The notes under the pieces were generated by a model. That model was not told where the DNA came from. It made no database searches and was given only the letters and a program-made list of their open reading frames with translations. A DNA stretch of 64,000 bases, taken from Planctomycetales bacterium. GTDB taxonomy: Bacteria; Planctomycetota; Planctomycetia; Planctomycetales; Planctomycetaceae. The translations under genes were made by a program, and so were the position numbers. Positions 1-64,000 of the stretch are shown here, piece after piece; positions within the stretch are counted from its first letter, which is position 1; each line of letters begins with the position of its first letter. The DNA is taken from NCBI GenBank assembly GCA_026400835.1, contig JAPLOA010000087.1, positions 248,001-312,000 of the forward strand, read 5' to 3'.

Positions 1-95
1 GACCGATAAGCAGGCTCATGCACTGACATTGATTCAGTGTCAAGGGAGTGCCAGCTTGTCGAAGCCACTTCAACTGCCTCTCAAGGTCGACCAGA

Positions 96-1148
96 ATGAA
101 ATCTCGTTCGCATAGTTTTGAAGTACGCCCTGCGAACTCCAATATCCGATCGGGCTTCACGCTGATTGAACTTCTGGTGGTTATTGCCATCATCGGAGTC
201 CTTGTGGCAATCCTGCTGCCGGCTGTTCAGGCGGCTCGTGCGGCTGCTCGAAGAACGCAATGCCTGAGTAACCTCAAACAACTCGGGTTGGCGATCCATA
301 ACTTTCACGATGCCAATCGAATGTTCCCTCCGGCTCGGCTGATCCTGAATTCCAATCGAGCGTCAATTAGTAGTGACGGAACCGACACGGGGCTTGATGA
401 GCCGACATGGCTGATTCATATTCTGCCGCACCTTGAGCAATCGGCGTTATTCAGTCAGTGGGACGTGTATAAGCCGTTCGGTCTGCATTCCTCCGAGGCT
501 CGATCAGCGGTGGTTTCCACTTTTCTGTGCCCGGAAAGGCACTCTGCTTCTGATGCAGTGACCAAGGACGTTCAGGTTGAGATTCGATTTCCCTGCGGCT
601 GCAAAGGAGGAATCCAGTCAATCCCCGGCGGAACTGTCGCGGATTATGTCGCAAATCATGGAGACAATTCCCCGGGAGCAGCCGGCCTGCCTACAGATTT
701 TTACTGGGGTGGCTATGGCACAGGAGTCCTGATTTCCAGTACGCCGGAGATTGACGAAGCAAAGTCAGTTGATGGAGAGATTGTTTTAAAACGTCGTTGG
801 CTCGATACAGTCTCCATGAGTGATTTAAAAGACGGAACCAGCCAGACAATCCTCGTGGGTGAACCTCACGTACCGCCCGACAAGCTCTCACAGAGCCCGT
901 GGAATGGCCCAGCTTATATGGGTCGGCATCTGACTCATTTTGCCAGAATCGGCGGCCCCGGAGTTCCAATCGCGCATCACCCCAACGATCAGCGAGCCTC
1001 CGTTTACTCCTTCGGCAGTGCACATACCGGAATGTGCCAGTTCGCTTTTGCTGACGGCAGCGCGAGGGCGGTCAATTCCAGCCTCAACACCCGAATATTG
1101 GCCAGTCTCTGTCATCGATCTGACGGTGTTCAGGTTGGTGACTTTTAA
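96..1148 (+). CDS. DUF1559 domain protein (type IV pilin-like N-terminus)
   Basis: 350 aa. After a 20-residue basic leader comes a prepilin motif (GFTLIELLVVIAIIGVLVAI), with the Gly/Phe junction expected for prepilin peptidase and a hydrophobic helix, followed by the LLPAVQAARAAARRTQC segment shared by planctomycete DUF1559 proteins. Near the C-terminus the family motif is visible as HTGMCQFAFADGSARAV (His, then DG nine residues on). These proteins are massively paralogous in planctomycetes and are thought to be cell-surface or pseudopilus proteins; no biochemical role is established. I start at the ATG at 96 because the 16 residues upstream look out of family, although a longer start at 48 is open. 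The gene is followed after 10 bases by a lipoprotein gene, the usual DUF1559 pairing. Confidence 0.9.
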   Translation: MKSRSHSFEVRPANSNIRSGFTLIELLVVIAIIGVLVAILLPAVQAARAAARRTQCLSNLKQLGLAIHNFHDANRMFPPARLILNSNRASISSDGTDTGLDEPTWLIHILPHLEQSALFSQWDVYKPFGLHSSEARSAVVSTFLCPERHSASDAVTKDVQVEIRFPCGCKGGIQSIPGGTVADYVANHGDNSPGAAGLPTDFYWGGYGTGVLISSTPEIDEAKSVDGEIVLKRRWLDTVSMSDLKDGTSQTILVGEPHVPPDKLSQSPWNGPAYMGRHLTHFARIGGPGVPIAHHPNDQRASVYSFGSAHTGMCQFAFADGSARAVNSSLNTRILASLCHRSDGVQVGDF

Positions 1149-1158
1149 GAACCCGCTC

Positions 1159-1611
1159 ATGACAGTCCTTTCGAGCTTTCACTCTGGCCGTCGCACCATC
1201 CTCGCTGCGGCGATCGTTCTGATCATCACATCGAATGGATGCGGTGAAAAGCAACCGACGACCTATCCAGTAAAAGGACGAGTTATCTTTTCAGATGGCA
1301 AACCCGTCATGCTGGGGACAGTTGAACTGCTTTCCAAAGCTGGAACAATGAACGCTCAGGGATCGATTCAGCCTGATGGCACCTTCATCCTTGGCACATT
1401 CGCCAGAAATGATGGCGCTGTTGAAGGGACACACAAAGCGATCGTCATGCAGATGATCGTGAGTGATGGTCTCGCGAGACATTCGATGGATCATGGCGAT
1501 CCGATCGATCCGCTTTACAGCTCCTATTCGTCATCTCCGCTGACCGCGATCGTTCAACCCACGGCGTCCAACGAGATCACGTTGACTGTAGAACGCGCCA
1601 AGCGAAAGTAA
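1159..1611 (+). CDS. small secreted lipoprotein, carboxypeptidase-regulatory/transthyretin-like
   Basis: 150 aa, starting at the ATG ten bases after the DUF1559 stop; the frame is open further upstream but that part overlaps the DUF1559 gene. The N-terminus is a signal sequence (AAAIVLIITSNGC) whose Cys at about residue 27 could be lipidated, although the lipobox is weak because Ser rather than Leu sits at -3. The mature part begins TYPVKGRVIFSDGKPV and continues with GTVEL, the pattern of the one-domain beta-sandwich proteins (carboxypeptidase regulatory-like) that accompany DUF1559 genes throughout planctomycetes. It probably forms a two-gene unit with its neighbour. Its binding partner and function are unknown. 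Confidence 0.85.
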   Translation: MTVLSSFHSGRRTILAAAIVLIITSNGCGEKQPTTYPVKGRVIFSDGKPVMLGTVELLSKAGTMNAQGSIQPDGTFILGTFARNDGAVEGTHKAIVMQMIVSDGLARHSMDHGDPIDPLYSSYSSSPLTAIVQPTASNEITLTVERAKRK

Positions 1612-1678
1612 GGGCGTGTCCTGAGTACGGATCTCACCCCCACTTGTGATTTCCGAAGAAATGCCCTCGCAATACCAT

Positions 1679-1705
1679 TTGACAAATCGCACAAGTCATT
1701 AGAAT
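1679..1705 (+). promoter_or_regulatory. candidate sigma-70-like promoter for the metal-locus genes
   Basis: TTGACA at 1679-1684 is followed after 15 bases by TAGAAT at 1700-1705, about 57 bases before the ATG at 1762. The spacer is shorter than the optimal 17. There is no gene between 1612 and 1761, so this would be the first promoter of the rightward run that extends to 8678. No clear zinc- or copper-regulator palindrome was recognised beside it. Confidence 0.3.
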
Positions 1706-1761
1706 GTTCGGTACTGGTCGGGCTCTAAGTTGGTTGTTCAATACTACTTGGCCCAGAGAGC

Positions 1762-2208
1762 ATGCATACGCGTCGCTTTCAAATTCTTACTTCGCTTCAG
1801 GTTGCGCTGCAACTCCTGACTCCCGCGATCGCCCCGTGGCTGCATTCGTTTGTAGAGTGTGGTGGCGTGCAGCACTGCACGTCGACTCTGGAATCCCATG
1901 CCCCGTCAGCCTCCCCGACACAGCGTCCGTTGGCTCGCTGCCTGCCCGGGTGTTGCCACGACCATGGCAATGACATAGCCGGCTCAGCAACCCACTCATC
2001 AGACCAGAATCAGCCTGATCAGCAAACCCCTCATGATTGTGCACACTGCGCGATCTGTCAGGCGATTGCCGCTCCACGAATTCTGGCATCTGTCGTTGAG
2101 CTCTCGGCAGCTCCTGAGCAGATCGTGCCTCTTGTCGTGCCGGCCTGCGCAGATCCAATGCTGGGATTTGGCCTTCCGCCGAAATGTCGCGCTCCGCCTG
2201 CGGCTTGA
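1762..2208 (+). CDS. Cys/His-rich secreted protein, DUF2946-like
   Basis: 148 aa. A basic start (MHTRRF) and a hydrophobic stretch to about residue 30 suggest a signal peptide or membrane anchor. The rest is rich in potential metal ligands: VECGG and QHC near 33-39, CLPGCCHDHG near 60-67, and HDCAHCAICQ near 91-100. The C-terminus RAPPAA resembles the short PRGPP-type tails of DUF2946 proteins, which also carry a C-x2-C segment and often lie beside copper or zinc transport genes. The DUF2946 link is based on this pattern and is tentative. It opens a co-oriented run with an AztD-like protein and His-rich lipoproteins, so a role in extracytoplasmic metal binding is inferred. Confidence 0.7.
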   Translation: MHTRRFQILTSLQVALQLLTPAIAPWLHSFVECGGVQHCTSTLESHAPSASPTQRPLARCLPGCCHDHGNDIAGSATHSSDQNQPDQQTPHDCAHCAICQAIAAPRILASVVELSAAPEQIVPLVVPACADPMLGFGLPPKCRAPPAA

Positions 2209-2633
2209 GCGTCTCACATGGCAGTGCTCCGTGATTCGTGCCAGACAACAACAGAATCCATCCAGACTTGATCTATCGACTCAAGTGGATGCGATGCCGT
2301 TGCCTGATGGCTCTGCTTAACGGAACTGCAACCGTTGCACCTTGAAATGTGCTCGCGTGATGCACTCGTATCCTCTGCGTGGACGAGGGCCGCGCGCAGA
2401 ACTGCGACGCCACTTCGATCCGCAAGTGCAGCAGCAGTGCGCAGTTCTACGCTGCCGAGCAACTTCAATTCGCATTCCTGATCTGGCCCTGTCGCCACGA
2501 TTTATGATCGGCGAACCACGCTCCGGTTGCGCAGATTGCACGACAGAATCGGGCATCACCCCCTGCTGACAACACCCAAACTCAGACCCTTCTGCTTACT
2601 GATTAATTTAAATCTCCATGAGGAAAATCTTAG
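2209..2633. other. intergenic, no supported gene
   Basis: 425 bases with only short, arginine-rich frames that lack any recognisable domain. A 9-base inverted repeat (AGAACTGCG / CGCAGTTCT, near 2399 and 2437) is the only local structure. The last 40 bases are AT-rich and hold the leader of the next gene, with AGGAAAA about 8 bases before its ATG. Confidence 0.5.
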
Positions 2634-3620
2634 ATGTTAAACTCTCAAATCGCTTCCGTACGAAAACGAGGATTTACCCTGATCGAATTGCTGGTTGTTA
2701 TCGCAATCATCGCAATTCTGATCGCACTGTTACTGCCCGCCGTCCAGCAGGCACGCGAGGCCGCTCGTCGTACTCAATGTAAGAATAATCTGAAGCAATT
2801 AGCTCTGGCTGCTCACAATTACGCTGACACGCACAGTTCGTTTCCACTTCAAGCTGGTGCATCCCTGTATGGCTATTCAGCTCAGGCTCAGTTGTTGCCA
2901 TTTCATGAGCAGGGCAGCCTGCATAGCCTGATCAACTTTAATCAGCCGCTGACAATCGGGCTGGCGTGGAATCCGCAAGTGAACCCTGCGATTGCTGCTG
3001 TGGCCGGGACTCGCATTTCTGTGCTGATGTGCCCCAGTGATTCCGGGAATCCGATGTTCACTGATTCGTTTGGATTTGCCTGGGCTGGCGGCAACTATCT
3101 TGTGAATGGTGGTTCAGGAACACAGTTGAACTACTGTTCGGGCAATAACGATGGACTCTTCTGGCGCGGTTCGAGCATCAGGTTTCGTGACATCACCGAT
3201 GGAACCAGCAACACCGCATTTATGGCGGAGACATTGTTTGGTAACAGGCAGGCGGCGACAACAACTCTGGTCAATCCTCAACGCCAGATGAAGCGAGTCA
3301 ATCTTGGAGCGTCGTGTGTGCCGACGGCTGAAGCCATGGAATCAACTGCGTCCACGAACTTCACTGGAAACCGGGCTGGAATCTGGATTTCATCAACGGG
3401 ATTTCACACCCTGATTCAGGGCTACTATCCACCGAATTCAAAAAGCCCGGACTTCGGCAATCACGGAGAAGTCGTGTCCGGTCCGCGAAGTCTGCACGTC
3501 GGGGGAGCGCAGTTGTCGCTCTGTGACGGCAGTGTTCGCTTCGTTTCCGAGAACGTGAATCTTGCCATTTTCCGCAACGTGTTCGCTCGCAACGACGGGC
3601 AGGTGCTGGGCGAATTCTGA
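2634..3620 (+). CDS. DUF1559 domain protein (type IV pilin-like N-terminus)
   Basis: 328 aa. The prepilin motif GFTLIELLVVIAIIAILIAL starts at residue 13 and is followed by LLPAVQQAREAARRTQCKNNLKQ, the canonical DUF1559 start. The C-terminal family motif is HVGGAQLSLCDGSVRFV (His, then DG), close to SLHxGGAxxxxxDGSVRF consensus, so this is a more typical member than the one at 96-1148. The start ATG at 2634 has an AGGAAAA ribosome-binding site. It lies inside the presumed metal locus, between the DUF2946-like gene and the PQQ-propeller gene, which is a context in which planctomycetes often place one DUF1559 copy; what it contributes there is unknown. Confidence 0.93.
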   Translation: MLNSQIASVRKRGFTLIELLVVIAIIAILIALLLPAVQQAREAARRTQCKNNLKQLALAAHNYADTHSSFPLQAGASLYGYSAQAQLLPFHEQGSLHSLINFNQPLTIGLAWNPQVNPAIAAVAGTRISVLMCPSDSGNPMFTDSFGFAWAGGNYLVNGGSGTQLNYCSGNNDGLFWRGSSIRFRDITDGTSNTAFMAETLFGNRQAATTTLVNPQRQMKRVNLGASCVPTAEAMESTASTNFTGNRAGIWISSTGFHTLIQGYYPPNSKSPDFGNHGEVVSGPRSLHVGGAQLSLCDGSVRFVSENVNLAIFRNVFARNDGQVLGEF

Positions 3621-3835
3621 GATGATCCCCGATTCAGTGAAAGTTGAGGCCAATGTGTTCGCGGGACACCCGATCGCAATGAGTCTCAATCATAGCCGTG
3701 CGCGGAGTAATCCGGCCTAAATCGATCCGGCCGTTTGGTCAGCAGCTGATCAGTGATCTGTCGCAGCGCTGGTTGAGCAATCTCAACCAGCGACTGCTCT
3801 TCTGTGCTAAACCGTCTTCTTTCAGGACGTTATCC

Positions 3836-5482
3836 ATGCGATCGACTGCTATCGCAATTTGTTTATTGAATCTGGCCATTTGTTGTGGCGGAGATTTGTC
3901 TCCGTCAGTCTGGACCGAGTTTCGAAATGGGGGCTCCTCCCATTCATCGGGACCAATGCCTTTAGCCTGGTCACCGGAGAGTGGCATTGCCTGGCAAAAA
4001 GAACTCCCCGGATATGGTCAATCCAGCCCGGTAATCTTCAACGGACGGGTATTTGTCACGTCTGTTGTCGGCCCGATGAAAGACGAATGTCAGATCATTT
4101 GTCTGGACTTGAAAACCGGTGAGCAAGTCTGGGAGTGGAAGAAAGAAGCGACTTCTCACGCAGCGTCAAACTACATGGCGTCGCGAGCCGCACCAACGCC
4201 TTTAGTAGATGCGAACGGCGTTTATGCTTTCTTTGAGAGCGGTGATTTTGTTGCCATCAATCCTGATGGAAATTTGAAATGGTCCAGAAGCCTGACTGAC
4301 GAATTCGGAAAGTTTGACAACAACCACGGGCTGGGAAGTTCACCGACTCAGACCACCGAACTGGTGATCGTCAACATCGAGCATAAAGGGCCCTCTTATC
4401 TGCTGGCAGTCGATAAGCAGACGGGCGAAACACGATGGAAGGCTGATCGGCCCTCAGGAAGTTCCTGGACTTCGCCCATCGTGGTTCAGCAGGAAGACAA
4501 AGAGCAGGTTATCGTGAGTTCTGGTGGCTCGGTCAGTGGCTACAGCACTGTCGATGGTAAGCAAATGTGGTCTTTCGACGGAATTTCCGGGAACTCTGTT
4601 CCGTCACCGACCGTTGTTGGCCCCTATCTTTACATTGGAGCTCGCATACCTGAGTTTGGATCAGCAGAAGAGGCGTCCCAGTCGAACCTTTGTCTGCGTC
4701 TGGACTCTTCTGAGAATCCTCAGAAAGAAGTGCTTTGGCGAGCAAAAAAGGCGGTCTGCGATTACGCAAGTCCAGTCATCCACGGCGACTGCGTGTATTA
4801 CCTGAACAATGTAGGGGTGCTCTACTGTGTTGATAGTCTGACTGGAGAAACTCAGTACACGGAACGGCTGGGAACGACATGTTGGGCAACTCCCGTTGTG
4901 TCCGGCGAAAACGTTTACTTCTTCGGCAAAGACGGCAAGACGGTTGTCATCAAAAGCGGCCAGGTGTTTTCCAAAGTGGCCACCAATCTGCTTTGGGATC
5001 CCCGCAATGCTCCCGCTCCTGAGTTCTATAAGGAACATCAGAGTACAGGGCATGACCATGGTTCTTCTGGCGAAAGCAAGCAAAAGAAGGACGCCGCGAA
5101 CGCTCCTGTTGCTCAGGAAAAGCAGAACGGCGCAGTTGAGACACCGGAAACAAGCCCCAGGAAAAGCGAGGGTTCCGGACGGGCCGGCGGCCCCGGTGGC
5201 GGAATGATGGCCACATTAATGAAGAGCGATGCAAACGGTGATGGAAAAATCTCCGAGGAAGAACTGTCGCCCGACTTTCGAGAAATGATGGGGCGAATCG
5301 ACCTGAACAAAGACAAGCTCCTGGATGCCGAAGAATTGAAAGCCATGGAGGAAAGCTTTCGCAAACGTCGTGAAGGGTCGAAGGACTCCGCGCGTGATCC
5401 CATTGTGTATGGCGTCGCAGCGGCTGATGGAGCGTTTGTGATTCGAACGGGAACTCGCCTCTACTGTGTTCGCGGCGAATAG
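3836..5482 (+). CDS. secreted PQQ-like beta-propeller protein with two EF-hands
   Basis: 548 aa, using the ATG at 3836 because a signal peptide (STAIAICLLNLAICCGG) follows directly; the frame is open back to 3698 but that extension is not signal-like. Residues 25-395 contain repeated WxxxLPGYGQSSPVIFNGRVF- and LDLKTGEQVWEW-type blades, as in outer-membrane PQQ-like (BamB-type) propellers; the match is structural and does not prove that PQQ is bound. A hydrophilic linker from about residue 400 contains GHDHG. Two EF-hand loops follow near residues 463-510 (DANGDGKISEEEL and DLNKDKLLDAEEL). The last segment returns to a propeller strand (VYGVAAADGAFVIRTGTRLYCV), so the linker plus EF-hands are inserted before the final blade. 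It is probably an extracytoplasmic calcium- or metal-responsive propeller. Confidence 0.9.
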   Translation: MRSTAIAICLLNLAICCGGDLSPSVWTEFRNGGSSHSSGPMPLAWSPESGIAWQKELPGYGQSSPVIFNGRVFVTSVVGPMKDECQIICLDLKTGEQVWEWKKEATSHAASNYMASRAAPTPLVDANGVYAFFESGDFVAINPDGNLKWSRSLTDEFGKFDNNHGLGSSPTQTTELVIVNIEHKGPSYLLAVDKQTGETRWKADRPSGSSWTSPIVVQQEDKEQVIVSSGGSVSGYSTVDGKQMWSFDGISGNSVPSPTVVGPYLYIGARIPEFGSAEEASQSNLCLRLDSSENPQKEVLWRAKKAVCDYASPVIHGDCVYYLNNVGVLYCVDSLTGETQYTERLGTTCWATPVVSGENVYFFGKDGKTVVIKSGQVFSKVATNLLWDPRNAPAPEFYKEHQSTGHDHGSSGESKQKKDAANAPVAQEKQNGAVETPETSPRKSEGSGRAGGPGGGMMATLMKSDANGDGKISEEELSPDFREMMGRIDLNKDKLLDAEELKAMEESFRKRREGSKDSARDPIVYGVAAADGAFVIRTGTRLYCVRGE

Positions 5483-5543
5483 GTTCCAGCTGGCGTTGGA
5501 ATCAGAATAAAATTTATCTCAGAAAAACTAAAGGTTTCAAACA

Positions 5544-5918
5544 ATGAGGATATGGTTGTTGCTCATCGCTCTTTCTGCCGTAGTTGTTGCAGGCTGCGGC
5601 CAGAGCTCAGCTGACGCCGTGCAACCGGTGAATGCAGAGGTCCCTGAATCCTGGACAGCCGACGGAAAGACATGGACTCACCAGACGTCATTTAACAAAT
5701 CGGACGAAGAGGTGCTGATGAAGTTTTTCCAGATTCACACGAGCTTTCAGAGAAGCACCGACTTTGAAGGCTCACCACAGATTCTGGTGACCGGAAAATC
5801 TGATCGAAGATTCTATTGGTTTCGAGGAACGCCGGACGCTCTGGCATGGTCCTGCATTCACTTCGAGGGCGGGAGATTTCGTACGTCTGAAGGCACTGGT
5901 AGTCCTTTTGTGAAATGA
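5544..5918 (+). CDS. small lipoprotein of unknown function
   Basis: 124 aa. A clear lipoprotein signal is present: MRIWLLLIALSAVVVAGC, with Cys18 in an AGC lipobox. The mature domain is about 105 residues, rich in Trp and Phe (ESWTADGKTW, RRFYWFRGTPDALAWSC, HFEGGRF) and has no family I recognise. AAAGG lies about ten bases upstream of the ATG. It sits 62 bases after the PQQ-propeller gene and 96 bases before the AztD-like gene in the same direction, so it is likely co-transcribed with them. Confidence 0.75.
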   Translation: MRIWLLLIALSAVVVAGCGQSSADAVQPVNAEVPESWTADGKTWTHQTSFNKSDEEVLMKFFQIHTSFQRSTDFEGSPQILVTGKSDRRFYWFRGTPDALAWSCIHFEGGRFRTSEGTGSPFVK

Positions 5919-5927
5919 TCCGGACGG

Positions 5928-5946
5928 CCCGATAATCCATCGGGCT
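5928..5946 (+). terminator. weak hairpin after the small lipoprotein gene
   Basis: GCCCGAT at 5928-5934 pairs with ATCGGGC at 5940-5946 around a 5-base loop. It is followed by TTCAC rather than a real T-run, so it may be an attenuator or an mRNA-end structure and not a full terminator. Confidence 0.3.
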
Positions 5947-6014
5947 TCACAATGACTGCCGTGCATGCACCGAGTATTGCATCAATATCATTAAAACAAA
6001 TAAAGGAGTTCAAT

Positions 6015-7403
6015 ATGACATTTCATTCGCGTACTGTGCGACGGCTAAGGACCGCTGTCGCTTTAGGACTTGGTCTGGCATTCTTTTCACAGGCTTGTGA
6101 TGCCGGAGATCGCGGGCCCCGTATTGCTCGAGTCCTCTGGCAGGATCGAGATAAAGACACTTTGATGTGGGGAGAAGTCCATGGCGGTGAGCAGTGGATT
6201 GTTTCCGCATCGCCGGTCAAAGACTTCCCAAAGCTTGATCGCGAGAAGCAGGATCTGGTGCAAATGGAGCATGCTGAGGGCCATTTGCTTGTGGGTGTCC
6301 GTGATAACGAGGATGGAAAATTCCAGAGCGGATGGGTCGCCGTTGACACCGGCGTTCGCGAAGAGCCACACGGCGATCATTCCCACTGGAAGTTTGTGGG
6401 ATTGCCATCCGTCAGAGGCAGTCGACTTGATACAGAGCAGGGCAATCCAGCCCATCTGTATCTATATAACGGTCACTTCTACATGGCGAATGACAAGAAG
6501 AACGGGTTCACTCATCTGAATCCCAAAGACCTTCTCGCAAAGCCAGCCAAAGAATGCGGGAACTTCTTTGCCGGTGGAGGAAACCATATCACGATGGCGG
6601 CAGTCGATAACGCGGTCTGCTACTCCACGTGGATCGATGGGGGCGGACCGAATATGGGTCGAGTTGACGTCGTCAATCTTAAGAAGACGGACGGCGATAA
6701 AATCGCCTACTCTTTCAATCTTCCAACCGGGGTGATCCACGGAGCGACGGCAAACTCAGGACGAGTCTTCTTTGCACCGGCAGATGGTGTCTGCTGGGTT
6801 GATGCGGATACTTCACTGTCAAAGACAGCAGAGACGGTAGTGGTGAGTCATATCTCGCTGGGAAAAGATGAAGGCGCGGAGAAACCCAATCGCACCGGCG
6901 CTTTCATAAATCATCGCAACTGGGTTTTGTTCACGACGGGCGGCGGCGAAAGCAAGTCCAGCCTTTGCCTTTTAGAGGCCAATGCAACACCGCCAAGGAT
7001 CGTTAAACTTCCCATTGCAGTTGAAGAGGGACTTACTTTAACAACCCCGGAAGTCGTTCTGGCTGCTGGTGGGAAACGTTACGCTTTCCTGTTTCAAGAC
7101 AAGAAAGAAGGCGACAAACAGGAGAAGTTGACAATAGTTGACCTGGATCCGAATGGCGATCGAAACTTCTCGGACGCTGCGATCACGAAAACTCTTCCCG
7201 TCGGGGCCAGCAAGGTTGACGGCCATAATGGACACCACGCGATCGGCTTTGATTCAGAAGGCCGAATCGCCTGCTTTACCAATCCCGGCGAAGGCTCGAT
7301 CTGGGTCTTAAGCCTTAAGGATCTGACAATCCGTGCAAAATCCATTGTCGGAGGAACACCAGGAGCGATTGTCGCCATTGGTGCGCCAGAACATAAGCAT
7401 TGA
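6015..7403 (+). CDS. AztD-like secreted beta-propeller (putative zinc metallochaperone family)
   Basis: 462 aa. The ATG at 6015 is chosen because AAAGGAG lies 8 bases upstream and a signal peptide (RTAVALGLGLAFFSQACDA) follows; 21 upstream residues are also open. The mature protein has propeller-like repeats. A loop at 119-124 reads HGDHSH and is followed by G-x2-PAH (143-147) and a FYMAND strand, the arrangement I know from AztD periplasmic zinc chaperones (HGDH motif, then G-x-P-x-H). Near the C-terminus HNGHHAIGF adds more histidines. AztD works with an AztABC zinc importer; no importer is in this window, so the partner and the metal are uncertain. The family assignment is by motif recognition only. 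Confidence 0.72.
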   Translation: MTFHSRTVRRLRTAVALGLGLAFFSQACDAGDRGPRIARVLWQDRDKDTLMWGEVHGGEQWIVSASPVKDFPKLDREKQDLVQMEHAEGHLLVGVRDNEDGKFQSGWVAVDTGVREEPHGDHSHWKFVGLPSVRGSRLDTEQGNPAHLYLYNGHFYMANDKKNGFTHLNPKDLLAKPAKECGNFFAGGGNHITMAAVDNAVCYSTWIDGGGPNMGRVDVVNLKKTDGDKIAYSFNLPTGVIHGATANSGRVFFAPADGVCWVDADTSLSKTAETVVVSHISLGKDEGAEKPNRTGAFINHRNWVLFTTGGGESKSSLCLLEANATPPRIVKLPIAVEEGLTLTTPEVVLAAGGKRYAFLFQDKKEGDKQEKLTIVDLDPNGDRNFSDAAITKTLPVGASKVDGHNGHHAIGFDSEGRIACFTNPGEGSIWVLSLKDLTIRAKSIVGGTPGAIVAIGAPEHKH

Positions 7404-7505
7404 TCTGTACGAAGGAAAACACCAACATCCACAGAACAATTTGAGTTCCGTGGTCACTGTCGTCCAGACTCAAATGCTCTTCATCCTTCCAAAAAGGTCA
7501 ACGCG

Positions 7506-8090
7506 ATGCACGGTTCAGTCAGTCATACTTTGAAACTCGTCTTACTGTCGTTTGTGACATTGCTCGTGGGCTGCACCGACGATGTCGCACAGCGAGATGC
7601 AGGCGGCGGGGCTGCAGAGCATAGTCATGATCACGGTCATAGTCATGCTCCGACGACATCGGTTGAAGGGCTGGCTGAACTCACTTCGCTGCGAAATACG
7701 ATTCGTGATGCATTTGCAGCAAACGACATGGATACCGCTCATGATCCTTTGCACGACGTAGGCGACGTCCTGATGGCGATACCGGAACTGGCAAAGAAGG
7801 AAAACGCGGATTCAGAGAAACTGGCATCAATCCAGAAGGCGGTTGACACTCTGATGGACGCCTTCGGTCGCGTTGACAAAACTATGCATGGTCAGGAAGG
7901 ATCAACCTATGCCGAGGAATCCGCAACGATTGATGCGGCGGTGCTGGAACTTAAATCGCTGCTGAATCCTTCTGTAGCTCCGAAGCCTGACGCAGCGACC
8001 TCAGATAAACCAGCATCGGCAACATCAGAAACATCAGCTGCAGAAACAACATCTCCTGCTGAGGCTCCTGCGGCCGCTAACCCGAACTAA
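7506..8090 (+). CDS. His-rich lipoprotein
   Basis: 194 aa. The signal VLLSFVTLLVGC gives a lipobox LVGC with Cys23. Directly behind it is a metal-ligand cluster, EHSHDHGHSH (residues 38-47), comparable with the His-rich loops of zinc-binding proteins. Residues 55-160 are predicted largely helical (NTIRDAFAANDMDTAHDPLHDVGDVL, then IQKAVDTLMDAFGRVDKTM), with further His residues at helix positions, which could form a four-helix metal-binding bundle. The last 35 residues are a low-complexity Ala/Thr/Pro/Ser tail. It follows the AztD-like gene by 102 bases and precedes another lipoprotein gene by 30. A role as membrane-anchored zinc or copper buffer is inferred from ligands and context. Confidence 0.82.
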   Translation: MHGSVSHTLKLVLLSFVTLLVGCTDDVAQRDAGGGAAEHSHDHGHSHAPTTSVEGLAELTSLRNTIRDAFAANDMDTAHDPLHDVGDVLMAIPELAKKENADSEKLASIQKAVDTLMDAFGRVDKTMHGQEGSTYAEESATIDAAVLELKSLLNPSVAPKPDAATSDKPASATSETSAAETTSPAEAPAAANPN

Positions 8091-8120
8091 ACACCCGGCT
8101 TGAAGGCCACGGAGCACCTC

Positions 8121-8678
8121 ATGACGAATCTGACTTCTGATTTCAAAACACTCAGGCACAGTCGACGACTGATGACTTACAGTTTTGTTGCCATGCTGGT
8201 GCTCCTGCTCGTCATGCCAGGCTGTGGGGAGACAATAGATCCCGAATTGGTTGCAGTACGGAATCGTTTTCTGAACGTGTCCACCGAGACGAAGGAAACA
8301 CCCGTTTCAGAAATCCGCGCTTCGTTGAAGTCGGGCGAACTAAAACCCGGGACGCCTTTTAAGGTTCGAGTCCGTATCAATGCCGGTGAGTTTCCGCCAT
8401 TTGTCAATGGCTCTGCGAAGTTCTTTGTCACCGATGCCACGGGACATGACGGGGATGAGTCTCATGACCCGCACGAATGTCCGTTTTGCCGCCGCGACGT
8501 CAAGAGCATGATGGCGTTAGTGGAGTTCCACGATGAAGCCGGCAAAACTATCTCCATGGATGCTCGGGAGCTTTTCGAAGTCAAGGATTTCGAACTGCTC
8601 GTCATTGAAGGCACCGGCCAGTTCGACTCAGAGGATGTCCTCTTGATGACCGCCAGCTCGATGTCAATCGTGCGTTGA
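8121..8678 (+). CDS. lipoprotein with a Cys/His metal-binding motif
   Basis: 185 aa. I use the ATG at 8121, which has GGAG at 8111-8114; a TTG at 8100 is also in frame. A hydrophobic segment ending VLLLVMPGC (Cys near residue 34) is a lipobox. The middle region reads DATGHDGDESHDPHECPFCRRDVK (split here only for description: GHDGDESHDPHE, then CPFCRRD), combining several His/Asp with a C-x2-C, a probable metal site. The C-terminal half is a small beta domain (ISMDARELFEVKDFELLVIEG). It is the last gene of the rightward run and ends 160 bases before the convergent RecQ gene. I do not recognise a named family. Confidence 0.78.
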   Translation: MTNLTSDFKTLRHSRRLMTYSFVAMLVLLLVMPGCGETIDPELVAVRNRFLNVSTETKETPVSEIRASLKSGELKPGTPFKVRVRINAGEFPPFVNGSAKFFVTDATGHDGDESHDPHECPFCRRDVKSMMALVEFHDEAGKTISMDARELFEVKDFELLVIEGTGQFDSEDVLLMTASSMSIVR

Positions 8679-8838
8679 ACTGCAATCGCGGGGCTTTGCA
8701 TGGCGAAGGTCTGCTGGATTCCTCTGCATTTCGACGAAATGCACGACCGGCTGATACGGAGAAGTTCAACGGCTGTCATCAGCCGACAGAAGAAGACTCC
8801 TTCCGGCCCAATGTGACTTCTTTGAGAGGTGCCCGATT

Positions 8839-10896
8839 CTATGGTTGCCGGTGCAGCACGATCGCCATCACGCTTTTGACGCCAGCTTCTGAAAGCAGAG
8901 CTGCGGCGAGCGTCATTGTCCAGCAGGTGCGAGCGGTCGTGGCGCAAAGAAGAACAGGGCCGGCTGGCAGGTCGGTGAGCTTCTGGAGGCGAATGGCTTT
9001 CTCCAGATGCTTCACGTGTGATGCGCTGGGCTGGTTTTCCGGGCAGGCTGGACCTTGCCATGAAAAGGCATCGAACAGGGGCAGTCGCCCGATTGTCGAG
9101 ATATGATTGGCGAATTGCCGGTTACTCTGCATTTCAGAGTCGGGAGCGGGGGCTGGCATGACCAGCGCCGGGCGTTGCTCCCAGTCGTTCTTCCAGCGCT
9201 GCAGCAGGCTGACTGCGCCATCAAGCAGACCTGAGGGGACGATTGTCATGCCACTTCGCGCGAGTGCTTCCAGCTCTTCGGTCCAGCCCGGATCGTCTGC
9301 AAAGGCAACAGCGCGGGCAGCGAGCTTTGCGGAGATGGTTCCTTTGCGAGTGCAGCCTTTGGGCCAGATTTTCCGAGGTTCGAAGATCACGTCCTGCTGG
9401 CGGAGGAAGCGGCGGGCTTCGTTGATGGCGCTGGCGGAGGGGTGAAGTCCGGGTTCCGGCAGTTGTCCCGTACACACAGAGCATTTGCCGCAGGGGGCCG
9501 GATTGGGATCGCTGAGTGCCTGCTGAAGGTATGCCATGAGACAGCCACGCCCATGGGCATAGTTGCGCATGAGGTCCGCCTCTTCACGGCGTCCTGCAAG
9601 GAGTGCGTCCCATTTACGTGAGTCGAGCATCCAAGGTCGACCGGTGGCGGTCCATTTGCTTCCATCCTTTTCAACGGCGTTATCGACAGCAAGAATCCGA
9701 AGAAGTGCTTCGAGTCGTCCGCGGCGAATGGCCGTTGCGCCTTCAAGATCGATGACCGACTGAGGCCGTTCTGAGAGCGCTGTAAGAACACGGTCAGCGT
9801 TTTCCTGACTGGGAATGTTGGCCGTTGCAAAGTACTCCCAGATTGCTTCATCACCACTGCCCGGAAGAAGAATAGCTTCTGCGTGTGTGAGGGCACGACC
9901 GGCGCGGCCGATCTGCTGGTAGTACGCAACGGGAGTGCCGGGTGAGCCGAGATGGAGGCAAAATCCAAGGTCAGGCTTGTCATAGCCCATGCCGAGTGCA
10001 GAAGTGGCGACGACGGCCTTGAGTTCATTTTTCCGCAGTTGCTGTTCAATGTGCAGGCGGTCGGCTGTTTCCGTCTGGCCGGTGTAAGCCGGAACATCAA
10101 AGCCGCATCGACGAAGATAGCCCGCCAACCGCTCGGCTTCAGCAACAGTGAGCGTGTAGATTATGCCTGAGCCCGGCAGAGTCTGCAGCGCGTCAGCAAT
10201 CCATGCGAATCGCTCTACGGCGGAGAGTCCGGGGATGACGGAGAGTCGGAGGGATGTTCGGGCGAGAGTGCCGCGAAAGACGGCGGTGCCATTGCCCAGT
10301 TGTCTGCGGACGTCATCGGTGACTCGTTCGTTAGCAGTCGCAGTGGTGGCGAGCACGGCGGCGTTTGGTGCAGCGAGGAGGGAGCGAGCGAGTCGCTGAT
10401 AATCGGGACGAAAATCAAATCCCCAGTCGCTGATGCAGTGGGCTTCATCAATGACAATCAGGGATGTTTGAGCCAGCAGTTGGGGGAGTCGTGCCGCGAA
10501 GGCAGGATTACCAAGTCGTTCAGGTGAAACAAGCAGCACGTCGAGCTGGTTGTTCTTGAGTGCCTGAAAGACAGGATCCCAATCGTCAATGTTGGTGCTG
10601 TTAATGCTCTCGGCCTTGAGGCCCGCTTTGCCAGCGGCGGTCACCTGATCGCGCATAAGCGCCAGCAGGGGGGATATGACAAGTGTAGTTCCACCGCCCG
10701 CCTTGCGCAGCGCGGTGGTGGCCGCCCAATAGACGGCGCTTTTACCCCAACCGGTGGCCTGGACCACGAGGACGCGAGCGGCAGGCTGAAGAACTGCGTC
10801 GACTGCGGCGAGCTGGTCAGCGCGAGGAACGGCCTGCGGGCCTGCCAGAAGCTGCAGAACTGCGGTGAGATGCTTCAGGGCAGAAGAAGTGGGCAT
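8839..10896 (-). CDS. recQ: RecQ family ATP-dependent DNA helicase
   Basis: 685 aa. Helicase motifs are clear: QATGWGKS (Walker A, 46-53), DEAHCISDWG (motif II plus the RecQ aromatic loop, 150-159), TTATANERV, and LGMGYDKPDLGFCLHLG and QQIGRAGR (motifs V and VI). A four-Cys zinc segment, with CGKCSVC, follows as in RecQ-Ct. The C-terminal 100 residues align with the phosphoribosyltransferase-like tail found in one RecQ subgroup (LPAGPVLL...WTMTLAAALL), but the acidic VDD-type PRPP motif is replaced by CATTARTC, so this tail is probably catalytically dead. I choose MPTSS at 10896; an ATG at 10938 is possible but overlaps a dyad (10928-10943). It would unwind DNA 3'-5' during repair of stalled forks. 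Confidence 0.93.
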   Translation of the reverse strand: MPTSSALKHLTAVLQLLAGPQAVPRADQLAAVDAVLQPAARVLVVQATGWGKSAVYWAATTALRKAGGGTTLVISPLLALMRDQVTAAGKAGLKAESINSTNIDDWDPVFQALKNNQLDVLLVSPERLGNPAFAARLPQLLAQTSLIVIDEAHCISDWGFDFRPDYQRLARSLLAAPNAAVLATTATANERVTDDVRRQLGNGTAVFRGTLARTSLRLSVIPGLSAVERFAWIADALQTLPGSGIIYTLTVAEAERLAGYLRRCGFDVPAYTGQTETADRLHIEQQLRKNELKAVVATSALGMGYDKPDLGFCLHLGSPGTPVAYYQQIGRAGRALTHAEAILLPGSGDEAIWEYFATANIPSQENADRVLTALSERPQSVIDLEGATAIRRGRLEALLRILAVDNAVEKDGSKWTATGRPWMLDSRKWDALLAGRREEADLMRNYAHGRGCLMAYLQQALSDPNPAPCGKCSVCTGQLPEPGLHPSASAINEARRFLRQQDVIFEPRKIWPKGCTRKGTISAKLAARAVAFADDPGWTEELEALARSGMTIVPSGLLDGAVSLLQRWKNDWEQRPALVMPAPAPDSEMQSNRQFANHISTIGRLPLFDAFSWQGPACPENQPSASHVKHLEKAIRLQKLTDLPAGPVLLCATTARTCWTMTLAAALLSEAGVKSVMAIVLHRQP

Positions 10897-10927
10897 GGTG
10901 CATGCAGTCCGAAAAAACAGAGATGTC

Positions 10928-10943
10928 GTGCATATCAATGCAC
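10928..10943 (-). promoter_or_regulatory. short dyad upstream of the RecQ gene
   Basis: GTGCAT at 10928-10933 and ATGCAC at 10938-10943 form a perfect 6+6 inverted repeat with a 4-base spacer, 32 bases before the preferred start codon. It could be an operator; no regulator is suggested by the sequence. Confidence 0.25.
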
Positions 10944-11710
10944 TATCCTAATGGCGATAAATACACATGTCCATAGGCACTATCAGCAGATGATCAGCAA
11001 CAGATAGGAAATCACCTTTGAAAATTCGAATGGGGCCGTCGCCCGGGGCCTGACAAATGAAGATCTCCTTGCGATGTTTCCCAATCGTCAGCCTGCGCTA
11101 CCCGATGAAATCATGGCGAGAGATCGTATGGGCCTGGCTCAAAACGGGACTGGCTTTCTTGACACTGTTCATTGGTAAGAAGAATCAGTCGACCCAGTAC
11201 GTCATTTAGGCTATCGACGCAAATCTGGCGTCGCAAAAAAATGCTCGACTTCGTATTGCCCTTGTTCGGATGACCTTGCTTGACCTGATTGTCTGCCATT
11301 GCAGAACTTAGAGAGTCCTTTGGACCTCAGTCTGACGCACGTGGGGCGAGATAGGAATTCCGGCCGACCATCGAATGTTACCCCTCGGAAAACAGGCGTT
11401 TCCCTGCCAGCAAGACGTCACGGTGTCAGCCGAGGCCCATAACCTGCTTTGGGAGCCGGGAATCCTTTTGCGAGGTTGTGAGTGTCATTCGAACGCTTTC
11501 CCGTTCTTCAGAAGCGAGTTTCCAGACGCCTCACGTGTCGTAAGTTAATTCACCGCAATGGGTTGCGACGTTGACGAAGTTTTGACACAGTCATGACGGC
11601 GGCAAAACACGATGCTGTTGCTGCAGGTCGACAATGGGCCTATCGTGCAGAAGACAGCGAGCTCTTTGGTCGTACTGAGGCCATCTGGCGGTGCTGAAAA
11701 CAAAAGTTGA
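10944..11710. other. intergenic, no supported gene
   Basis: About 770 bases separate the RecQ gene from the desaturase gene. The longest frame is a 62-codon minus-strand one (11111-11299) with no recognisable domain or ribosome-binding site. A TTGACA occurs near 11583 without a convincing -10 partner. No tRNA fold, long repeat or strong hairpin was seen. Confidence 0.5.
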
Positions 11711-12772
11711 ATGACTTCTACAACGAAATATCACATGTCAACAGCAATACCGCTCACAAAGCCTGTCGACGATCAGCCATCGGATCGCGGGCTTTCTGCT
11801 GCAGAGATCAAGCGTCTTAAATTTCAGGCAGATACGGACCAACTTGTTGCCGTATTCAACAAAGATCAATTGAAGCTCAGCAATGTTGACTGGGTTGTGA
11901 CTCTGTTCCTGATCGGAGTCCACGTTGGCGCGTTATTCGCATTCATGCCGATGTTTTTCAGCTGGACTGGCGTGGCAGTCTGCCTGGCTCTGCATTGGGC
12001 CACCTGCAGTATCGGAATTTGTCTCGGCTATCATCGCTACCTTGCTCACAAGTCGATGAAGCTGCGAGCACCCGCGGAATTTGTCGCGATGGCTTGCGGA
12101 TGTTTGTCGGGAGAAGGCTCTCCTTTGACCTGGGCAGCCACTCATCGCCTGCATCATCAGAAGTCCGATCAGGACGGCGATCCGCATTCACCGATCGTCG
12201 TCAATGGAGCGTGGTCACATATTCTTTGGTTGTTCCCAAAACGCACTACCGAGTCTTCTCGGATCCTGTATCGCCGATACGTTCCTGAACTCGTCGACCG
12301 TCCTCTGCTGCAGTTCTTTGAGAAAACATTTGCTCTGTGGCTATGGGGCGGCGGACTTGTGTTGCTGGCTGCTGGCTGGGCCATTGGTGGCTGGCAAATG
12401 GGGGTGTCTCTTGTTGTCTGGGGCATGTGTGTACGAATGGTTGCGGCCTATCACAGCACCTGGTTTGTGAATTCTGCGACTCATCTGTGGGGCTACCGCA
12501 ACTACGATACTCGAGATCATTCTCGCAATCTGTGGTGGGTCGCAATCCTCGCGTACGGCGAAGGCTGGCACAATAATCACCATGCTCATCCGGCGGTTGC
12601 TCCCGCTGGTCACAAGTGGTGGGAATTCGATATCACCTGGTGGTCGATCAAAGCTCTTCGGGCTGTGGGATTGGCCTATGATGTCAAAGACAAACTGCCA
12701 ATTGGCCGAGCTGCTGATGAATCCGACCAGGAATCAGACATGCTGGAAAAGGCTGTGGCCGGGGTTGCCTGA
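11711..12772 (+). CDS. acyl-CoA/fatty acid desaturase, delta-9 type
   Basis: 353 aa integral membrane di-iron enzyme. The three histidine boxes are present: HRYLAH (108-113), HRLHH (145-149) and HNNHH (287-291, in the context EGWHNNHHAHP), spaced as in the stearoyl-CoA/acyl-lipid delta-9 desaturase family. Hydrophobic pairs at about 62-100 and 205-245 are the membrane hairpins. It would introduce a double bond in membrane acyl chains using O2 and an external electron donor. ATG at 11711 and at 11735 (residue 9) are both possible starts; the first 40 residues are polar and not conserved. A strong hairpin terminator lies 64 bases downstream. Confidence 0.93.
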   Translation: MTSTTKYHMSTAIPLTKPVDDQPSDRGLSAAEIKRLKFQADTDQLVAVFNKDQLKLSNVDWVVTLFLIGVHVGALFAFMPMFFSWTGVAVCLALHWATCSIGICLGYHRYLAHKSMKLRAPAEFVAMACGCLSGEGSPLTWAATHRLHHQKSDQDGDPHSPIVVNGAWSHILWLFPKRTTESSRILYRRYVPELVDRPLLQFFEKTFALWLWGGGLVLLAAGWAIGGWQMGVSLVVWGMCVRMVAAYHSTWFVNSATHLWGYRNYDTRDHSRNLWWVAILAYGEGWHNNHHAHPAVAPAGHKWWEFDITWWSIKALRAVGLAYDVKDKLPIGRAADESDQESDMLEKAVAGVA

Positions 12773-12835
12773 AAGAATCGGCAGTGAGTCCTCCGGCCGC
12801 TTGAGGCGCGGGTGAGTCTCTCCATTCAGAATCCT

Positions 12836-12873
12836 GACGCGGGGATAGTTGCTTTGGCAATCATCCCCGCGTC
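12836..12873 (+). terminator. rho-independent terminator after the desaturase gene
   Basis: GACGCGGGGAT at 12836-12846 pairs perfectly with ATCCCCGCGTC at 12863-12873. The loop itself can pair further (AGTTGC with GGCAAT). It is followed by GTTTCATTT. Position between the desaturase stop (12772) and mnmA (12984) fits a transcription end. Confidence 0.65.
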
Positions 12874-12983
12874 GTTTCATTTGGCGAGTGCCTTTTGTCG
12901 GAAATGCGGTAAACTCATGGCTTTCCGCAGTGAGCTTCGTGAGGAAGCTCACACCGTTTTCTTTGGGTTAGCGTAGTCGAACG

Positions 12984-14090
12984 ATGGCAGAACGAGTCGT
13001 GCTGGCAATGAGTGGTGGAGTTGACAGTTCCGCCGCCGCAGTCCTGTTGCATGAACAGGGATATGAAGTCATCGGTCTGTTCATGAGATCCGGTGAAACC
13101 GAGACCGCCTGTGCACTGCCGGGCGGAAACCTGCTGCCCATCGTTAACGCACCGGCTCATCGGCAGGGCTGTTGCAGTTCCGAAGATGCGGCCGATGCGC
13201 GGCGTGTGGCGGACCGCCTCGGGATTCCATTTCATTCGCTGAACCTGCAGGATGCCTTTCGCAGGATCAAAGACTACTTTGCTGACGAGTACCTTGCGGG
13301 ACGGACTCCGAATCCCTGTGTGCAGTGCAACAACTGGCTGAAGTTCGGAAAGCTCTGGGAGTTTGCTCAGCAGGTTGGTGCGAACTACATCGCCACAGGA
13401 CACTATGCTCGACTTCAGCAGCACGAGATGACTCAGCAATGGGGCTTGTTTCGTGGCGACGATGACAACAAAGATCAGTCCTACGTGTTGTTTGGGATTC
13501 GTCGAGAGCTTCTGCCTAACGTGCTGCTGCCGATTGGAACATTTCAGAAGCCGGAGATTCGAGAACTTGCTCGCCAGTCCGGACTTCGTGTTGCAGACAA
13601 AAAGGATAGTTACGAAATCTGTTTCGTGCCCGATCAGGATTACGCGGGGTTTTTAAAACGCTACCGTGGCCACGACGGAACGGCCGGAGACTTTGTTGAT
13701 CTCGAAGGCCGTGTGTTGGGACAGCATGAAGGCTATGAACACTTTACCGTAGGCCAGCGCAAGGGGCTGGGGATTGCGTTCGGGGAGCCGCGATTTGTGA
13801 TCAGGATCAATCCAGAGAACCGACAGGTGGTTCTGGGGCTCCGCGAAGATCTCGCGACAAAATCGATTCGAATCCACCAGCTCAATTGGCTGGCTGATCG
13901 TCCCGGCGACAGTTTTCGCTGCGAAGTTAAAGTGCGTTATCGGCAGGCTTCAGAAAGCTGTACGGTGCAGGTCGAGCAAGACGACCGGGCCACGATTATT
14001 CCGGATGATCCCATCTTTGGCGTAGCACCGGGACAAGCGGCCGTCCTGTACAACGGCGACCACGTTCTGGGTGGCGGCTGGATCCTCTGA
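12984..14090 (+). CDS. mnmA: tRNA-specific 2-thiouridylase MnmA
   Basis: 368 aa, the normal length for MnmA. The PP-loop SGGVDSS (10-16) binds ATP. The catalytic pair is visible: the nucleophilic Cys in NPCVQCN (C115, aligned with E. coli C102 in NPxxxCN) and C213 in SYEICFVPDQDY (E. coli C199). The C-terminal third is the beta-barrel domain ending in GQAAVLYNGDHVLGGGWI. It thiolates U34 of Lys, Glu and Gln tRNAs using sulfur relayed from a cysteine desulfurase. An additional Cys pair near the N-terminal third (QGCCSSEDAADARR, 61-74) is typical of planctomycete and related MnmA forms. It is a single-gene unit: terminator upstream, convergent DUF3127 gene downstream. Confidence 0.97.
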   Translation: MAERVVLAMSGGVDSSAAAVLLHEQGYEVIGLFMRSGETETACALPGGNLLPIVNAPAHRQGCCSSEDAADARRVADRLGIPFHSLNLQDAFRRIKDYFADEYLAGRTPNPCVQCNNWLKFGKLWEFAQQVGANYIATGHYARLQQHEMTQQWGLFRGDDDNKDQSYVLFGIRRELLPNVLLPIGTFQKPEIRELARQSGLRVADKKDSYEICFVPDQDYAGFLKRYRGHDGTAGDFVDLEGRVLGQHEGYEHFTVGQRKGLGIAFGEPRFVIRINPENRQVVLGLREDLATKSIRIHQLNWLADRPGDSFRCEVKVRYRQASESCTVQVEQDDRATIIPDDPIFGVAPGQAAVLYNGDHVLGGGWIL

Positions 14091-14274
14091 TTCTTCTCCG
14101 CTTGCCCACGGAAAGTAACTTAGCCTGCGTTGAGCACCTCGCAAATAAGGCCGATGCATTCGCACGTCCTGTCACTCATTTTGAAGATTGCTCTCCGCTC
14201 GCGGGAAATCCCGTTTGCTCTCGATGTTGTACGCAGCGCAGACTGATGCCCGAAGGCCGCTTAGAGCAGGTTGC

Positions 14275-14643
14275 TTAAAACGGGGCAGATTCGTCAGCCG
14301 GGCCGAAGTCGGGTTCGTCGTCAGCGACTGCTGAAGCCGATGATTCACCGCCCGAGATCAACTGAAATCCGGTCGCTTCCGCGCTGAGGAAGAATTTAAC
14401 TTCGCTCATTTCGTCCCGCTGCCATTTGCGGCCTGTGAGTCGGTAAGACACCTTCACCTTGTCGCCGACCTTCAGATTGTCGACCGAATCACAAGCGTCA
14501 GAAACGAACTCCAGCGGGAGGTAATTCGTAAAACGGCCGTTGGTCTGCTCCAGCACAACCATGCGTTTACGGAAGCCTTTTTGTCCAAAAGTCTTTGTGG
14601 GTTCAATCAAGTGAACCTGACCGGTGACCGTGGCGTCGGCCAT
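14275..14643 (-). CDS. DUF3127 domain protein (OB-fold, SSB-like)
   Basis: 122 aa from the ATG at 14643, which has AGGA about 9 bases upstream; 21 more codons are open but not family-like. The conserved part runs TVTGQVHLIEPTKTFGQKGFRKRMVVLEQ, with NYLPLEFV and a KVGDKVKVSYRLTGRKW segment, matching the DUF3127 pattern, a small OB-fold-like domain related to single-strand binding proteins. The final 25 residues are acidic and end DEPDFGPADESAPF, resembling the acidic tail of SSB proteins that recruits partners. Nucleic-acid binding is therefore plausible but unproven. It is convergent with mnmA and divergent from the TetR gene. Confidence 0.85.
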   Translation of the reverse strand: MADATVTGQVHLIEPTKTFGQKGFRKRMVVLEQTNGRFTNYLPLEFVSDACDSVDNLKVGDKVKVSYRLTGRKWQRDEMSEVKFFLSAEATGFQLISGGESSASAVADDEPDFGPADESAPF

Positions 14644-15051
14644 GGAAATCATCCTGTTTTCTGCTGACATTATTGCGTAGAGACTGCATGGTACGCCACC
14701 CGACAAAGAGTCTCAAGCAGACCACCATTTTCCTCGTTCGGGAATCAGAAACAACTGACTCATTCTTGACGCTCGACGGGCGACGATTGGGATGGGGCGT
14801 CTCAGGAGACCTCAGGAACGGCCGCGTTCTCCAGCTCAGCAAGATCCTCCTGCGTTCGGTTCAGGCTACTCCTTTGCGTTTTGTGGTCAGACAACTAACC
14901 CCTTCCCAAATAGTGGCCATACGTATATATCGATCAACCGAACGGCTATTCTCACGCCACAAAAAGCAACTTTCCCAAATGAATTGCGGTTAACCGCGAA
15001 CAATCCGCACGGTACAGTAAAAAAAACCAAGAAGTTTTCTGACCAAGAGCG
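14644..15051. other. divergent intergenic region between DUF3127 and TetR genes
   Basis: About 400 bases that must hold both promoters. The AT-rich stretch near 14915-14970 and the palindrome at 14986-14997 are the visible candidates. No gene is supported here. Confidence 0.5.
14986..14997 (+). promoter_or_regulatory. candidate TetR operator
   Basis: GCGGTTAACCGC is a perfect 12-base palindrome 54 bases before the TetR start codon. TetR-family proteins commonly bind such dyads in their own promoter, so autoregulation of the regulator-exporter operon is a reasonable inference. Confidence 0.4.
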
Positions 15052-15687
15052 ATGACCGCCGTGACTAAAGACAAAATCTGCGAAGCCGCAATCAGGATTG
15101 CCAGCCGAGACGGGCTGCTGGCAATGACGCTCGAGAACGTCGCCCGTGAAACAGGCATCACGAAAGGTGGCGTGATGTACCACTTCCCAAGCAAGGATGA
15201 GTTGATCCGGGGAGTGTTGGAATACTTCAGTCAGCAGTGCGAAACGATGCTGATGCGGCGAGTCATCGACGACCCGGAGCCGCGAATGCGCTGGGCCCGT
15301 TGCATGCTGGACTGCCTGTTTCCGCAGTCGCCAGCAGAATCAAAACCCAACGACGTAGACGCCGATGTGCTGGCCCGCTTCTTCGTAGCCACCCTGGCCG
15401 GCGCTGTGACAAGTCCCGGCGCGATGCAACCTTTAAGAGACCTGGCGATTCGGATGAGGAACCGCTGTCTGAGTGATCCACGAGACGGGATGGAGCAACT
15501 GCTGGTGTGGCTGACGATCGATGGTTTATTGCTTTGGCAGTTTATGGGCCTGATCGGCCCTGACGATCCGCTGATTCATAAGGTCGCGGAGAGCCTTCGA
15601 GTACGTATCGCAGCTCAGATGCAGTTGTCCTCCTCGGCAGAGCAGATCATTACAGAACGCATCGCTGTTCCGGAGGTGCAGCAATGA
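15052..15687 (+). CDS. TetR/AcrR family transcriptional regulator
   Basis: 211 aa. Residues 5-52 form the TetR DNA-binding domain: KICEAAIRIASRDGLLAMTLENVARETGITKGGVMYHFPSKDEL (helix-turn-helix around AMTLENVARETGITKGGVMYHF; longer than quoted limits avoided by reading it as two adjacent pieces, KICEAAIRIA and TKGGVMYHFPSKDEL). The remainder is the helical ligand domain typical of the family. Its stop codon overlaps the next ATG (ATGA), so it is translationally coupled to devB and most probably controls the DevBCA exporter operon, responding to a lipid or toxic compound. The ligand cannot be predicted. Confidence 0.93.
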   Translation: MTAVTKDKICEAAIRIASRDGLLAMTLENVARETGITKGGVMYHFPSKDELIRGVLEYFSQQCETMLMRRVIDDPEPRMRWARCMLDCLFPQSPAESKPNDVDADVLARFFVATLAGAVTSPGAMQPLRDLAIRMRNRCLSDPRDGMEQLLVWLTIDGLLLWQFMGLIGPDDPLIHKVAESLRVRIAAQMQLSSSAEQIITERIAVPEVQQ

Positions 15688-16832
15688 GCAATCCTTCTCC
15701 TCGAAAGACAACACGCGGTCGACTTCGCCTCCTGATGACACTTCTGCTCGTCGGTGGCAGTGTCGGCGGTTGGTTTTACTATCAACATGTCCAGGCCCAG
15801 ACCGTGGCGGCGAGGGCTGCCGTAGAATCATTGAAGCCTGCGAAGCGAGTCCAGGTACACTCGCTCGGACGACTTGAACCGGCCGGCACGATTCTGCAAT
15901 TGTCTCCCAGCTCCGGCAACGAAGGCGCGGTGATTGAACGGCTGTTGGTGAAGGAAGGTGATGACGTGGATGCCGGTGCAACGCTGGCGATACTCGATAA
16001 CCAGGCGCGTCGCATGGCGGCTCTGGAAGAAGCTCAGGCTCGGTTGGACACCGCGGAAGCTCGCCTGCAACAAATCAAAGCCGGAGCGAAAGCAGGAGAC
16101 ATTGAAGCCCAGCAAGCGGCGGTCAACATGGCGGAATCCCAGTCGAAAGTGGCTGCTCGGGATTTGAATCGAGCCAAAGAGCTGCATGCCAAACAAGCGA
16201 TCTCCATCGAGTTAGTTGATCAGCGGCAATGGGAGTTTGACAGACTGCAGCTGGAACAGCGCCGGGCCGCGGGAACGCTGGAAAGCCTTAAAGAGATTCG
16301 TAACGTCGATGTGGCCGTGGCGGAGAAGGAAATTGCGGGAGCGAGGGCTTCTGTCGCGCGGGCCCAGGCGGACGCGGACGCATCGGTCGTTGTTGCTCCA
16401 GCGGCTGGTCGAATTTTGAAGATCCATACTCATCCCGGGGAGAAGCTGAACGACCGCGGAGTGCTCGAACTGGGAAATGTACTGCGAATGCAGGCGGTGG
16501 CGGAAGTGTTCGAGGCGGATGTATCGCTGGTCCATTTGGGGATGACGGCGAGGATCAGCATTGATTCGTCAGGCCAGCAGATCGACGGGAAGGTCGTTGA
16601 GATCGGAAACCTGGTTTCTCGCAAAGTTGTGTTGACCAATGATCCCGTCAGCGACACCGACGCGAGAGTTGTCGAAGTGAGAATTGATTTGAATTCTGAT
16701 CAGATTGAGTCCGTCACTCGACTTTCGAACGCTCGTATTGAAATCACGATTCTGCTGGACATTGCGGACTCGCAGTCAACCGATGCTACTGGTGGATCAG
16801 TGCAGGCCATCAGCCAGCAGTCAGCGAGATAA
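15684..16832 (+). CDS. devB: DevB-family membrane fusion protein of an ABC exporter
   Basis: 382 aa. One N-terminal membrane anchor (LLMTLLLVGGSVGGWFYY, about 15-32) is followed by VHSLGRLEPAG, the DevB/HlyD entry strand, a lipoyl-like half (VIERLLVKEGDDVDAGATLAIL), a long coiled coil at about 110-230 (rich in Ala, Glu, Gln), the second lipoyl half, and a beta-barrel with VLTNDPVSDTDARVVEVRI, a strong DevB signature. In cyanobacteria DevBCA with TolC exports heterocyst glycolipids; here the substrate is unknown. It overlaps the TetR gene by four bases and precedes devC by 5 bases. Confidence 0.92.
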   Translation: MSNPSPRKTTRGRLRLLMTLLLVGGSVGGWFYYQHVQAQTVAARAAVESLKPAKRVQVHSLGRLEPAGTILQLSPSSGNEGAVIERLLVKEGDDVDAGATLAILDNQARRMAALEEAQARLDTAEARLQQIKAGAKAGDIEAQQAAVNMAESQSKVAARDLNRAKELHAKQAISIELVDQRQWEFDRLQLEQRRAAGTLESLKEIRNVDVAVAEKEIAGARASVARAQADADASVVVAPAAGRILKIHTHPGEKLNDRGVLELGNVLRMQAVAEVFEADVSLVHLGMTARISIDSSGQQIDGKVVEIGNLVSRKVVLTNDPVSDTDARVVEVRIDLNSDQIESVTRLSNARIEITILLDIADSQSTDATGGSVQAISQQSAR

Positions 16833-16837
16833 AGTTT

Positions 16838-17992
16838 ATGTTCTCCGCGTTCTTTGTGGCCTGGTGCCAGCTCACATACAACAAGGTCAAACTTGCGGTT
16901 GCCGCGGCTGGCGTTGTAGTGGCTGTGATGCTGATGCTGGTACAGTTGGGAATTCGCCAGGGAGCCATGGATAACAGTGTCGCTGTGGCTCGGCGAGTTA
17001 CAGCCGATCTGGTCATCGTCAGTCCTCGGACCAAGACAATTTTTGCGTCCGCTCAGTTTCCGCGGCGGTTGCTTTACCGCGTCGGCTCGGACCCCAATGT
17101 CTTAGCCATTTCGGAGATGTACATGGGGCAGGGGCGGCTGCGAAACCCGTGGAATAAACTGGAGTTTCCTGTCAGCCTGTATGGTGTCGACCCAAGTGCG
17201 GGCATGATGAAGCTACCGGGAATTGAGCGATTTACAGAGGAACTCAACGATATTGATCGACTGCTCTACGACGGGATGAGCCGAACAAATTATGGCCCGA
17301 TAAAGCAGTATCTGGCGGAGAATGGCTCGATCGATGTGGAGGTCAATCTGCGAAAAGTGCGATTGATCGATTCGATCGACGTGGGCATTTCGATCAACAC
17401 GGACGGTAATCTGTTCACATCGCACGTCAATTTTCTGCGGCTATTCCCGGACCGCAAGCCCGGTTCCGTGGATCTGGGCCTGATCCGTCTTCGTCCGGGA
17501 GCTGATATTCAGGCTGTGCGAGCCTCGTTACGACAGTATGTCGGCACGGAAGCCAAAGTCCTGACTCGCGAGGAACTGGTCGCCGCAGAAATCGTCTTCA
17601 TTCGGGAGAACGCACCGATTGACTTTATCTTCGGTATGGGAGCAGCCGTCGGATTCTTCATCGGGTTCGTTGTGGTCTATCAGATTCTGTATACCGAGGT
17701 CACCAATCATCTGCCGCAGTACGCCACAATGAAAGCGATGGGATTCAGCGATCGTTACTTGCTGCAGGTGGTCCTGAGCCAATCAGTGATTCTGGCGTTG
17801 CTGGGATACCTGCCGGGATTTGTGCTGGCTCTGGGATTGTATCGAGTCGCCACGAAAGCGATTCAGATGCAATTCTCGATGACTGTAGAGAGAGCCGTGT
17901 TTGTGTTTGTGCTGACGATCGTGATGTGTGGATTGTCGGCGATGATTGCAATTCGCAAGGTCCGCACGGCAGATCCAGCGGATGTTTTTTGA
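16838..17992 (+). CDS. devC: DevC-family ABC exporter permease (FtsX-like)
   Basis: 384 aa. The N-terminal membrane helix (VKLAVAAAGVVVAVMLMLVQLGI, about 15-37, read as consecutive hydrophobic residues) is followed by a ~220-residue extracytoplasmic domain containing VDPSAGMMKLPG, then three C-terminal helices at about 265-290, 310-340 and 350-378, the FtsX/MacB-type topology. The start MFSAFFVAWCQLTYNKVKLAV matches DevC proteins (xWLQLxxxKxRLxVA). It forms the transmembrane part of the exporter with devB upstream. devA is separated from it by a 314-base gap that contains an inverted-repeat element, so the operon appears interrupted. Confidence 0.92.
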   Translation: MFSAFFVAWCQLTYNKVKLAVAAAGVVVAVMLMLVQLGIRQGAMDNSVAVARRVTADLVIVSPRTKTIFASAQFPRRLLYRVGSDPNVLAISEMYMGQGRLRNPWNKLEFPVSLYGVDPSAGMMKLPGIERFTEELNDIDRLLYDGMSRTNYGPIKQYLAENGSIDVEVNLRKVRLIDSIDVGISINTDGNLFTSHVNFLRLFPDRKPGSVDLGLIRLRPGADIQAVRASLRQYVGTEAKVLTREELVAAEIVFIRENAPIDFIFGMGAAVGFFIGFVVVYQILYTEVTNHLPQYATMKAMGFSDRYLLQVVLSQSVILALLGYLPGFVLALGLYRVATKAIQMQFSMTVERAVFVFVLTIVMCGLSAMIAIRKVRTADPADVF

Positions 17993-18023
17993 GTGTATTT
18001 TGGTTGTTGATGGGGGGGGTTAG

Positions 18024-18257
18024 TTCGTTTAACGGCAAGCCGCCGGCGACGATGAAATCGGTGAGCAACTTCTTTTGCGGCATGGTCTGTAGCAGAAGTC
18101 GTGAGACTTCTGGACTCGCACGGAATTCTCACGAATTCCGCTACGGAAGTTGGTGTCCTCCTCCATCTCAGTGTCGGATGGAATAAGAGCCGGGCATGTT
18201 TGCACAGGAAGATGTCTCAGAACAAACGCAGTCGCCTGCGGCTTGCCGTTAAACGAA
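18024..18257. repeat. 234-bp inverted-repeat element between devC and devA
   Basis: The ends are 27-base inverted repeats: 18024-18050 and 18231-18257 match at 26 of 27 positions when one is reverse-complemented (arm core TCGTTTAACGGCAAGCCG). No open frame of useful length lies inside. The internal part holds a double hairpin (18089-18144). Size, long terminal inverted repeats and non-coding content suggest a MITE-like or REPIN-type element; no target duplication is obvious. Confidence 0.7.
18089..18144. repeat. REP-like double hairpin
   Basis: GTAGC (18089-18093) and GCTAC (18140-18144) form the outer stem. Inside are two hairpins: AGAAGTC-GTGA-GACTTCT and GGAATTC-TCAC-GAATTCC, whose loops GTGA and TCAC are themselves complementary. 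This kind of GTAGC...GTCGTGAGAC...GCTAC sequence is what I recall as a common planctomycete intergenic repeat; copy number in this genome is unknown. Confidence 0.65.
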
Positions 18258-18306
18258 TGGCAGTCACGACCTCGCGTGCTTCAATTTCGAAGACTTGAAC
18301 TGAATA

Positions 18307-19044
18307 ATGATTGATGAAACTCACAACGTGACCGTTCAAACGGCCCCTGTAATGCTCAAGCCGACTCCTGCGATCTCTGCGCGGCACGTAAATTTCGCGT
18401 TCGGCGAAGGAGACCTGCAGAAGCAGATTCTGTTTGACATTAACATGGAAGTAGGTACCGGGGAGATCGTTCTGCTGACCGGCCCCAGCGGCAGCGGCAA
18501 GACAACTCTGCTGACTCTGATCGGCGCGTTGAGAAAAGTTCGCGACGGAGAGTTGGATGTCCTGAGCCATCATCTGCACGATGCCAGCCTCGAAGAACTG
18601 GTCGAAGTTCGGCGCGATATCGGGTTCATCTTTCAGCAGCATAACCTGCTGCCATTCCTGACGGCTCGACAGAACGTGCAGCTCATGTTTCATCTGCATC
18701 CGGAAGTCAGCCCTGATGATGCGTCACGACTGACTGTTGAACTGCTGACCAGCGTCGGCCTCGGACATCGTCTTGATTATTACCCAGCTCGGCTTTCCGG
18801 CGGGCAAAAGCAACGAGTCGCCATCGCTCGTGCCCTGGCCGCAAATCCGAAACTCATTCTGGCGGATGAGCCTACAGCGGCATTGGACAGCCAATCAGGG
18901 CGAGATGTCGTGAATCTGCTGCAGGAGCTCGCTCGTGGGCGAGGCTGTCCGATTCTGATGGTGACTCACGACCCACGAATTCTGGACGTAGCCGATCGCA
19001 TCATCAACATGGAAGACGGTCGAGTACACCCGGGCGAAAAGTAG
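18307..19044 (+). CDS. devA: DevA-family ABC transporter ATP-binding protein
   Basis: 245 aa. All nucleotide-binding motifs are present: GPSGSGKTT (Walker A), FQQHNLLPFLTARQN (Q-loop), LSGGQKQR (signature), LILADEPTAALD (Walker B and D-loop) and VTHDPR (H-loop). The MacB/LolD/DevA subgroup is indicated by the SGSGKTTLLTLIGALR and HHLHDASLEELVEVRRDIGFIFQ stretches (read separately). It supplies ATP hydrolysis for the DevBC exporter upstream. The first 25 residues (to about KPTPAISARHV) are a non-conserved extension, so an internal start near residue 16 (MLKPTP) is possible. Confidence 0.94.
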   Translation: MIDETHNVTVQTAPVMLKPTPAISARHVNFAFGEGDLQKQILFDINMEVGTGEIVLLTGPSGSGKTTLLTLIGALRKVRDGELDVLSHHLHDASLEELVEVRRDIGFIFQQHNLLPFLTARQNVQLMFHLHPEVSPDDASRLTVELLTSVGLGHRLDYYPARLSGGQKQRVAIARALAANPKLILADEPTAALDSQSGRDVVNLLQELARGRGCPILMVTHDPRILDVADRIINMEDGRVHPGEK

Positions 19045-19155
19045 AACGCAGCGTCGTCGTCAACATGGGATGCTTAGAACTCGGCCGTTTATCGGCCAAG
19101 CAAGACCGCATCCGGAATAACATGTTTCCCCAGCAGGAACGTCAGCTGCAAAGCA

Positions 19156-19335
19156 CTACTTCTTTTTGCCCTTCTTCGCTTTGACACCGCTGCTTTTCTT
19201 AACACCGCTGCTCTTTGCTTTGGCCTTTGCAGCAGATTTTCCGGCAGCCTTTTTTGCTGGCGCATTACCGAAAACTTTGTCCCAGCCACTAACAAATTTC
19301 CTGGAAGCTCCCGTGTGTACGGTATACCCGGTCAT
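19156..19335 (-). CDS. 59-aa Lys-rich small protein
   Basis: A complete short gene, ATG at 19335 to TAG at 19156-19158, with AAGGAAAG about 8 bases upstream. The product begins MTGYTVHTGASRKFVSGWD and continues KVFGNAPAKKAAGKSAAKA, then KAKSSGVKKSSGVKAKKGKK with a final K. The first 25 residues look like a structured conserved head; the rest is a Lys/Ala/Ser tail like bacterial histone-H1-like or ribosome-associated proteins. I recall short planctomycete proteins with a similar YTVHTGxxxKFxxGWD head, but have no function for them. A nucleic-acid-binding role is inferred from charge only. It lies between devA and a convergent-side DUF1549 gene, on its own. Confidence 0.75.
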   Translation of the reverse strand: MTGYTVHTGASRKFVSGWDKVFGNAPAKKAAGKSAAKAKAKSSGVKKSSGVKAKKGKKK

Positions 19336-19579
19336 CGTTTTTCTTTCCTTGATTCAGCGTCACAAAAGCAGAAGCCTGCTGTCTCTTAGGATGCAGGGTT
19401 CCGCAGGATTCGTCAAGTCTTCGGGGTTGCTCTGGCACAATTGGCCAGATTGAAGCTTCAGGCGATTTTTTAAAAGCCATCGCCCGACACTGGCGACATC
19501 ATAATCACGCATATCCCAGTCGAACTGAGACACCTGGCCCTTGCCAGATGGCATATGCCATGCCACTGACGGATGATCC

Positions 19580-22081
19580 TCACCGCACAAGAAAGAACTC
19601 GGGAGTCATAAAGATCGCCCAGAGGACGTCTTCGATTTCCTGAGTTGTTGGCGGCGAGCTGAGTGATTCGTTCAGAATCGCCTTTTCTTCAGGCAATGGC
19701 TTTCGAGACAACGCGAACTCATACAGATGATCGATGAACGCCGTCCTGTCGGTGTACTCCCCGTTCGCCAAATTCGTGGCACCGGTGCTCAGATACCCCG
19801 CCAGCGTCGCTCCGTTGGAAAGGTCAATCGCCTCTAATGTTGTCAGTTCGGTGGGACGCATGGAGACGATCTGTTCGCGAAATGGTCGGCCTAATGATCG
19901 CATCAGAAAATCATTCTTCATCAGCGAGGCTCGAATCATCTGTAGATTGCCGGTCAGCGCCTGCATCAGCAGATTCGGGGCTGTGGCAGCCACGGAATTT
20001 GTCCAGACATCGAGAGCCGGCACGATCGTCACTGATTTCCAATCTCCGGTGATACGCCCCAGTCGGCCTTCCTTTCGAGCGGGGACATTGGCGTTCCATT
20101 CCCAGCTTTCATCACTGACCACGGTAATGACTTCGCCGTTCGTCAGTTTCACACGTGATTCGAAGAAGAACCCAGCCGCATTGGGACCGTTTCCGGCATT
20201 TGTGGCGATAGCGACAACAGTGTTCTCGCCCTTCTTCAGAAGCCCTCGCAGGGGCACAGCTTCGGTCTTTGTCCATTCGCTGCCGGACTTCACTTCACGG
20301 CCATTGATAAACAGAGTAAACCCGTTATCGCAGGTCAACACCGCGCCGCCCTGATCAGCGTCGGCCGACAATACAAACTGGCGCCGAAGCAGGATCGCCT
20401 CGCCGGACGGAGGAACGCTGCCACCGGCTGCAGAGTCTCCCCAGATCCATTTGGCCTGCAATGCGACAGGTTCCGAATCTGCCGCCTGAGGTACATTCCG
20501 AATCACCGGCGCATCAAAGGCAGTCGGAGCTGCCGATGTCATCTGCCACACCGAGTCCAGAAATTGCTCGGCCGTCATACGGCGCGGCAGTGGCCCCTGA
20601 TAGACAAATTTCCCTGTGGAGCCTTCCGCCGATTCCCCTCGTCGCGTCACACATTGCGACTGATAAGCTTCCGAGGTTGCGATCAGGTACAGGACCGATT
20701 TGAGATCGTACTTATTGTCCGCAAGATGCACAGCAAGATGATCCAGCAGATCCGCGCTCCATGGTTCTGACTGCATAGCATCCAGCGGATGCACGATGCC
20801 GCGTCCCATCAGCTTGTACCACAATCGATTGACGATCGTCCGAGTAAACCGGCCGTTATCGGGATGAGTCATCAATGCTGCCAGTTGCCTGAGTCGCTCT
20901 TCACGCGGTGCAGCGGCATCGATTTGTCCAAGTTCGGGAAAGAGCCATTTGGCCTCCGCCTGTTTTCCGATCGGCTTATCGCAGCGATGAATCTGCATCG
21001 GCTGAGCCGAATAGATGGCCGCCAGACCGTAAGCTTCCTCCAGCTTCCATCGATCAATAAAACTATCGTGACACGAAGCACATTTCAGGTTAATCCCGAG
21101 AAACGACTGCGACACACTTTGAGCAAACTGGATCTCAACCGTCTGTCCGGCGCTCACCTCGCCGCGCCAGCGAATACCATCAATGTAACCCTGACTCGCG
21201 GGAGTTGGTGGAGCAATGAGTTCACGGGCAAACTGATCGAACGGTTTGTTACTGATAAGTGCCTCGTAGAGCCAACCGCTGACCTGTTGTCGACCGCCGG
21301 TAATAAAACCCGTGCCGCTGTAATCATTACGGAGCAGATCATTGAAGAACGAAAGCCAGTGTTCGGCATAGCCAACATTGTCGTCCAGAAGATTGCGAAC
21401 AATCTTCTCGCGTTTGTCAGGAGTATTGTCGGTCACAAAAGCCTTCAGTTCCTGTGGTTCAGGAAGCAACCCGACCAGATCGAGCGAAACTCGCCGCAGG
21501 AATACGGCGTCATCTATTTCCGCCGGACGCGCAATCTGATGCGACGCAAGATCAGCATCGAGAATCCGGTCAACCGGATTTGAACGTCCGTCGACAGCCG
21601 GAGGTAACTCCGGGCGACGAGGTTTCAACGGCGGTTCGTAACTCGCGGGAGCGAATGAGAAACCTTCTTCCCACGGCAAACCATCAGCGATCCACTTGCT
21701 GATGATATCTTTCTCTTTGTCGGACAAACGTTCTCGATCAGCCGGGGGCATTTGAGTTTCGCGGTCTGATGACAGGATCAGGTTCATAAGGTGTGATTCG
21801 TCTGGTTTGCCAACGACGACATGACCCGAATCGACGACCAGTTCTCGATGATTCATCGAGAAGCTGCCCTTGGCTTCTCGCCCACCATGACAGGGGACGC
21901 AATGCTTCTTCAGCACCGGAAGCACGTCATGAGCAAAATCGGACGGCTGCTGCGCGACAGCCGTAGGAGCTACGACGGCAAGGCACAAATAAACTGCAAA
22001 ATAAAAGAGACAGCTTCGAAGCACCGGGAAATCCTCAACGTCGCCGAAAAGACGGATTCTGCAGACGGGCTCTGCAAACAT
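19580..22081 (-). CDS. PSCyt1-DUF1549-DUF1553 secreted protein with inserted galactose-binding-like domain
   Basis: 833 aa, starting at 22081 where a signal-like stretch (LRSCLFYFAVYLCLAVVAPTAVA) follows; the frame is open to 22360 but that would overlap the divergent gene. Residues 50-140 are the planctomycete cytochrome c-like domain (CVPCHG, 61-66; MPP at 111-113 as possible axial Met). DUF1549 spans about 165-370 and contains a second C-x2-CH (CASCH, 334-338). DUF1553 begins near 395. Residues 541-665 (AKWIWGDS, ILLRRQFVLSADA, CDNGFTLFINGREV) form a beta-sandwich like that of alpha-L-rhamnosidase N-terminal or galactose-binding domains, splitting DUF1553. Such proteins are secreted and thought to act in polysaccharide use; their chemistry is not established. 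Confidence 0.92.
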   Translation of the reverse strand: MFAEPVCRIRLFGDVEDFPVLRSCLFYFAVYLCLAVVAPTAVAQQPSDFAHDVLPVLKKHCVPCHGGREAKGSFSMNHRELVVDSGHVVVGKPDESHLMNLILSSDRETQMPPADRERLSDKEKDIISKWIADGLPWEEGFSFAPASYEPPLKPRRPELPPAVDGRSNPVDRILDADLASHQIARPAEIDDAVFLRRVSLDLVGLLPEPQELKAFVTDNTPDKREKIVRNLLDDNVGYAEHWLSFFNDLLRNDYSGTGFITGGRQQVSGWLYEALISNKPFDQFARELIAPPTPASQGYIDGIRWRGEVSAGQTVEIQFAQSVSQSFLGINLKCASCHDSFIDRWKLEEAYGLAAIYSAQPMQIHRCDKPIGKQAEAKWLFPELGQIDAAAPREERLRQLAALMTHPDNGRFTRTIVNRLWYKLMGRGIVHPLDAMQSEPWSADLLDHLAVHLADNKYDLKSVLYLIATSEAYQSQCVTRRGESAEGSTGKFVYQGPLPRRMTAEQFLDSVWQMTSAAPTAFDAPVIRNVPQAADSEPVALQAKWIWGDSAAGGSVPPSGEAILLRRQFVLSADADQGGAVLTCDNGFTLFINGREVKSGSEWTKTEAVPLRGLLKKGENTVVAIATNAGNGPNAAGFFFESRVKLTNGEVITVVSDESWEWNANVPARKEGRLGRITGDWKSVTIVPALDVWTNSVAATAPNLLMQALTGNLQMIRASLMKNDFLMRSLGRPFREQIVSMRPTELTTLEAIDLSNGATLAGYLSTGATNLANGEYTDRTAFIDHLYEFALSRKPLPEEKAILNESLSSPPTTQEIEDVLWAIFMTPEFFLVR

Positions 22082-22265
22082 GAACAAGTCAGGCAGGTTA
22101 TGTCCGGGGGGCCGGGTGTGACAAGCGAGACCAGAACCACGAACTTTGGCCAAACCCTTGACCTGAGGCGTTTGAAAGGTCAACCTCTTGCGAAAGCAGC
22201 AGCAGAAATGGCTGCCATCCGCCCTGAATCCCGCCGTTCCTCGACGAGACAAGAAAGCAGAAATC

Positions 22266-23579
22266 ATGGATAAACGGACACAGACTTCAGACGGCACTCG
22301 CCGTGAATTCCTTGCCACAACCGCTCTCAGTGCTGCTGCTATTGCTGCAGTTCCGGCCACCCTGAATGCCGGAGCCTACGCAGGTGGCAGTGATCTTCTG
22401 AAGGTTGGACTTGTCGGTGCGGGCGGCCGCGGAACAGGCGCCGCCGAGCAGGCTCTGAGTGCGGATCCGGGAACGGAACTGGTTGCTCTGGCGGACGTTT
22501 TCGAAGACGCGGTCACTCGAGGCCTGCGACAGCTGAGCCGAAAATTCAACAAAGACGGCGCGGCGGCACGAGTTACTGCGACGGAAGATCAGTGTTACAC
22601 CGGCTTCGATGCCTACAAGCAGGTCATCGATAAATGTGACGTGGTCTTGCTGGCTTCAACGCCTCACTTCCGACCTGAGCACATGCGAGCCTCGGTCGAA
22701 GCCGGCAAGCATATTTTTTGCGAGAAGCCAATTGCCGTTGATGCTCCCGGTGTGCGGTCAGTACTGGAATCATCTGCGAAGGCTGCAGAGAAAGGACTGT
22801 CTCTGGTCTCTGGGCTATGCTGGCGATATCACCCGGGCAAGCGAGCTGTCTTCGAGCAACTGAAGAGTGGCGTAATTGGCGACATCGTATCGATGCAGTG
22901 TAGCTACATGTCCAGCGGCGTCTGGGATCCTCGCCGTGAACGCGATCAGTGCAAGAGCGAAATGGAGTATCAGATTCGCAACTGGTACTACTACACATGG
23001 CTGTCCGGTGACTTTAACGTTGAGCAGCACATTCACAGTCTCGACAAGATGATGTGGGCGATGAATGACGAAGCTCCGGCCACGATCAGTGGTTCCGGTG
23101 GTCGTCAGGTTCGTACGGATGCTCGCTATGGCAACATCTACGACCACTTCGACATCGTGTATCAGTGGGCAAATGGCGTGAAAGCGTTTGCTCGCTGCCG
23201 CCACTGGCCAAACTGCGAAAATGAAGTCGAAGACTATATCTTTGGCACTAAGGGTATGATCGATGTGATGGCCCACAAGATTTCCGATTACAAGGGCAAC
23301 GTGATCTGGAAGTATGATGGCCCGGATGGGGACATGTACCAGATCGAACACAACGAACTCTTTGCCAGCATCCGTGCGGGTAAGCCGATCAACAACGGCG
23401 ACTACATGTGCAAGAGTACGATGCTGGCGATTGCGGGCCGCATGGCTGGATATACCGGTCAGAAGCTGACCTGGGATGCCGTCATGAACTCCAAGGAAGA
23501 CCTCAGCCCTGCCAGCTATGACTGGGCTGATAATCCGGTGCCACCTGTTGCTGTTCCGGGGAAGACTCCGTTTGTCTGA
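22266..23579 (+). CDS. Gfo/Idh/MocA family oxidoreductase, Tat-exported
   Basis: 437 aa from the ATG at 22266. A twin-arginine signal is clear: TRREFLATTALSAAAIAAVP. The Rossmann fold starts at LKVGLVGAGGRGTGAAEQAL (GxGxxG-like). The EKPIAVD motif (with catalytic Lys in EKP) and the C-terminal alpha/beta domain with SGDFNVEQHIHSLDK (His candidates for catalysis) follow. It is the large secreted planctomycete subgroup, an NAD(P)-dependent sugar or cyclitol dehydrogenase folded in the cytoplasm with its cofactor before export. It is divergent from the DUF1549 gene (185 bases apart) and adjoins an oxygenase gene. Confidence 0.94.
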   Translation: MDKRTQTSDGTRREFLATTALSAAAIAAVPATLNAGAYAGGSDLLKVGLVGAGGRGTGAAEQALSADPGTELVALADVFEDAVTRGLRQLSRKFNKDGAAARVTATEDQCYTGFDAYKQVIDKCDVVLLASTPHFRPEHMRASVEAGKHIFCEKPIAVDAPGVRSVLESSAKAAEKGLSLVSGLCWRYHPGKRAVFEQLKSGVIGDIVSMQCSYMSSGVWDPRRERDQCKSEMEYQIRNWYYYTWLSGDFNVEQHIHSLDKMMWAMNDEAPATISGSGGRQVRTDARYGNIYDHFDIVYQWANGVKAFARCRHWPNCENEVEDYIFGTKGMIDVMAHKISDYKGNVIWKYDGPDGDMYQIEHNELFASIRAGKPINNGDYMCKSTMLAIAGRMAGYTGQKLTWDAVMNSKEDLSPASYDWADNPVPPVAVPGKTPFV

Positions 23580-23580
23580 T

Positions 23581-24414
23581 TTGCTCGGACATCCGAAGCC
23601 ATTCTTCTCGCTGCTTGAGTTGCAGGCCTGCGATGTAGATCGCTACGGCTCGGCCATTGCTCAACTTCGACAAGGTTCGGTAACGGGAATTGTTGTCCGC
23701 AATGTTTATGACAGCGCGATGATGCAGCGGATCGTGGCACGCCTGGAGCGACACGATCCGCCGTTTTTGAAGACGTGGTTTCCGGAAAAATTCAAATCCT
23801 GGTTCTACGGCCAGAATTTGAATCTGATGCAGACAGATCCGGAAACCTACTTTCGGCAGGCGGAAGAATTTCATCAGCATATGGCCGAATTGTTTCCTGC
23901 GGGACAGGGAATTGATTCGTGCGTGATGCAGTTGCTCTCACGCCTTGATGAGAACCGGCCCTATCGTGCGGCTCCGGGGCCGGATCCCGAGCAGTCTTAT
24001 ATGCTCACGACATTTCGTGGACATGGTGAAGGCGGCTACATCACAGCTCATTGTGATAACGAACAGTCTCTGCGACCGGCCTATGAGCATTTGCAGACGC
24101 TGGTGTCGAGTCACATGTATTCGATGGTTTTGCTGATCGGAAAACCAGAAGACGGTGGGGCTCTGGAGATCTTCGATTATCGAGTCGAGCCGGAGAATGC
24201 TCGCCTGTTAAACGATGATTCTGCGACCAATAAGCCGGATCTCAGTCAGCTGTCGTCTGTCGCATTTTCTCTGAATGCCGGCGATCTGATTATTGTCGAT
24301 TCAGGCCGCTATCTGCACCGTGTTACGCCTGTTGTCGGCCAGAAAATTCGCTGGACCGCCTGCAGTTTTATGGCTCACGCCAAAGATCGAAACGCGGTGT
24401 ATTGCTGGGGTTAG
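23581..24414 (+). CDS. 2OG-Fe(II) oxygenase-like protein
   Basis: 277 aa if it starts at the TTG at 23581, one base after the upstream stop codon; an ATG at 23518 is open but would translate the upstream gene's conserved end in another frame. The double-stranded beta-helix iron site is visible as H157-C-D159 (ITAHCDNE) with the distal His246 (YLHRVTP) and Arg257 (KIRWT) ten residues on, the usual HxD...H...R set for iron and 2-oxoglutarate. A PEDGGALEIFDY strand and FSLNAGDLIIVDSGRYLHRV agree with the prolyl-4-hydroxylase superfamily. The substrate is unknown; position directly behind the oxidoreductase suggests the same pathway. Confidence 0.82.
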   Translation: MLGHPKPFFSLLELQACDVDRYGSAIAQLRQGSVTGIVVRNVYDSAMMQRIVARLERHDPPFLKTWFPEKFKSWFYGQNLNLMQTDPETYFRQAEEFHQHMAELFPAGQGIDSCVMQLLSRLDENRPYRAAPGPDPEQSYMLTTFRGHGEGGYITAHCDNEQSLRPAYEHLQTLVSSHMYSMVLLIGKPEDGGALEIFDYRVEPENARLLNDDSATNKPDLSQLSSVAFSLNAGDLIIVDSGRYLHRVTPVVGQKIRWTACSFMAHAKDRNAVYCWG

Positions 24415-24455
24415 CGGCGAAATTTCACTTAACTATCTGATGAAGAACTGTGTAA

Positions 24456-25736
24456 ATGGCCAATCGTATTTGCACTTTGGTGGCTTCTGTTCTGGTCTTC
24501 ATTTTTCTGCCCACTGAAAATGGCTTCTGTGGCCAAACCAAAGTGCCGGCCTTTACGGCTTATATGTTGCCCGATCCGTCTGCCGCTCGAATTTCCGAGG
24601 ATCAAGGCATCACTCATTGGGATGATCCGACTCAGACGGTCAACTGGTATGGGCGATTCGAGGTCGCCGGTGAAGTCACTGCAAAAGTTTTGATTCGACT
24701 CGAAAAGAATACGGAGTCACGACTGAAGCTTTCGATTGGAGCGACATCTCGTGAAGTGAAACTTGATGGCCAGGGACCTGGGACGGCAGTCGAGGCAAAC
24801 TTTGGAAGCTTCAATGTCCCCAACGCAGGATATCAGAAGATCGAGCTGAAATCGTTAAATCCCGCAGGCCAATCTGCTGGTGACATTGAGTCTCTTGTGC
24901 TGGATGGACCTGCGACAGAAGGCGCTCATTTCAACATGAAAGAGCGACGGAATGCAGCGTCCGTACATCTGGCCTATCCTGTTGATCGTGATCTCGATGT
25001 TGACGCGTTTTATTGCGAAGTGACGGCTGTTGAGGAACCCGTTGCCACGTTTTATATGGCGTGCGGCTGGCATCGTGGTTACTTCGGGATGCAGGTCAAT
25101 AGCCCGACTGAACGTCGTATCATCTTCAGTGTTTGGGACAGTGGTGAGGCGGCCGTTGACCGCAAGAAGGTTGGTGATGAAAATCGAGTCCGCCTGATGG
25201 GGAAAGGCGAAGGTGTTTACTCGGGCGACTTTGGCAACGAGGGCACTGGCGGTCACAGCCATCTGAAGTCCATGTGGAAAACCGGGGAAAAACAAAAGTT
25301 CATCGTCACCGCTGAACCGGTTGAAAAGACGTTTACGATTTTCTCCGGCTACTGGTTCCATCCTGAGCGAAAAGAATGGATGCTGATTTCTTCATGGAAA
25401 GCCCCGAAGGAAGGCGGCTATCTTCGAGGACTCCATAGCTTCAGCGAAAACTTTGGCGGCCACAACGGGCATCTATTGCGAAAGGCTCGGTATGGAAATC
25501 AATGGATTCGCACCGCCAACCAGAAATGGGCCGAACTCACCACGGCAACATTCAGTCACGACCCAACCGGAAAGTCAGATCGGTTTGACCGCTATATGGG
25601 CGTGGAAGAAGGACAGTTCTTCCTGAGTCATGGTGGCTTCCTGGAAGGATACTGTAACTTTGGCGACAAGTTCGATCGACCAGCAACAGGCAATGCACCA
25701 GCCGATCTGAAGTTGCCGGCGATTGAGCAACCATAG
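24456..25736 (+). CDS. DUF3472 (with DUF5077-like N-terminus) secreted protein
   Basis: 426 aa. Signal peptide at 1-26 (MANRICTLVASVLVFIFLP, cleavage near FCG). An N-terminal beta domain (residues 30-150: VNWYGRFEVAGEVTAKVLIR, SIGATSREVKL) resembles DUF5077. From about 160 the DUF3472 domain follows: ASVHLAYPVDRDLDVDAFYCEV, MACGWHRGYFGMQVNS, RRIIFSVWDSG and WMLISSWKAP, with Trp and His residues typical of the family. DUF3472 proteins are extracellular and are thought to bind or process glycans; function is undetermined. It follows the oxygenase gene by 41 bases and is probably in the same transcript. Confidence 0.9.
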   Translation: MANRICTLVASVLVFIFLPTENGFCGQTKVPAFTAYMLPDPSAARISEDQGITHWDDPTQTVNWYGRFEVAGEVTAKVLIRLEKNTESRLKLSIGATSREVKLDGQGPGTAVEANFGSFNVPNAGYQKIELKSLNPAGQSAGDIESLVLDGPATEGAHFNMKERRNAASVHLAYPVDRDLDVDAFYCEVTAVEEPVATFYMACGWHRGYFGMQVNSPTERRIIFSVWDSGEAAVDRKKVGDENRVRLMGKGEGVYSGDFGNEGTGGHSHLKSMWKTGEKQKFIVTAEPVEKTFTIFSGYWFHPERKEWMLISSWKAPKEGGYLRGLHSFSENFGGHNGHLLRKARYGNQWIRTANQKWAELTTATFSHDPTGKSDRFDRYMGVEEGQFFLSHGGFLEGYCNFGDKFDRPATGNAPADLKLPAIEQP

Positions 25737-25852
25737 GGTGCAGTCACGGTTGAGGGTCCACATGAGACCACGAAACTCCGGCCGGGATCCCCGACGACAC
25801 TCTAACAACGGGAGAATGATCCGGGAATTTCAACGCACATGTGGTACACTTT

Positions 25853-25929
25853 CGACCGAAAGATTCAGTGATCGCAAAATGAACCGCAAAGTGGGCAAAA
25901 GCCGTTACTGAGACTGAATCTTTCGGTCG
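25853..25929. terminator. long-stem inverted repeat between convergent genes
   Basis: CGACCGAAAGATTCAGT (25853-25869) and ACTGAATCTTTCGGTCG (25913-25929) are perfect 17-base inverted repeats with a 43-base spacer. The spacer contains no obvious hairpin. It lies between the convergent DUF3472 and DUF1592 genes, where a bidirectional terminator would be expected, but the stem is much longer and the loop larger than usual, so a small inverted-repeat element is an alternative. Confidence 0.5.
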
Positions 25930-26017
25930 TGCAATGTTTCGGTCCCAATCCACACATCAAACCGGTGGTCTGTGCTCGGATTCCTGTTGAGACCAGCGAG
26001 GTCCTGACGTCGCGGCC

Positions 26018-28636
26018 TTAGAGAGTCACTGAGCCGCAGAAGATTCGACTTTGAATAAACGTAATGAACAGATCCTTAATCGGATACTGTTGAGCGGAAC
26101 ACTCATCAAGAATCTTTTCGACTTCGCGACGATCAGAGAATCGCACAGGAGTCCCCGTCGCATAAACCGTCCATTGGTGGATCAGGTTGCGAGCCCACTG
26201 GCGAGGATTCTCGGCGAGGATCTGTTTTAGCTCACGCACATTACGGAATTGTTGACCGTCGAGAAGCTGACCACTGGCGTCAACCGTGGAGGCAAGTGAA
26301 TAGCGGAAGTCATGCCCCGCGCGGTCGATTCCGGTGATGGCTTCGCCCAGCTCGAGTGCTCGATAGCGATCGCGCCAGGCACCAACTACGTCGAAGTTTT
26401 CCAGAGCGAGACCAACCGGATCAAATCTGGCATGACAGGCGGCGCAACTTGCGGATTCGGTGTGCAGCTTTAAAAGTTCGCGGATCGTCGTTGCGCTGCG
26501 AATGTCGGGTTCGACGGCCGGAACGCTGGCCGGAGGTGGGGGCGGCGGATCACCCAGAATACGATCCGTCAGCCACGCTCCGCGAACGACAGGCGATGTG
26601 TTTGTTCCGTTGGCCGTGACTTTCAGGATCGCTCCCTGAGTCAATAAACCTCCATAGGGACTGTCCGGTGGCAGCGAGATTTTCCGCAAGTGGGATCCGC
26701 TGAGCGGCTCGAGTTTGTAATGATCGGCGAGTCGATCATTCGCCAGCACGAAGTCAGTCGCCACCAGAGTCGCAACGGGCAGATTTTCCTTCATCAGCAG
26801 AGCAATGAATCCGCGCGTTTCACGTTCCATGGATTCCACAAGATAGTTGTCGAATCGGTACTCCGGATAGAGCCGTGGGTCTGGTTCATCGCGATAGAGC
26901 TGACGAAGATTGAGCCAATAATCCGTGAAGTTGTTGATGAAGCGGTCAAAAGCTGGCGACGCCATCAGGCGTTCGGTTTCGATTTTCAATTCGGCTTTGT
27001 TGAGCAGTCGTTTGTTTGCGGCTTTGTCGATCAGCATCTGGTCTGGCGCGGAGTTCGTCAGCAAATGCGACAGGCGAGACGCGATGGCATAATGATCGCC
27101 CTGAGTATCGCCTCTGATCGGTTCGTTGAGAAACAGATAGTGGCCGGAACAAAGAAACGCCTGATAACCCGCCAGCAGTGCTTCTGTGAAGTTATCTCCG
27201 GCCTTCAAGCGAGAAAGAATCAACTGTTCAAAAGGCTCAAGTTCGGAGTTCTCGATTGGTTGCCGGGCGGCTCGATCTGCAAATCGCCGCAAGAGACGTC
27301 TGGCTTCGGCTTCTGGCGATTCCGTTACAACCGAAACGGGAAGCTTCGAGCCCGGCGCTGAGGCCGTGATCGGCAGTTCATCGAACAGAATTCGATGCGA
27401 CGCCGGTGGCCATTCTGCGGCCGACAAGGGGCCTTCGATCTCCAGCCACTGGAATGCTACGCCCGGCTGACCTCCTTGTGGGAAAGGGGGATAGCGATAC
27501 TCGGGCGGTCCGTTGTTCACATTCCTTGCCAGCGGAACGGGCAGACCGAGCAGACTGTACTCAAAGGTCTCCGTGGGCTTCAGCAGAATCGTCGTTTCAT
27601 AGATGGATGTTTCCGGAGCGATGTCCATCACTCCACCGGTTGCTCGAACGTCACCGGACACGTCAGCGCCCGATGGCTTACGGGCTCGAAACGTCATCGG
27701 TGTTGGTTTAGAGGCATGCACCAATTGAAAACCCGACTGCTGCAGCACAGCTCGCGCTGAGAAGCGAACATTATATCTTCCCGGCAATTTCGCCACGAAG
27801 CCATGTGGATAGCCATAGTAAGGCCAGTGAGCGGAACGGAAGATAGCCAGTTCGGCTTCCGGATCATGTTGATTAGTGCGACGCAGTTCCGCCAGCTCAC
27901 CACCGTTGAGAGGTAACAATTGATTGTTCTTTGCGTAGAACATGGCCTCACGATTTCCAAACGTTTCCGCTGCCTGAAACATCTGAGTCGCCAGGAAGCG
28001 ATGTTTTGCAGCGGGCGGCGGAGTCATGCCGTTGGCGGTGGCTTGCGAAAGAGCAGACTCGGTCGCATCCAGAAACGCCATGAGTTGGACCCGCGAAAGA
28101 TCCAGCAGCGCTGTCGTCTTGTTGAAATGATGACCAACTCGATCCTCCGGAAGCATGTCGCGAACGTTCAAATCCGGCAGCTGCAGGAGATCACGGAGGT
28201 TCTGTGCGAACTCATCGCGATTAACGCGCCGCATGGGGCCACGACCATTGGCCATCACGTCAGCCATATCAGCGTCATGCAACAACGGCTCGAGCGTCTG
28301 CAGCATTTGATCGCGTTGTGCCTCGGGAAGTTGCTGAGGGGCCGGCGGCATTTCATTCCTGCGGACTCGATCATAGATGTGAATCCACTGAGCTCGCTGA
28401 TGTGAGTCCTTCACGTTGGTTCCGGGACTTGTGAGATCGAGGCCGCCTTCTTTTGTTTCCGCATTGTGGCATTCGATGCAGTGAGTCTTCACGATTTCGA
28501 CAACTGGCGACACGTCGCTGGCCGAGCATACCCCGGGTTTTGTGAGGAACACGCAGGCCAACAACATCGTCGAAAAAGCCATGCGAGGAAGAACTGTATT
28601 TCTTGTGGCGTAATCTTTTGGCGGAAGGAAACTCAT
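26018..28636 (-). CDS. DUF1587/1592/1595/1588/1585 (PSCyt3-type) secreted protein
   Basis: 872 aa from ATG 28636; starts at 28681 and 28582 are also open, and the signal-like segment PRMAFSTMLLACVFLTKPG is kept in all. A cytochrome c-like CIECH (about residue 52) opens the mature protein, then MPPAPQQLPE, RVNRDEFAQNLRDLL (DUF1587), PRRLLRRFADRAARQP-like DUF1595 text, EALLAGYQAFLCSGHYLF (DUF1592), a CAACHARFDPVGLALENFD second C-x2-CH (DUF1588) and the DUF1585 end (KDLFITFIQSRIF). This domain order is almost confined to planctomycetes. These are large envelope proteins with possible heme sites; no enzymatic role is proven. Usually they pair with DUF1552; here a zinc-ribbon gene lies directly upstream. 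Confidence 0.93.
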   Translation of the reverse strand: MSFLPPKDYATRNTVLPRMAFSTMLLACVFLTKPGVCSASDVSPVVEIVKTHCIECHNAETKEGGLDLTSPGTNVKDSHQRAQWIHIYDRVRRNEMPPAPQQLPEAQRDQMLQTLEPLLHDADMADVMANGRGPMRRVNRDEFAQNLRDLLQLPDLNVRDMLPEDRVGHHFNKTTALLDLSRVQLMAFLDATESALSQATANGMTPPPAAKHRFLATQMFQAAETFGNREAMFYAKNNQLLPLNGGELAELRRTNQHDPEAELAIFRSAHWPYYGYPHGFVAKLPGRYNVRFSARAVLQQSGFQLVHASKPTPMTFRARKPSGADVSGDVRATGGVMDIAPETSIYETTILLKPTETFEYSLLGLPVPLARNVNNGPPEYRYPPFPQGGQPGVAFQWLEIEGPLSAAEWPPASHRILFDELPITASAPGSKLPVSVVTESPEAEARRLLRRFADRAARQPIENSELEPFEQLILSRLKAGDNFTEALLAGYQAFLCSGHYLFLNEPIRGDTQGDHYAIASRLSHLLTNSAPDQMLIDKAANKRLLNKAELKIETERLMASPAFDRFINNFTDYWLNLRQLYRDEPDPRLYPEYRFDNYLVESMERETRGFIALLMKENLPVATLVATDFVLANDRLADHYKLEPLSGSHLRKISLPPDSPYGGLLTQGAILKVTANGTNTSPVVRGAWLTDRILGDPPPPPPASVPAVEPDIRSATTIRELLKLHTESASCAACHARFDPVGLALENFDVVGAWRDRYRALELGEAITGIDRAGHDFRYSLASTVDASGQLLDGQQFRNVRELKQILAENPRQWARNLIHQWTVYATGTPVRFSDRREVEKILDECSAQQYPIKDLFITFIQSRIFCGSVTL

Positions 28637-28680
28637 GCCGACTATTCCAGAGGATTCGCGAACGAAATAACGTGAGACCA

Positions 28681-29235
28681 CTAGCGAAACATGCGACTGA
28701 AGATCTTCAGAATGCGTGCGACGCCCAGTGATGCGGTGAGCTGTTCCATTCGAGTTTGCATTTTCAACTGAGCATCCACTGCTACGGCATCAGCATCGAA
28801 ATTATTGTGACCACAACCAGTGCAGTAGCGTACTCCGGGATCCATTTGTTTCTGGCAAACAGTGCAAATGTTTTGAGATCTGGGGCGACTACTCGGGGCA
28901 TCTTTTGCAGCGACTTTTGTTTTGAGCTGTTTGCCTCGGGAAGTCATTTTGCGAGCAGGGGGCATGCGAGACAAATCGTCCGTTGAAGGATCCACCTCGG
29001 GAAGTAGTCCTTCGAGATCGAACTCTTCGACGAAGTTGAAACCTTGAGAGCCTTCATCAAACGATTCTGCAGCTTGATTCTCGGCGGGAATTAAGGCTTC
29101 GCCCTGATTGTTCGCGGCAGTCACTCGCACCGAAATCACTTCTCGGCAAGAGGGACATTTGAACTCCTGACCAACCTTGTCGTCTCGGATGGTCAGTTTC
29201 GCCTCACAGAATTCGCAGGTGATTCGTAACGACAT
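28681..29235 (-). CDS. zinc-ribbon protein of unknown function
   Basis: 184 aa from the ATG at 29235. The N-terminal ribbon is ITCEFCEAKL and FKCPSCREV (two C-x2-C knuckles, residues 5-30), and a second ribbon lies at ICTVCQKQMDPGVRYCTGCG (about 128-147). The linker is acidic with FVEEFDLEGLLPEVD. A short hydrophobic/amphipathic stretch ends the protein (ASLGVARILKIFSRMFR). It belongs to the planctomycete MJ0042/zinc-ribbon-like small proteins; possible roles are protein-protein contacts or nucleic acid binding. It lies 49 bases behind the beta-CASP gene, in the same direction. Confidence 0.8.
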   Translation of the reverse strand: MSLRITCEFCEAKLTIRDDKVGQEFKCPSCREVISVRVTAANNQGEALIPAENQAAESFDEGSQGFNFVEEFDLEGLLPEVDPSTDDLSRMPPARKMTSRGKQLKTKVAAKDAPSSRPRSQNICTVCQKQMDPGVRYCTGCGHNNFDADAVAVDAQLKMQTRMEQLTASLGVARILKIFSRMFR

Positions 29236-29284
29236 CGGAAGCTTCGCGTGAGATCCATGGAAGATGTGACCAGCCTGAGCTGAC

Positions 29285-30679
29285 TTAAAGATCAAACGAC
29301 TGGCCGAACTGTGGAATGATCGGCGGCAGGTCTGAGCATTCCTCAACGAGCTTACTTAAGGCCGTCGCTGATTTGGATTCGCCGTGCACCAGAAAGATCT
29401 GTCCAGCTCCACCTTTCTTGAGCAGTTCACCGAACCACCACTCAAAGTCACCGGCATCAGCGTGAGCAGATAAGCCGTTGATGATCTCCACTTTTGCACG
29501 GAGCGGTAAAGTATTGCCGTGGATGCGGAGTTCCTGACGACGTTCGACGATTTTTCGACCGAGAGTATGCTCTGCCTGGAAGCCGATAATCATGATGGTG
29601 TTATTCTCGTCGGCAACGCTGTTTTTGAGGTGATGCACTACACGACCATTCTCGCACATGCCGCCTGCAGCGATCACCACAAATGGACCGGGACGGCGAT
29701 TTAAGGCCATGCTCTCATCTTGCGACTGAACGTAAGTGAGCCCCGGGAAGTCGAAGATGTCAGCGTCATACTTCAGTGTTTCCTGAACATCACTATCCAT
29801 CACATTGGCATGTTCGCGGTGGACATCCGTCAGACGAATCGCCAACGGGCTGTCGATGAAGACGGGAACTCGACAAAGAGCGTCTTCATTGCGCAGTTCG
29901 TTCAGCAGATACACCAGCATCTGCGTTCTGCCGAGACTGAACGCCGGGATAATGACTTTACCCTGCGAACGCGATGCTGCGCAGATGACTCGCTGAAGCT
30001 CGGCTTTGACGTTGCTGGAATCTTCGTGCAGGCGGTCGCCGTAGGTGGACTCCGAGATCAGTACATCGCAGCGTTCGACGGTTTCGGGATCCATCAGAAT
30101 GGGCTGATTGCGTCGACCCAGATCCCCGGTGAAGACGACTCGCTTCCATTCACCCACGTCCAGCAGGTCAAGTTCGACTACGGAAGCCCCCAGAATGTGC
30201 CCTGCGTGATGCAGACGCACGCGAGCTCCATTCATGATCTCAGTCCATGCATTGAACGGGACCGTTTCAAAAAGCCTGGCCGTCTTCTTCGCATCGTCTT
30301 CCGTATAAAGAGGCTTCGCGGTACCCCCCTGTTGTCGGGCCTTCTTCTGAGCGTAACGCGCGTCTTCTTCCTGAATCTTTGCACTGTCCCGCAACATGAT
30401 CGTGGCAATATCTGCCGTTGCTTCGCTGCAGTAAATTGGTCCTCGAAAGCCAGCTTTGTAAAGCCCAGGCAGATTGCCGCAATGGTCGATATGAGCGTGA
30501 GAGAGGATCACAGCATCAAGTTTTTGGGGAGTGCAGCGAAAACGTTCGTTCTTCGGCCTTGCCTCCTCGGATCGCCCCTGAAACAAGCCGCAGTCCAGCA
30601 ACAGACGAATGGAGTCTGTCTCGATCAGGTGCTGGCTGCCCGTGACTTCCCCGGCGGCCCCAAGAAACGTGATTTTCAT
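29285..30679 (-). CDS. MBL-fold/beta-CASP/RMMBL ribonuclease-like protein
   Basis: 464 aa from ATG 30679, which has AAGG upstream. The start MKITFLGAAGEVTGSQHLIE is typical of YSH1/CPSF73-like bacterial proteins. The metal-binding HAHIDH (61-66) is intact, followed by LHHAGHILGA, FTGDLGRR, the beta-CASP domain (IIPAFSLGRTQMLVYLL, GGMCENGRVVHHL) and the RMMBL end (INGLSAHADAGDFEWWF, IFLVHGES). It is expected to be a cytoplasmic zinc-dependent endo/exoribonuclease. Its promoter region, shared with the divergent DUF1549 gene, contains a 31-base dyad at 30776-30806. Confidence 0.94.
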   Translation of the reverse strand: MKITFLGAAGEVTGSQHLIETDSIRLLLDCGLFQGRSEEARPKNERFRCTPQKLDAVILSHAHIDHCGNLPGLYKAGFRGPIYCSEATADIATIMLRDSAKIQEEDARYAQKKARQQGGTAKPLYTEDDAKKTARLFETVPFNAWTEIMNGARVRLHHAGHILGASVVELDLLDVGEWKRVVFTGDLGRRNQPILMDPETVERCDVLISESTYGDRLHEDSSNVKAELQRVICAASRSQGKVIIPAFSLGRTQMLVYLLNELRNEDALCRVPVFIDSPLAIRLTDVHREHANVMDSDVQETLKYDADIFDFPGLTYVQSQDESMALNRRPGPFVVIAAGGMCENGRVVHHLKNSVADENNTIMIIGFQAEHTLGRKIVERRQELRIHGNTLPLRAKVEIINGLSAHADAGDFEWWFGELLKKGGAGQIFLVHGESKSATALSKLVEECSDLPPIIPQFGQSFDL

Positions 30680-30775
30680 GGAAAAGTTGCCTTGGTCAGG
30701 TTTGCAGATTTGACGGATTTCGATGACAACCTGTGGGTATTCTGCAACGATATGTGGGCGGATGTTCATAAGTCC

Positions 30776-30806
30776 GTGATTTTATTTGGAATTCCAGTAA
30801 AATCAC
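30776..30806. promoter_or_regulatory. 31-base dyad in a divergent promoter region
   Basis: GTGATTTTA (30776-30784) and TAAAATCAC (30798-30806) are perfect 9-base arms, and the centre contains the palindrome TGGAATTCCA (30787-30796). It sits 97 bases before the beta-CASP start and 81 bases before the DUF1549 start, so it could be an operator serving both. Confidence 0.45.
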
Positions 30807-30886
30807 ACGAACATACATGGATCCTGTTGTTGTAAAGTGGAACAGGGGCAAATGCGAGCCTTAAGAAGTTCAGGAGTAACTTGGCG

Positions 30887-32557
30887 ATGCAAAGCGGAAG
30901 AAGCTTTTTTCGATTGTTTGGTAGTCTTGGTCTGGTGATAACTTTGGCCGGCTTTGACTCCAATCTGTCGGCCGATGAAGCGAAGAAGTCCGAAGAAGCG
31001 ACATTTGCTGCTGCGGGTGCTGAGGTTCCTCTGGGCGAATTTATTGACCAGCAGATCCGTCAGGGTTGGCAGGACAATGAGATTACAGCATCGGCGGCGG
31101 CTACCGACGAGGAGTGGGTTCGCCGGATTTATCTGGACCTGCTTGGGCGAATCCCCACGATGGAGGAAGCTCGCAAGTTTCTGGCTGATGAGAGTCCTCG
31201 TAAGCGTTCTGTGCTGACTGAAGAACTACTGGAGCATGAAGACTACGTAAGAAACTTTACGACGGTCTGGTCGAACAACTGTATCGGTCGCGGGGCTCCT
31301 CAACGAGTGAGCCGAACGGGTATGGAGAAGTTCTTCCGAGAAGCGTTCGCAAGAAATCGTCCATGGAATGAGATTGTCGTGGATATCGTGACAGCTTCTG
31401 GTCACTACGAAGAAAATGGTGCGGTCAACTACACTCTGGCTCAGATGCAGAACGCCGACGAAGGCGTTCAGTTGACAGCGATGACTGCTCGATTGTTTCT
31501 GGGGCTGCAGGTGCAGTGTACTCAGTGTCACAATCATCCATTCAACAAGTGGCAACAGGATCAGTTCTGGGAGTACAACAGTTTCTTCCGTCAGGTTGGC
31601 AAGATTGACCATCGCAAGCTGGACCCCAACACGGGCCGCATGGTTGATGATTATTCCGAAGTCGTGTGGCAGGAGTTTTCTGGTCCTGTTTACTACGAGA
31701 AACGCAGCGGTGTGATGCAGGTTGCATATCCTCGCTTTCAGGGGCTTGAAGTAGACCCAGGCGTGGGCGTGGATCGCCGTGTTGAATTCGGCAAGCTGAT
31801 TACTCAGCCAGTTGATGGTGCTCCTCCGCAGATTGCTCAGGCCATGGTCAATCGTACCTGGAGTCACTTCTTTGGTTACGGTTTTACTCGTCCAGTCGAT
31901 GATATGGGCCCACACAATCCTGCAAGTCATCCGGATTTGCTGGAACGGTTGTCACGAGAGTTTGTTGCGGCCAACTACGACGTGAAGGAGCTGATCCGCT
32001 GGATTGTCGCCAGTGAAGCTTACGGGCTCACAAGTCAGTACAACGACAAGAACAAAATCGACGATCCGGGTGCTGGCGAGGTGCCTCTGTTCAGTCACAT
32101 GTATCTGAAGTCTATGCAGGCCGAGCAAATGTATGACTCGCTGATTGTTGCAAGCAACGCTCATAAGTCGGGCCGGGGTGGCTGGGGTGCTCAGGAAGAA
32201 CAGCGACGTCTTTGGATGCAACAGTTTGTCGTGGCATTCGAGAATGACGAGAATGACGAGTCAACAACCTTTAACGGCACAATTCCTCAGGCTCTGATGA
32301 TGATGAACAGCGAGCTGATGGATAAGGCATGCAGTGTTGAGCGAGGTAGTTTCCTGTTTGAATCGATGAGTTCACCAGGTAACGAAGCTCAGAAGATACA
32401 GGAGTTGTATCTTGCGGCACTCAGCCGAAATCCTACCAGGACTGAAATTGGTAAGGTGCAGAAAATGCTCAAGAGTTACGGAAATCAAAGACTTATGGGA
32501 TATCAGGACCTGTTCTGGGCCCTGTTGAATTCCAACGAGTTTGTGTTTATTCACTGA
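30887..32557 (+). CDS. DUF1549-DUF1553 secreted protein
   Basis: 556 aa. ATG at 30887 is preferred (AGGAG at 30872-30876), with TTG at 30881 as alternative. A signal peptide covers LFGSLGLVITLAGFDSNLSA. DUF1549 begins at about residue 50 (DQQIRQGWQDNEI, EEWVRRIYLDLLGRIPTMEEA) and includes CTQCHNHPFNKW; DUF1553 follows with VNRTWSHFFGYGFTRPVDDMGPHNPASHP and the final EFVFIH. No PSCyt1 domain is present, so it is the short architecture. It is similar in length, motifs and order to the extracytoplasmic part of the protein at 34612-36756, and the pair evidently arose by duplication. It forms an operon-like pair with the DUF1501 gene 77 bases downstream. Confidence 0.94.
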   Translation: MQSGRSFFRLFGSLGLVITLAGFDSNLSADEAKKSEEATFAAAGAEVPLGEFIDQQIRQGWQDNEITASAAATDEEWVRRIYLDLLGRIPTMEEARKFLADESPRKRSVLTEELLEHEDYVRNFTTVWSNNCIGRGAPQRVSRTGMEKFFREAFARNRPWNEIVVDIVTASGHYEENGAVNYTLAQMQNADEGVQLTAMTARLFLGLQVQCTQCHNHPFNKWQQDQFWEYNSFFRQVGKIDHRKLDPNTGRMVDDYSEVVWQEFSGPVYYEKRSGVMQVAYPRFQGLEVDPGVGVDRRVEFGKLITQPVDGAPPQIAQAMVNRTWSHFFGYGFTRPVDDMGPHNPASHPDLLERLSREFVAANYDVKELIRWIVASEAYGLTSQYNDKNKIDDPGAGEVPLFSHMYLKSMQAEQMYDSLIVASNAHKSGRGGWGAQEEQRRLWMQQFVVAFENDENDESTTFNGTIPQALMMMNSELMDKACSVERGSFLFESMSSPGNEAQKIQELYLAALSRNPTRTEIGKVQKMLKSYGNQRLMGYQDLFWALLNSNEFVFIH

Positions 32558-32634
32558 TCCTCTTCAAACGTCTGATCCTATCCTGCAGGTTCGGCATCGT
32601 GTCGGGCCACTGACCTTCACTTGGGAGAGTTTTA

Positions 32635-33936
32635 ATGTCACTCTGGAATAACTACGGAATGAATCGCCGACACTTCATGCAGCACATGGCGACCGCTGCA
32701 GCGACTGTTCCAGCGATGAATTTCCTGTCGCACCTGCAGGCCAATGCGGATGTTGTGAAGTCAAAGCAGAAGGCCTGCATCCTGATGTGGATGGGGGGCG
32801 GTCCTCCAACAATCGACATTTGGGACCTGAAGCCAGGCTCCAAGAATGGTGGCGAATTCAAGCCGATTGACACGGCAGCACCGGGAGTTCAGATCAGCGA
32901 GCACATGCCGGAAACGGCCAAGGTGTTCGGCGATCTTTCTCTGGTGCGTTCGATGAGCACTCGTGAAGCGGACCACGGCCGTGGTCGCTATTACATGCAG
33001 ACTTCTTACGTTCCAAATCCAACCGTGGTTCACCCGACGTTTGGTTCGGTAGTCAGCTACGAAATTGGCAAGAATCGCAAGGCTCTTGAGATTCCAGCGT
33101 TCGTGTCAGTTGACGGTGGTGCTGGTCAGGCCGGGTTCCTTGGCATGACTCACGCCCCATTCGTTGTGGACAACACAGGACGCATTCGAAATGCGCCAAC
33201 GGAAGAAGGCAAAGCCCGATTGGGTGCTCGCCTGACAATGCTCGATGAAATCGAATCCGGCTTCATCAAGTCCGGCCGCGGCGAACTGCCAAAGGCTCAT
33301 CAGGACGTCTACTTGAACGCGAAGAATCTGATGACTTCTCGTCAGATGGCAGCTTTTGACGTAGCTAAGGCTGATGCTGGTCTTGGTCTTGAAGCAGAAT
33401 CTCAGGCAACCAAAGACGCCTACGGAACCAACGGTTTCGGACAGGGTCTGTTAATGGCCCGTCGTCTGGTTCAGGTTGGCGTTCCATTCGTGGAAGTCAA
33501 CATGGGCGGCTGGGACCTTCACGCCGGTGTGTTCGATACTCTGAAGAACCAGCGTCTGCCACAGCTTGACAAGGGTATCTCGGCCATCACTGCTGACCTG
33601 AAGCGTCGTGGTATGCTGGAAAATACAGTCCTCGTATGGATGGGCGAATTCGGTCGTACTCCTCGCATCAATCAGGACGTCGGTCGCGATCACTGGGCGG
33701 CTTCATGGAGCGTCATGATGGGTGGCGGCGGGCTGAAGAATGGTCAGGCTGTTGGTGCAACCGATAAGGACGGCGTTCAGATTGCTGATGGCAGCAAGGC
33801 TTATCTGCCAGGCGACATCTGGGCCACTGTGGCAATGGCGATGGGGATTCCTGTCAGCACTGTTCACACCTCAAAGCGTGGTCGCCCGATGAAGCTGGCC
33901 AACGGCGGAACTCCGATTCAGGAACTGATTGGCTGA
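32635..33936 (+). CDS. DUF1501 domain protein, Tat-like signal
   Basis: 433 aa. The N-terminus [20 protein letters not shown] is a twin-arginine-type signal. The core [21 protein letters not shown], then [61 protein letters not shown] and [10 protein letters not shown] are DUF1501 hallmarks, a sulfatase/alkaline-phosphatase-like fold with HWxxx and GEFGRTP motifs. The usual partner of DUF1549/1553 proteins is found directly upstream. Codons are noticeably T-rich at third positions (CGT, GGT, GCT), suggesting strong expression. A perfect terminator hairpin follows. Confidence 0.95.
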
Positions 33937-33970
33937 TACGGCCATTCGGAAGAGATGATCAGAGAGTGTC

Positions 33971-34005
33971 CGGAAGCCCGGTTTCCCTGCAGGACCGGGC
34001 TTCCG
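33971..34005 (+). terminator. rho-independent terminator after the DUF1501 gene
   Basis: CGGAAGCCCGGT at 33971-33982 pairs perfectly with ACCGGGCTTCCG at 33994-34005 around an 11-base loop, followed by TTATGTCT. It ends the DUF1549-DUF1501 unit 35 bases after its stop codon and separates it from the sigma factor gene. Confidence 0.75.
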
Positions 34006-34042
34006 TTATGTCTGGAGCCAGTGGTTTTCAGTGAGCAGAGCG

Positions 34043-34615
34043 ATGGCAATGGTTGCCGATAAATCTGACGGATCGCCGGAACCTGACTCTCAATCAGGCC
34101 CGGGTGAAGATTTCGTTCGGCTGTTTACGCAGACTCAGAGATCGATCTATTTGTTCATTCTACCTTTGGTCAGGACGGCCGCTGATGCCGAAGAAGTACT
34201 TCAGGAAACGAATGTGGTGATCCTCAGCAAATGGAAACAGTTCGAGCCTGGGACGAATTTCACAGCCTGGTGTAAGGCAATAGCAAGACTGGAAGTATTC
34301 CGTTTTCGCCGCAGCCGACATCATCGGTTGCAGTTGATGGGAGAAGATGTTGTGGATCTGCTGGCTCGCAAGATCGAGGAACAGCCGGTCGATCAGGAGC
34401 GACGACGCGACGCTCTGACGGCCTGTATCAGCAAGCTTCGATCTTCCGACCAGGAACTGTTGCAACGACGATATCTGGCTGGCGTGACCGGTGAGGAAGT
34501 TGCACACCAGATGGGTCGGCCGGCAAATTCCGTTTACCAATCTCTGGGGCGAGTTCGGCGCGTGCTTCTGGAATGTGTCCGCCGTCGACTTTCGACCGGG
34601 GGAGTCCAACAATGA
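34043..34615 (+). CDS. ECF sigma-70 family RNA polymerase sigma factor
   Basis: 190 aa from ATG 34043 (a GTG at 34031 is also open). Region 2 reads FVRLFTQTQRSIYLFILPLV, AADAEEVLQETNVVILSKW and FTAWCKAIARLEVFRFRR; region 4 reads ALTACISKLRSSDQELLQRRYLAGVTGEEVAHQMGRPANSVYQSLGRVRRVLLECV (helix-turn-helix near EEVAHQMGRPANSVYQSL). This is the planctomycete/verrucomicrobial (Rhodopirellula) ECF group. Its stop overlaps the next ATG (ATGA), so it is translationally coupled to the anti-sigma/DUF1549 fusion. Confidence 0.95.
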   Translation: MAMVADKSDGSPEPDSQSGPGEDFVRLFTQTQRSIYLFILPLVRTAADAEEVLQETNVVILSKWKQFEPGTNFTAWCKAIARLEVFRFRRSRHHRLQLMGEDVVDLLARKIEEQPVDQERRRDALTACISKLRSSDQELLQRRYLAGVTGEEVAHQMGRPANSVYQSLGRVRRVLLECVRRRLSTGGVQQ

Positions 34616-36756
34616 CAATTCATGACGAACTTCTGAATCTCGCAAATCTTTATTGCGAGGAAGCTCTCACGGAGGAACAGCTGGATCGTCTGCAGTTTCT
34701 GCTTCGGACAGATGTGGACTGCCAGTCTTTATTTATCGAGATGATTCAGTTGCATGGTCAGTTACTTTGGAGCGGTGGTATTTCTCCGGGCCATCAATTC
34801 GATGAACTTGCAGAATCTGCTGTAGAAACAGATGACCTGGAACTGATCGAAGCAGTGCGGAAAGCAATCCCCCTCGCACCACTCAGTGCAGGGATTTCGC
34901 ATGCACGAGGGTCAAGACGAATTGTCATCGCCGCCAGTTTCATGGTTTCTGTATTGGCGGTAATACTGCTGGTCATCCGACAGAATCAATTACCCGGTCC
35001 GGTTTCAGTCGCGTCAAATGAGACCGACATCTCAACTCAGACATCAGTTTCCGAAATCACTACGACGTCTGAGAATTCAGTGCTTCCCGAAGACGTAGTA
35101 CCAGTTCCACCTCTGAAACTTGATGGAATAGCCCGGACCCAGCCGCAGCGTCCGGATGCAAATGCAGTGACCTCCGTGCCAGTTCAGACTACAGAGCAAT
35201 TTGTTGCTGACCTGAGTGATGCTGATGTTATTGAAGAGATCGATCGGCTCATTCGCACAGCATGGGAAGACAACAGGATCCAGCCAGCTGCAGAAGCAGG
35301 CGACCACGAATGGGTCCGCAGGGCTTATCTGACTTTGACAGGCCGAATCCCCACAATCGAGCAGGCTTCTGAGTATGTGACCACCAGCTCGCCTCGAAAG
35401 CGAGACCGATTGGTTGACTCGCTTCTTTCCGACTCGCTGACGGCAGAGAACCTTGCGGTCAACTGGACAAATCTTTTGATCGGTCGTTCGAATCCGCGAG
35501 ATGTGGACGAGCAATCACTTTACTCATTCCTGCTCGAACAGTTCACAGAGAATCGACCATGGATGGAGACCGTTGGTCAGTTGATTGCTGCGGAAGGTCG
35601 AAGCGATGAAAACGGAGCGACGAACTTCCTGTTGGCTCACCTGAATGACCAGGCCACACCGGCGACGGCTGTGACCGCTCGTCTGTTTCTTGGTCAGCAG
35701 GTTCATTGCACGCAATGCCATGACCATCCGTTTGCCAAAGAACGCAGCCAGCAGGAATTCTGGAGTTTGAATGCGTTCTTCAAACAAGCCGAACGAAAAC
35801 GAATTCCAGTCACAGCCAATGCCGAATCCGGGACGCCCCGTCCGGTCTGGACCCTCGCTGATTCCGGTGGATCAGGAATGACATTTTACGACGACCGACT
35901 TGGCCGTAAAAAGGCTGTCCCCCCACAATTCGCTGGCGAAGCCCTGCCGGCTGACGGAACAACGTCTCGTCGCATGGAATTGGTGCGACTACTGAACGCT
36001 GACAGCAATCACCAGGTCGCTCGTGCAATGGTGAACCGTACATGGGCTCAGTTCTTCGGTCATGGGTTCACAGCACCCGTGGATGATCTTGGCCCGCACA
36101 ACCCGGTCAGTCATCCGGAGTTGTTCGATCATCTGACGAAGTCGTTTGTGCGGTCAGGTTATGACATGCGACGACTGATGCGTTGGATGACGCTGTCTCA
36201 GGCCTTTCGACTTTCGAGCGTGCAGTCAGAAGCCACATTGGCTGTCGATGATCCACAGGAAGGTGGCACGCCACTCTTCTCAAGAGCCTATCCGCGGCAA
36301 ATGGGGCCGGAGCAGGTTTATGATTCGATTCGCATTGCGATCCGATCTGTCTCGCAGCAGCCGATCGATTCCTCCGTCGGAACCACGCATCGCAAGGAGT
36401 GGGTTGAGCAGTTTGTTCGGTCTTATGGAACCGATGAAAATGACGAACAGCTGACTTTCGACGGCAACATCTCGCAGGCCATGTTAATGATGAATGGTGA
36501 AGACATTGAGTCGGCCATTCCTCTAGCGGCTGGTGAAGTCACAAAATCGCTGCAGGATCGAACCGTATCAGAGGCTCCGGAACGTCTTGCCATGGCGACT
36601 CTGAATCGTGGTGCCACGGAAAATGAAGAAAAGGCATTCCGAAATCGCTATCGAGCACTGTCCAGATCTCTGCCAGCCGAGCAGGCGATGAAAACTGCCA
36701 CCGAGGATATGCTCTGGGCCTATCTCAATAGCAGCGAGTTTGTTTCATTGCACTAG
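34612..36756 (+). CDS. anti-sigma-like head fused to DUF1549-DUF1553
   Basis: 714 aa. Residues 1-60 (DELLNLANLYCEEALTEEQL, LRTDVDCQSLFIEMIQLHGQLLW) resemble the cytoplasmic N-terminus of planctomycete FecR/anti-sigma proteins encoded behind ECF sigma factors. A transmembrane helix lies at 103-123 (RIVIAASFMVSVLAVILLVI). A Ser/Thr-rich linker leads to DUF1549 from about 215 (EEIDRLIRTAWEDNRI, EWVRRAYLTLTGRIPTIEQA), with CTQCHDHPF, and DUF1553 to the end (SSEFVSLH). The usual anti-sigma partners in this position carry FecR and LamG domains, so replacement by a DUF1549/1553 output part is unusual. I infer a sensor that controls the adjacent sigma factor from the cell surface. Confidence 0.92.
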   Translation: MTIHDELLNLANLYCEEALTEEQLDRLQFLLRTDVDCQSLFIEMIQLHGQLLWSGGISPGHQFDELAESAVETDDLELIEAVRKAIPLAPLSAGISHARGSRRIVIAASFMVSVLAVILLVIRQNQLPGPVSVASNETDISTQTSVSEITTTSENSVLPEDVVPVPPLKLDGIARTQPQRPDANAVTSVPVQTTEQFVADLSDADVIEEIDRLIRTAWEDNRIQPAAEAGDHEWVRRAYLTLTGRIPTIEQASEYVTTSSPRKRDRLVDSLLSDSLTAENLAVNWTNLLIGRSNPRDVDEQSLYSFLLEQFTENRPWMETVGQLIAAEGRSDENGATNFLLAHLNDQATPATAVTARLFLGQQVHCTQCHDHPFAKERSQQEFWSLNAFFKQAERKRIPVTANAESGTPRPVWTLADSGGSGMTFYDDRLGRKKAVPPQFAGEALPADGTTSRRMELVRLLNADSNHQVARAMVNRTWAQFFGHGFTAPVDDLGPHNPVSHPELFDHLTKSFVRSGYDMRRLMRWMTLSQAFRLSSVQSEATLAVDDPQEGGTPLFSRAYPRQMGPEQVYDSIRIAIRSVSQQPIDSSVGTTHRKEWVEQFVRSYGTDENDEQLTFDGNISQAMLMMNGEDIESAIPLAAGEVTKSLQDRTVSEAPERLAMATLNRGATENEEKAFRNRYRALSRSLPAEQAMKTATEDMLWAYLNSSEFVSLH

Positions 36757-37037
36757 CCTGCAGTGCGCGCCGCGTCCTCGGCGGAACGGAGATTCTTTGT
36801 TTTCCCGAATCTTCCTGATGCCACAGTCAACGCCGCAAATGCATTTGAGCAATTGAGGGACGCGGAAGAAGAAAACTCACCAGTCTCATCGACTTGAGCC
36901 TGACACCATCGCCGATTTCCTCGATTCGGCCAGAAGACCGTTGAAAAAGTTGCTGGAAATCGACTCTCTGAGAGAAACCTTCAGACCAAACTGGAAAGGG
37001 CACCCTGACACAGACAAAACGGAAACAGCCAAGCCGA

Positions 37038-38831
37038 TCAATCCATCCGGACATCGAAAGGAAGAATGGTCAAAGCAGGCTCATCCGCAATCAGACGCAG
37101 CGTTCTCAGATGCGACAGCGCAGGGAGCGCTTTTGCGGGAAGGAGTGCGGCCCAGACTTCAAACGGGCGATCGGCGGATTCCGTTTTGCCCATCAGAAAC
37201 TGCAGAGGACTTTGAGGTCGAGGCAGATCTTCCAGTTCCAGTTTGCTCTCCGCGTCACCCGCCAGATTTCGAGCGTGAGCGACCGCGTCAGCCAGCGTTC
37301 CCAGATGATCCACCAGGCCCAGCGATTTGGCCTGGCGTCCAGTGTAGACTCGTCCCCGAGCCAGCTCTTCCAACTTTGCATGCTCCATCTTTCGACCTGC
37401 CGCAGCCTTCTGCGTGAACTGTTCGTAAATCGTGTTCAGCATGCCCTGCATAGCGTCACGCTCCGAATCTGAAAAGCCTTCCGTGATGCTCATCACTCCG
37501 CTGTTTTTGCCGCGGCTGATCACCGTCGTGGTCACTCCGACTTTCTTCATGAGTCCATCCAGAGCCACTTTGCCACCCACAACTCCGATCGATCCCGTCA
37601 ACGTCCCTGGCTCCGCAAAGATCGCCTCCGCACCCATCGAAATATAGTAGCCGCCGCTGGCTGCAGTATCGCTCATGCTGGCTACAACCGGCTTGCCACT
37701 GGCCTCCAACGCTCGCCAAATCAAATCACTTGCCAGCGCGCTGCCGCCTGGGCTGTCGACTCGCAACACGATCGCTTTGACATTTGCGTCTTTCGAAATC
37801 TTATGAATCAACGGCACAATCCTGTCAGAGTTAATGGTCGACTCGGACAAAAAACCCATCGGATCACTGCCGGAAACAATAGGGCCCTCCAGTCGCAGGA
37901 TTGCAATGCGAGGCCGAGTGCTGCCGGTATCGGACGAACTGCCGGACAGCAGTTCCATCAGTGAAAACAGATCCAGATCCGTGTTGACCTTTTTCTTCTT
38001 GTAATCTTCGCGAATACGGACATCCAGAGTCTCATCACCTCCCGCAAGCAGCGAGACAAGCTGATCTTCGTAAGCGACTTCATCGATCAGTCCGATCTCC
38101 TTCGCTCGATTCACACGGATCAACCCCTCGTCGATAATGCTCTTCACTTTGTCTTCCGGAAGCTTTCGAGCCGCCACAATTTGCGACACCATATCCTGAT
38201 AGTAGTCATCCAGGATCGCTTCCATCTCTTCACGAAACTCAGCACTCATTTCCGATCGAGTGTAAGGCTCCGCAGCAGATTTGAAGGCTCCCACTCGAAG
38301 CATATCTGCCTTAATGTCGAGCATCTCCAGAAGGTTCTTATAAAACGTGACTTCAGCTCGCAGCCCAGTCAGCATCAGAGTCCCGGATTCCGGCATCAGA
38401 ATGCGATCGCAGGACGCCGCCAGCAGATAATCTTTGTTTCCGCAGTCATTCAAACAGGCCCAGACAGGCTTACCGGCTTTGCGAACATCCGCAATGGCCG
38501 TTTGAAGTTCATTCAGCCGGGCCCAACCGACTTCGACAGATTCAATCTTCAACAAGACGCCTTTGATGGACTTGTCCTTCGCCGCCTGATGCAGACGATC
38601 CATACAGACGGGAAGTCCTTCTACCAGATCTCCGAAAAGCCCAGGCATCTGAGTGCTCTCGGGATAGCTTCCGGAGATTCGAATTTCCGCCCAGTCCGCT
38701 CGAACTTTCTTGGCCGCTTTATCTTTGGAGGCGTCCGTCTTCTCTTCATCCGCCTGAACATTGATCGGCATGCAGGAGCCAACAACGCTCAACATCAACA
38801 GTGCGCGCATGTATCGCAACATTGCTCTCAT
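37038..38831 (-). CDS. sppA: signal peptide peptidase SppA, 67-kDa type
   Basis: 597 aa, the double-domain form. A signal or anchor segment is at 8-27. The catalytic dyad is conserved: K184 in LRVGAFKSAAEPYTR (E. coli K209) and S392 in SDTAASGGYYISMG (E. coli S409). The C-terminal half contains VDSPGGSALASDLIWRA and GTLTGSIGVVGGKVALDGLM. It is a membrane-associated serine protease that degrades cleaved signal peptides, which fits a genome with such a heavy secretory load. ATG at 38831 is followed by in-frame ATGs at residues 4 and 8. It is convergent with the sigma/DUF1549 unit, with 281 bases between and no clear terminator. Confidence 0.96.
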   Translation of the reverse strand: MRAMLRYMRALLMLSVVGSCMPINVQADEEKTDASKDKAAKKVRADWAEIRISGSYPESTQMPGLFGDLVEGLPVCMDRLHQAAKDKSIKGVLLKIESVEVGWARLNELQTAIADVRKAGKPVWACLNDCGNKDYLLAASCDRILMPESGTLMLTGLRAEVTFYKNLLEMLDIKADMLRVGAFKSAAEPYTRSEMSAEFREEMEAILDDYYQDMVSQIVAARKLPEDKVKSIIDEGLIRVNRAKEIGLIDEVAYEDQLVSLLAGGDETLDVRIREDYKKKKVNTDLDLFSLMELLSGSSSDTGSTRPRIAILRLEGPIVSGSDPMGFLSESTINSDRIVPLIHKISKDANVKAIVLRVDSPGGSALASDLIWRALEASGKPVVASMSDTAASGGYYISMGAEAIFAEPGTLTGSIGVVGGKVALDGLMKKVGVTTTVISRGKNSGVMSITEGFSDSERDAMQGMLNTIYEQFTQKAAAGRKMEHAKLEELARGRVYTGRQAKSLGLVDHLGTLADAVAHARNLAGDAESKLELEDLPRPQSPLQFLMGKTESADRPFEVWAALLPAKALPALSHLRTLRLIADEPALTILPFDVRMD

Positions 38832-39178
38832 TCCTTCAGAATTCCCGATATCAATCTCGAAAAGTGCCGCTGAGTCTAGGCCGTTGCGTCTGCTGCATCT
38901 ATGCCATTTGAAAAAGAACAGCCGGTTTGTCGGATTCCTGCGGCCTCAGCAAACCCGGGGAAACACTGTCAGAGTGCTCTCAGATGCCACCGTTTGTGAG
39001 ACTTCGTCGCAACCAAAAACACGTGGCTGGATAGACGCAGGATCTCCAATGAATCACAAAACGTCATGAAACGGTTCAGTCAATTCTGCGCAAACGCTTC
39101 CTGCCACCTCTTGTGTCTTATTACTCATGTTGTCGAATGGAATAACCAAATCATCAGGATGGAAGCAATAGGTGGAGA
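38832..39178. other. intergenic, no supported gene
   Basis: About 350 bases between the 5' end of sppA and the 3' end of the AroDE-like gene. No domain-bearing frame, repeat or strong hairpin was recognised; it should contain the sppA promoter. Confidence 0.5.
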
Positions 39179-40624
39179 TTACTCCGCCAGCCCCATCTGG
39201 AAGGCCCCTTCGGGCAAGTCGCGACCGGTGAGTTGTCGGAATTGCAGATTGAGATTTGTGGCGAAGACTGACATTGGATCGATGTAGCGAGCACCTCGAG
39301 CACTGGCTTCTTCAGCGAAGGCAGAACCCACCATGCCAACCGTCAAATCAACAACTGTCATGCGTTCCCGAATAATCATGGGGTTCAGTTGCCCCCTGGC
39401 CGTACCGGATTCCATGCCGAAGTCCGCAATCACAAGAGTGTCCGTACGATTGTCATGAACCGCGTTCCAGGGAACATGTCGCACGCCCGCTTCGCGAGCG
39501 ATGGTGGCCGCTCGATTGTCAGACGTCCCCGCAACACTGACTGCGGCGCCTTTGCTGACGAAGAATTCAGCCGCACCGCGAGCCATTGCGGAATGACCAA
39601 TCACGGTGAACGATCCTCGACTTGTCCATTCTGCCTGCCCTGTCACAGCCTGACCCGTCTGATCGACGGCTTCGAACAGAGTATTGATGCCTTTCCAGCC
39701 GTTGCCGCCTTCCATAAGGACATCGATTCGCTCCGATGCTGCGGCGAACTTATCTTTGACCGCAGCCATTCCGGTCAAATCACCACTGTAGCCTGGATCC
39801 ACGATCAAACCATTGATCTTCATTTTCTCCAGCATCTTCGGAAACTTGCTCAGGTCACCCGGCAACAATGGCAGACAACGTATGGGCTTCTCCAGCAATC
39901 GGAAAGCCGCATTGAGAACTCGGCACGCCACGTTCTCAGAATCTCCCGCTCCCACAACCCCAAGGAAGCGAGTCTTCGCGCCGATTTCGTCCCAGCGGTA
40001 ATCTTCTTTCAATTGCCACACAGTCGGCTGCCTGGGGTACGCCTCCATGCCGCGTTCGAGTGCTGCATAAATCCAGGGTGAACCATACTTGCGGCCCAGC
40101 AATGAAAACGTCAGCCCCGAACGCCCAATGCCGATTCCCACGATCGGAACCTCACGCTGTTGAGTGACTGCAGCCAGCAACGGCCATGCAGCATCCATAT
40201 CTTCTGTCAGCCACGTAAACTTGACGACGTCCGCTTTGGCCTTCCAGCATTGCTCAAAGACTTCGTCGATTTTGGAAAGCGGACGATTCAAGCTGGTGAA
40301 TGAAACGACTCGTTGTGTCTTGCCGAAGCGAGGAATACTGTTCGCGATCTCCAGATCGAGTTCGATATAGGCCGGTCCCGCCACAATCGCCTCACGAAGC
40401 AATTGAATTCGTTGCTGCTCGGTCCCCTTCCAGTTGCCGCCGTCCTTTTCACTGCGGCACGAAACCATGATCGGCTTGTCGACCATCTTGACGAGTTCAC
40501 CAACATTGGGCTCGTTAATAAAATGGTCCAGACACAGTTCAATCAGGTCGCAATGTCGGGATGCATTCAGCAGATCGGCAGGAGCCAGAGTTCTCGATTC
40601 AGGAGTTACTGTAATGCAAATCAT
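39179..40624 (-). CDS. AroDE-like fusion (type I dehydroquinase + shikimate dehydrogenase) with degenerate active sites
   Basis: 481 aa. Residues 1-205 follow type I 3-dehydroquinate dehydratase: LIELCLDHF, VSCRSEKDGGNWKG, the Schiff-base Lys in ADVVKFTW (K135) and KYGSPWIYA. The catalytic His expected in the SYHxF segment is missing (VVSFTSL, T110-S111). Residues 218-475 follow shikimate dehydrogenase (RFLGVVG, LNAAFRLLEKPIRCLPL, NGLIVDPG, TVIGHSAMARGAA, DLTVGMVG), but the SxSPxxHN shikimate motif, the catalytic Lys of VTxPxK and the Asp of NTD are absent. The planctomycete AroDE fusion is known; this copy is most likely a divergent paralogue, either inactive or changed in function. It is co-directional with the GT39 gene upstream. 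Confidence 0.82.
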   Translation of the reverse strand: MICITVTPESRTLAPADLLNASRHCDLIELCLDHFINEPNVGELVKMVDKPIMVSCRSEKDGGNWKGTEQQRIQLLREAIVAGPAYIELDLEIANSIPRFGKTQRVVSFTSLNRPLSKIDEVFEQCWKAKADVVKFTWLTEDMDAAWPLLAAVTQQREVPIVGIGIGRSGLTFSLLGRKYGSPWIYAALERGMEAYPRQPTVWQLKEDYRWDEIGAKTRFLGVVGAGDSENVACRVLNAAFRLLEKPIRCLPLLPGDLSKFPKMLEKMKINGLIVDPGYSGDLTGMAAVKDKFAAASERIDVLMEGGNGWKGINTLFEAVDQTGQAVTGQAEWTSRGSFTVIGHSAMARGAAEFFVSKGAAVSVAGTSDNRAATIAREAGVRHVPWNAVHDNRTDTLVIADFGMESGTARGQLNPMIIRERMTVVDLTVGMVGSAFAEEASARGARYIDPMSVFATNLNLQFRQLTGRDLPEGAFQMGLAE

Positions 40625-40681
40625 GGAATGATCTCGTGTGGAAAAACGATTCTGACTGAGCGGTCACTGACGTTATGGATA

Positions 40682-42079
40682 TCAAGTTCGTAAATGTTCG
40701 GAGTGATCATCTTTCTGGCGTTTGAAAAATCGCACCGACAAACAGGTCGACGCAATTTGCCAGCCTGACAAAGAAATAACAATCATAATCGGCATCAGAG
40801 GAGCTCGCATCCGAGTATCCGTCCAATAAACCGTATGCATGGCGAGAAACGCAAAAATGATCAGCCATAGCATCGCCATCGAGCGATGCTGTGGCGATCG
40901 CTTTCCCAGGCACACCTGAGTAATCTGCAGAATAAGCCCGGTCCACAGAAGAACGTACCAGACCATCATGAAAGACATCGACCGCGCGCTAACTGCTGAA
41001 GAATCAGCCGTGGAGATCGCCCAGAAACGTCTCAGCCGCAGCGCCGAAGCTCTCAGAAAACTTTTAGGCTCAGCTCGAATCGTGGCTATAGCCCGGGAGT
41101 AGTACCAGGCATCAGCCGCCGGTTCATTCGTCGCGATGATCCCCTCGCTCTCGGAGTCCCGAATCATCCTCTTCTGCCACGAATCCAATCCTCGACCGTC
41201 CCACGGGAATTCATCTGCCCCGTTGATGACATCTCGATAGAAATCCGGGTTGTTACCGAGAGCCAGCGTGTAGCCTCCATGAGTTGTCGCGGGGATAAAG
41301 TGATGAAACTGCACCGCATTGCGGATAACCCACGGACACAAAACCAAACCCGCGACGATGGCCGGAATCAATAATCTGAACAGCCCACGAAGGACACTGG
41401 TTGACGCTGCCATCATCGCAGGAGTGGCCGCTGATTCAGCCGCCGCTAAACGAGCTGGCCCGGAATGTTTAGCTTTAAGGTGACACAACAACGCGTAAAG
41501 AGTCACGAACACGCAAACGATCATGACGACAGGTCGAATCAGCGTGCCGATCCCGAATAGAAAGCCAGCCAGAATCCCGTGCCACATCGAGTATGGATCG
41601 CTGGCAACACCACTGGTGCGGAATTTGTCAAACGCCACCACCGCAGCCAGCAGAATCGCCGCGCAGGGAACTTCGGTCATCGGCAGAATGGAATACCGGA
41701 GGAGTAAAGGATCAAGGATGACTGCCAGAACACCCAACAGTGACCACCGCTGATCCATCCCGACTTGCAAAGCCAGTGTCCGCGTCAGCAGAAAGATGAC
41801 AACGCACGAAACGAAACTGACGATGGCGACGGCCACTGGATCGCTGAACCCACAGGCCATCAACCCACCAAGAACTACAGGGTAGGCAGGTGGCCGAAAA
41901 GCCGTGGGGCGATTCGTATAAGGCCCATGAAACCCTGCTCCAGCCGCCACAGGTCTCGCGTGCGCCAGATAACCATCATTGTCGGCCAGCAGATCTTCTG
42001 ATTGATACCATCCCAAAACAAAGCGCAGCGTCAGACCGAGTGCCAGCAGCAGCCCCAGTGCTAGTTGTGAACGCTGCAT
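40682..42079 (-). CDS. GT39-type membrane glycosyltransferase
   Basis: 465 aa polytopic membrane protein. LALGLLLALGLTLRFVLGWY at the start is followed by LADNDGYLAHA, the first extracytoplasmic loop with the acidic Asp pair (DND) typical of the PMT/ArnT/GT39 family, and RPTAFRPPAYPVVLGGLMA. About ten further hydrophobic helices extend to residue 450. Such enzymes transfer a sugar from a polyprenyl phosphate donor to protein or lipid on the outer face of the cytoplasmic membrane. The acceptor cannot be predicted. It is 57 bases upstream of the AroDE-like gene in the same direction. Confidence 0.88.
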   Translation of the reverse strand: MQRSQLALGLLLALGLTLRFVLGWYQSEDLLADNDGYLAHARPVAAGAGFHGPYTNRPTAFRPPAYPVVLGGLMACGFSDPVAVAIVSFVSCVVIFLLTRTLALQVGMDQRWSLLGVLAVILDPLLLRYSILPMTEVPCAAILLAAVVAFDKFRTSGVASDPYSMWHGILAGFLFGIGTLIRPVVMIVCVFVTLYALLCHLKAKHSGPARLAAAESAATPAMMAASTSVLRGLFRLLIPAIVAGLVLCPWVIRNAVQFHHFIPATTHGGYTLALGNNPDFYRDVINGADEFPWDGRGLDSWQKRMIRDSESEGIIATNEPAADAWYYSRAIATIRAEPKSFLRASALRLRRFWAISTADSSAVSARSMSFMMVWYVLLWTGLILQITQVCLGKRSPQHRSMAMLWLIIFAFLAMHTVYWTDTRMRAPLMPIMIVISLSGWQIASTCLSVRFFKRQKDDHSEHLRT

Positions 42080-43116
42080 GAATTCCCGATCGGTCCCTGG
42101 TGTGGTTATGTTCTATGAAGCCGCCGGAGCAAGCCAGAGTTGTCAGAGGGAATCATTGGGACTTGGCGACCACACGAGTTGATCACCTGCTTAACCTCAA
42201 TGTGCTTCCAGTCGCAACGGACTGTTCTCAAGGGATAGTCTCGACTTTCAACAACTCAGGCATCTCACATACGGGGGCACTGCGCCCGAGGTTATCGCGA
42301 TTCCCACTCAGGATACATAGCTCGCTTCCATCTAAAAACTGTTTCGCATGCCCCCCTGACACGGCCAGCGGCGACGGTGGAAGATATCGCAACCCCTGAC
42401 AAAATGCTCGGCCAGCCTCTGACGCACTGTGCAAATTGATTTGCTCAGCCTGAGAGAAGGGTGTTGCAGAAGTTCTCAGGTGAAGAACGGAGTATTGGAC
42501 CAGCGCGGTGAAACCCTGGCACGCCCAACAAAATCGGGACTGGCTCCCGCAGTAGTCCCGGAATCACCGAGAAAAGTGACTACGACAAGTGCCCGGTTTT
42601 GTAAGTGCAACTCTCATTTGCGGGAGTGTTCTGCCTCCAGCCGGGGCATTCAGACAGAAACTGTCGGCGGATAAGTCTGCTGCTGATCGCAAAACTCTGC
42701 CATTAACAGTCCGCCGAGCTCCGAAACAGTGTTCTCATCAGGTAGGACGCAGCAAACCTGACCCCACGGTGTTCGATTGCCATAAGCAAGAGTTGCTATT
42801 CCTGCCGTTATGACCTGACTTTTACAGAGCTTCACCCGGTTTGCTCGAAACTTCGTCCCATCTTATTGCCCAACCTGCCTTTACCCGTTTTGCATTGTTC
42901 AGATAGAATCGCGAAGCTGCGGGATTCGCCCCGCGCCCCTGGCACACTGGGAGTTCTGAAGAACGGAGTTATTCCCGGCGAGCTAACGGCGAATCAGAAC
43001 TTCAATACCCTTTCCCTGTTCGGTGCAACAGAGTGATTCAAATTCAGAGCCTGATACTGAGTTTGCCAAACACGAAGTCACACCTGAATCCCACTCGACC
43101 ATTCGGTGATTAACGC
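42080..43116. other. 1-kb intergenic region
   Basis: No convincing gene on either strand: frames are under 100 codons, without domains, signal peptides or ribosome-binding sites. A 7-base inverted repeat (CCTGAGA near 42449 and TCTCAGG near 42474) and a short GC hairpin near 42917 are the only structures. It lies between divergent genes and must contain both promoters; the length would allow a small RNA, but nothing identifies one. Confidence 0.5.
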
Positions 43117-44850
43117 ATGAAGATTCTACATCATCTGGCACTGTTGCTGGCGACCGCAATCCTTACCATCTCCTCAGTCGCAGCACAAACACCTCAAGAC
43201 GCACGAATCACGATCTCACATCCCGGGTTTGGCTCGTTGAAGTCAGACCTGAAGTCCGTGATCGACCTGACCTTGCCGGCTGAACAAACTCAGTGGGAGA
43301 ACATCAAGGGGTATATCGATACATTTGCGATCGGCATTGATGATGTTCGCCCTGTTTACGTCAGCGTGATCACAGGGATTAAACCCAACACGATTTTGAT
43401 CTGGATTCCGCTGACAGCCAAACAGCAACTGTTCAAAGAGTTTCGTGAGAACCTCGAATCGCTGGGTTATGAAGTGACCCGCGACGCCAAGGATGTTACG
43501 TTGTTTATGCTGAGCCAGGACGCTGAGTCCGGATGGATCCGAGTTTTCTCGACAGAGCGTTATGCAGCTTTGGTTTTGACTTCGGACAAGACGGCTCTGC
43601 CTGGCCTGAAAGAACTGATTCTGAAGGCAGTACTGCCAACCGACAAAGTCGAAGGCAACATGTGCGCGGAACTCCTGAACACTGACGTCAGCGCTCCAGC
43701 TCAGGCATATCGCAAGGAAGCCTTTGCAGAAGTTCGTCGAGTCAGCACGGAAGCGATTCAGAAACGACCTTCAGAATCTGCCACAGAATTTGAACTTCGC
43801 AAGCTGGCCGTAAAGCAGCAGATGGACGAAGGCGAGCGAGTTGTCGGTGAGATCGCACGCGGATTCCTGTCGTTCGTCATGGACAAGAAGACTCCCGGAG
43901 CACCTACCGCATCGTTGAAGTTAGCAGCGAATGCGATCCCGGGAACATCTCTGGCCGCTGCAATCGATCAGATTAATACTCAGCCAGACGCATTTGCAGG
44001 AATCAAGAAGTTTGAAGGCTCAGCACTATCAGGACGCCTGAATCATCCAGTCGACCCGATGAGACAAACAAATTTCCTTGAGTTTCTGGCGTTGACCGAG
44101 CAGGACATGGCCGAACGTCTCAAAGGCTCCAAAGAACGAACTGAAGCCGAAAAGGTCACGTCGCTGAAGGTAACCTCGTCAGTTCTGGATGTGATCCGCA
44201 GCAGCATTAAAGCGGGATGGATGAACGGCTTTGTCGAATCTGTGCCGGACGGAAAAGGTGACTTTGTATCCGTCGCTGCATTCTCTGCACCGGATGCAGG
44301 CAGCTTGACCACCGTGTTGCCAGAGCTGGCCAACGCCGGCAAGGGCAACGTTGTCGAGATGAATGTCGACAAACAGGGTGACGTTGCGATTCACAGAGTG
44401 CAATTGGCCGAAGGCTACATCGATCTTGTTGATCGAGTATTCGGTGCGAAGAAAGATCTCTTCATTGGTGTCGGACCAGCTCATGTCTGGCTGGCGTCAG
44501 GGATTGGCGGCAAAGACAAGCTGAAAGAAACCATCGCCGGGCTGGGAGCACCGCAGAGCACCAATCATCCGGTTCATCTCGAAATTCACTGCCTGCCGTG
44601 GGTTCAGCGTTTCGAAGAGGCTGCCAAAAAAGATCTTCCGGGAAAGACTCCTGAAGAGCAGGAGATTCAGCGGGAATGGGCTCGCCGTCGCGCTCGTGCA
44701 ATTGCCTCATGCCAGAACGGCGGAGATCGCATCGTTCTTGATTTCTACGTTAAGGATGGTGAAGTCACCGGCGATCTGACACTGGAACATGGCCTGCTGC
44801 GATTTGCTGGAAAACTGATGTCAGCCTTCTCCAAGGCGAATTTCGAGTAA
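43117..44850 (+). CDS. secreted protein of unknown function
   Basis: 577 aa. A signal peptide with AAQ-type cleavage is clear (LALLLATAILTISSVAAQ). The mature protein is soluble-looking, mixed alpha/beta, with a helical segment at about 190-250 (EAFAEVRRVSTEAIQKRP, VKQQMDEGERVVGEIARGFLS) and a beta-rich end (GDRIVLDFYVKDGEVTGDLTLEHGL). Cysteines are scarce. I recognise it only as the type of long planctomycete-specific secreted protein with internal repeats of FVDRVFGAKKDLFIGVG-like strands; it has no assigned domain. Its stop lies 7 bases before scpB, so the two may be co-transcribed, but that need not indicate a shared function. Confidence 0.85.
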   Translation: MKILHHLALLLATAILTISSVAAQTPQDARITISHPGFGSLKSDLKSVIDLTLPAEQTQWENIKGYIDTFAIGIDDVRPVYVSVITGIKPNTILIWIPLTAKQQLFKEFRENLESLGYEVTRDAKDVTLFMLSQDAESGWIRVFSTERYAALVLTSDKTALPGLKELILKAVLPTDKVEGNMCAELLNTDVSAPAQAYRKEAFAEVRRVSTEAIQKRPSESATEFELRKLAVKQQMDEGERVVGEIARGFLSFVMDKKTPGAPTASLKLAANAIPGTSLAAAIDQINTQPDAFAGIKKFEGSALSGRLNHPVDPMRQTNFLEFLALTEQDMAERLKGSKERTEAEKVTSLKVTSSVLDVIRSSIKAGWMNGFVESVPDGKGDFVSVAAFSAPDAGSLTTVLPELANAGKGNVVEMNVDKQGDVAIHRVQLAEGYIDLVDRVFGAKKDLFIGVGPAHVWLASGIGGKDKLKETIAGLGAPQSTNHPVHLEIHCLPWVQRFEEAAKKDLPGKTPEEQEIQREWARRRARAIASCQNGGDRIVLDFYVKDGEVTGDLTLEHGLLRFAGKLMSAFSKANFE

Positions 44851-44857
44851 GCTCGAC

Positions 44858-45694
44858 ATGACGGACGGACCCGCCGAACTCAACGACGTGGATGGTCTTC
44901 CACTGCACGACGACGATATGCCGGAAGATGACTTCGCTGTCGAAGACATCGAACTGGCGTATCGTCAGGCTCTGGAAGCACTGGATGCGGCCGAGCGGCA
45001 GATGGGTACGGTGTTCGTCGACTTCGCCGAGGGCGCTGCAACAAACTCAGGCGACGAAGAGCAGGTCGCTCAGGGCCTGTCGATTGGCTCGCAACTTGCA
45101 GAGGATCTGAAGTCCACGGCCGCGGAGGCAGAAGCATCCAACCATGCAGTCCTCGTCGATGGGGTGCGCCGCGTGTCGCCTCGTGAGGTGATTGAAGCGG
45201 CCATCTTCGTCGGCGGTAATGTCGCTCTGACGGCAAGGAAGCTGGCTTCGCTGATCGGAAATGATGTTGATAATCGCGTCGCAGTTTCCCTCGTGGACTC
45301 ATTGAACCAGTCCTATGCCCGCGAGAATCGACCGTACGAAATCCGTCTCAACGAAGGCGGATACCGACTGGAGCTGCGGGAAGAGTATTCCGATATCTCC
45401 ACGCGAACATTCGGGCTTGGCCCGCGCGATGTAAAGCTGTCTCCGGACGTGCTGGAGATCCTGGCCTTCGTTGCCTGGAACCAACCAGTCGCCAAAGAAA
45501 CGATGGAGACGATCGATCGCCCAAACGCAATGTCTTTCCTGCGGCAACTGTTGCGATTGCAACTGGTCGAGCTGCAGCGCACTGGTGGTCGACGTACGGA
45601 TGTCTCGTATGTGACCACCAGCAAGTTTCTGAAACTGTTTGGCCTGAGATCCATCAGCGAACTTCCAACCGCCGACATCTTTTCCTTCAAGTAA
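44858..45694 (+). CDS. scpB: SMC-ScpAB complex subunit ScpB
   Basis: 278 aa. The conserved ScpB part starts at RRVSPREVIEAAIFVGGNVALTARKLASLI (about 108-137, read as two adjoining pieces) and contains two winged-helix domains: RPYEIRLNEGGYRLELREEYS and LSPDVLEILAFVAWNQPVAKETMETI, ending with FLKLFGLRSISELPT. ScpB dimers join ScpA and SMC in chromosome condensation and segregation. The first 100 residues are an acidic, low-complexity extension not found in most ScpB proteins, though planctomycete members are often longer. No scpA or smc is nearby. Confidence 0.93.
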   Translation: MTDGPAELNDVDGLPLHDDDMPEDDFAVEDIELAYRQALEALDAAERQMGTVFVDFAEGAATNSGDEEQVAQGLSIGSQLAEDLKSTAAEAEASNHAVLVDGVRRVSPREVIEAAIFVGGNVALTARKLASLIGNDVDNRVAVSLVDSLNQSYARENRPYEIRLNEGGYRLELREEYSDISTRTFGLGPRDVKLSPDVLEILAFVAWNQPVAKETMETIDRPNAMSFLRQLLRLQLVELQRTGGRRTDVSYVTTSKFLKLFGLRSISELPTADIFSFK

Positions 45695-45946
45695 CGGCCA
45701 TCGCCATACTGCCATTCACAACTGTCCGATGGGCTTAGCCGATGACAGCTTTTCGACGAATTCTCTTCGTGCAGGGCAGGTTCATGGTTTCCCTGTCAGA
45801 CAACAACCAGTCTCAGGATTGCACGCCGTTCGCTGGCCGCGTGGCAAGCTTCTCCTGCGGACGCAAAGAATGTGGTCCAGCAGGACCTCGACGGTCAATG
45901 TGCTGACGATAAGACCGGTCCGAAACCGGCCTCGACGCAAGCCTGC

Positions 45947-47248
45947 CTAGCAATCAACAGTCTGGCGAAACTCCCAGGCGGAGACCTGATTGTTGTATTC
46001 GCGCCATTCCGTCTGCTTCATCTTCAGAAACGCGCGAATAACGTTTTCGCCTAACGCCGTGTTTAGAACTGCATTGGCCTCGAGATATCTCAAGGCATCC
46101 AACAAAGTTTCCGGTAGCTTTCGCAATTCCTCGGACTGTCGCGTATCAGTGTAGACATTGAAGTCTTTTCGCTGACCGGGAACACGCTTTTGAGAAATCC
46201 CATCCAGCCCTACGGCCAGAATTGCAGCGGCGGCGAGATAAGGATTCGCAGTGTTATCGCACAGTCTTAACTCGATTCGCCCGCCATCCGGAATACGAAT
46301 CATGTGCGTCCGATTGTTACCTGCAAAGCTGATTCGATTGGGCGACCACGTTGACCCGGACGTCGTTGTCGCAGCATGCAGCCGACGAAACGAATTGACT
46401 GTTGGATTCACAATCGCACACAGTGCTTCGGCGGAATGCAGAACTCCGCCAAGAAAATGGTAAGCCATTTCAGACAACCCGCAGGCATCATTCGAATCAG
46501 CAAACAGATTGTTCTTCGTCCCTTTGGCCCACAACGACAAATGAGTATGGCAGCCGTTACCAGTCAGCTGAGAAAATGGCTTCGGCATAAACGTCGCGCG
46601 ATAGCCGTGCTGTTCGGCCAGCGTCTTCACCAGGTACTTGAAGAAGATCTGCCGGTCGGCCGTCGTCAGCGCGTCTGAGTATTTCCAGTTGATCTCATAT
46701 TGTCCATTCGCATCTTCGTGGTCGTTCTGATACGGCTCCCAGCCAAGTTCCTGAATCGAATCACAGATTTTGGAAATCAGATCGTAGCGTCGAGTTAACG
46801 CCTGTTGATCGTAACAGGGCTTTGCAAGTTCATCTCGCGGATCACTGATCGCCTTTCCATCAGGGGTTAACAGGAAAAACTCGGGCTCAACGCCCGTCTT
46901 AAGTTCATAGCCCAACTGCGAGGCGACATCCATCTGCTGTTTCAGGACATTTCGGGGAGCCTGAGCCAGCGGCCGACCATCCATCCAGAGATCTGCAGCC
47001 AGCCAGCCAACTTCCGGTTTCCATGGCAACTGGATCAAGCTGTTTGGATCAGGTCTGGCGAAAATGTCAGGATCAGCAGGCGTAAGATCCAGCCAGGTTG
47101 CAAACCCAGCGAAAGCAGCCCCGGCTTCAGCAACCTCATCAATCACCTGCGCCGGAACAAGTTTCGCTCGCGAGACGCCATAAAGATCTGCATACGACAC
47201 CAGAAAATAGCGGATGCCCAATTCTTTAGCACGCTGCGACAACGCCAT
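45947..47248 (-). CDS. glnT: glutamine synthetase, GlnT (type III-like) family
   Basis: 433 aa. The beta-grasp start VSYADLYGVSRAKLVP and the catalytic core VEPEFFLL, EINWKYSDALTTADR, GNGCHTHLSLW, NPTVNSFRRL, RISFAGNNRTHMIRIPDGGRIELRL (split between the RTHMIRIP arginine motif and RIELRLCDNTANPYLAAA) belong to the glutamine synthetase superfamily, and the length and NRxHMIRIP text fit the GlnT group (about 435 aa). It may make glutamine, or a gamma-glutamyl amide of another amine as several GlnT-like enzymes do. It is convergent with scpB and follows the MetX-like gene on the same strand by 118 bases. Confidence 0.92.
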   Translation of the reverse strand: MALSQRAKELGIRYFLVSYADLYGVSRAKLVPAQVIDEVAEAGAAFAGFATWLDLTPADPDIFARPDPNSLIQLPWKPEVGWLAADLWMDGRPLAQAPRNVLKQQMDVASQLGYELKTGVEPEFFLLTPDGKAISDPRDELAKPCYDQQALTRRYDLISKICDSIQELGWEPYQNDHEDANGQYEINWKYSDALTTADRQIFFKYLVKTLAEQHGYRATFMPKPFSQLTGNGCHTHLSLWAKGTKNNLFADSNDACGLSEMAYHFLGGVLHSAEALCAIVNPTVNSFRRLHAATTTSGSTWSPNRISFAGNNRTHMIRIPDGGRIELRLCDNTANPYLAAAAILAVGLDGISQKRVPGQRKDFNVYTDTRQSEELRKLPETLLDALRYLEANAVLNTALGENVIRAFLKMKQTEWREYNNQVSAWEFRQTVDC

Positions 47249-47365
47249 GAGCAGAACCTCGGAGAGCTAAAACCCGGAGTATCGAGATAATGAACAAAAT
47301 CGCCCGAGTTTGACAGGCTGCGGAATGCCTTTGTGTCGTGCGCATCTGTGAACTCGGAACGCGTG

Positions 47366-48391
47366 TTACCGCTGAAGCAATTCATGGACCGCATTGCGAA
47401 TAAAGTCAGCATCTGCCGGACTCTTGACAGGATTCCCGGCTCGATGGCCCCACGCGGAAATCAAGGGCTCAACGCGACAACTCGCGATATACTGCGCTTC
47501 AAGACGACAATCATCTTCCGTGAAATAAAGATCCGAACGCCCAGGCATCAGCAAAGTCCTGGCGCTAATCCTCCGCAGAGCCTGCTGAAGGTCTCCGCCG
47601 TAAACAGTGTTATCACTGATATCTGACTGAATCCATGTCTGGATCATCGATAACAGGTTCGCTGGGTCTCGCCGCAGAAATCCTGCTTCCCAGTCACGCA
47701 GCAGAAAATCTTCCAGTGACGAATATCCGACCGTCCGCCAGACTTCGTTGCGATAAAACTCCTGCGACAAAGCCCAGCCCGCATAAACTCTGGCGAAGGC
47801 CCGCAAGCCGCGTTCGGGACGACCACTAAAACGTTCGCCAGTCCATGTCGCGTCAGTCGTGAGAGCACTCCGCAAACCTTCCAGGAACACTCGATTATGA
47901 GGCGATGTTCGAGCAGACGTGCAGAGACAGGCAACGCATTCAACGCGGTCGGGATGCAGCGAAGCCCAGTGCAACGCTTGCTGGCCGCCCATGGACCAGC
48001 CATAAATCAGGGCCAGTTTTTCGATGCCAAGATGCTCAACCACCAGCTTGAACTGCGCGGCGACGTTATCGACATGAGTAAACACCGGGGTAAGGGTCCC
48101 CGCGAATGGTTCATGAAGATTGCTGGGTGATGACGACAAGCCATTCCCAAACATATTGACCTGAATCACAAAGTAACGAGTCGTATCCAGAATCTTCCCC
48201 GGACCAATCAGCCAGTTCACATCCTTATGCTGTGCGCCGTAGGAAGTTGGGTACAGAATCGCGTTGCTGCGTGATTGATTGAGTTCTCCGTGTGTTGCAT
48301 AAACCAGAGTCGCCTCGGGTAGCGTGACTCCGCGTTGAAGTTCAAACTGCGGCAACTGAAGAATCTGACTCTCGTCAGGCCCGGAACTCAC
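47366..48391 (-). CDS. alpha/beta-hydrolase, homoserine O-acetyltransferase (MetX)-like
   Basis: 341 aa. The MetX-family layout is present: LYPTSYGAQHKDVNWLIGPG, oxyanion and VIQVNMFGNGLSSSPSN, nucleophile elbow GWSMGGQQALHWA (Ser within GWSMGG), Asp in LLMPGRSDLYF and His in ISAWGHRAGNP. Many such proteins are true homoserine acyltransferases, but others are plain hydrolases; the canonical MetX end is shorter here, so acyl donor and acceptor are left open. Its ATG overlaps the stop of the upstream desaturase gene by four bases (ATGA), so the two are translationally coupled. Confidence 0.88.
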   Translation of the reverse strand: MSSGPDESQILQLPQFELQRGVTLPEATLVYATHGELNQSRSNAILYPTSYGAQHKDVNWLIGPGKILDTTRYFVIQVNMFGNGLSSSPSNLHEPFAGTLTPVFTHVDNVAAQFKLVVEHLGIEKLALIYGWSMGGQQALHWASLHPDRVECVACLCTSARTSPHNRVFLEGLRSALTTDATWTGERFSGRPERGLRAFARVYAGWALSQEFYRNEVWRTVGYSSLEDFLLRDWEAGFLRRDPANLLSMIQTWIQSDISDNTVYGGDLQQALRRISARTLLMPGRSDLYFTEDDCRLEAQYIASCRVEPLISAWGHRAGNPVKSPADADFIRNAVHELLQR

Positions 48392-49380
48392 GTTGTTGCT
48401 CCTGTTGAGCCGGACGGATCTGTTGAGCTGGACGAAGTTGTTGAAAACGACTGGATCACCTCAACCTGCGCCGCCACATAACTGGGCACGAGATGGATCA
48501 GGCGTGACTTGAGTTTCTGATGAGCTTCTGGCAGCAGATGAAACGGGATCGATGGATACAGATGATGTTCGGTATGAAACGGCATGTTCCACATGAACAA
48601 CCTGATGGGCAATGCGGTCAGCGTTGTCCGTGTGTTCGTCAGGCCGTCGTCTCCCAGAGTACACCCGGTGTGTTCAGCCAGCGTAATCATTCGCAGAAAA
48701 GGCTGAGCCAGCAGGGCTGGAAGAAACCAATAATACCATGCTGCCATTTGCCCCATCAGGATTGAAGCAACCGCTGCAACATAGACGGTCAGCTGAAGTC
48801 CAGCCGAGATCGCAATGCGTCTGCGAGCGGAATCCGGGACGTACGGATTATTCTTCGTCTGTCCCATGGCAAGTTTAAGAAATCGCCACGGCCGAAGAGG
48901 CCAGAAGTGCAGGCCTATGACTTCGCTGAGATAACCCGGGAATGACTCCGGCTTAAAATCTGACAACTCCGGGTCTTTCTCCGGATCCTGTGTGTAGCGA
49001 TGATGCCACGTGTGGTAGTGTCGATAGAAATGGAAGTTGTAGAAACTCATCAGACCAAAGAACCAGCCAAAGACTTCGTTCAGCATCGTCGTCGCAAAGG
49101 CGGTGCGATGCACACATTCATGCATCGGAGCGAACATGGTCACGATCACGAAGCCATGCAGGAACATGGCAGGAACCATCAGCCAGAGATTGGTGCTGGC
49201 GAAATAGATCAGCGAACCCGTAACACACAGCATACCGATATGGATCGCGGCCTGAAGGATTCCCCGGACGTCCGATCGTCGGCTCAACGAGCGAACAACC
49301 GAGATATCAAGAATTCGCCCGGGCAGGAAAGACGTTCCCATGTCCGGAGCATCGAGGGATTCTGAGTGATTCAGCGACAT
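48388..49380 (-). CDS. membrane fatty acid desaturase
   Basis: 330 aa from the ATG at 49380 (22 more codons are open upstream). Three histidine boxes: HECVHRT (box 1), HTWHHRYT (box 2) and HTEHHLYPSIPFH (box 3). This is the pattern of the fatty-acid desaturase/beta-carotene ketolase-like (DesA/CrtW-type) superfamily, distinct from the delta-9 acyl-CoA desaturase at 11711. Hydrophobic helices at about 45-90 and 180-225 form the membrane part. The C-terminal 25 residues are Ser/Thr-rich. Its lipid or other substrate is uncertain; coupling to a MetX-like hydrolase and a glutamine-synthetase-like enzyme suggests a small biosynthetic or modification unit. Confidence 0.9.
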   Translation of the reverse strand: MSLNHSESLDAPDMGTSFLPGRILDISVVRSLSRRSDVRGILQAAIHIGMLCVTGSLIYFASTNLWLMVPAMFLHGFVIVTMFAPMHECVHRTAFATTMLNEVFGWFFGLMSFYNFHFYRHYHTWHHRYTQDPEKDPELSDFKPESFPGYLSEVIGLHFWPLRPWRFLKLAMGQTKNNPYVPDSARRRIAISAGLQLTVYVAAVASILMGQMAAWYYWFLPALLAQPFLRMITLAEHTGCTLGDDGLTNTRTTLTALPIRLFMWNMPFHTEHHLYPSIPFHLLPEAHQKLKSRLIHLVPSYVAAQVEVIQSFSTTSSSSTDPSGSTGATT

Positions 49381-49857
49381 CGCATGTCTTCCCGACAGTC
49401 TAAAAAGCCTCCATCGACTGGCCACAGAGCCTGTTCGACCATCCATGGAATCATTGCGTTAGTTAGCATATGCACAGCAAAAAATGATCCGTTTCTTTTC
49501 GATCAACCACGTTGAATGAGCGTTTCGGCCGCGCAGAATGCATTCTCCAGCCGCAGCAGTCTTGGATGCTTCGTGTAGGTGCCAGCTGACACTATGGATC
49601 TACTCCACAAAAACCAATGTTTTCTCGGCGTGAAATTCAATAATGAGTGGGCTCATGGCCTGCCTGAAACACTTCACTCCCGGTCTCCGGAAAGATCTCT
49701 GCGAGGCAACGACCATAGCGTCTTCCTCTTTTTTCAGCACTCGCCGCACAAACTTTTGTCAACATCGGATGAGAACGACTCGTGCGTCTGATATGGTAAA
49801 ACACGCGTGAAGCGCATTGTTCTGATGCGGCAATGTACTGTATGAAAGAATTTCGAT
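49381..49857. other. intergenic region between divergent desaturase and cystatin-like genes
   Basis: About 475 bases with no supported gene; the only frames are short and lack domains. It should hold both promoters. No long repeat or strong hairpin was noticed. Confidence 0.45.
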
Positions 49858-50253
49858 ATGAACACCCGTTTTTCCATCAGTCTATGGACTTTGTCGATTG
49901 CTTTGCTCGGGTGTGCGTCGGAAGAACCCCGCGAAGACGCCTCCGAGAACTCGACTCAGTCTGAAGTGACTTCCGAGGCGGACGATGCGAACCTTGTCGG
50001 TGGTTACTCAAAGACCTCTGTTGACGAGGCTCGAGTGATCGCTGCGGCCGAGTTTGCAGTTGCAGAGGAATCCAAAAAGGGAACGAAGTTCAATCTCAAG
50101 TCAATCACTGCCGCAGAGACACAAGTGGTTGCCGGAACAAACTACAAACTGCGGATTCTGGTCGACGACAAGGGCACCGAGAAAACTGTTGAGGTGGTTG
50201 TCTACGAAGGTCTTCAGCAGACCAGAACGCTCACCTCATGGACGGCAATCTAA
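49858..50253 (+). CDS. cystatin-like lipoprotein
   Basis: 131 aa. Lipoprotein signal ending ALLGC with Cys19. After an acidic Ser/Glu linker (20-45) the single domain from residue 46 has the cystatin signature: VGGYSKTSVDEARVIAAAEFAV (N-terminal Gly-Gly then the long helix), QVVAG at 89-93 (the cystatin QxVxG inhibitory loop) followed by TNYKLRILVDD, and a C-terminal strand pair with VEVVVYEGL. The second hairpin has SW (128-129) in place of PW. Cystatins inhibit papain-like cysteine proteases; bacterial lipoprotein cystatins are rare but known. It stands alone between divergent and convergent neighbours. Confidence 0.85.
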   Translation: MNTRFSISLWTLSIALLGCASEEPREDASENSTQSEVTSEADDANLVGGYSKTSVDEARVIAAAEFAVAEESKKGTKFNLKSITAAETQVVAGTNYKLRILVDDKGTEKTVEVVVYEGLQQTRTLTSWTAI

Positions 50254-50409
50254 CTTGCATTCACTGAACCCGATGGTTTGCAGAAAGCGGATGCCCGCAG
50301 CTCGGATGATCAGATAACAGGTCCTGACAGAAAAACTCCCCGGGGTCCGGTCTTCTGTGTATCCAACATAAACACCTTCGTATGTTGATCACGATAGACG
50401 TGCGGGCCG

Positions 50410-50437
50410 TGAGAGGTCGTTCCCGGGACCGCTCTCA
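50410..50437. terminator. possible bidirectional terminator
   Basis: TGAGAGGTC (50410-50418) pairs with GACCGCTCTCA (50427-50437) with one bulged base. It lies between the convergent cystatin-like and phosphodiester glycosidase genes. There is no T-run on either side, so support is modest. Confidence 0.3.
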
Positions 50438-50464
50438 TGACCAAAGATTACCAAACTTGAATCT

Positions 50465-51403
50465 TTACGGCGCAAGACTGTAATAGATTCCAAGATTGTT
50501 TCCGTTCGCACGTTCTGATGGCTGATAGAGCTTCTCGGCGGCCGGAGTTTCAAAACGCAGACCGTTGCCAACCGGCTGATTGATGAGCTGACATTTGTCG
50601 TCCTCCGGCGAAACCTCATTCCACCAAGCCAGCGTCGATGATCCGCCACCATCCATATTGATTGCATCATCAGCGCCAGCCTGACGCAGCAGTTCGCCCA
50701 GCTCCCGAGTTGTCGCGCCCTGGCTGGATTTTCGTCGGCCGTCGATGATCATGAAGTACAGGAACCGGGTGTCATCGGAAAGACCGAGTCCCGTGCGAGG
50801 ATGCAGGTCATCGCCAGACGGCTGAGCCACTCCGTCTGACAAACACAAACTGAATCCACTCACGGCGGTTCTGATATTCGTCGTGGGAGTCTCTGAAGTC
50901 GTAATCTGAATTGAAGCCTGATTGTCAGCGTCGATCAGGAGCGACGGCGTCCCGTTTGCCGGGGAGACAACAGTCCCCTGACAGATCGCAAGTCCCTGCA
51001 GATTGGTCGGCGTCGGCTGATTCCACGGCGCGGGCCAGGGAGAAAATGCGTCCGCGTTAATCGCGAGACGAATCCTTCGGTCACTACTTTGCGAACTTCT
51101 GACAAAATCCCGAGTTGTCTGTCGAATCGTCTCGATCTTGTTCTCAGTCCACTCTCCGGTTCTTCCGGTTGTATCCAGCCCCAGACCCGGAGTTTGCAGG
51201 TCAACTCGGACGCAATGATATTTCATGGAGCGTGGTGTAGTTGCAAGTTCTGAAATGAGTCGCACGCCTCGGAGCATTTCTTCCGTTTGCTCCCAGTCAA
51301 ATTCAATAGCTTGAGCCGAACAACGATCGGGCAAGACGACCACGATCAGGGCGAGTCCCAGCATGAATCGAATATGGCTCAACGGCGATGAGTAAAAAGT
51401 CAC
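50465..51403 (-). CDS. phosphodiester glycosidase (NAGPA domain)
   Basis: 312 aa. A signal peptide (MLGLALIVVVLPDRCSA, cleavage about residue 30) precedes the NAGPA domain: KYHCVRVDL, LAINADAFSPW, SLLIDADNQ, GVSGFSLCLSDG-like strand and the hallmark FMIIDGRRKSSQGATTREL, AGADDAINMDGGGSSTLAW. This domain (DUF2233) includes mammalian uncovering enzyme and bacterial enzymes that act on glycosyl phosphodiesters, such as exposed polysaccharide or glycoconjugate linkages. It is exported. It is divergent from the sialate O-acetylesterase, suggesting a shared role in glycan degradation. Confidence 0.92.
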   Translation of the reverse strand: MTFYSSPLSHIRFMLGLALIVVVLPDRCSAQAIEFDWEQTEEMLRGVRLISELATTPRSMKYHCVRVDLQTPGLGLDTTGRTGEWTENKIETIRQTTRDFVRSSQSSDRRIRLAINADAFSPWPAPWNQPTPTNLQGLAICQGTVVSPANGTPSLLIDADNQASIQITTSETPTTNIRTAVSGFSLCLSDGVAQPSGDDLHPRTGLGLSDDTRFLYFMIIDGRRKSSQGATTRELGELLRQAGADDAINMDGGGSSTLAWWNEVSPEDDKCQLINQPVGNGLRFETPAAEKLYQPSERANGNNLGIYYSLAP

Positions 51404-51774
51404 GTTCAGAGCTCCTTCTAACTGACAGCAAGCACAGATGACGATCGGCAGGTGAAGCGTACTGTCTGTTGCATGTCGATCTCAAGACAGCAAAGTATCC
51501 ATTTTGCGGCAGAGTTGTCTGTGTTGGAGAAAGGCCTGAATGAAAATGGTCAGGCATGTCGCATGTCACCGCCGCCGTTGCGAATTATTGCGGCGGCTGC
51601 AGTGTTATCTTCGTTTGCTGCAGACGGAGATTGCTGCAAACATTCGCAAAACGCTCTACAATATCCCTCGCCCGCCTACAGCAGACTAACTCGATCCGCA
51701 TTCCCGAAACGCTTCTCCGCAGGTGCTGTTGCACAGACTCTTCGATTCGGATTCGGCACGGAGTAAGAACAATC
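51404..51774. other. intergenic region between divergent glycosidase and esterase genes
   Basis: 370 bases without a supported gene. A 7-base stem (GCCGCCG at 51571-51577 with CGGCGGC at 51591-51597) is the only structure. The upstream frame of the esterase is open here but lacks a signal sequence, so I do not annotate it. Confidence 0.45.
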
Positions 51775-53322
51775 ATGAAGCACGTACTCCTATTTCTCGC
51801 TGCCGTTCTGCTCTGGCCATTGGCAGATATCGCTGCCGGAGAACTCAAACTGGCGACCGTGTTTTCAGATCATATGGTGCTGCAGCGAGACAAGCCGGTG
51901 CCCGTCTGGGGCTGGTCCGATCCTGGTGAAAAGATCACGGTCGAACTCGGCGGTCAGATGCAAAGTGCCGTGGCAGACGCTGATGGCAAGTGGCAAATAA
52001 AGCTCGCACCGATGAAGGCCAGTGCGGAATCGCAAACGTTGATCGTTCGTTCAGAGAAGCCGGATCGCAAAGCAGAAGTTTCAGATGTGCTGGTCGGCGA
52101 AGTCTGGCTTGGTTCCGGTCAGTCAAACATGGCGATGACCGTGAACCGCGCGAAGGATTTCGAGACAGAACAGGTCGCCGCGAAGTTTCCTTCGATTCGC
52201 ATGTTCAAGGAAGAATCCCCAGCCTCCGCAACAGCTCAGGCTGAAAGCAGGGGGAAGTGGGCAGTGTGTTCGCCGGAAACTGTTGCTGGATATTCGGCGA
52301 CTTTGTATTTCTTCGGACGTGAACTGCATCGCGAACTGAATGTGCCAGTGGGGCTGATCAATTCTTCAGTCGGGGGGACTCCGATTGAATCGTGGATCGC
52401 GGAGGAGGCTCAGGCGAAAATTCCAGAGCTGAAAAATCTCGTCGAAGCAAAGGCGAAGGTTGCGGCCGCGATTGATGAAGCGACAATGAAGGCCAACTAT
52501 GAAAAGCAGTTGACCCGCTGGAAGGCTCAGGCAGAAAAAGCAAAAAAAGACGGTACAAAAGCACCTCGACGGCCGGCCGATCCCGTGGAATCGATCCGGA
52601 GGAAAGGCAACTCCGGAGGTCTCTTCAACGGCAAAATTTCACCGCTGATTCCGTATGCAATACGAGGAATCGTCTGGTATCAGGGCGAAGCCAATTCAGC
52701 GCCCGGCAAGGGGTCGTACTACCAGTATCAACTGCCGCTCCTGGTCAATGACTGGCGCGCACGATGGGGAGAAGAACTTCCGTTTGCGTGGGTTCAGCTT
52801 CCCAACTTCGGCCGAGAAGGCGAAGGCTGGTCGCTGGTGCGTGAAGCGATGCTGAAAACCCTCAGTCTTCGGAAAACCGGTATGGCCATCACGGTCGACA
52901 TCGGAGAAACAAAAGACATCCATCCAAAGAATAAACAGGACGTCGGTGGTCGACTTGCACTATGGGCTCTGGGTGAAGTCTATGGTAAGACCGTTCCGGC
53001 AACATCAGGTCCATTGCCAGCCGGGCATGAAGTCAGTGGCGACTCCATCACCGTGACGTTCCTTCATGCGGATGGTGGCCTGGTGGCCGAAGGCGGGGAG
53101 CTGAAAGGCTTCGTCGTCGCGGGAGAAGATCAGCAATGGAAACCCGCTCAGGCCCGCATCGTCGGCAGCACAGTCGTGATTTCAAGCTCCGAAGTCTCCA
53201 AACCCGTTGCCGTTCGCTATGCATGGTCCGCCGATCCGGACTGCAATCTGTTCAACGAAGCCGGGTTGCCGGCATCGCCATTTCGGACCGATGACTGGCT
53301 GGTTGAACAGTCCGCAAAGTGA
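51775..53322 (+). CDS. sialate O-acetylesterase-like SGNH hydrolase
   Basis: 515 aa from ATG 51775, where a signal peptide (MKHVLLFLAAVLLWPLADIA) begins. An N-terminal beta-sandwich (LATVFSDHMVLQRDKPVPVW, 26-105) is followed by the SGNH/GDSL esterase core: GEVWLGSGQSNMAM (catalytic Ser117 in GQSN), VGLINSSVGGTPIESWI, GIVWYQGEANS (Asn/Gly block) and DIHPKNKQDVGGRLAL (Asp-x2-His, catalytic DxH). Such secreted enzymes remove O-acetyl groups from sialic acid or other glycans. An unusual Lys/Ala-rich coiled segment (VEAKAKVAAAIDEATMKANY, about 220-290) is inserted, as in many planctomycete members. Confidence 0.93.
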   Translation: MKHVLLFLAAVLLWPLADIAAGELKLATVFSDHMVLQRDKPVPVWGWSDPGEKITVELGGQMQSAVADADGKWQIKLAPMKASAESQTLIVRSEKPDRKAEVSDVLVGEVWLGSGQSNMAMTVNRAKDFETEQVAAKFPSIRMFKEESPASATAQAESRGKWAVCSPETVAGYSATLYFFGRELHRELNVPVGLINSSVGGTPIESWIAEEAQAKIPELKNLVEAKAKVAAAIDEATMKANYEKQLTRWKAQAEKAKKDGTKAPRRPADPVESIRRKGNSGGLFNGKISPLIPYAIRGIVWYQGEANSAPGKGSYYQYQLPLLVNDWRARWGEELPFAWVQLPNFGREGEGWSLVREAMLKTLSLRKTGMAITVDIGETKDIHPKNKQDVGGRLALWALGEVYGKTVPATSGPLPAGHEVSGDSITVTFLHADGGLVAEGGELKGFVVAGEDQQWKPAQARIVGSTVVISSSEVSKPVAVRYAWSADPDCNLFNEAGLPASPFRTDDWLVEQSAK

Positions 53323-53362
53323 CAGCGTCGGGAAAGCGGAAAGCCGTGGGTTGATTAAATCC

Positions 53363-53435
53363 CAACCCGCTGCGTCAGCGAGGGATTGTTGTTGAAAACG
53401 CGGCACCTTTTGTCCCTCACTGACGTTTCGGGTTG
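53363..53435. repeat. inverted-repeat (REP-like) element between convergent genes
   Basis: CAACCCGCTGCGTCAGCGAG (and GGA; 53363-53385) and its counterpart at 53413-53435 match at 19 of 23 positions after reverse complement. Flanking it is a direct repeat, GCGGAAAGCCGTGGGTTGA near 53336 and GCGGAGAGTCGTGGGTTGC near 53465. The CAACCCG...GCGAGGGA form is common in planctomycete intergenic DNA as I recall. It lies between the convergent esterase and haloperoxidase-like genes. Confidence 0.55.
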
Positions 53436-53564
53436 TGAAAACCCCTGAAATCAACACGCCGATAGCGGAGAGTCGTGGGTTGCTGAGTTCGTTGCTTCTC
53501 CTCTGACGCATGTGAAACTGCAGGCAACCTCGATCTCTCGACTCCTCTCACTGACAGAAACCGA

Positions 53565-55349
53565 TTACCGCCAGAAGATTCGCTTTCGGCCGGGTCCCGT
53601 ATCGTAAGTATCGAAAAAGCGGCTGATGTAAAGTGTATCGAACCCGAAACCAGCGTTCAGTGAATTGAAGCCGGCTCCACCGTCGAGCGTGTCGTCACCA
53701 AGTCCTCCAAACAGCGAATCGTTACCCCAGTTGCCGAACAGAATATCGTGACCGGCATCACCAAGCAGTGTGTCATGTCCGCTGCCTCCGGAGAGTCGGT
53801 CGTTTCCGGTGCCACCTTCGATTGTCGAAGAGAGACTAATCCGCGAGTTGATCGCGACGTCATCATTTCCAGGCCCCGCGTCGATGCAGACGCATGTGAT
53901 CCATGTTCCCGGAGTTGTCAGGAATGAACGTCCGTTGATAAGAACGTTCAACGACGATCCCCAGACGTCGATTCGAATCGTATCGCTGCGACTTGTCCCG
54001 AAAACCTGGAGAGCACCATTGACGACTTGAACGCCAGCTCGCATCGGCAGACAGTTTGCCACCACGAATCGCCCGACAGCATCTCCGCTGGACAAGCCAG
54101 CCTGATTGTCAAACTGAAAGTGAATCCCGCCATAGATGCGACTCAGGCCGGCTTCCGCCGCAGCCGCACGAATGCTGGTGTACAGTCGATCGGGGACGCC
54201 TGCCACTTCCGATTTTGCCACAAACCCAATCGCATCGGTGCCGAAGACATCCGTCAACACGGCTGCCCCCGCAGCGCTGAAGGTACTGTGCCCCGATGTG
54301 TACGTTGGAAAAGCGGGCGTCTTCAACAATGGCGTCCAGAAGGCGTCTCGAACAGTGGACCGATTTCCGTCAAGGTCCGCGTTCTGAATCGCTCCGATAG
54401 GTCGCCACAGATCATAGTTAAACTTTGCATGCCATGACGTGATCGCGGCATCGGCCAAAGCGATATTCAATACGGCATACATTCTGGCACTTTCTTCCAT
54501 CGACAGGCCTTCGCCTTCAGCGATGGTCTGAGCAATCATGTTCCACTGGCCCGGAGGCGTGGCCGTTCCTGCAGCACCAGCCCAGAAGTACGCGATGTTG
54601 GTCTGGTCCCACGTACGAAATCGACTGTTGACCGAACCAATCGCCTGAACTTCATTCAGATCACGAGCATACGCGGAAGACTGCAGCGAAGGAGGCGCGG
54701 CGGGAAGAAACTGATTCGGACGACTCATCGCCCATGGCCGCATCAATGACCACTGAGGCAAAATGGCCGGCGCAAAATCAGGAGCGGTTGGATTCCAATC
54801 GCCGACAACATCGCCGGGCGTGTAATTGACGATTCGATTCCAGCCGTCTGTACTTCGCGAGTTCAAGATCCGGTCCGCAACAAAGACACCGGCTCCGATC
54901 GCAGCATCTCGCAACGAACCCCACGGGACCGTGGAAAGAGTCTGATTCAGCGCCGCGTCGAAATAGGGGCGTTGCGAGGGAAACAAAGCACACAGGGTTC
55001 GATGAGCGGCCGCAGCGGCTGCCGCATCTTTCGACGCCAGAGGACTGACGTTGGCAAAAGTCAGATATTTCTCATAGCGACCGTCGATGGAATTGACGGC
55101 ATCAAAAACCGCCGTGCTGACAATCGCCATGGCTCGTGAAGCCGCCGGAGGAGCCGGACGGTCGGCACGAATCGCATCCAGCAGAACGTCGTTCCAGTTA
55201 TGAATCGTGCTGGCCGACATCACTTCGCGATTCTCAAGCACCTGAACCTCAGCGACAACCGGGGCCGCCGCGTTTCGACGGCGATGAGACTCAGAAACAC
55301 CGCTGGTAACACCATCTCCAAAGAAAACCGACCGTATCAAGTTCCACAT
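53565..55349 (-). CDS. vanadium-haloperoxidase/PAP2-fold protein with RTX repeats
   Basis: 594 aa. The three active-site motifs are intact: K309-x6-R316-P317 (KFNYDLWRP), PTYTSGH with His354 (PSGH motif) and SR404-x5-H410 (SRIYGGIHFQFDN), which in vanadium haloperoxidases bind vanadate and in PAP2 phosphatases bind phosphate. Residues 495-565 contain hemolysin-type calcium-binding nonapeptides (GGTGNDRLSGGSGHDTLLGD and following GNWGNDSLFGGLGDDTLDGG). The N-terminus lacks a classical signal but has VQVLENREVMSAS near 36-47, the LExR-type motif common at the start of exported planctomycete proteins. It could oxidise halides or hydrolyse phosphate outside the cell; motifs alone do not separate these. 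Confidence 0.9.
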   Translation of the reverse strand: MWNLIRSVFFGDGVTSGVSESHRRRNAAAPVVAEVQVLENREVMSASTIHNWNDVLLDAIRADRPAPPAASRAMAIVSTAVFDAVNSIDGRYEKYLTFANVSPLASKDAAAAAAAHRTLCALFPSQRPYFDAALNQTLSTVPWGSLRDAAIGAGVFVADRILNSRSTDGWNRIVNYTPGDVVGDWNPTAPDFAPAILPQWSLMRPWAMSRPNQFLPAAPPSLQSSAYARDLNEVQAIGSVNSRFRTWDQTNIAYFWAGAAGTATPPGQWNMIAQTIAEGEGLSMEESARMYAVLNIALADAAITSWHAKFNYDLWRPIGAIQNADLDGNRSTVRDAFWTPLLKTPAFPTYTSGHSTFSAAGAAVLTDVFGTDAIGFVAKSEVAGVPDRLYTSIRAAAAEAGLSRIYGGIHFQFDNQAGLSSGDAVGRFVVANCLPMRAGVQVVNGALQVFGTSRSDTIRIDVWGSSLNVLINGRSFLTTPGTWITCVCIDAGPGNDDVAINSRISLSSTIEGGTGNDRLSGGSGHDTLLGDAGHDILFGNWGNDSLFGGLGDDTLDGGAGFNSLNAGFGFDTLYISRFFDTYDTGPGRKRIFWR

Positions 55350-55797
55350 GGCTTTGCCCCGTCATGGATACAAAACAGCGAAAGAACCATTGCTGTGACC
55401 CAGAGTTAGCAGTCCGCATGCCAGACTGCCCGCATTCCTTCAGTGGCAAATTTCGTTGGATTCCTGCAAGAATCCGCTGCGTTTGAACGGGCCAGCCGGA
55501 TCGGAATCGCAACACGTGCTATCGATTCGATGACAAACAAATAGGCCCTTTCACGTGCCCACTGCCGGAGTTGAACGTTGTGAGCCCGCTTCTGACTCGT
55601 CACAATAATAGCCTCAGTGGCCGTCCGATCACCTTCGAGGAAACATGAGGACAGCCTATGAAAAGAAGCGATCGTCAGTTGTGCCTGAGCAACTCTTTCG
55701 TGACGCCGATCGTCGCAGCGGCGGACGCCGAAGGAAAGCGGCCGGGATTTCTGTCACGTCGATGCAACATTTCCTCTGTCTGTCCGGAGATCCAATC
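55350..55797. other. intergenic region between divergent genes
   Basis: About 450 bases between the haloperoxidase-like gene and the DUF1592 gene. The frame of the latter is open back to 55645 but the extension is arginine-rich and not signal-like. No other gene or strong structure was found. Confidence 0.45.
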
Positions 55798-58275
55798 GTG
55801 AAGCCCGCCTTCGCACTTCTCAATGTCCGGCGATGTTTAATCGCGGCGGCGATGGTCATTCTGGCGCGGACCAATGCTGTCTTCGCAGACGAGTCCTTTG
55901 AGAAATTCCTCACGACCCACTGCATCCAATGTCATGGGCCGGAAAAAGTCGAAGGTGACATTCGCATCGACCAGTTGTCTCGCGACTTCCGTCGGGGCAC
56001 CGACACTCATCATTGGGCGGAGGCGATCGACAAGGTTAACAGCGGTGAGATGCCTCCTAAGACGGAACCGCAGCCGACTCAGGATGAGATCGCTGCCTTC
56101 GTGACAGGCCTCGATGCCAGGCTCCGCGAGGGCCGTGCCATGCGCATGGCAATACGTCCGCCAGTTACGCATTATCGACTGAGCCGCGGGGAATACCAAA
56201 ACACCGTCTATGACCTGTTGGGCGTGCGCTATGATCCGACAATGCCCGGTGAACTCAACGAAGATACTTTATGGCATGGCTTCGAACGCATCGGCTCGCA
56301 GCTTACGCTTTCCCCATCGCATATGGATCGCTACTACCGGGCCGCCGGGATTGTGCTTGATCGTGCTTATCCGGCCACATCCGGCGAGGCACGCAAGATC
56401 AGGAAGACGGCTGCGGAACTTCGATACAATGGCGGAAAGGAACAGCAGGAAGCTCTGGATAAGTTTGGCATCAAGAGACCCCTGCGACATCTGCTGTTTC
56501 CTGGTCGAGTTCAAAACGCTCTTTCTACGCACTGGTTCGGAAAGACGGGGCCGGAGCATAGCGGACTTTATCGAATGCGTCTTCAGGCCAGCGGCATAAG
56601 ACCACTCGGCGGACAGCCAGCGCATCTGAGTATCGGCAAAGAAACCAGTGAAGAGACAGTCGATGGTCTGATTGAATTCGACATCACCGCGCCGGAAGAC
56701 AGCCCGCAGGTGTATGAGTTCGAAGTGTTCCTCGAGATGCCGACTCAATTGCATTTCTGCATTGTAGCGACCGATGTCGTAGATCGGCGAGGAGGCGCGG
56801 CATTTCGGAATGCTCTGTCCAGCAGTTCCTACATCTTCACTCATAGCAGCGAAACTTTGCTGCTGAATCCGAACGCACCACAGATGTTCGACGACAAAGG
56901 AAACGGCCTGTTCTCCACTGTGCTGCTCGACTGGATCGAATGGGAAGGCCCCCTGCAGACGGATGAAGAGAGAAGCCGACGAACAGGCGTCGTGCCACCG
57001 GACAACGCGACGGCGGACGTCATCACCGCACATGTGCAGCGATTTGCGGAACGAGCCTGGCGACGGCCGGTCAGCCCTGATGAACTGGCCAACTACGTGC
57101 AGTCCTGCCGCGAGGAACTCGACGCCGGTGCGACGATGGCGGAAGCTTTTCGAGTCTCCTTGCAGGGAATACTCACTTCCAGAAATTTCATCTATCTGGT
57201 CGAAGGCGATCCCGCCGTACGAGAACGCCTCTCGGACTGGGAACTCGCGTCACGGCTTTCCTACTTCCTGTGGAGTTCGATGCCCGATGAATCGTTGTTT
57301 GATGCGGCACGACGCGGTGAGTTGTGTGCAGTGGATGCTGCAAAGTCCTATGCTTTTCTGGGGCAGCACGTGGATCGAATGCTGACCGACAGTCGCCTCA
57401 ATCATTTCATAGATGACTTCTCCCGGCAATGGCTGCAACTGCACCGAGTCGGCATGTTTCCGCCCGACAAGAAGCTCTATCCGGTCTACGATGACTGGCT
57501 CGAAGCCAGCCTTCGTGCTGAGCCGATGGAATACTTCCGCGAAGTCGTTTCTCAGAACCTTCCCGTCTCAAGCTTCCTCGATTCTGACTGGACTATGGCA
57601 AATGCGCGGCTGTGTGATTTCTATGGTCTTCCCGAACCGACGGCGGATGGATTTCACCGTGTCTCGCTGAAGCCGGAAGATCATCGTGGCGGGTTGTTGA
57701 CAATGGGTGCGGTCCTTGGACTGACCTCGGATGGCACTCGTCATCGACCAGTGCATCGCGGCGTGTGGCTCAGCGAGGCGATCTTCAACCGAACTCCGCC
57801 CGCACCTCCGGCCAATGTGGATCCCATTGAACCGGTTCCGCCCACGGGCAATAAGGTGACGATCCGCAAAAGAATCGAAGCCCATGCAAGCAACGCAAGT
57901 TGTGCGGCCTGTCATCGAAACATCGATCCGCTCGGTCTGGCGTTCGATCAGTACGACGCGATCGGACAATGGCGTACTCGCGAACATGTCCCGACCGGTA
58001 TTGGAGAAGATCCTATGGTCGATGCCACCGGAAAGATGCCCGACGGCCGCCCGTTCCAGAACGCCGTGGACTTCAAACGCCTGCTGATCGAAGATCAGGA
58101 CAGGATCGCCCGAGCCTTCATCGAACAACTCTGCACCTACGCCCTCCGCCGAGTCCTTACTGTTGACGACGAAGATGATCTGCAACTGATTGCAGACGAA
58201 GCCCGTAACACCGGATATGGAGTAAGAGACATGATCCGAGCCGTGGCGACGTCAGAGCTCCTGAGGAAAAGATAA
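55798..58275 (+). CDS. DUF1587/1592/1595/1588/1585 (PSCyt3-type) secreted protein
   Basis: 825 aa starting at a GTG at 55798, which has GGAG 8 bases upstream and is followed by a good signal peptide ([20 protein letters not shown], then AVFA). ATGs at 55762 and 55645 are alternatives. Domains: C-x2-CH (CIQCHGP), [23 protein letters not shown] (DUF1587), [20 protein letters not shown] (DUF1595), [19 protein letters not shown] (DUF1592), [19 protein letters not shown] (DUF1588) and the DUF1585 end. It normally stands directly before a DUF1552 gene; here a four-helix-bundle gene bracketed by repeats separates the two (58276-58833). Confidence 0.94.
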
Positions 58276-58278
58276 GCT

Positions 58279-58344
58279 GGTTCTTTGTTCTTCGTTCTTC
58301 GTTATCCAGCAGCAGATTCCAACCAAGAACCAACCACCAGGAAC
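58279..58344. repeat. GAACC-type repeats left of the four-helix-bundle gene
   Basis: GGTTCTTTGTTCTTCGTTC (58279-58297) followed by TTCGTT is the reverse complement type of the GAACC/AAGAAC words, and CCAACCAAGAACCAACCACC (58319-58338) followed by AGGAAC shows the forward type. They begin four bases after the stop of the DUF1592 gene. The right-hand partner is at 58807-58840. Confidence 0.7.
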
Positions 58345-58371
58345 GTCTTTCCCCACCTCGAGAGCAACAGC

Positions 58372-58746
58372 ATGACGATTCGACGCTTTGAAGATATTGA
58401 GGGCTGGCAACTGGCAAGGGAATTGACGAGACAGGTCTATGAGGTGGCAAGACGCGGAGCGTTTGCCACTGACTTTGGTCTCAGGAACCAGATCACACGC
58501 GCGTCAGGCTCTGCAATGCACAACATTGCTGAAGGATTCGATAGCGGGAGCAATGCTGAGTTCGTCAGATTCCTGCGTTACTCCCAACGCTCGTGCGCAG
58601 AAGTTCAAAGCCAGCTTTATGTGGCTCTGGACCACGCCTGCATTTCGCAGGATGATTTTGACCGCATCGACGAACAGGCTGCAAAGACACACGCAAAAGT
58701 TGGCGGCTTCATCCGATACTTGCTGAGTCTTGCAAATCCCCAATAA
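58372..58746 (+). CDS. four-helix-bundle protein (S23/IVP/Avd-like)
   Basis: 124 aa. MTIRRFEDIEGWQLARELTR, VYEVARRGAFATDFGLRNQI, then RASGSAMHNIAEGFDSGSNA and EFVRFLRYSQRSCAEVQSQL are the four-helix bundle family hallmarks (W-x-A, DxGLxxQIxRAxxSxxxNIAEG, F-x-RFLxxAxGSxxEx). The same family occurs as intervening-sequence proteins inside some 23S rRNA genes and as the accessory Avd of diversity-generating retroelements. No reverse transcriptase or rRNA is here. The gene sits between inverted GAACC-type repeats in what is otherwise a DUF1592-DUF1552 pair, so it looks like a mobile cassette. Function of the stand-alone form is unknown; a nucleic-acid-binding role is inferred. Confidence 0.92.
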   Translation: MTIRRFEDIEGWQLARELTRQVYEVARRGAFATDFGLRNQITRASGSAMHNIAEGFDSGSNAEFVRFLRYSQRSCAEVQSQLYVALDHACISQDDFDRIDEQAAKTHAKVGGFIRYLLSLANPQ

Positions 58747-58806
58747 CCAGATCGATATTCGCGAACCTCCATCGAATTGGCAAACGGGCAGATTCGAGCT
58801 CCACCC

Positions 58807-58840
58807 AAAACCAAGAACAAAGAACCAAGAACCATGAACC
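58807..58840. repeat. GAACC-type repeats right of the four-helix-bundle gene, across the DUF1552 start codon
   Basis: AAAACCAAGAACAAAGAACC (58807-58826) continues AAGAACCATGAACC to 58840. It is inverted with respect to 58279-58297. The ATG of the DUF1552 gene (58834) lies within the last unit. Confidence 0.7.
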
Positions 58841-60195
58841 TGCTCTCCCAATCCTGGCTCATCAATCGTCGTCACGCTCTTCGTGCGGCCGGTACCTGCA
58901 TTTCTCTGCCGTTTCTTGAGTGCATGGTTCCGCTCCGGGCCGCGGACACGAACAGCGAGTCGCCTCGCAGAGCCGCCTTCATTTATCTGGCCAACGGAGT
59001 TCATTCGCTCAACTATCAGATTACAACAGCGGGCAAGGATTATCAGTTCTCCCGATCGCTCAAGCCATTGGAAAAACATCGCGACGTCATCACGCCCATC
59101 AGCGGGCTCCATCATCCCGGCAGCCTGGGACATCATCATAACTGCATCAATGTGTGGCTCACCGGCGGAAAGATTGGGCCTTCGGAACGCAACACGATTT
59201 CCGTCGACCAGAAGATCGCCGAGATCACATCACAGCATACTCGCTATCCGTCGCTGGAGATTGCTCTCACCGGAGGATCGCTTGCCTGGACCGCGGACGG
59301 TGTCGGCCTTCCCGCGATGCGTCGCTGCAGTGAGATCTTTGCGTCACTGTTCGAAGAACCCAAAGGTGGCCGGGATGCTCAGAGAAAGGCCCTGCGCCGC
59401 AAAGCCAGTGTGCTCGATGACAACCTGGCGGAAGTACGTCAGCTCGAACAGAAAATGGGAGCGGCCGATAAAGGCCGACTCGACCAGTATCTCACATCCG
59501 TCCGAGAAGCCGAGATCCGCACACGCCGCGCTGATGCCTGGCTGGATACGCCGCTGCCGGTGATCTCGGAGACCGATCGCAAGCGAACGAATCGCGACGT
59601 TGCCGCCACGATGGCGGGCGACTATTTTCGAACGGTTTATGATCTGATTCTGCTGGCATTCCAGACAGACCTTACGCGAGTCGCCACGTTCAGCCTCGGC
59701 GGTGAGGGCGATGCATTTTCCATCCCGGAAATCGGCATTACCGAATCACGCCATCAGCTCAGCCATCACGGTGGAGACCCGGGCTACATGGAGAAGCTCA
59801 CGAACTACGATACCTTCGCGATCGAACAGTTCGGCTACTTCCTGACGCGACTCAGCGAAACCAAAGATCTCAGCGGAAACCCCATGCTGGGCTCCACGAT
59901 GGCCTTGTTTGGAAGTGGCATGACCTATGGACACAGTCACGGCAATGCCAATCTGCCACTTGTATTGGCCGGCGGCTCAGATCTCGGTCTTAAACACGGC
60001 AGCCATCTCGACTTCAATCAGGGTCACTTCCAGGGTTATCAATTGGACAAGCCCGGCGAGCATTATTCGCTCTGCAGCCGCCCCGCTAACCCTGAGGCCC
60101 ACATGAGCAACCTGCTGCTCCTGATGGCGCAGAAGATGGGAGTTGAGGCGGGCGGGTTTGGGGATAGTAATGGCAGAGTAGTTCTTGGTTCATAG
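58834..60195 (+). CDS. DUF1552 domain protein
   Basis: 453 aa. After a short signal-like start ([20 protein letters not shown], an RR-containing Tat-like segment) come the DUF1552 hallmarks: [88 protein letters not shown] and the [14 protein letters not shown] end. This family normally works with DUF1592-type proteins at the cell surface; role unknown. The first codons (MNL) lie in repeat DNA. The C-terminus also runs into repeat: the last residues RVVLGS and stop come from the GTTCTTGGTTC word at 60181. In relatives the protein ends without this tail, which suggests that the end has been replaced. Confidence 0.93.
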
Positions 60196-60205
60196 TTCCT
60201 GGTTC
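60181..60205. repeat. GAACC-type repeat (reverse orientation) at the DUF1552 stop codon
   Basis: GTTCTTGGTTCATAGTTCC (60181-60199) followed by TGGTTC. The stop codon TAG of the DUF1552 gene (60193-60195) is inside it. The inverted partner is at 60485-60513. Confidence 0.65.
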
Positions 60206-60206
60206 G

Positions 60207-60414
60207 TCGCGAAGCGACGGCAGCATATAGCTGCGGGCGGAAGCCCGCAGACAACGCCCCACCACAACACAAGCCGCGAAGCGGCGACAGACCATTTCGA
60301 AGTCGAACACAATGAATCAATCACGAATGCTGTCGCCGCTTCGCGGCTCAATCGCATTTTTCGGGTCTTTCTGCGGGCTGACGCCCGCAACTATTTGCTG
60401 GCATCGCTTCGCGA
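60207..60414. repeat. REP-like inverted-repeat element
   Basis: Three nested inverted pairs define it. The outer arms are TCGCGAAGCGA (60207-60217) and TCGCTTCGCGA (60404-60414). The middle hairpins are CTGCGGGC-GGAA-GCCCGCAG (60231-60250) and CTGCGGGC-TGAC-GCCCGCA (60371-60389). The inner arms are AGCCGCGAAGCGGCGACAG (60272-60290) and its perfect complement at 60330-60348. The right half overlaps the start of the next gene. Such GCGGAAGCCCGC double hairpins are typical REP-type sequences. Confidence 0.7.
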
Positions 60415-61712
60415 TTGATCGTCTCGTTAGGATATCCTGCGTCTTTTTGGGATGGATAGTTCTCACTCCTTCCACTCTCGTCAGCCAGGAACCAGGAACA
60501 AAGAACCAGGAACAATCTACAGAGCCCTTCCGGCCGCAGGCGGGAAAGTTCCCTCCTCTCGAAAACGCCCACACCTACCGCGGTGAACTTGTCTTCGTGG
60601 ATCATCCCAACCGTCGAGGCAGCATTCGGCTGCAGGGATCGGGTATGTTTTTCCGCAACGACCCTCATCCCTTCGCAATGCTGCCGTACGGGATTGTTCG
60701 CTATCATGGGGCCCCTGGCGATCTTCGTGACGTCCCGTTGGGGACAGTGATGCACGCCCATGCGTTTCTTCCACCGGACCCAACAACGTCTTCCGTCCCG
60801 GTTCTGCCGGTGGACAGCAAATCCAAAGACGCCAATCACAATCGAGGAGCCGGCATCGCGCCCGCTGAGAATCATGTGCTGCTTCTGGAAGATGAACCCA
60901 GCTTCTGTCTGCGAAACGGACTTGTCTGGAAACTGAAGGAAGTGGAACTCCAGAACAACGCCGGCATAATCGTGGCCTCTCGCGAACACCGCGAAGGGAA
61001 AGGTGAAAAGCCCGCCACGGAATCTCTGACGTTCGACGCTGCAACGCGTATCTGGCGTGGCCGCGAGATGCTGCTGATTGAAGACATGATCGCTGAAGGA
61101 ATCTGGCCCGCGCAAGGGAAGAAGAATCTGGAAGACCAGGCCGTGTTGCTTGGGATCACCTGGAAGCCCACGCCGGACGGAGTGTTTACTCGGTTCCACG
61201 TTTCCGACATCTGGCTCGATGACGACGCTATGCACCGAGCTGCCAAAAAGCAGACGGAAGTCCACAAGGCCTTCATTCGCAGCCGCTGGATGCCCGCGTG
61301 GATTGACTCCGTCGAGTACGGCAAGTTTGGTCGTGCTTCGGTGACCGCAACTTTGTTTGGCGGAATGGATGCATCGCTCTACGGCGACTTCAAAAAGAAC
61401 GAACCCGCAATAATGAATGCCGTCGAGAACACTCTCAAGCATACTCACGGCGCTTACGGTCCCGCACATATGGCGTCACGAGGCACGATTCTGGATGTCA
61501 TTCAACAGTCCGGCGAAGCTCCCACTGGCAGCAGTGGAATTCAGATCCGTTTCGAGACCGATCTGATCATCGAAGGAATCCGCCCGGGCCGAGTTGTTCG
61601 AATCCGCCCAAACAATTGGCCTCAGGTTCAAGTGCCTCGCGAAGAATTCCTGAACGACGCATCCAGTCTCGAAGAGCGATTCCCGACGCCGGCGATCTTC
61701 CCCAGGTATTAA
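60327..61712 (+). CDS. secreted protein of unknown function, N-terminus encoded by repeat DNA
   Basis: 461 aa from the ATG at 60327 (an ATG at 60312 is also open). The signal segment VRISCVFLGWIVLTPSTLVS lies at about 37-56. The first 25 residues (LSPLRGSIAFFGSFCG...) are the translation of the REP element, and QEPGTKNQEQ after the signal is the translation of a GAACC repeat. The real body begins near QAGKFPPLENAHTYRGELVF and continues with GSIRLQGSGMFFRND, RWMPAWIDSVEYGKFGRASV and IIEGIRPGRVVRIRPNNWPQV, a conserved-looking planctomycete protein with no family I can name. The original start codon may have been displaced by the insertion. Confidence 0.8.
   Translation: MLSPLRGSIAFFGSFCGLTPATICWHRFAIDRLVRISCVFLGWIVLTPSTLVSQEPGTKNQEQSTEPFRPQAGKFPPLENAHTYRGELVFVDHPNRRGSIRLQGSGMFFRNDPHPFAMLPYGIVRYHGAPGDLRDVPLGTVMHAHAFLPPDPTTSSVPVLPVDSKSKDANHNRGAGIAPAENHVLLLEDEPSFCLRNGLVWKLKEVELQNNAGIIVASREHREGKGEKPATESLTFDAATRIWRGREMLLIEDMIAEGIWPAQGKKNLEDQAVLLGITWKPTPDGVFTRFHVSDIWLDDDAMHRAAKKQTEVHKAFIRSRWMPAWIDSVEYGKFGRASVTATLFGGMDASLYGDFKKNEPAIMNAVENTLKHTHGAYGPAHMASRGTILDVIQQSGEAPTGSSGIQIRFETDLIIEGIRPGRVVRIRPNNWPQVQVPREEFLNDASSLEERFPTPAIFPRY
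60485..60513. repeat. GAACC-type repeats inside the start of a coding sequence
   Basis: CCAGGAACCAGGAACAAAGA (60485-60504) followed by ACCAGGAAC. It is inverted relative to 60181-60205 and lies in frame in the gene at 60327-61712, where it encodes QEPGTKNQEQ. Confidence 0.65.
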
Positions 61713-61792
61713 TGCAGGAATGATACTGACGGAAGTTTGTGGTGTTCACTTTTTATCGACGGTCATCATGTCACCAACAGGTCCCCATCACG

Positions 61793-63064
61793 ATGACAGA
61801 TTGCATTCACCCAAAACAAACCTTCCTGACCCTTCTACGGATGAGTCTGATTTGCTTCCTGCCGTCTCTGCAGGCTGATGAGCATTTGATTCAGCCGGGA
61901 GAATCACCGCAGGCCATTCTGGATCGCGTGCAAGCCGGTGATCGAATCGTGCTCCTGCCGGGGCTGCATGAACATGCGCCGGGGCGACATCGGGCCATGC
62001 TGTACGTCGACAAGTCAGTTGAGATTGAGTTGCGTGAAGGAGCAATCTTCCGACTGGCTCCCGGTGTTTGCGAAATCGAAGCGGCCGGAGAAATCACGAC
62101 CGATCAGGATGCCGGCAAGAAGCTGGATGATCTCCAGTTCGGTGGCCAGTTTGATCTGTCCAAGCCGGCAGTTGATGGGCCGGAAGCGTACGGCAACACG
62201 ATTTACACAATCACTATCGACAGTGAAGGCAAAGATGGCCAACCCGATACCTTTGCCTGGGGCGATGGGCCCCTCTTTCAGACACCACAAAAGAAGGTTG
62301 CGATCACTGGCGACTGGCAGGAACTCAGTCACGGCGTCAAGTTGCGTTTCGACAGCAAGCAGGGCCACAGTAAAGGCAGCCTGTGGTTTGTGTCCTACGA
62401 CGGGCCGGAAGCCTACGGCATTCGCATCGGTCATGGGACTCAGAAAGACGACATCGAAAACGTGCGTATCACGGGCAAGGGCGTGATCGATATGAACGGA
62501 ACTCACAACGCCCAGCCCAGCGGACTAGTCAGAGACATCAACGCCTGTGTCCTTGTGCACGGGCGAGTTCGCAACGTTGTCATTGAAGACATTACGATGA
62601 TGGATACAAATCGCTCTGTGATGTGCTATGGCGAACACACTGGAGAATTCCTGCCGGGCGGCCAAACGGGGCCCGGTGAATCATTCGATGCTGAGAACAT
62701 TACGATCCAGCGAACTCGCACGATCAATCCTCACGGAGCCGCCTACCTGCTTGGTCATCCGTCACACCGAGGCCTGCTGAAGAATGTAAAGTGCAACCAC
62801 AACTACATGGAAACCGGCAAGACCTCACTCGAGCCCAATTTTAATCTCGACGGTTACGAAGTCATCGGCAACGTCATCAAAAGCGACGGCCAGGCCATCC
62901 ACTGCTGGCGTCACTCTAAAAACGGAGTCATCGCCGACAATCTTCGCATTCACGATAACACCGGCAAACCGGTCGTCGTTGTCAATGCCCCCCGCGGCTG
63001 GCTACCGCCGGAACCTCCGACACAGCAAAATAACCGGAATCACCTGAGTGATACCGCACGCTGA
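61793..63064 (+). CDS. secreted right-handed beta-helix protein
   Basis: 423 aa from ATG 61793. A signal region (FLTLLRMSLICFLPSLQA) leads to the mature start DEHLIQPGESPQAILDRVQAGDRIVLLPGLHEH, the type of opening of pectate-lyase-like periplasmic copper/polysaccharide proteins. Beta-helix coils follow (NVVIEDITMMDTNRSVMCYG, NITIQRTRTINPHGAAYLLG, NLRIHDNTGKPVVVVNA), including the HSKNGVIADN strand. Such proteins bind or cleave polysaccharides; a catalytic residue cannot be fixed. It is 81 bases downstream of the preceding gene and ends 25 bases before the convergent DUF1501 gene. Confidence 0.88.
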   Translation: MTDCIHPKQTFLTLLRMSLICFLPSLQADEHLIQPGESPQAILDRVQAGDRIVLLPGLHEHAPGRHRAMLYVDKSVEIELREGAIFRLAPGVCEIEAAGEITTDQDAGKKLDDLQFGGQFDLSKPAVDGPEAYGNTIYTITIDSEGKDGQPDTFAWGDGPLFQTPQKKVAITGDWQELSHGVKLRFDSKQGHSKGSLWFVSYDGPEAYGIRIGHGTQKDDIENVRITGKGVIDMNGTHNAQPSGLVRDINACVLVHGRVRNVVIEDITMMDTNRSVMCYGEHTGEFLPGGQTGPGESFDAENITIQRTRTINPHGAAYLLGHPSHRGLLKNVKCNHNYMETGKTSLEPNFNLDGYEVIGNVIKSDGQAIHCWRHSKNGVIADNLRIHDNTGKPVVVVNAPRGWLPPEPPTQQNNRNHLSDTAR

Positions 63065-63088
63065 AAACAGTCGTTGTTTCGTGTTCGA

Positions 63089-64000
63089 TCACGCCAGCAC
63101 AGCTTCAACAACATGGCCATGAACATCCGTCAGGCGGAAATCACGGCCCTGAAAACGATACGTCAGACGCTCGTGATCGATGCCCATCAGATGCATCAAC
63201 GTCGCCTGGAAATCGTGAACATGTACGCCGTTGTTTGCCACGTTGATGCCCAGATCATCGCTTTCCCCATACTGCATTCCGGCCTTCACGCCACCGCCGG
63301 CCATCCATAATGAAAACGCATACGGATGATGATCGCGTCCCCATTTTGGCCGATCATTGATGTTGCCCTGCAGAAACGGAGTCCGTCCGAATTCGCCACC
63401 CCAGATCACCAGAGTATCCTCCAGTAACCCGCGCTGCTTCAGATCCTGGATGAGTCCGGCGGAAGGCTGATCCGTGTCTTTGCACTGAGTATACAATTCC
63501 GTCGTTACGCTGCCGTGCTGATCCCAGCCAGCATGCATCAACTGCACAAAACCCACGCCGCGTTCGGCCAGTCGCCGAGCCATCAGGCAGTTGTAGGCGA
63601 ACGTGCCCGGCTCTTTCACCTGCGGCCCGTATAAGGCCAGAGTTGCTTCCGTTTCGTCACTGAAGTCGGTGAGTTCCGGAACGCTCGATTGCATCTTGTA
63701 CGCCATTTCATATTGCGCGATGCGAGTCGCAATTTCTGGATCGCCATAGTCGGCCAGCTTCAGCTCGTTCAGCTTGGCGATGTCGTCCAGCCACTTGCGC
63801 CGCATCGATGAACTGACGCCGTCCGGATTATTCAGATAGAGAACCGGATCGCTGCTGCCTCGAAATTTGACGCCCTGAAATCGCGACGGCAAAAATCCGC
63901 TGCCCCAGTAAAAGTCGTAGAAGATCTGTCCACATGTTGTGCCTTTGCTGACACTCGTCATCACGCAAAACGACGGCAACGTGTCGTTATCGCTTCCGAG
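63089..64000 (-). CDS. DUF1501 domain protein, 5' part cut by the window edge
   Basis: At least 303 residues; the frame remains open through 64000, so the N-terminus with its signal lies outside. The C-terminal two thirds of DUF1501 are visible: FLPSRFQGVKFRGSSDPVLYLNNP, AYNCLMARRLAERGVGFVQLMHAGWDQHG, TLVIWGGEFGRTPFLQGN, GRDHHPYAFSLWMAGGGVKAG and the C-terminal LTDVHGHVVEAVLA. HAGWDQH and GEFGRTP are the metal-type motifs of this alkaline-phosphatase-like family. It is the second DUF1501 gene in the window; a DUF1549/1553 partner would be expected to the right of the edge on the same strand. Confidence 0.93.
   Translation of the reverse strand, partial: LGSDNDTLPSFCVMTSVSKGTTCGQIFYDFYWGSGFLPSRFQGVKFRGSSDPVLYLNNPDGVSSSMRRKWLDDIAKLNELKLADYGDPEIATRIAQYEMAYKMQSSVPELTDFSDETEATLALYGPQVKEPGTFAYNCLMARRLAERGVGFVQLMHAGWDQHGSVTTELYTQCKDTDQPSAGLIQDLKQRGLLEDTLVIWGGEFGRTPFLQGNINDRPKWGRDHHPYAFSLWMAGGGVKAGMQYGESDDLGINVANNGVHVHDFQATLMHLMGIDHERLTYRFQGRDFRLTDVHGHVVEAVLA

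Follow-up and report, generated by a model that had tools for sequence, protein, structure and literature searches.

The window analysed here is a stretch of 64,000 nucleotides from the genome of a Planctomycetales bacterium (assembly GCA_026400835.1, contig JAPLOA010000087.1). Within it, a DUF1592-family gene and a DUF1552-family gene are separated by a spacer of 558 bases that contains a single gene (Table 1). The initial annotation described this gene as coding for a four-helix-bundle protein, and the profile matches bear this out: the product, hereafter IVP, scores 97.8 bits against PF05635 (cut-off 33.8) and 94.7 bits against TIGR02436 (cut-off 24). On both sides the gene is flanked by arrays of a heptamer, GTTCTTN/AAGAACN, in inverted orientation, the 5' array beginning 4 nt past the TAA of the DUF1592 gene. 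The segments 58278-58296 and 58809-58827 form an inverted repeat of 19 nt that is 95% complementary, and when the two flanks are matched in inverted orientation without gaps, the best score is 17; scores of at least 16 were obtained for 1.9% of the flanks of 472 other ORFs and, in comparable planctomycete regions, for 0.3% of 640 random positions. Inverted GAACC/AAGAAC repeats had already been recognized in the annotation, including their distance of four bases from the stop codon; the right array abuts the ATG. Taken as a single word, AAGAACC shows only a mild enrichment in the window (15 occurrences vs 7.8 expected).

Table 1. Features of the cassette locus and of the adjacent gene-less element in the window
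Feature	Positions	Strand	Remarks
Upstream host gene, DUF1592-family (PSCyt/PSD domains; PF07631 and others)	55645..58275	+	Stop codon TAA at 58273-58275
5' array, ~3.5 heptamer units, GGTTCTT-TGTTCTT-CGTTCTT-CGTT on the + strand	58279..58303	-	AAGAACN on the - strand
Further degenerate units, AACCAAGAACCAACCACCAGGAAC, lying between 5' array and IVP gene in direct orientation	58321..58344	+	Match C52:306325-306344
IVP/S23p four-helix-bundle gene, 124 aa	58372..58746	+	PF05635 and TIGR02436 profile matches; AlphaFold2 model
3' array, AACCAAGAACAAAGAACCAAGAACC, inverted counterpart of the 5' array, immediately before the DUF1552 ATG	58809..58833	+	
Downstream host gene, DUF1552-family (PF07586)	58834..60195	+	ATG at 58834
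Gene-less element, 5' array of the window's unit	60181..60206	-	Overlaps the DUF1552 stop codon; no IVP gene
Gene-less element, 3' array	60485..60513	+	Read in frame as SQEPGTKNQEQ within the N-terminal region of the following gene

The 558-bp insert holds no transposase, the IVP protein being its sole coding content, and neither a catalytic residue nor an enzyme was identified in the cassette. The DUF1592/DUF1552 host junction rules out an insertion into a 23S rRNA gene in the case of the window, and none of the loci examined holds at least two of the seven conserved 23S motifs.

In seven congeners (L208-L214), whose DUF1552 orthologues are 82-94% identical to that of the window, the same gene pair is separated by a spacer of 42-117 bp and the IVP gene is absent there. 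These are the empty orthologous sites that the initial annotation had proposed to look for, and they uphold its reading of the insert as a minimal mobile cassette without a transposase of its own, as do the array-to-array homology and the filled and empty plasmid sites presented below. Two of the seven, G004 and G005, have, one gene further downstream, a cassette whose IVP belongs to another clade and whose inverted arrays consist of a 6-mer (GATTAA); at this junction the congeners G007, G010, G006 and G016 have no insert. A solo GATTAA array was also found in G005, in the spacer equivalent to the site of the window's cassette.

The window contains, in addition, a gene-less element located just downstream of the cassette locus (Table 1). 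Between its arms, at 60209-60400, there are several short palindromic blocks (CTGCGGGCGGAAGCCCGCAG, and CCGCGAAGCGGCGACAG with its complement ~50 bases on); they represent another type of small repeat, nested in the same place where the third gene starts. Throughout the window's genome, three-unit arrays gave 48 matches vs 16 for a reversed-pattern control and are concentrated at IVP genes, array sites without an IVP gene amounting to only a handful. Seven PF05635 genes were found in this genome, several of them flanked by a different heptamer. Arrays of AAGAACC/AAGCACC, some four to six units long, stand alone without a PF05635 match at G000:C77:27320-27360, where the array sits between two ABC transporter genes, and at C35:124224-124257, C112:106252-106285, C112:129345-129378 and C45:8126-8152. 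Near another operon on the window's contig lies a PF05635 gene that has decayed, being interrupted by two in-frame TGA codons and having no clear arms (G000:C52:131808-132095, L007).

To measure how general this arrangement is, flanks of 300 bp were compared in inverted orientation without gaps, and a best score of at least 12 was counted as arms. Among 64 planctomycete PF05635 loci, 78% scored at least 12, compared with 3.3% of 640 random positions, and 61% scored at least 16 (0.3% at random positions), while direct repeats reached 12 in 17% of the same loci. Inverted arms were found in 71% of 79 loci from other phyla (3.2% in the control) and in 83% of 35 held-out loci, plasmid loci included (5.5% in the control); when the flanks of 472 other ORFs from these regions were taken as a more stringent control, the figure was 4.9%. 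Overall, ~75% of 178 loci have inverted arms, against 3-5% in the controls, showing that the inverted-array architecture is general at PF05635 loci across bacterial phyla. Around 20-30% of the PF05635 loci lack clear arms, being old copies, differently arranged or located at contig ends. A periodicity of 7 nt dominates the flanks and some loci have 6, 8 or 9 nt; by clade, units of 9 nt were seen at L196, L173 and L176, of 8 nt at L149, L171 and L194, and of 6 nt in G004:C181 and G005:C238. Arms consist of ~4-6 copies, with a median of 4.8 units in the detected arms, a value that may be biased by the detection threshold.

It could be argued that the arrays are ordinary slippage microsatellites, or unrelated solo repeats, that lie beside IVP genes by chance or because of an insertion preference. 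Solo arrays are indeed common in some genomes, and length changes by whole units were seen. Nevertheless, the excess of loci with inverted arms on both sides, the tracking of protein clade by the unit across genomes and the transfer of cassettes from array to array as one block leave this explanation with hardly any probability, and as a general account it is refuted by the held-out set.

The repeat unit follows the clade of the protein, differing between clades and being common within a clade. For loci of different genomes, mean array similarity was 6 below 50% protein identity, 7.4 at 50-60%, 11 at 60-70% and 20 above 70%; when only pairs below 60% identity were considered, the correlation between array and protein was 0.114, and none of 500 permutations gave a value as large. 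The initial annotation had made the presence of the same repeats at other loci a test of its proposal. As far as the GAACC-type words are concerned, they occur only with the protein clade of the window, and because the unit is clade-specific a search for them across all IVP loci fails or would mislead; what recurs across phyla is the array architecture.

Most often, five of the seven positions of the unit are fixed at 80% or more, and the fixed and free positions are common to both arms of a locus (r 0.53 in register vs -0.09 rotated). A unit-by-unit copy between arms was not supported, as shuffled unit order does as well (mean p 0.57). Arms that have the same fixed positions and are not copies in unit order show the pattern expected of recognition-site arrays, which could also reflect, in part, the descent of both arms from one pool of unit variants. 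On the coding strand, the 5' arm is C-poor and G-rich, with G exceeding C in 99 loci and C exceeding G in 13 (61:5 by clusters at 60% protein identity). Such a bias suggests strand-specific recognition or synthesis; it could arise from translation-leader constraints instead of single-strand recognition.

The cassettes of G001:C137 and G054:C49, which belong to different planctomycete families, are 73.5% identical from array to array and show no similarity outside the arrays. Those of G000:C34 and G004:C2 were rejected as evidence of mobility, since they are vertical orthologues. Filled and empty versions of the same sites were found in cyanobacterial plasmids with closely similar flanks. Site 1 is filled in Trichormus (L299) and Scytonema (L333) and empty in plasmids of Aulosira, Nostoc linckia and Tolypothrix (L330-L332), with ~97% identity over the matched flanks; the insert measures 428 bp, lies between a stop and a start codon and has TAA at both sides. 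Between the two filled copies, the left array varies in length by exactly two units (14 bp), and a truncated remnant of the cassette is present in L334. Site 2 is filled in L298 and L335, with a 3-nt spacer in five relatives; site 3 is filled in L341 by a cassette of another unit (GGGAAAA type), the others having 0-3 nt; and site 4, between nrdB and nrdA, is filled in L300 and empty in L339. TAA is duplicated at site 1, and no constant duplication was found at sites 2-4.

These results show that cassettes are present or absent at otherwise intact stop/start junctions and, together with the array-to-array homology, support the view that array-flanked PF05635 cassettes are mobile as one block. 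At a further plasmid junction, some plasmids have gene-less inverted pairs of CAGGAGT-type arrays, with differing interiors, that others lack. As gene-less array pairs also vary, the arms are likely to suffice in cis and the protein is likely to act in trans. A search for carriage by phages returned no match among 50,697 phage records. In G001:C137 (L102), the full cassette is accompanied by a partial second one with its arms, as would result from tandem insertion or from duplication and a later internal deletion.

The host operons are varied and include cas6/cas4, sufB, nrdB/nrdA, conjugation genes, a microcompartment operon and a fatty-acid oxidation operon. Across 112 loci, the IVP gene has the same orientation as both neighbours in 85 and is opposite to both in 8; these counts rest on crude ORF calls, and other adjacent gene pairs share a strand in 66% of cases. 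The sense orientation fits a reliance on read-through transcription, or an RNA step. Values of dN/dS between 0.08 and 0.18 in five pairs indicate that the IVP protein is under purifying selection.

In planctomycetes, the sugar-degradation microcompartment operon (acetate kinase, aldehyde dehydrogenase, aldolase) is an insertion hot spot, carrying IVP cassettes at junctions that differ by genus: G018:C1:6935000-6946000 (L111), G023:C245 (L072), G030:C1:1081000-1091000 (L067) and G032:C269 (L073), with two cassettes each in G018 and G023. In Bacteroidota, IVP cassettes are found in the MarR-FadB-FadA-acyl-CoA dehydrogenase operon, also at junctions differing by genus (L164, L169, L178, L180, L182, L190, L191). 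In the plasmid pPg_01 of Pseudanabaena galeata (L297), cas6 and cas4 are separated by an IVP cassette whose GCTAAAA arrays are long. The 23S rRNA IVP is counted among the associations of CRISPR adaptation in a CRISPR-discovery survey (PMC10910872); associations of this type may reflect inserted cassettes rather than a functional link.

The nearest described element occurs in Coxiella burnetii: a 23S rRNA intervening sequence (IVS) that RNase III cleaves and in which an S23p ORF is bounded by terminal inverted repeats. A passing remark in that account notes tandem copies of the heptamer GACAGAT ahead of the ORF, their number varying with the strain (PMC4990558). The stand-alone form of the gene, set apart in the initial annotation as having no known function, turned out to be the common one and to have its anatomy in common with the rRNA IVS. 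Like the cassettes, 23S rRNA IVSs such as that of Coxiella have PF05635, terminal inverted repeats, a sense ORF and a size of ~0.43 kb, but they lie in rRNA helices and are excised by RNase III, whereas the cassettes described here lie between protein genes of operons. General clade-specific arrays and dispersal are not described in the Coxiella account (PMC4990558).

The likeness to the Coxiella IVS, with its heptamers and RNase III cut, raises the question of whether the cassettes are intervening sequences of mRNAs that act at the RNA level. The arms would pair in the transcript, RNase III would cut the stem and free the operon mRNA of the cassette RNA, spread would take place via RNA, and IVP would have a minor role or be a relic. 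The strong sense orientation (85:8) speaks for such a process, as does the ability of the window arms to form a duplex of -28.7 kcal/mol. However, the arms are not aligned unit by unit beyond the common unit, their mismatches show no preference for G.U (111 vs 132, p 0.2) and the stability of the cassette RNA is ordinary (z -0.77). Moreover, six IVP-bearing genomes have no PF00078 reverse transcriptase, and purifying selection acts on the protein. The tests do not support RNA pairing between the arms as the maintained property, and we regard an RNA-level element as unlikely.

The AlphaFold2 monomer model of the window IVP (pLDDT 95.7) has as its closest solved structure 2gsc (Xcc0516; TM 0.86); it also has the fold of the solved family member 2rld (TM 0.76) and matches Avd more weakly (4dwl, TM 0.72; 8ub7). 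Xcc0516 is described as a homopentamer in a paper cited in PMC4990558. In our view, the elements probably represent a class of mobile cassette in which an IVP/S23p gene lies between inverted clade-specific arrays, the protein recognizing the units and host enzymes moving the DNA. By analogy with its homopentameric relatives, each IVP subunit would recognize one unit of the array, probably when single-stranded; we propose the latter because the 5' arm is C-poor and G-rich. A pentameric ring could bind about five units per arm. Bound IVP would bring both ends together and hand them to host replication or repair enzymes, which would then copy the element into gene junctions. The arms would suffice in cis, IVP could act in trans and its expression would depend on read-through from the host operon.

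A ring that binds repeated units might also serve the host. In a TRAP-like autoregulatory cassette, the ring would bind the leader array in the mRNA and control translation of its own gene and of the operon, movement being incidental. The proximity of arrays to start codons, the C-poor 5' arms and the fixed and free unit positions, which resemble a ring-binding RNA site, are all consistent with this, as is the purifying selection. Nevertheless, such a function leaves the inverted 3' array and the gene-less array pairs unexplained, and the patchy occurrence of the cassettes, even between near-identical plasmids and congeners, in host operons unrelated to one another makes it quite improbable.

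The fold match to Avd and the DGR ribonucleoprotein points to still another possibility, namely, a retroelement-like system in which a reverse transcriptase provided in trans would be the partner of the Avd-like protein, and PF00078 reverse transcriptases do occur in most of the planctomycete genomes examined. However, three of the six IVP-bearing genomes without a PF00078 match are 97-99% complete (G040, G042, G043), and no reverse transcriptase was found among the ORFs neighbouring the window cassette, the matches of this genome being on other contigs. We see this as a very improbable account, and a requirement for reverse transcriptase was rejected, there being no association across 59 genomes. 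Although Avd of diversity-generating retroelements has a related fold and ring-type assembly, its systems include a reverse transcriptase, a template repeat and a variable repeat, none of which is seen in the cassette region, and the window IVP is closest to Xcc0516 (2gsc) and not to Avd.

Our preferred reading, a cassette whose protein recognizes the units, also touches on the dispersed heptamer repeats of bacteria. In the cyanobacterium Sphaerospermopsis (G059), three-unit arrays of the cassette unit AATTGAY gave 462 matches vs 4 for the reversed-pattern control, most of the arrays inspected being solo, and zero matches were found in seven of eight other genomes tested. A replication-strand bias of these arrays was considered and rejected, as an exact-pattern search gave both strands mixed. 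Such dispersal of a cassette unit links the cassettes with the heptamer repeats of cyanobacteria and others. Named examples are TAACTGA of Beggiatoaceae, for which 'no mechanism is evident' (PMC4679880), and GGGAATC/GGGGAYT of Xanthomonas and Nostoc (PMC4692102). STRR-type heptamer repeats are dispersed tandem 7-mers, often of 2-7 units, mostly intergenic and patchy between phyla, and the Sphaerospermopsis unit shows a like dispersal. The reports on them (PMC4679880, PMC4692102) name no cassette or protein and, apart from the Sphaerospermopsis example, the likeness is one of description.

Other small elements offer partial parallels. REP/REPIN sequences with RAYT (PMC3116915) also combine a trans-acting gene with many short cis repeats in autonomous and gene-less forms, but RAYT belongs to the Y1 HUH nucleases and each REP is an imperfect palindrome, whereas IVP has no known nuclease motif and its repeats are tandem heptamers. 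MITEs and insertion sequences resemble the cassettes in their inverted ends, gene-less derivatives and filled and empty sites; the cassettes differ from them in having no transposase and no fixed terminal sequence, their ends being arrays of variable copy number.

In the open-licence literature searched, we found no description of the general architecture, the correspondence between unit and protein, the insertions at operon junctions or the gene-less derivatives; for a link between heptamers and a PF05635 protein, the search gave only the Coxiella remark. With the search confined to open-licence papers, such absence is weak evidence of novelty. A broader proposal, which is conceivable but which we hold with some doubt, is that the cassettes form a new class of autonomous mobile elements spanning many phyla, whose sole protein is a non-enzymatic ring and whose array ends are read one unit per subunit, and that this class is the agent behind the dispersed heptamers and the parent of rRNA intervening sequences. 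The strand bias, in which the G-rich strand points inward from either host end, would also be compatible with a telomere-like addition of repeats to broken host ends.

With the cassette reading, a common protein annotated as 'four helix bundle protein' or S23p gains a testable role, that of recognition factor of a mobile cassette. Three puzzles so far handled separately would be joined: where the S23p-bearing IVSs of 23S rRNA come from, how heptamer tandem repeats arose and spread, and why the fold assembles as a pentamer. Operon spacers with such arrays would have to be taken as insertions and not, by default, as regulatory leaders. Finally, if the element moves with only a non-enzymatic protein, the step that it borrows from the host would be of wide interest.
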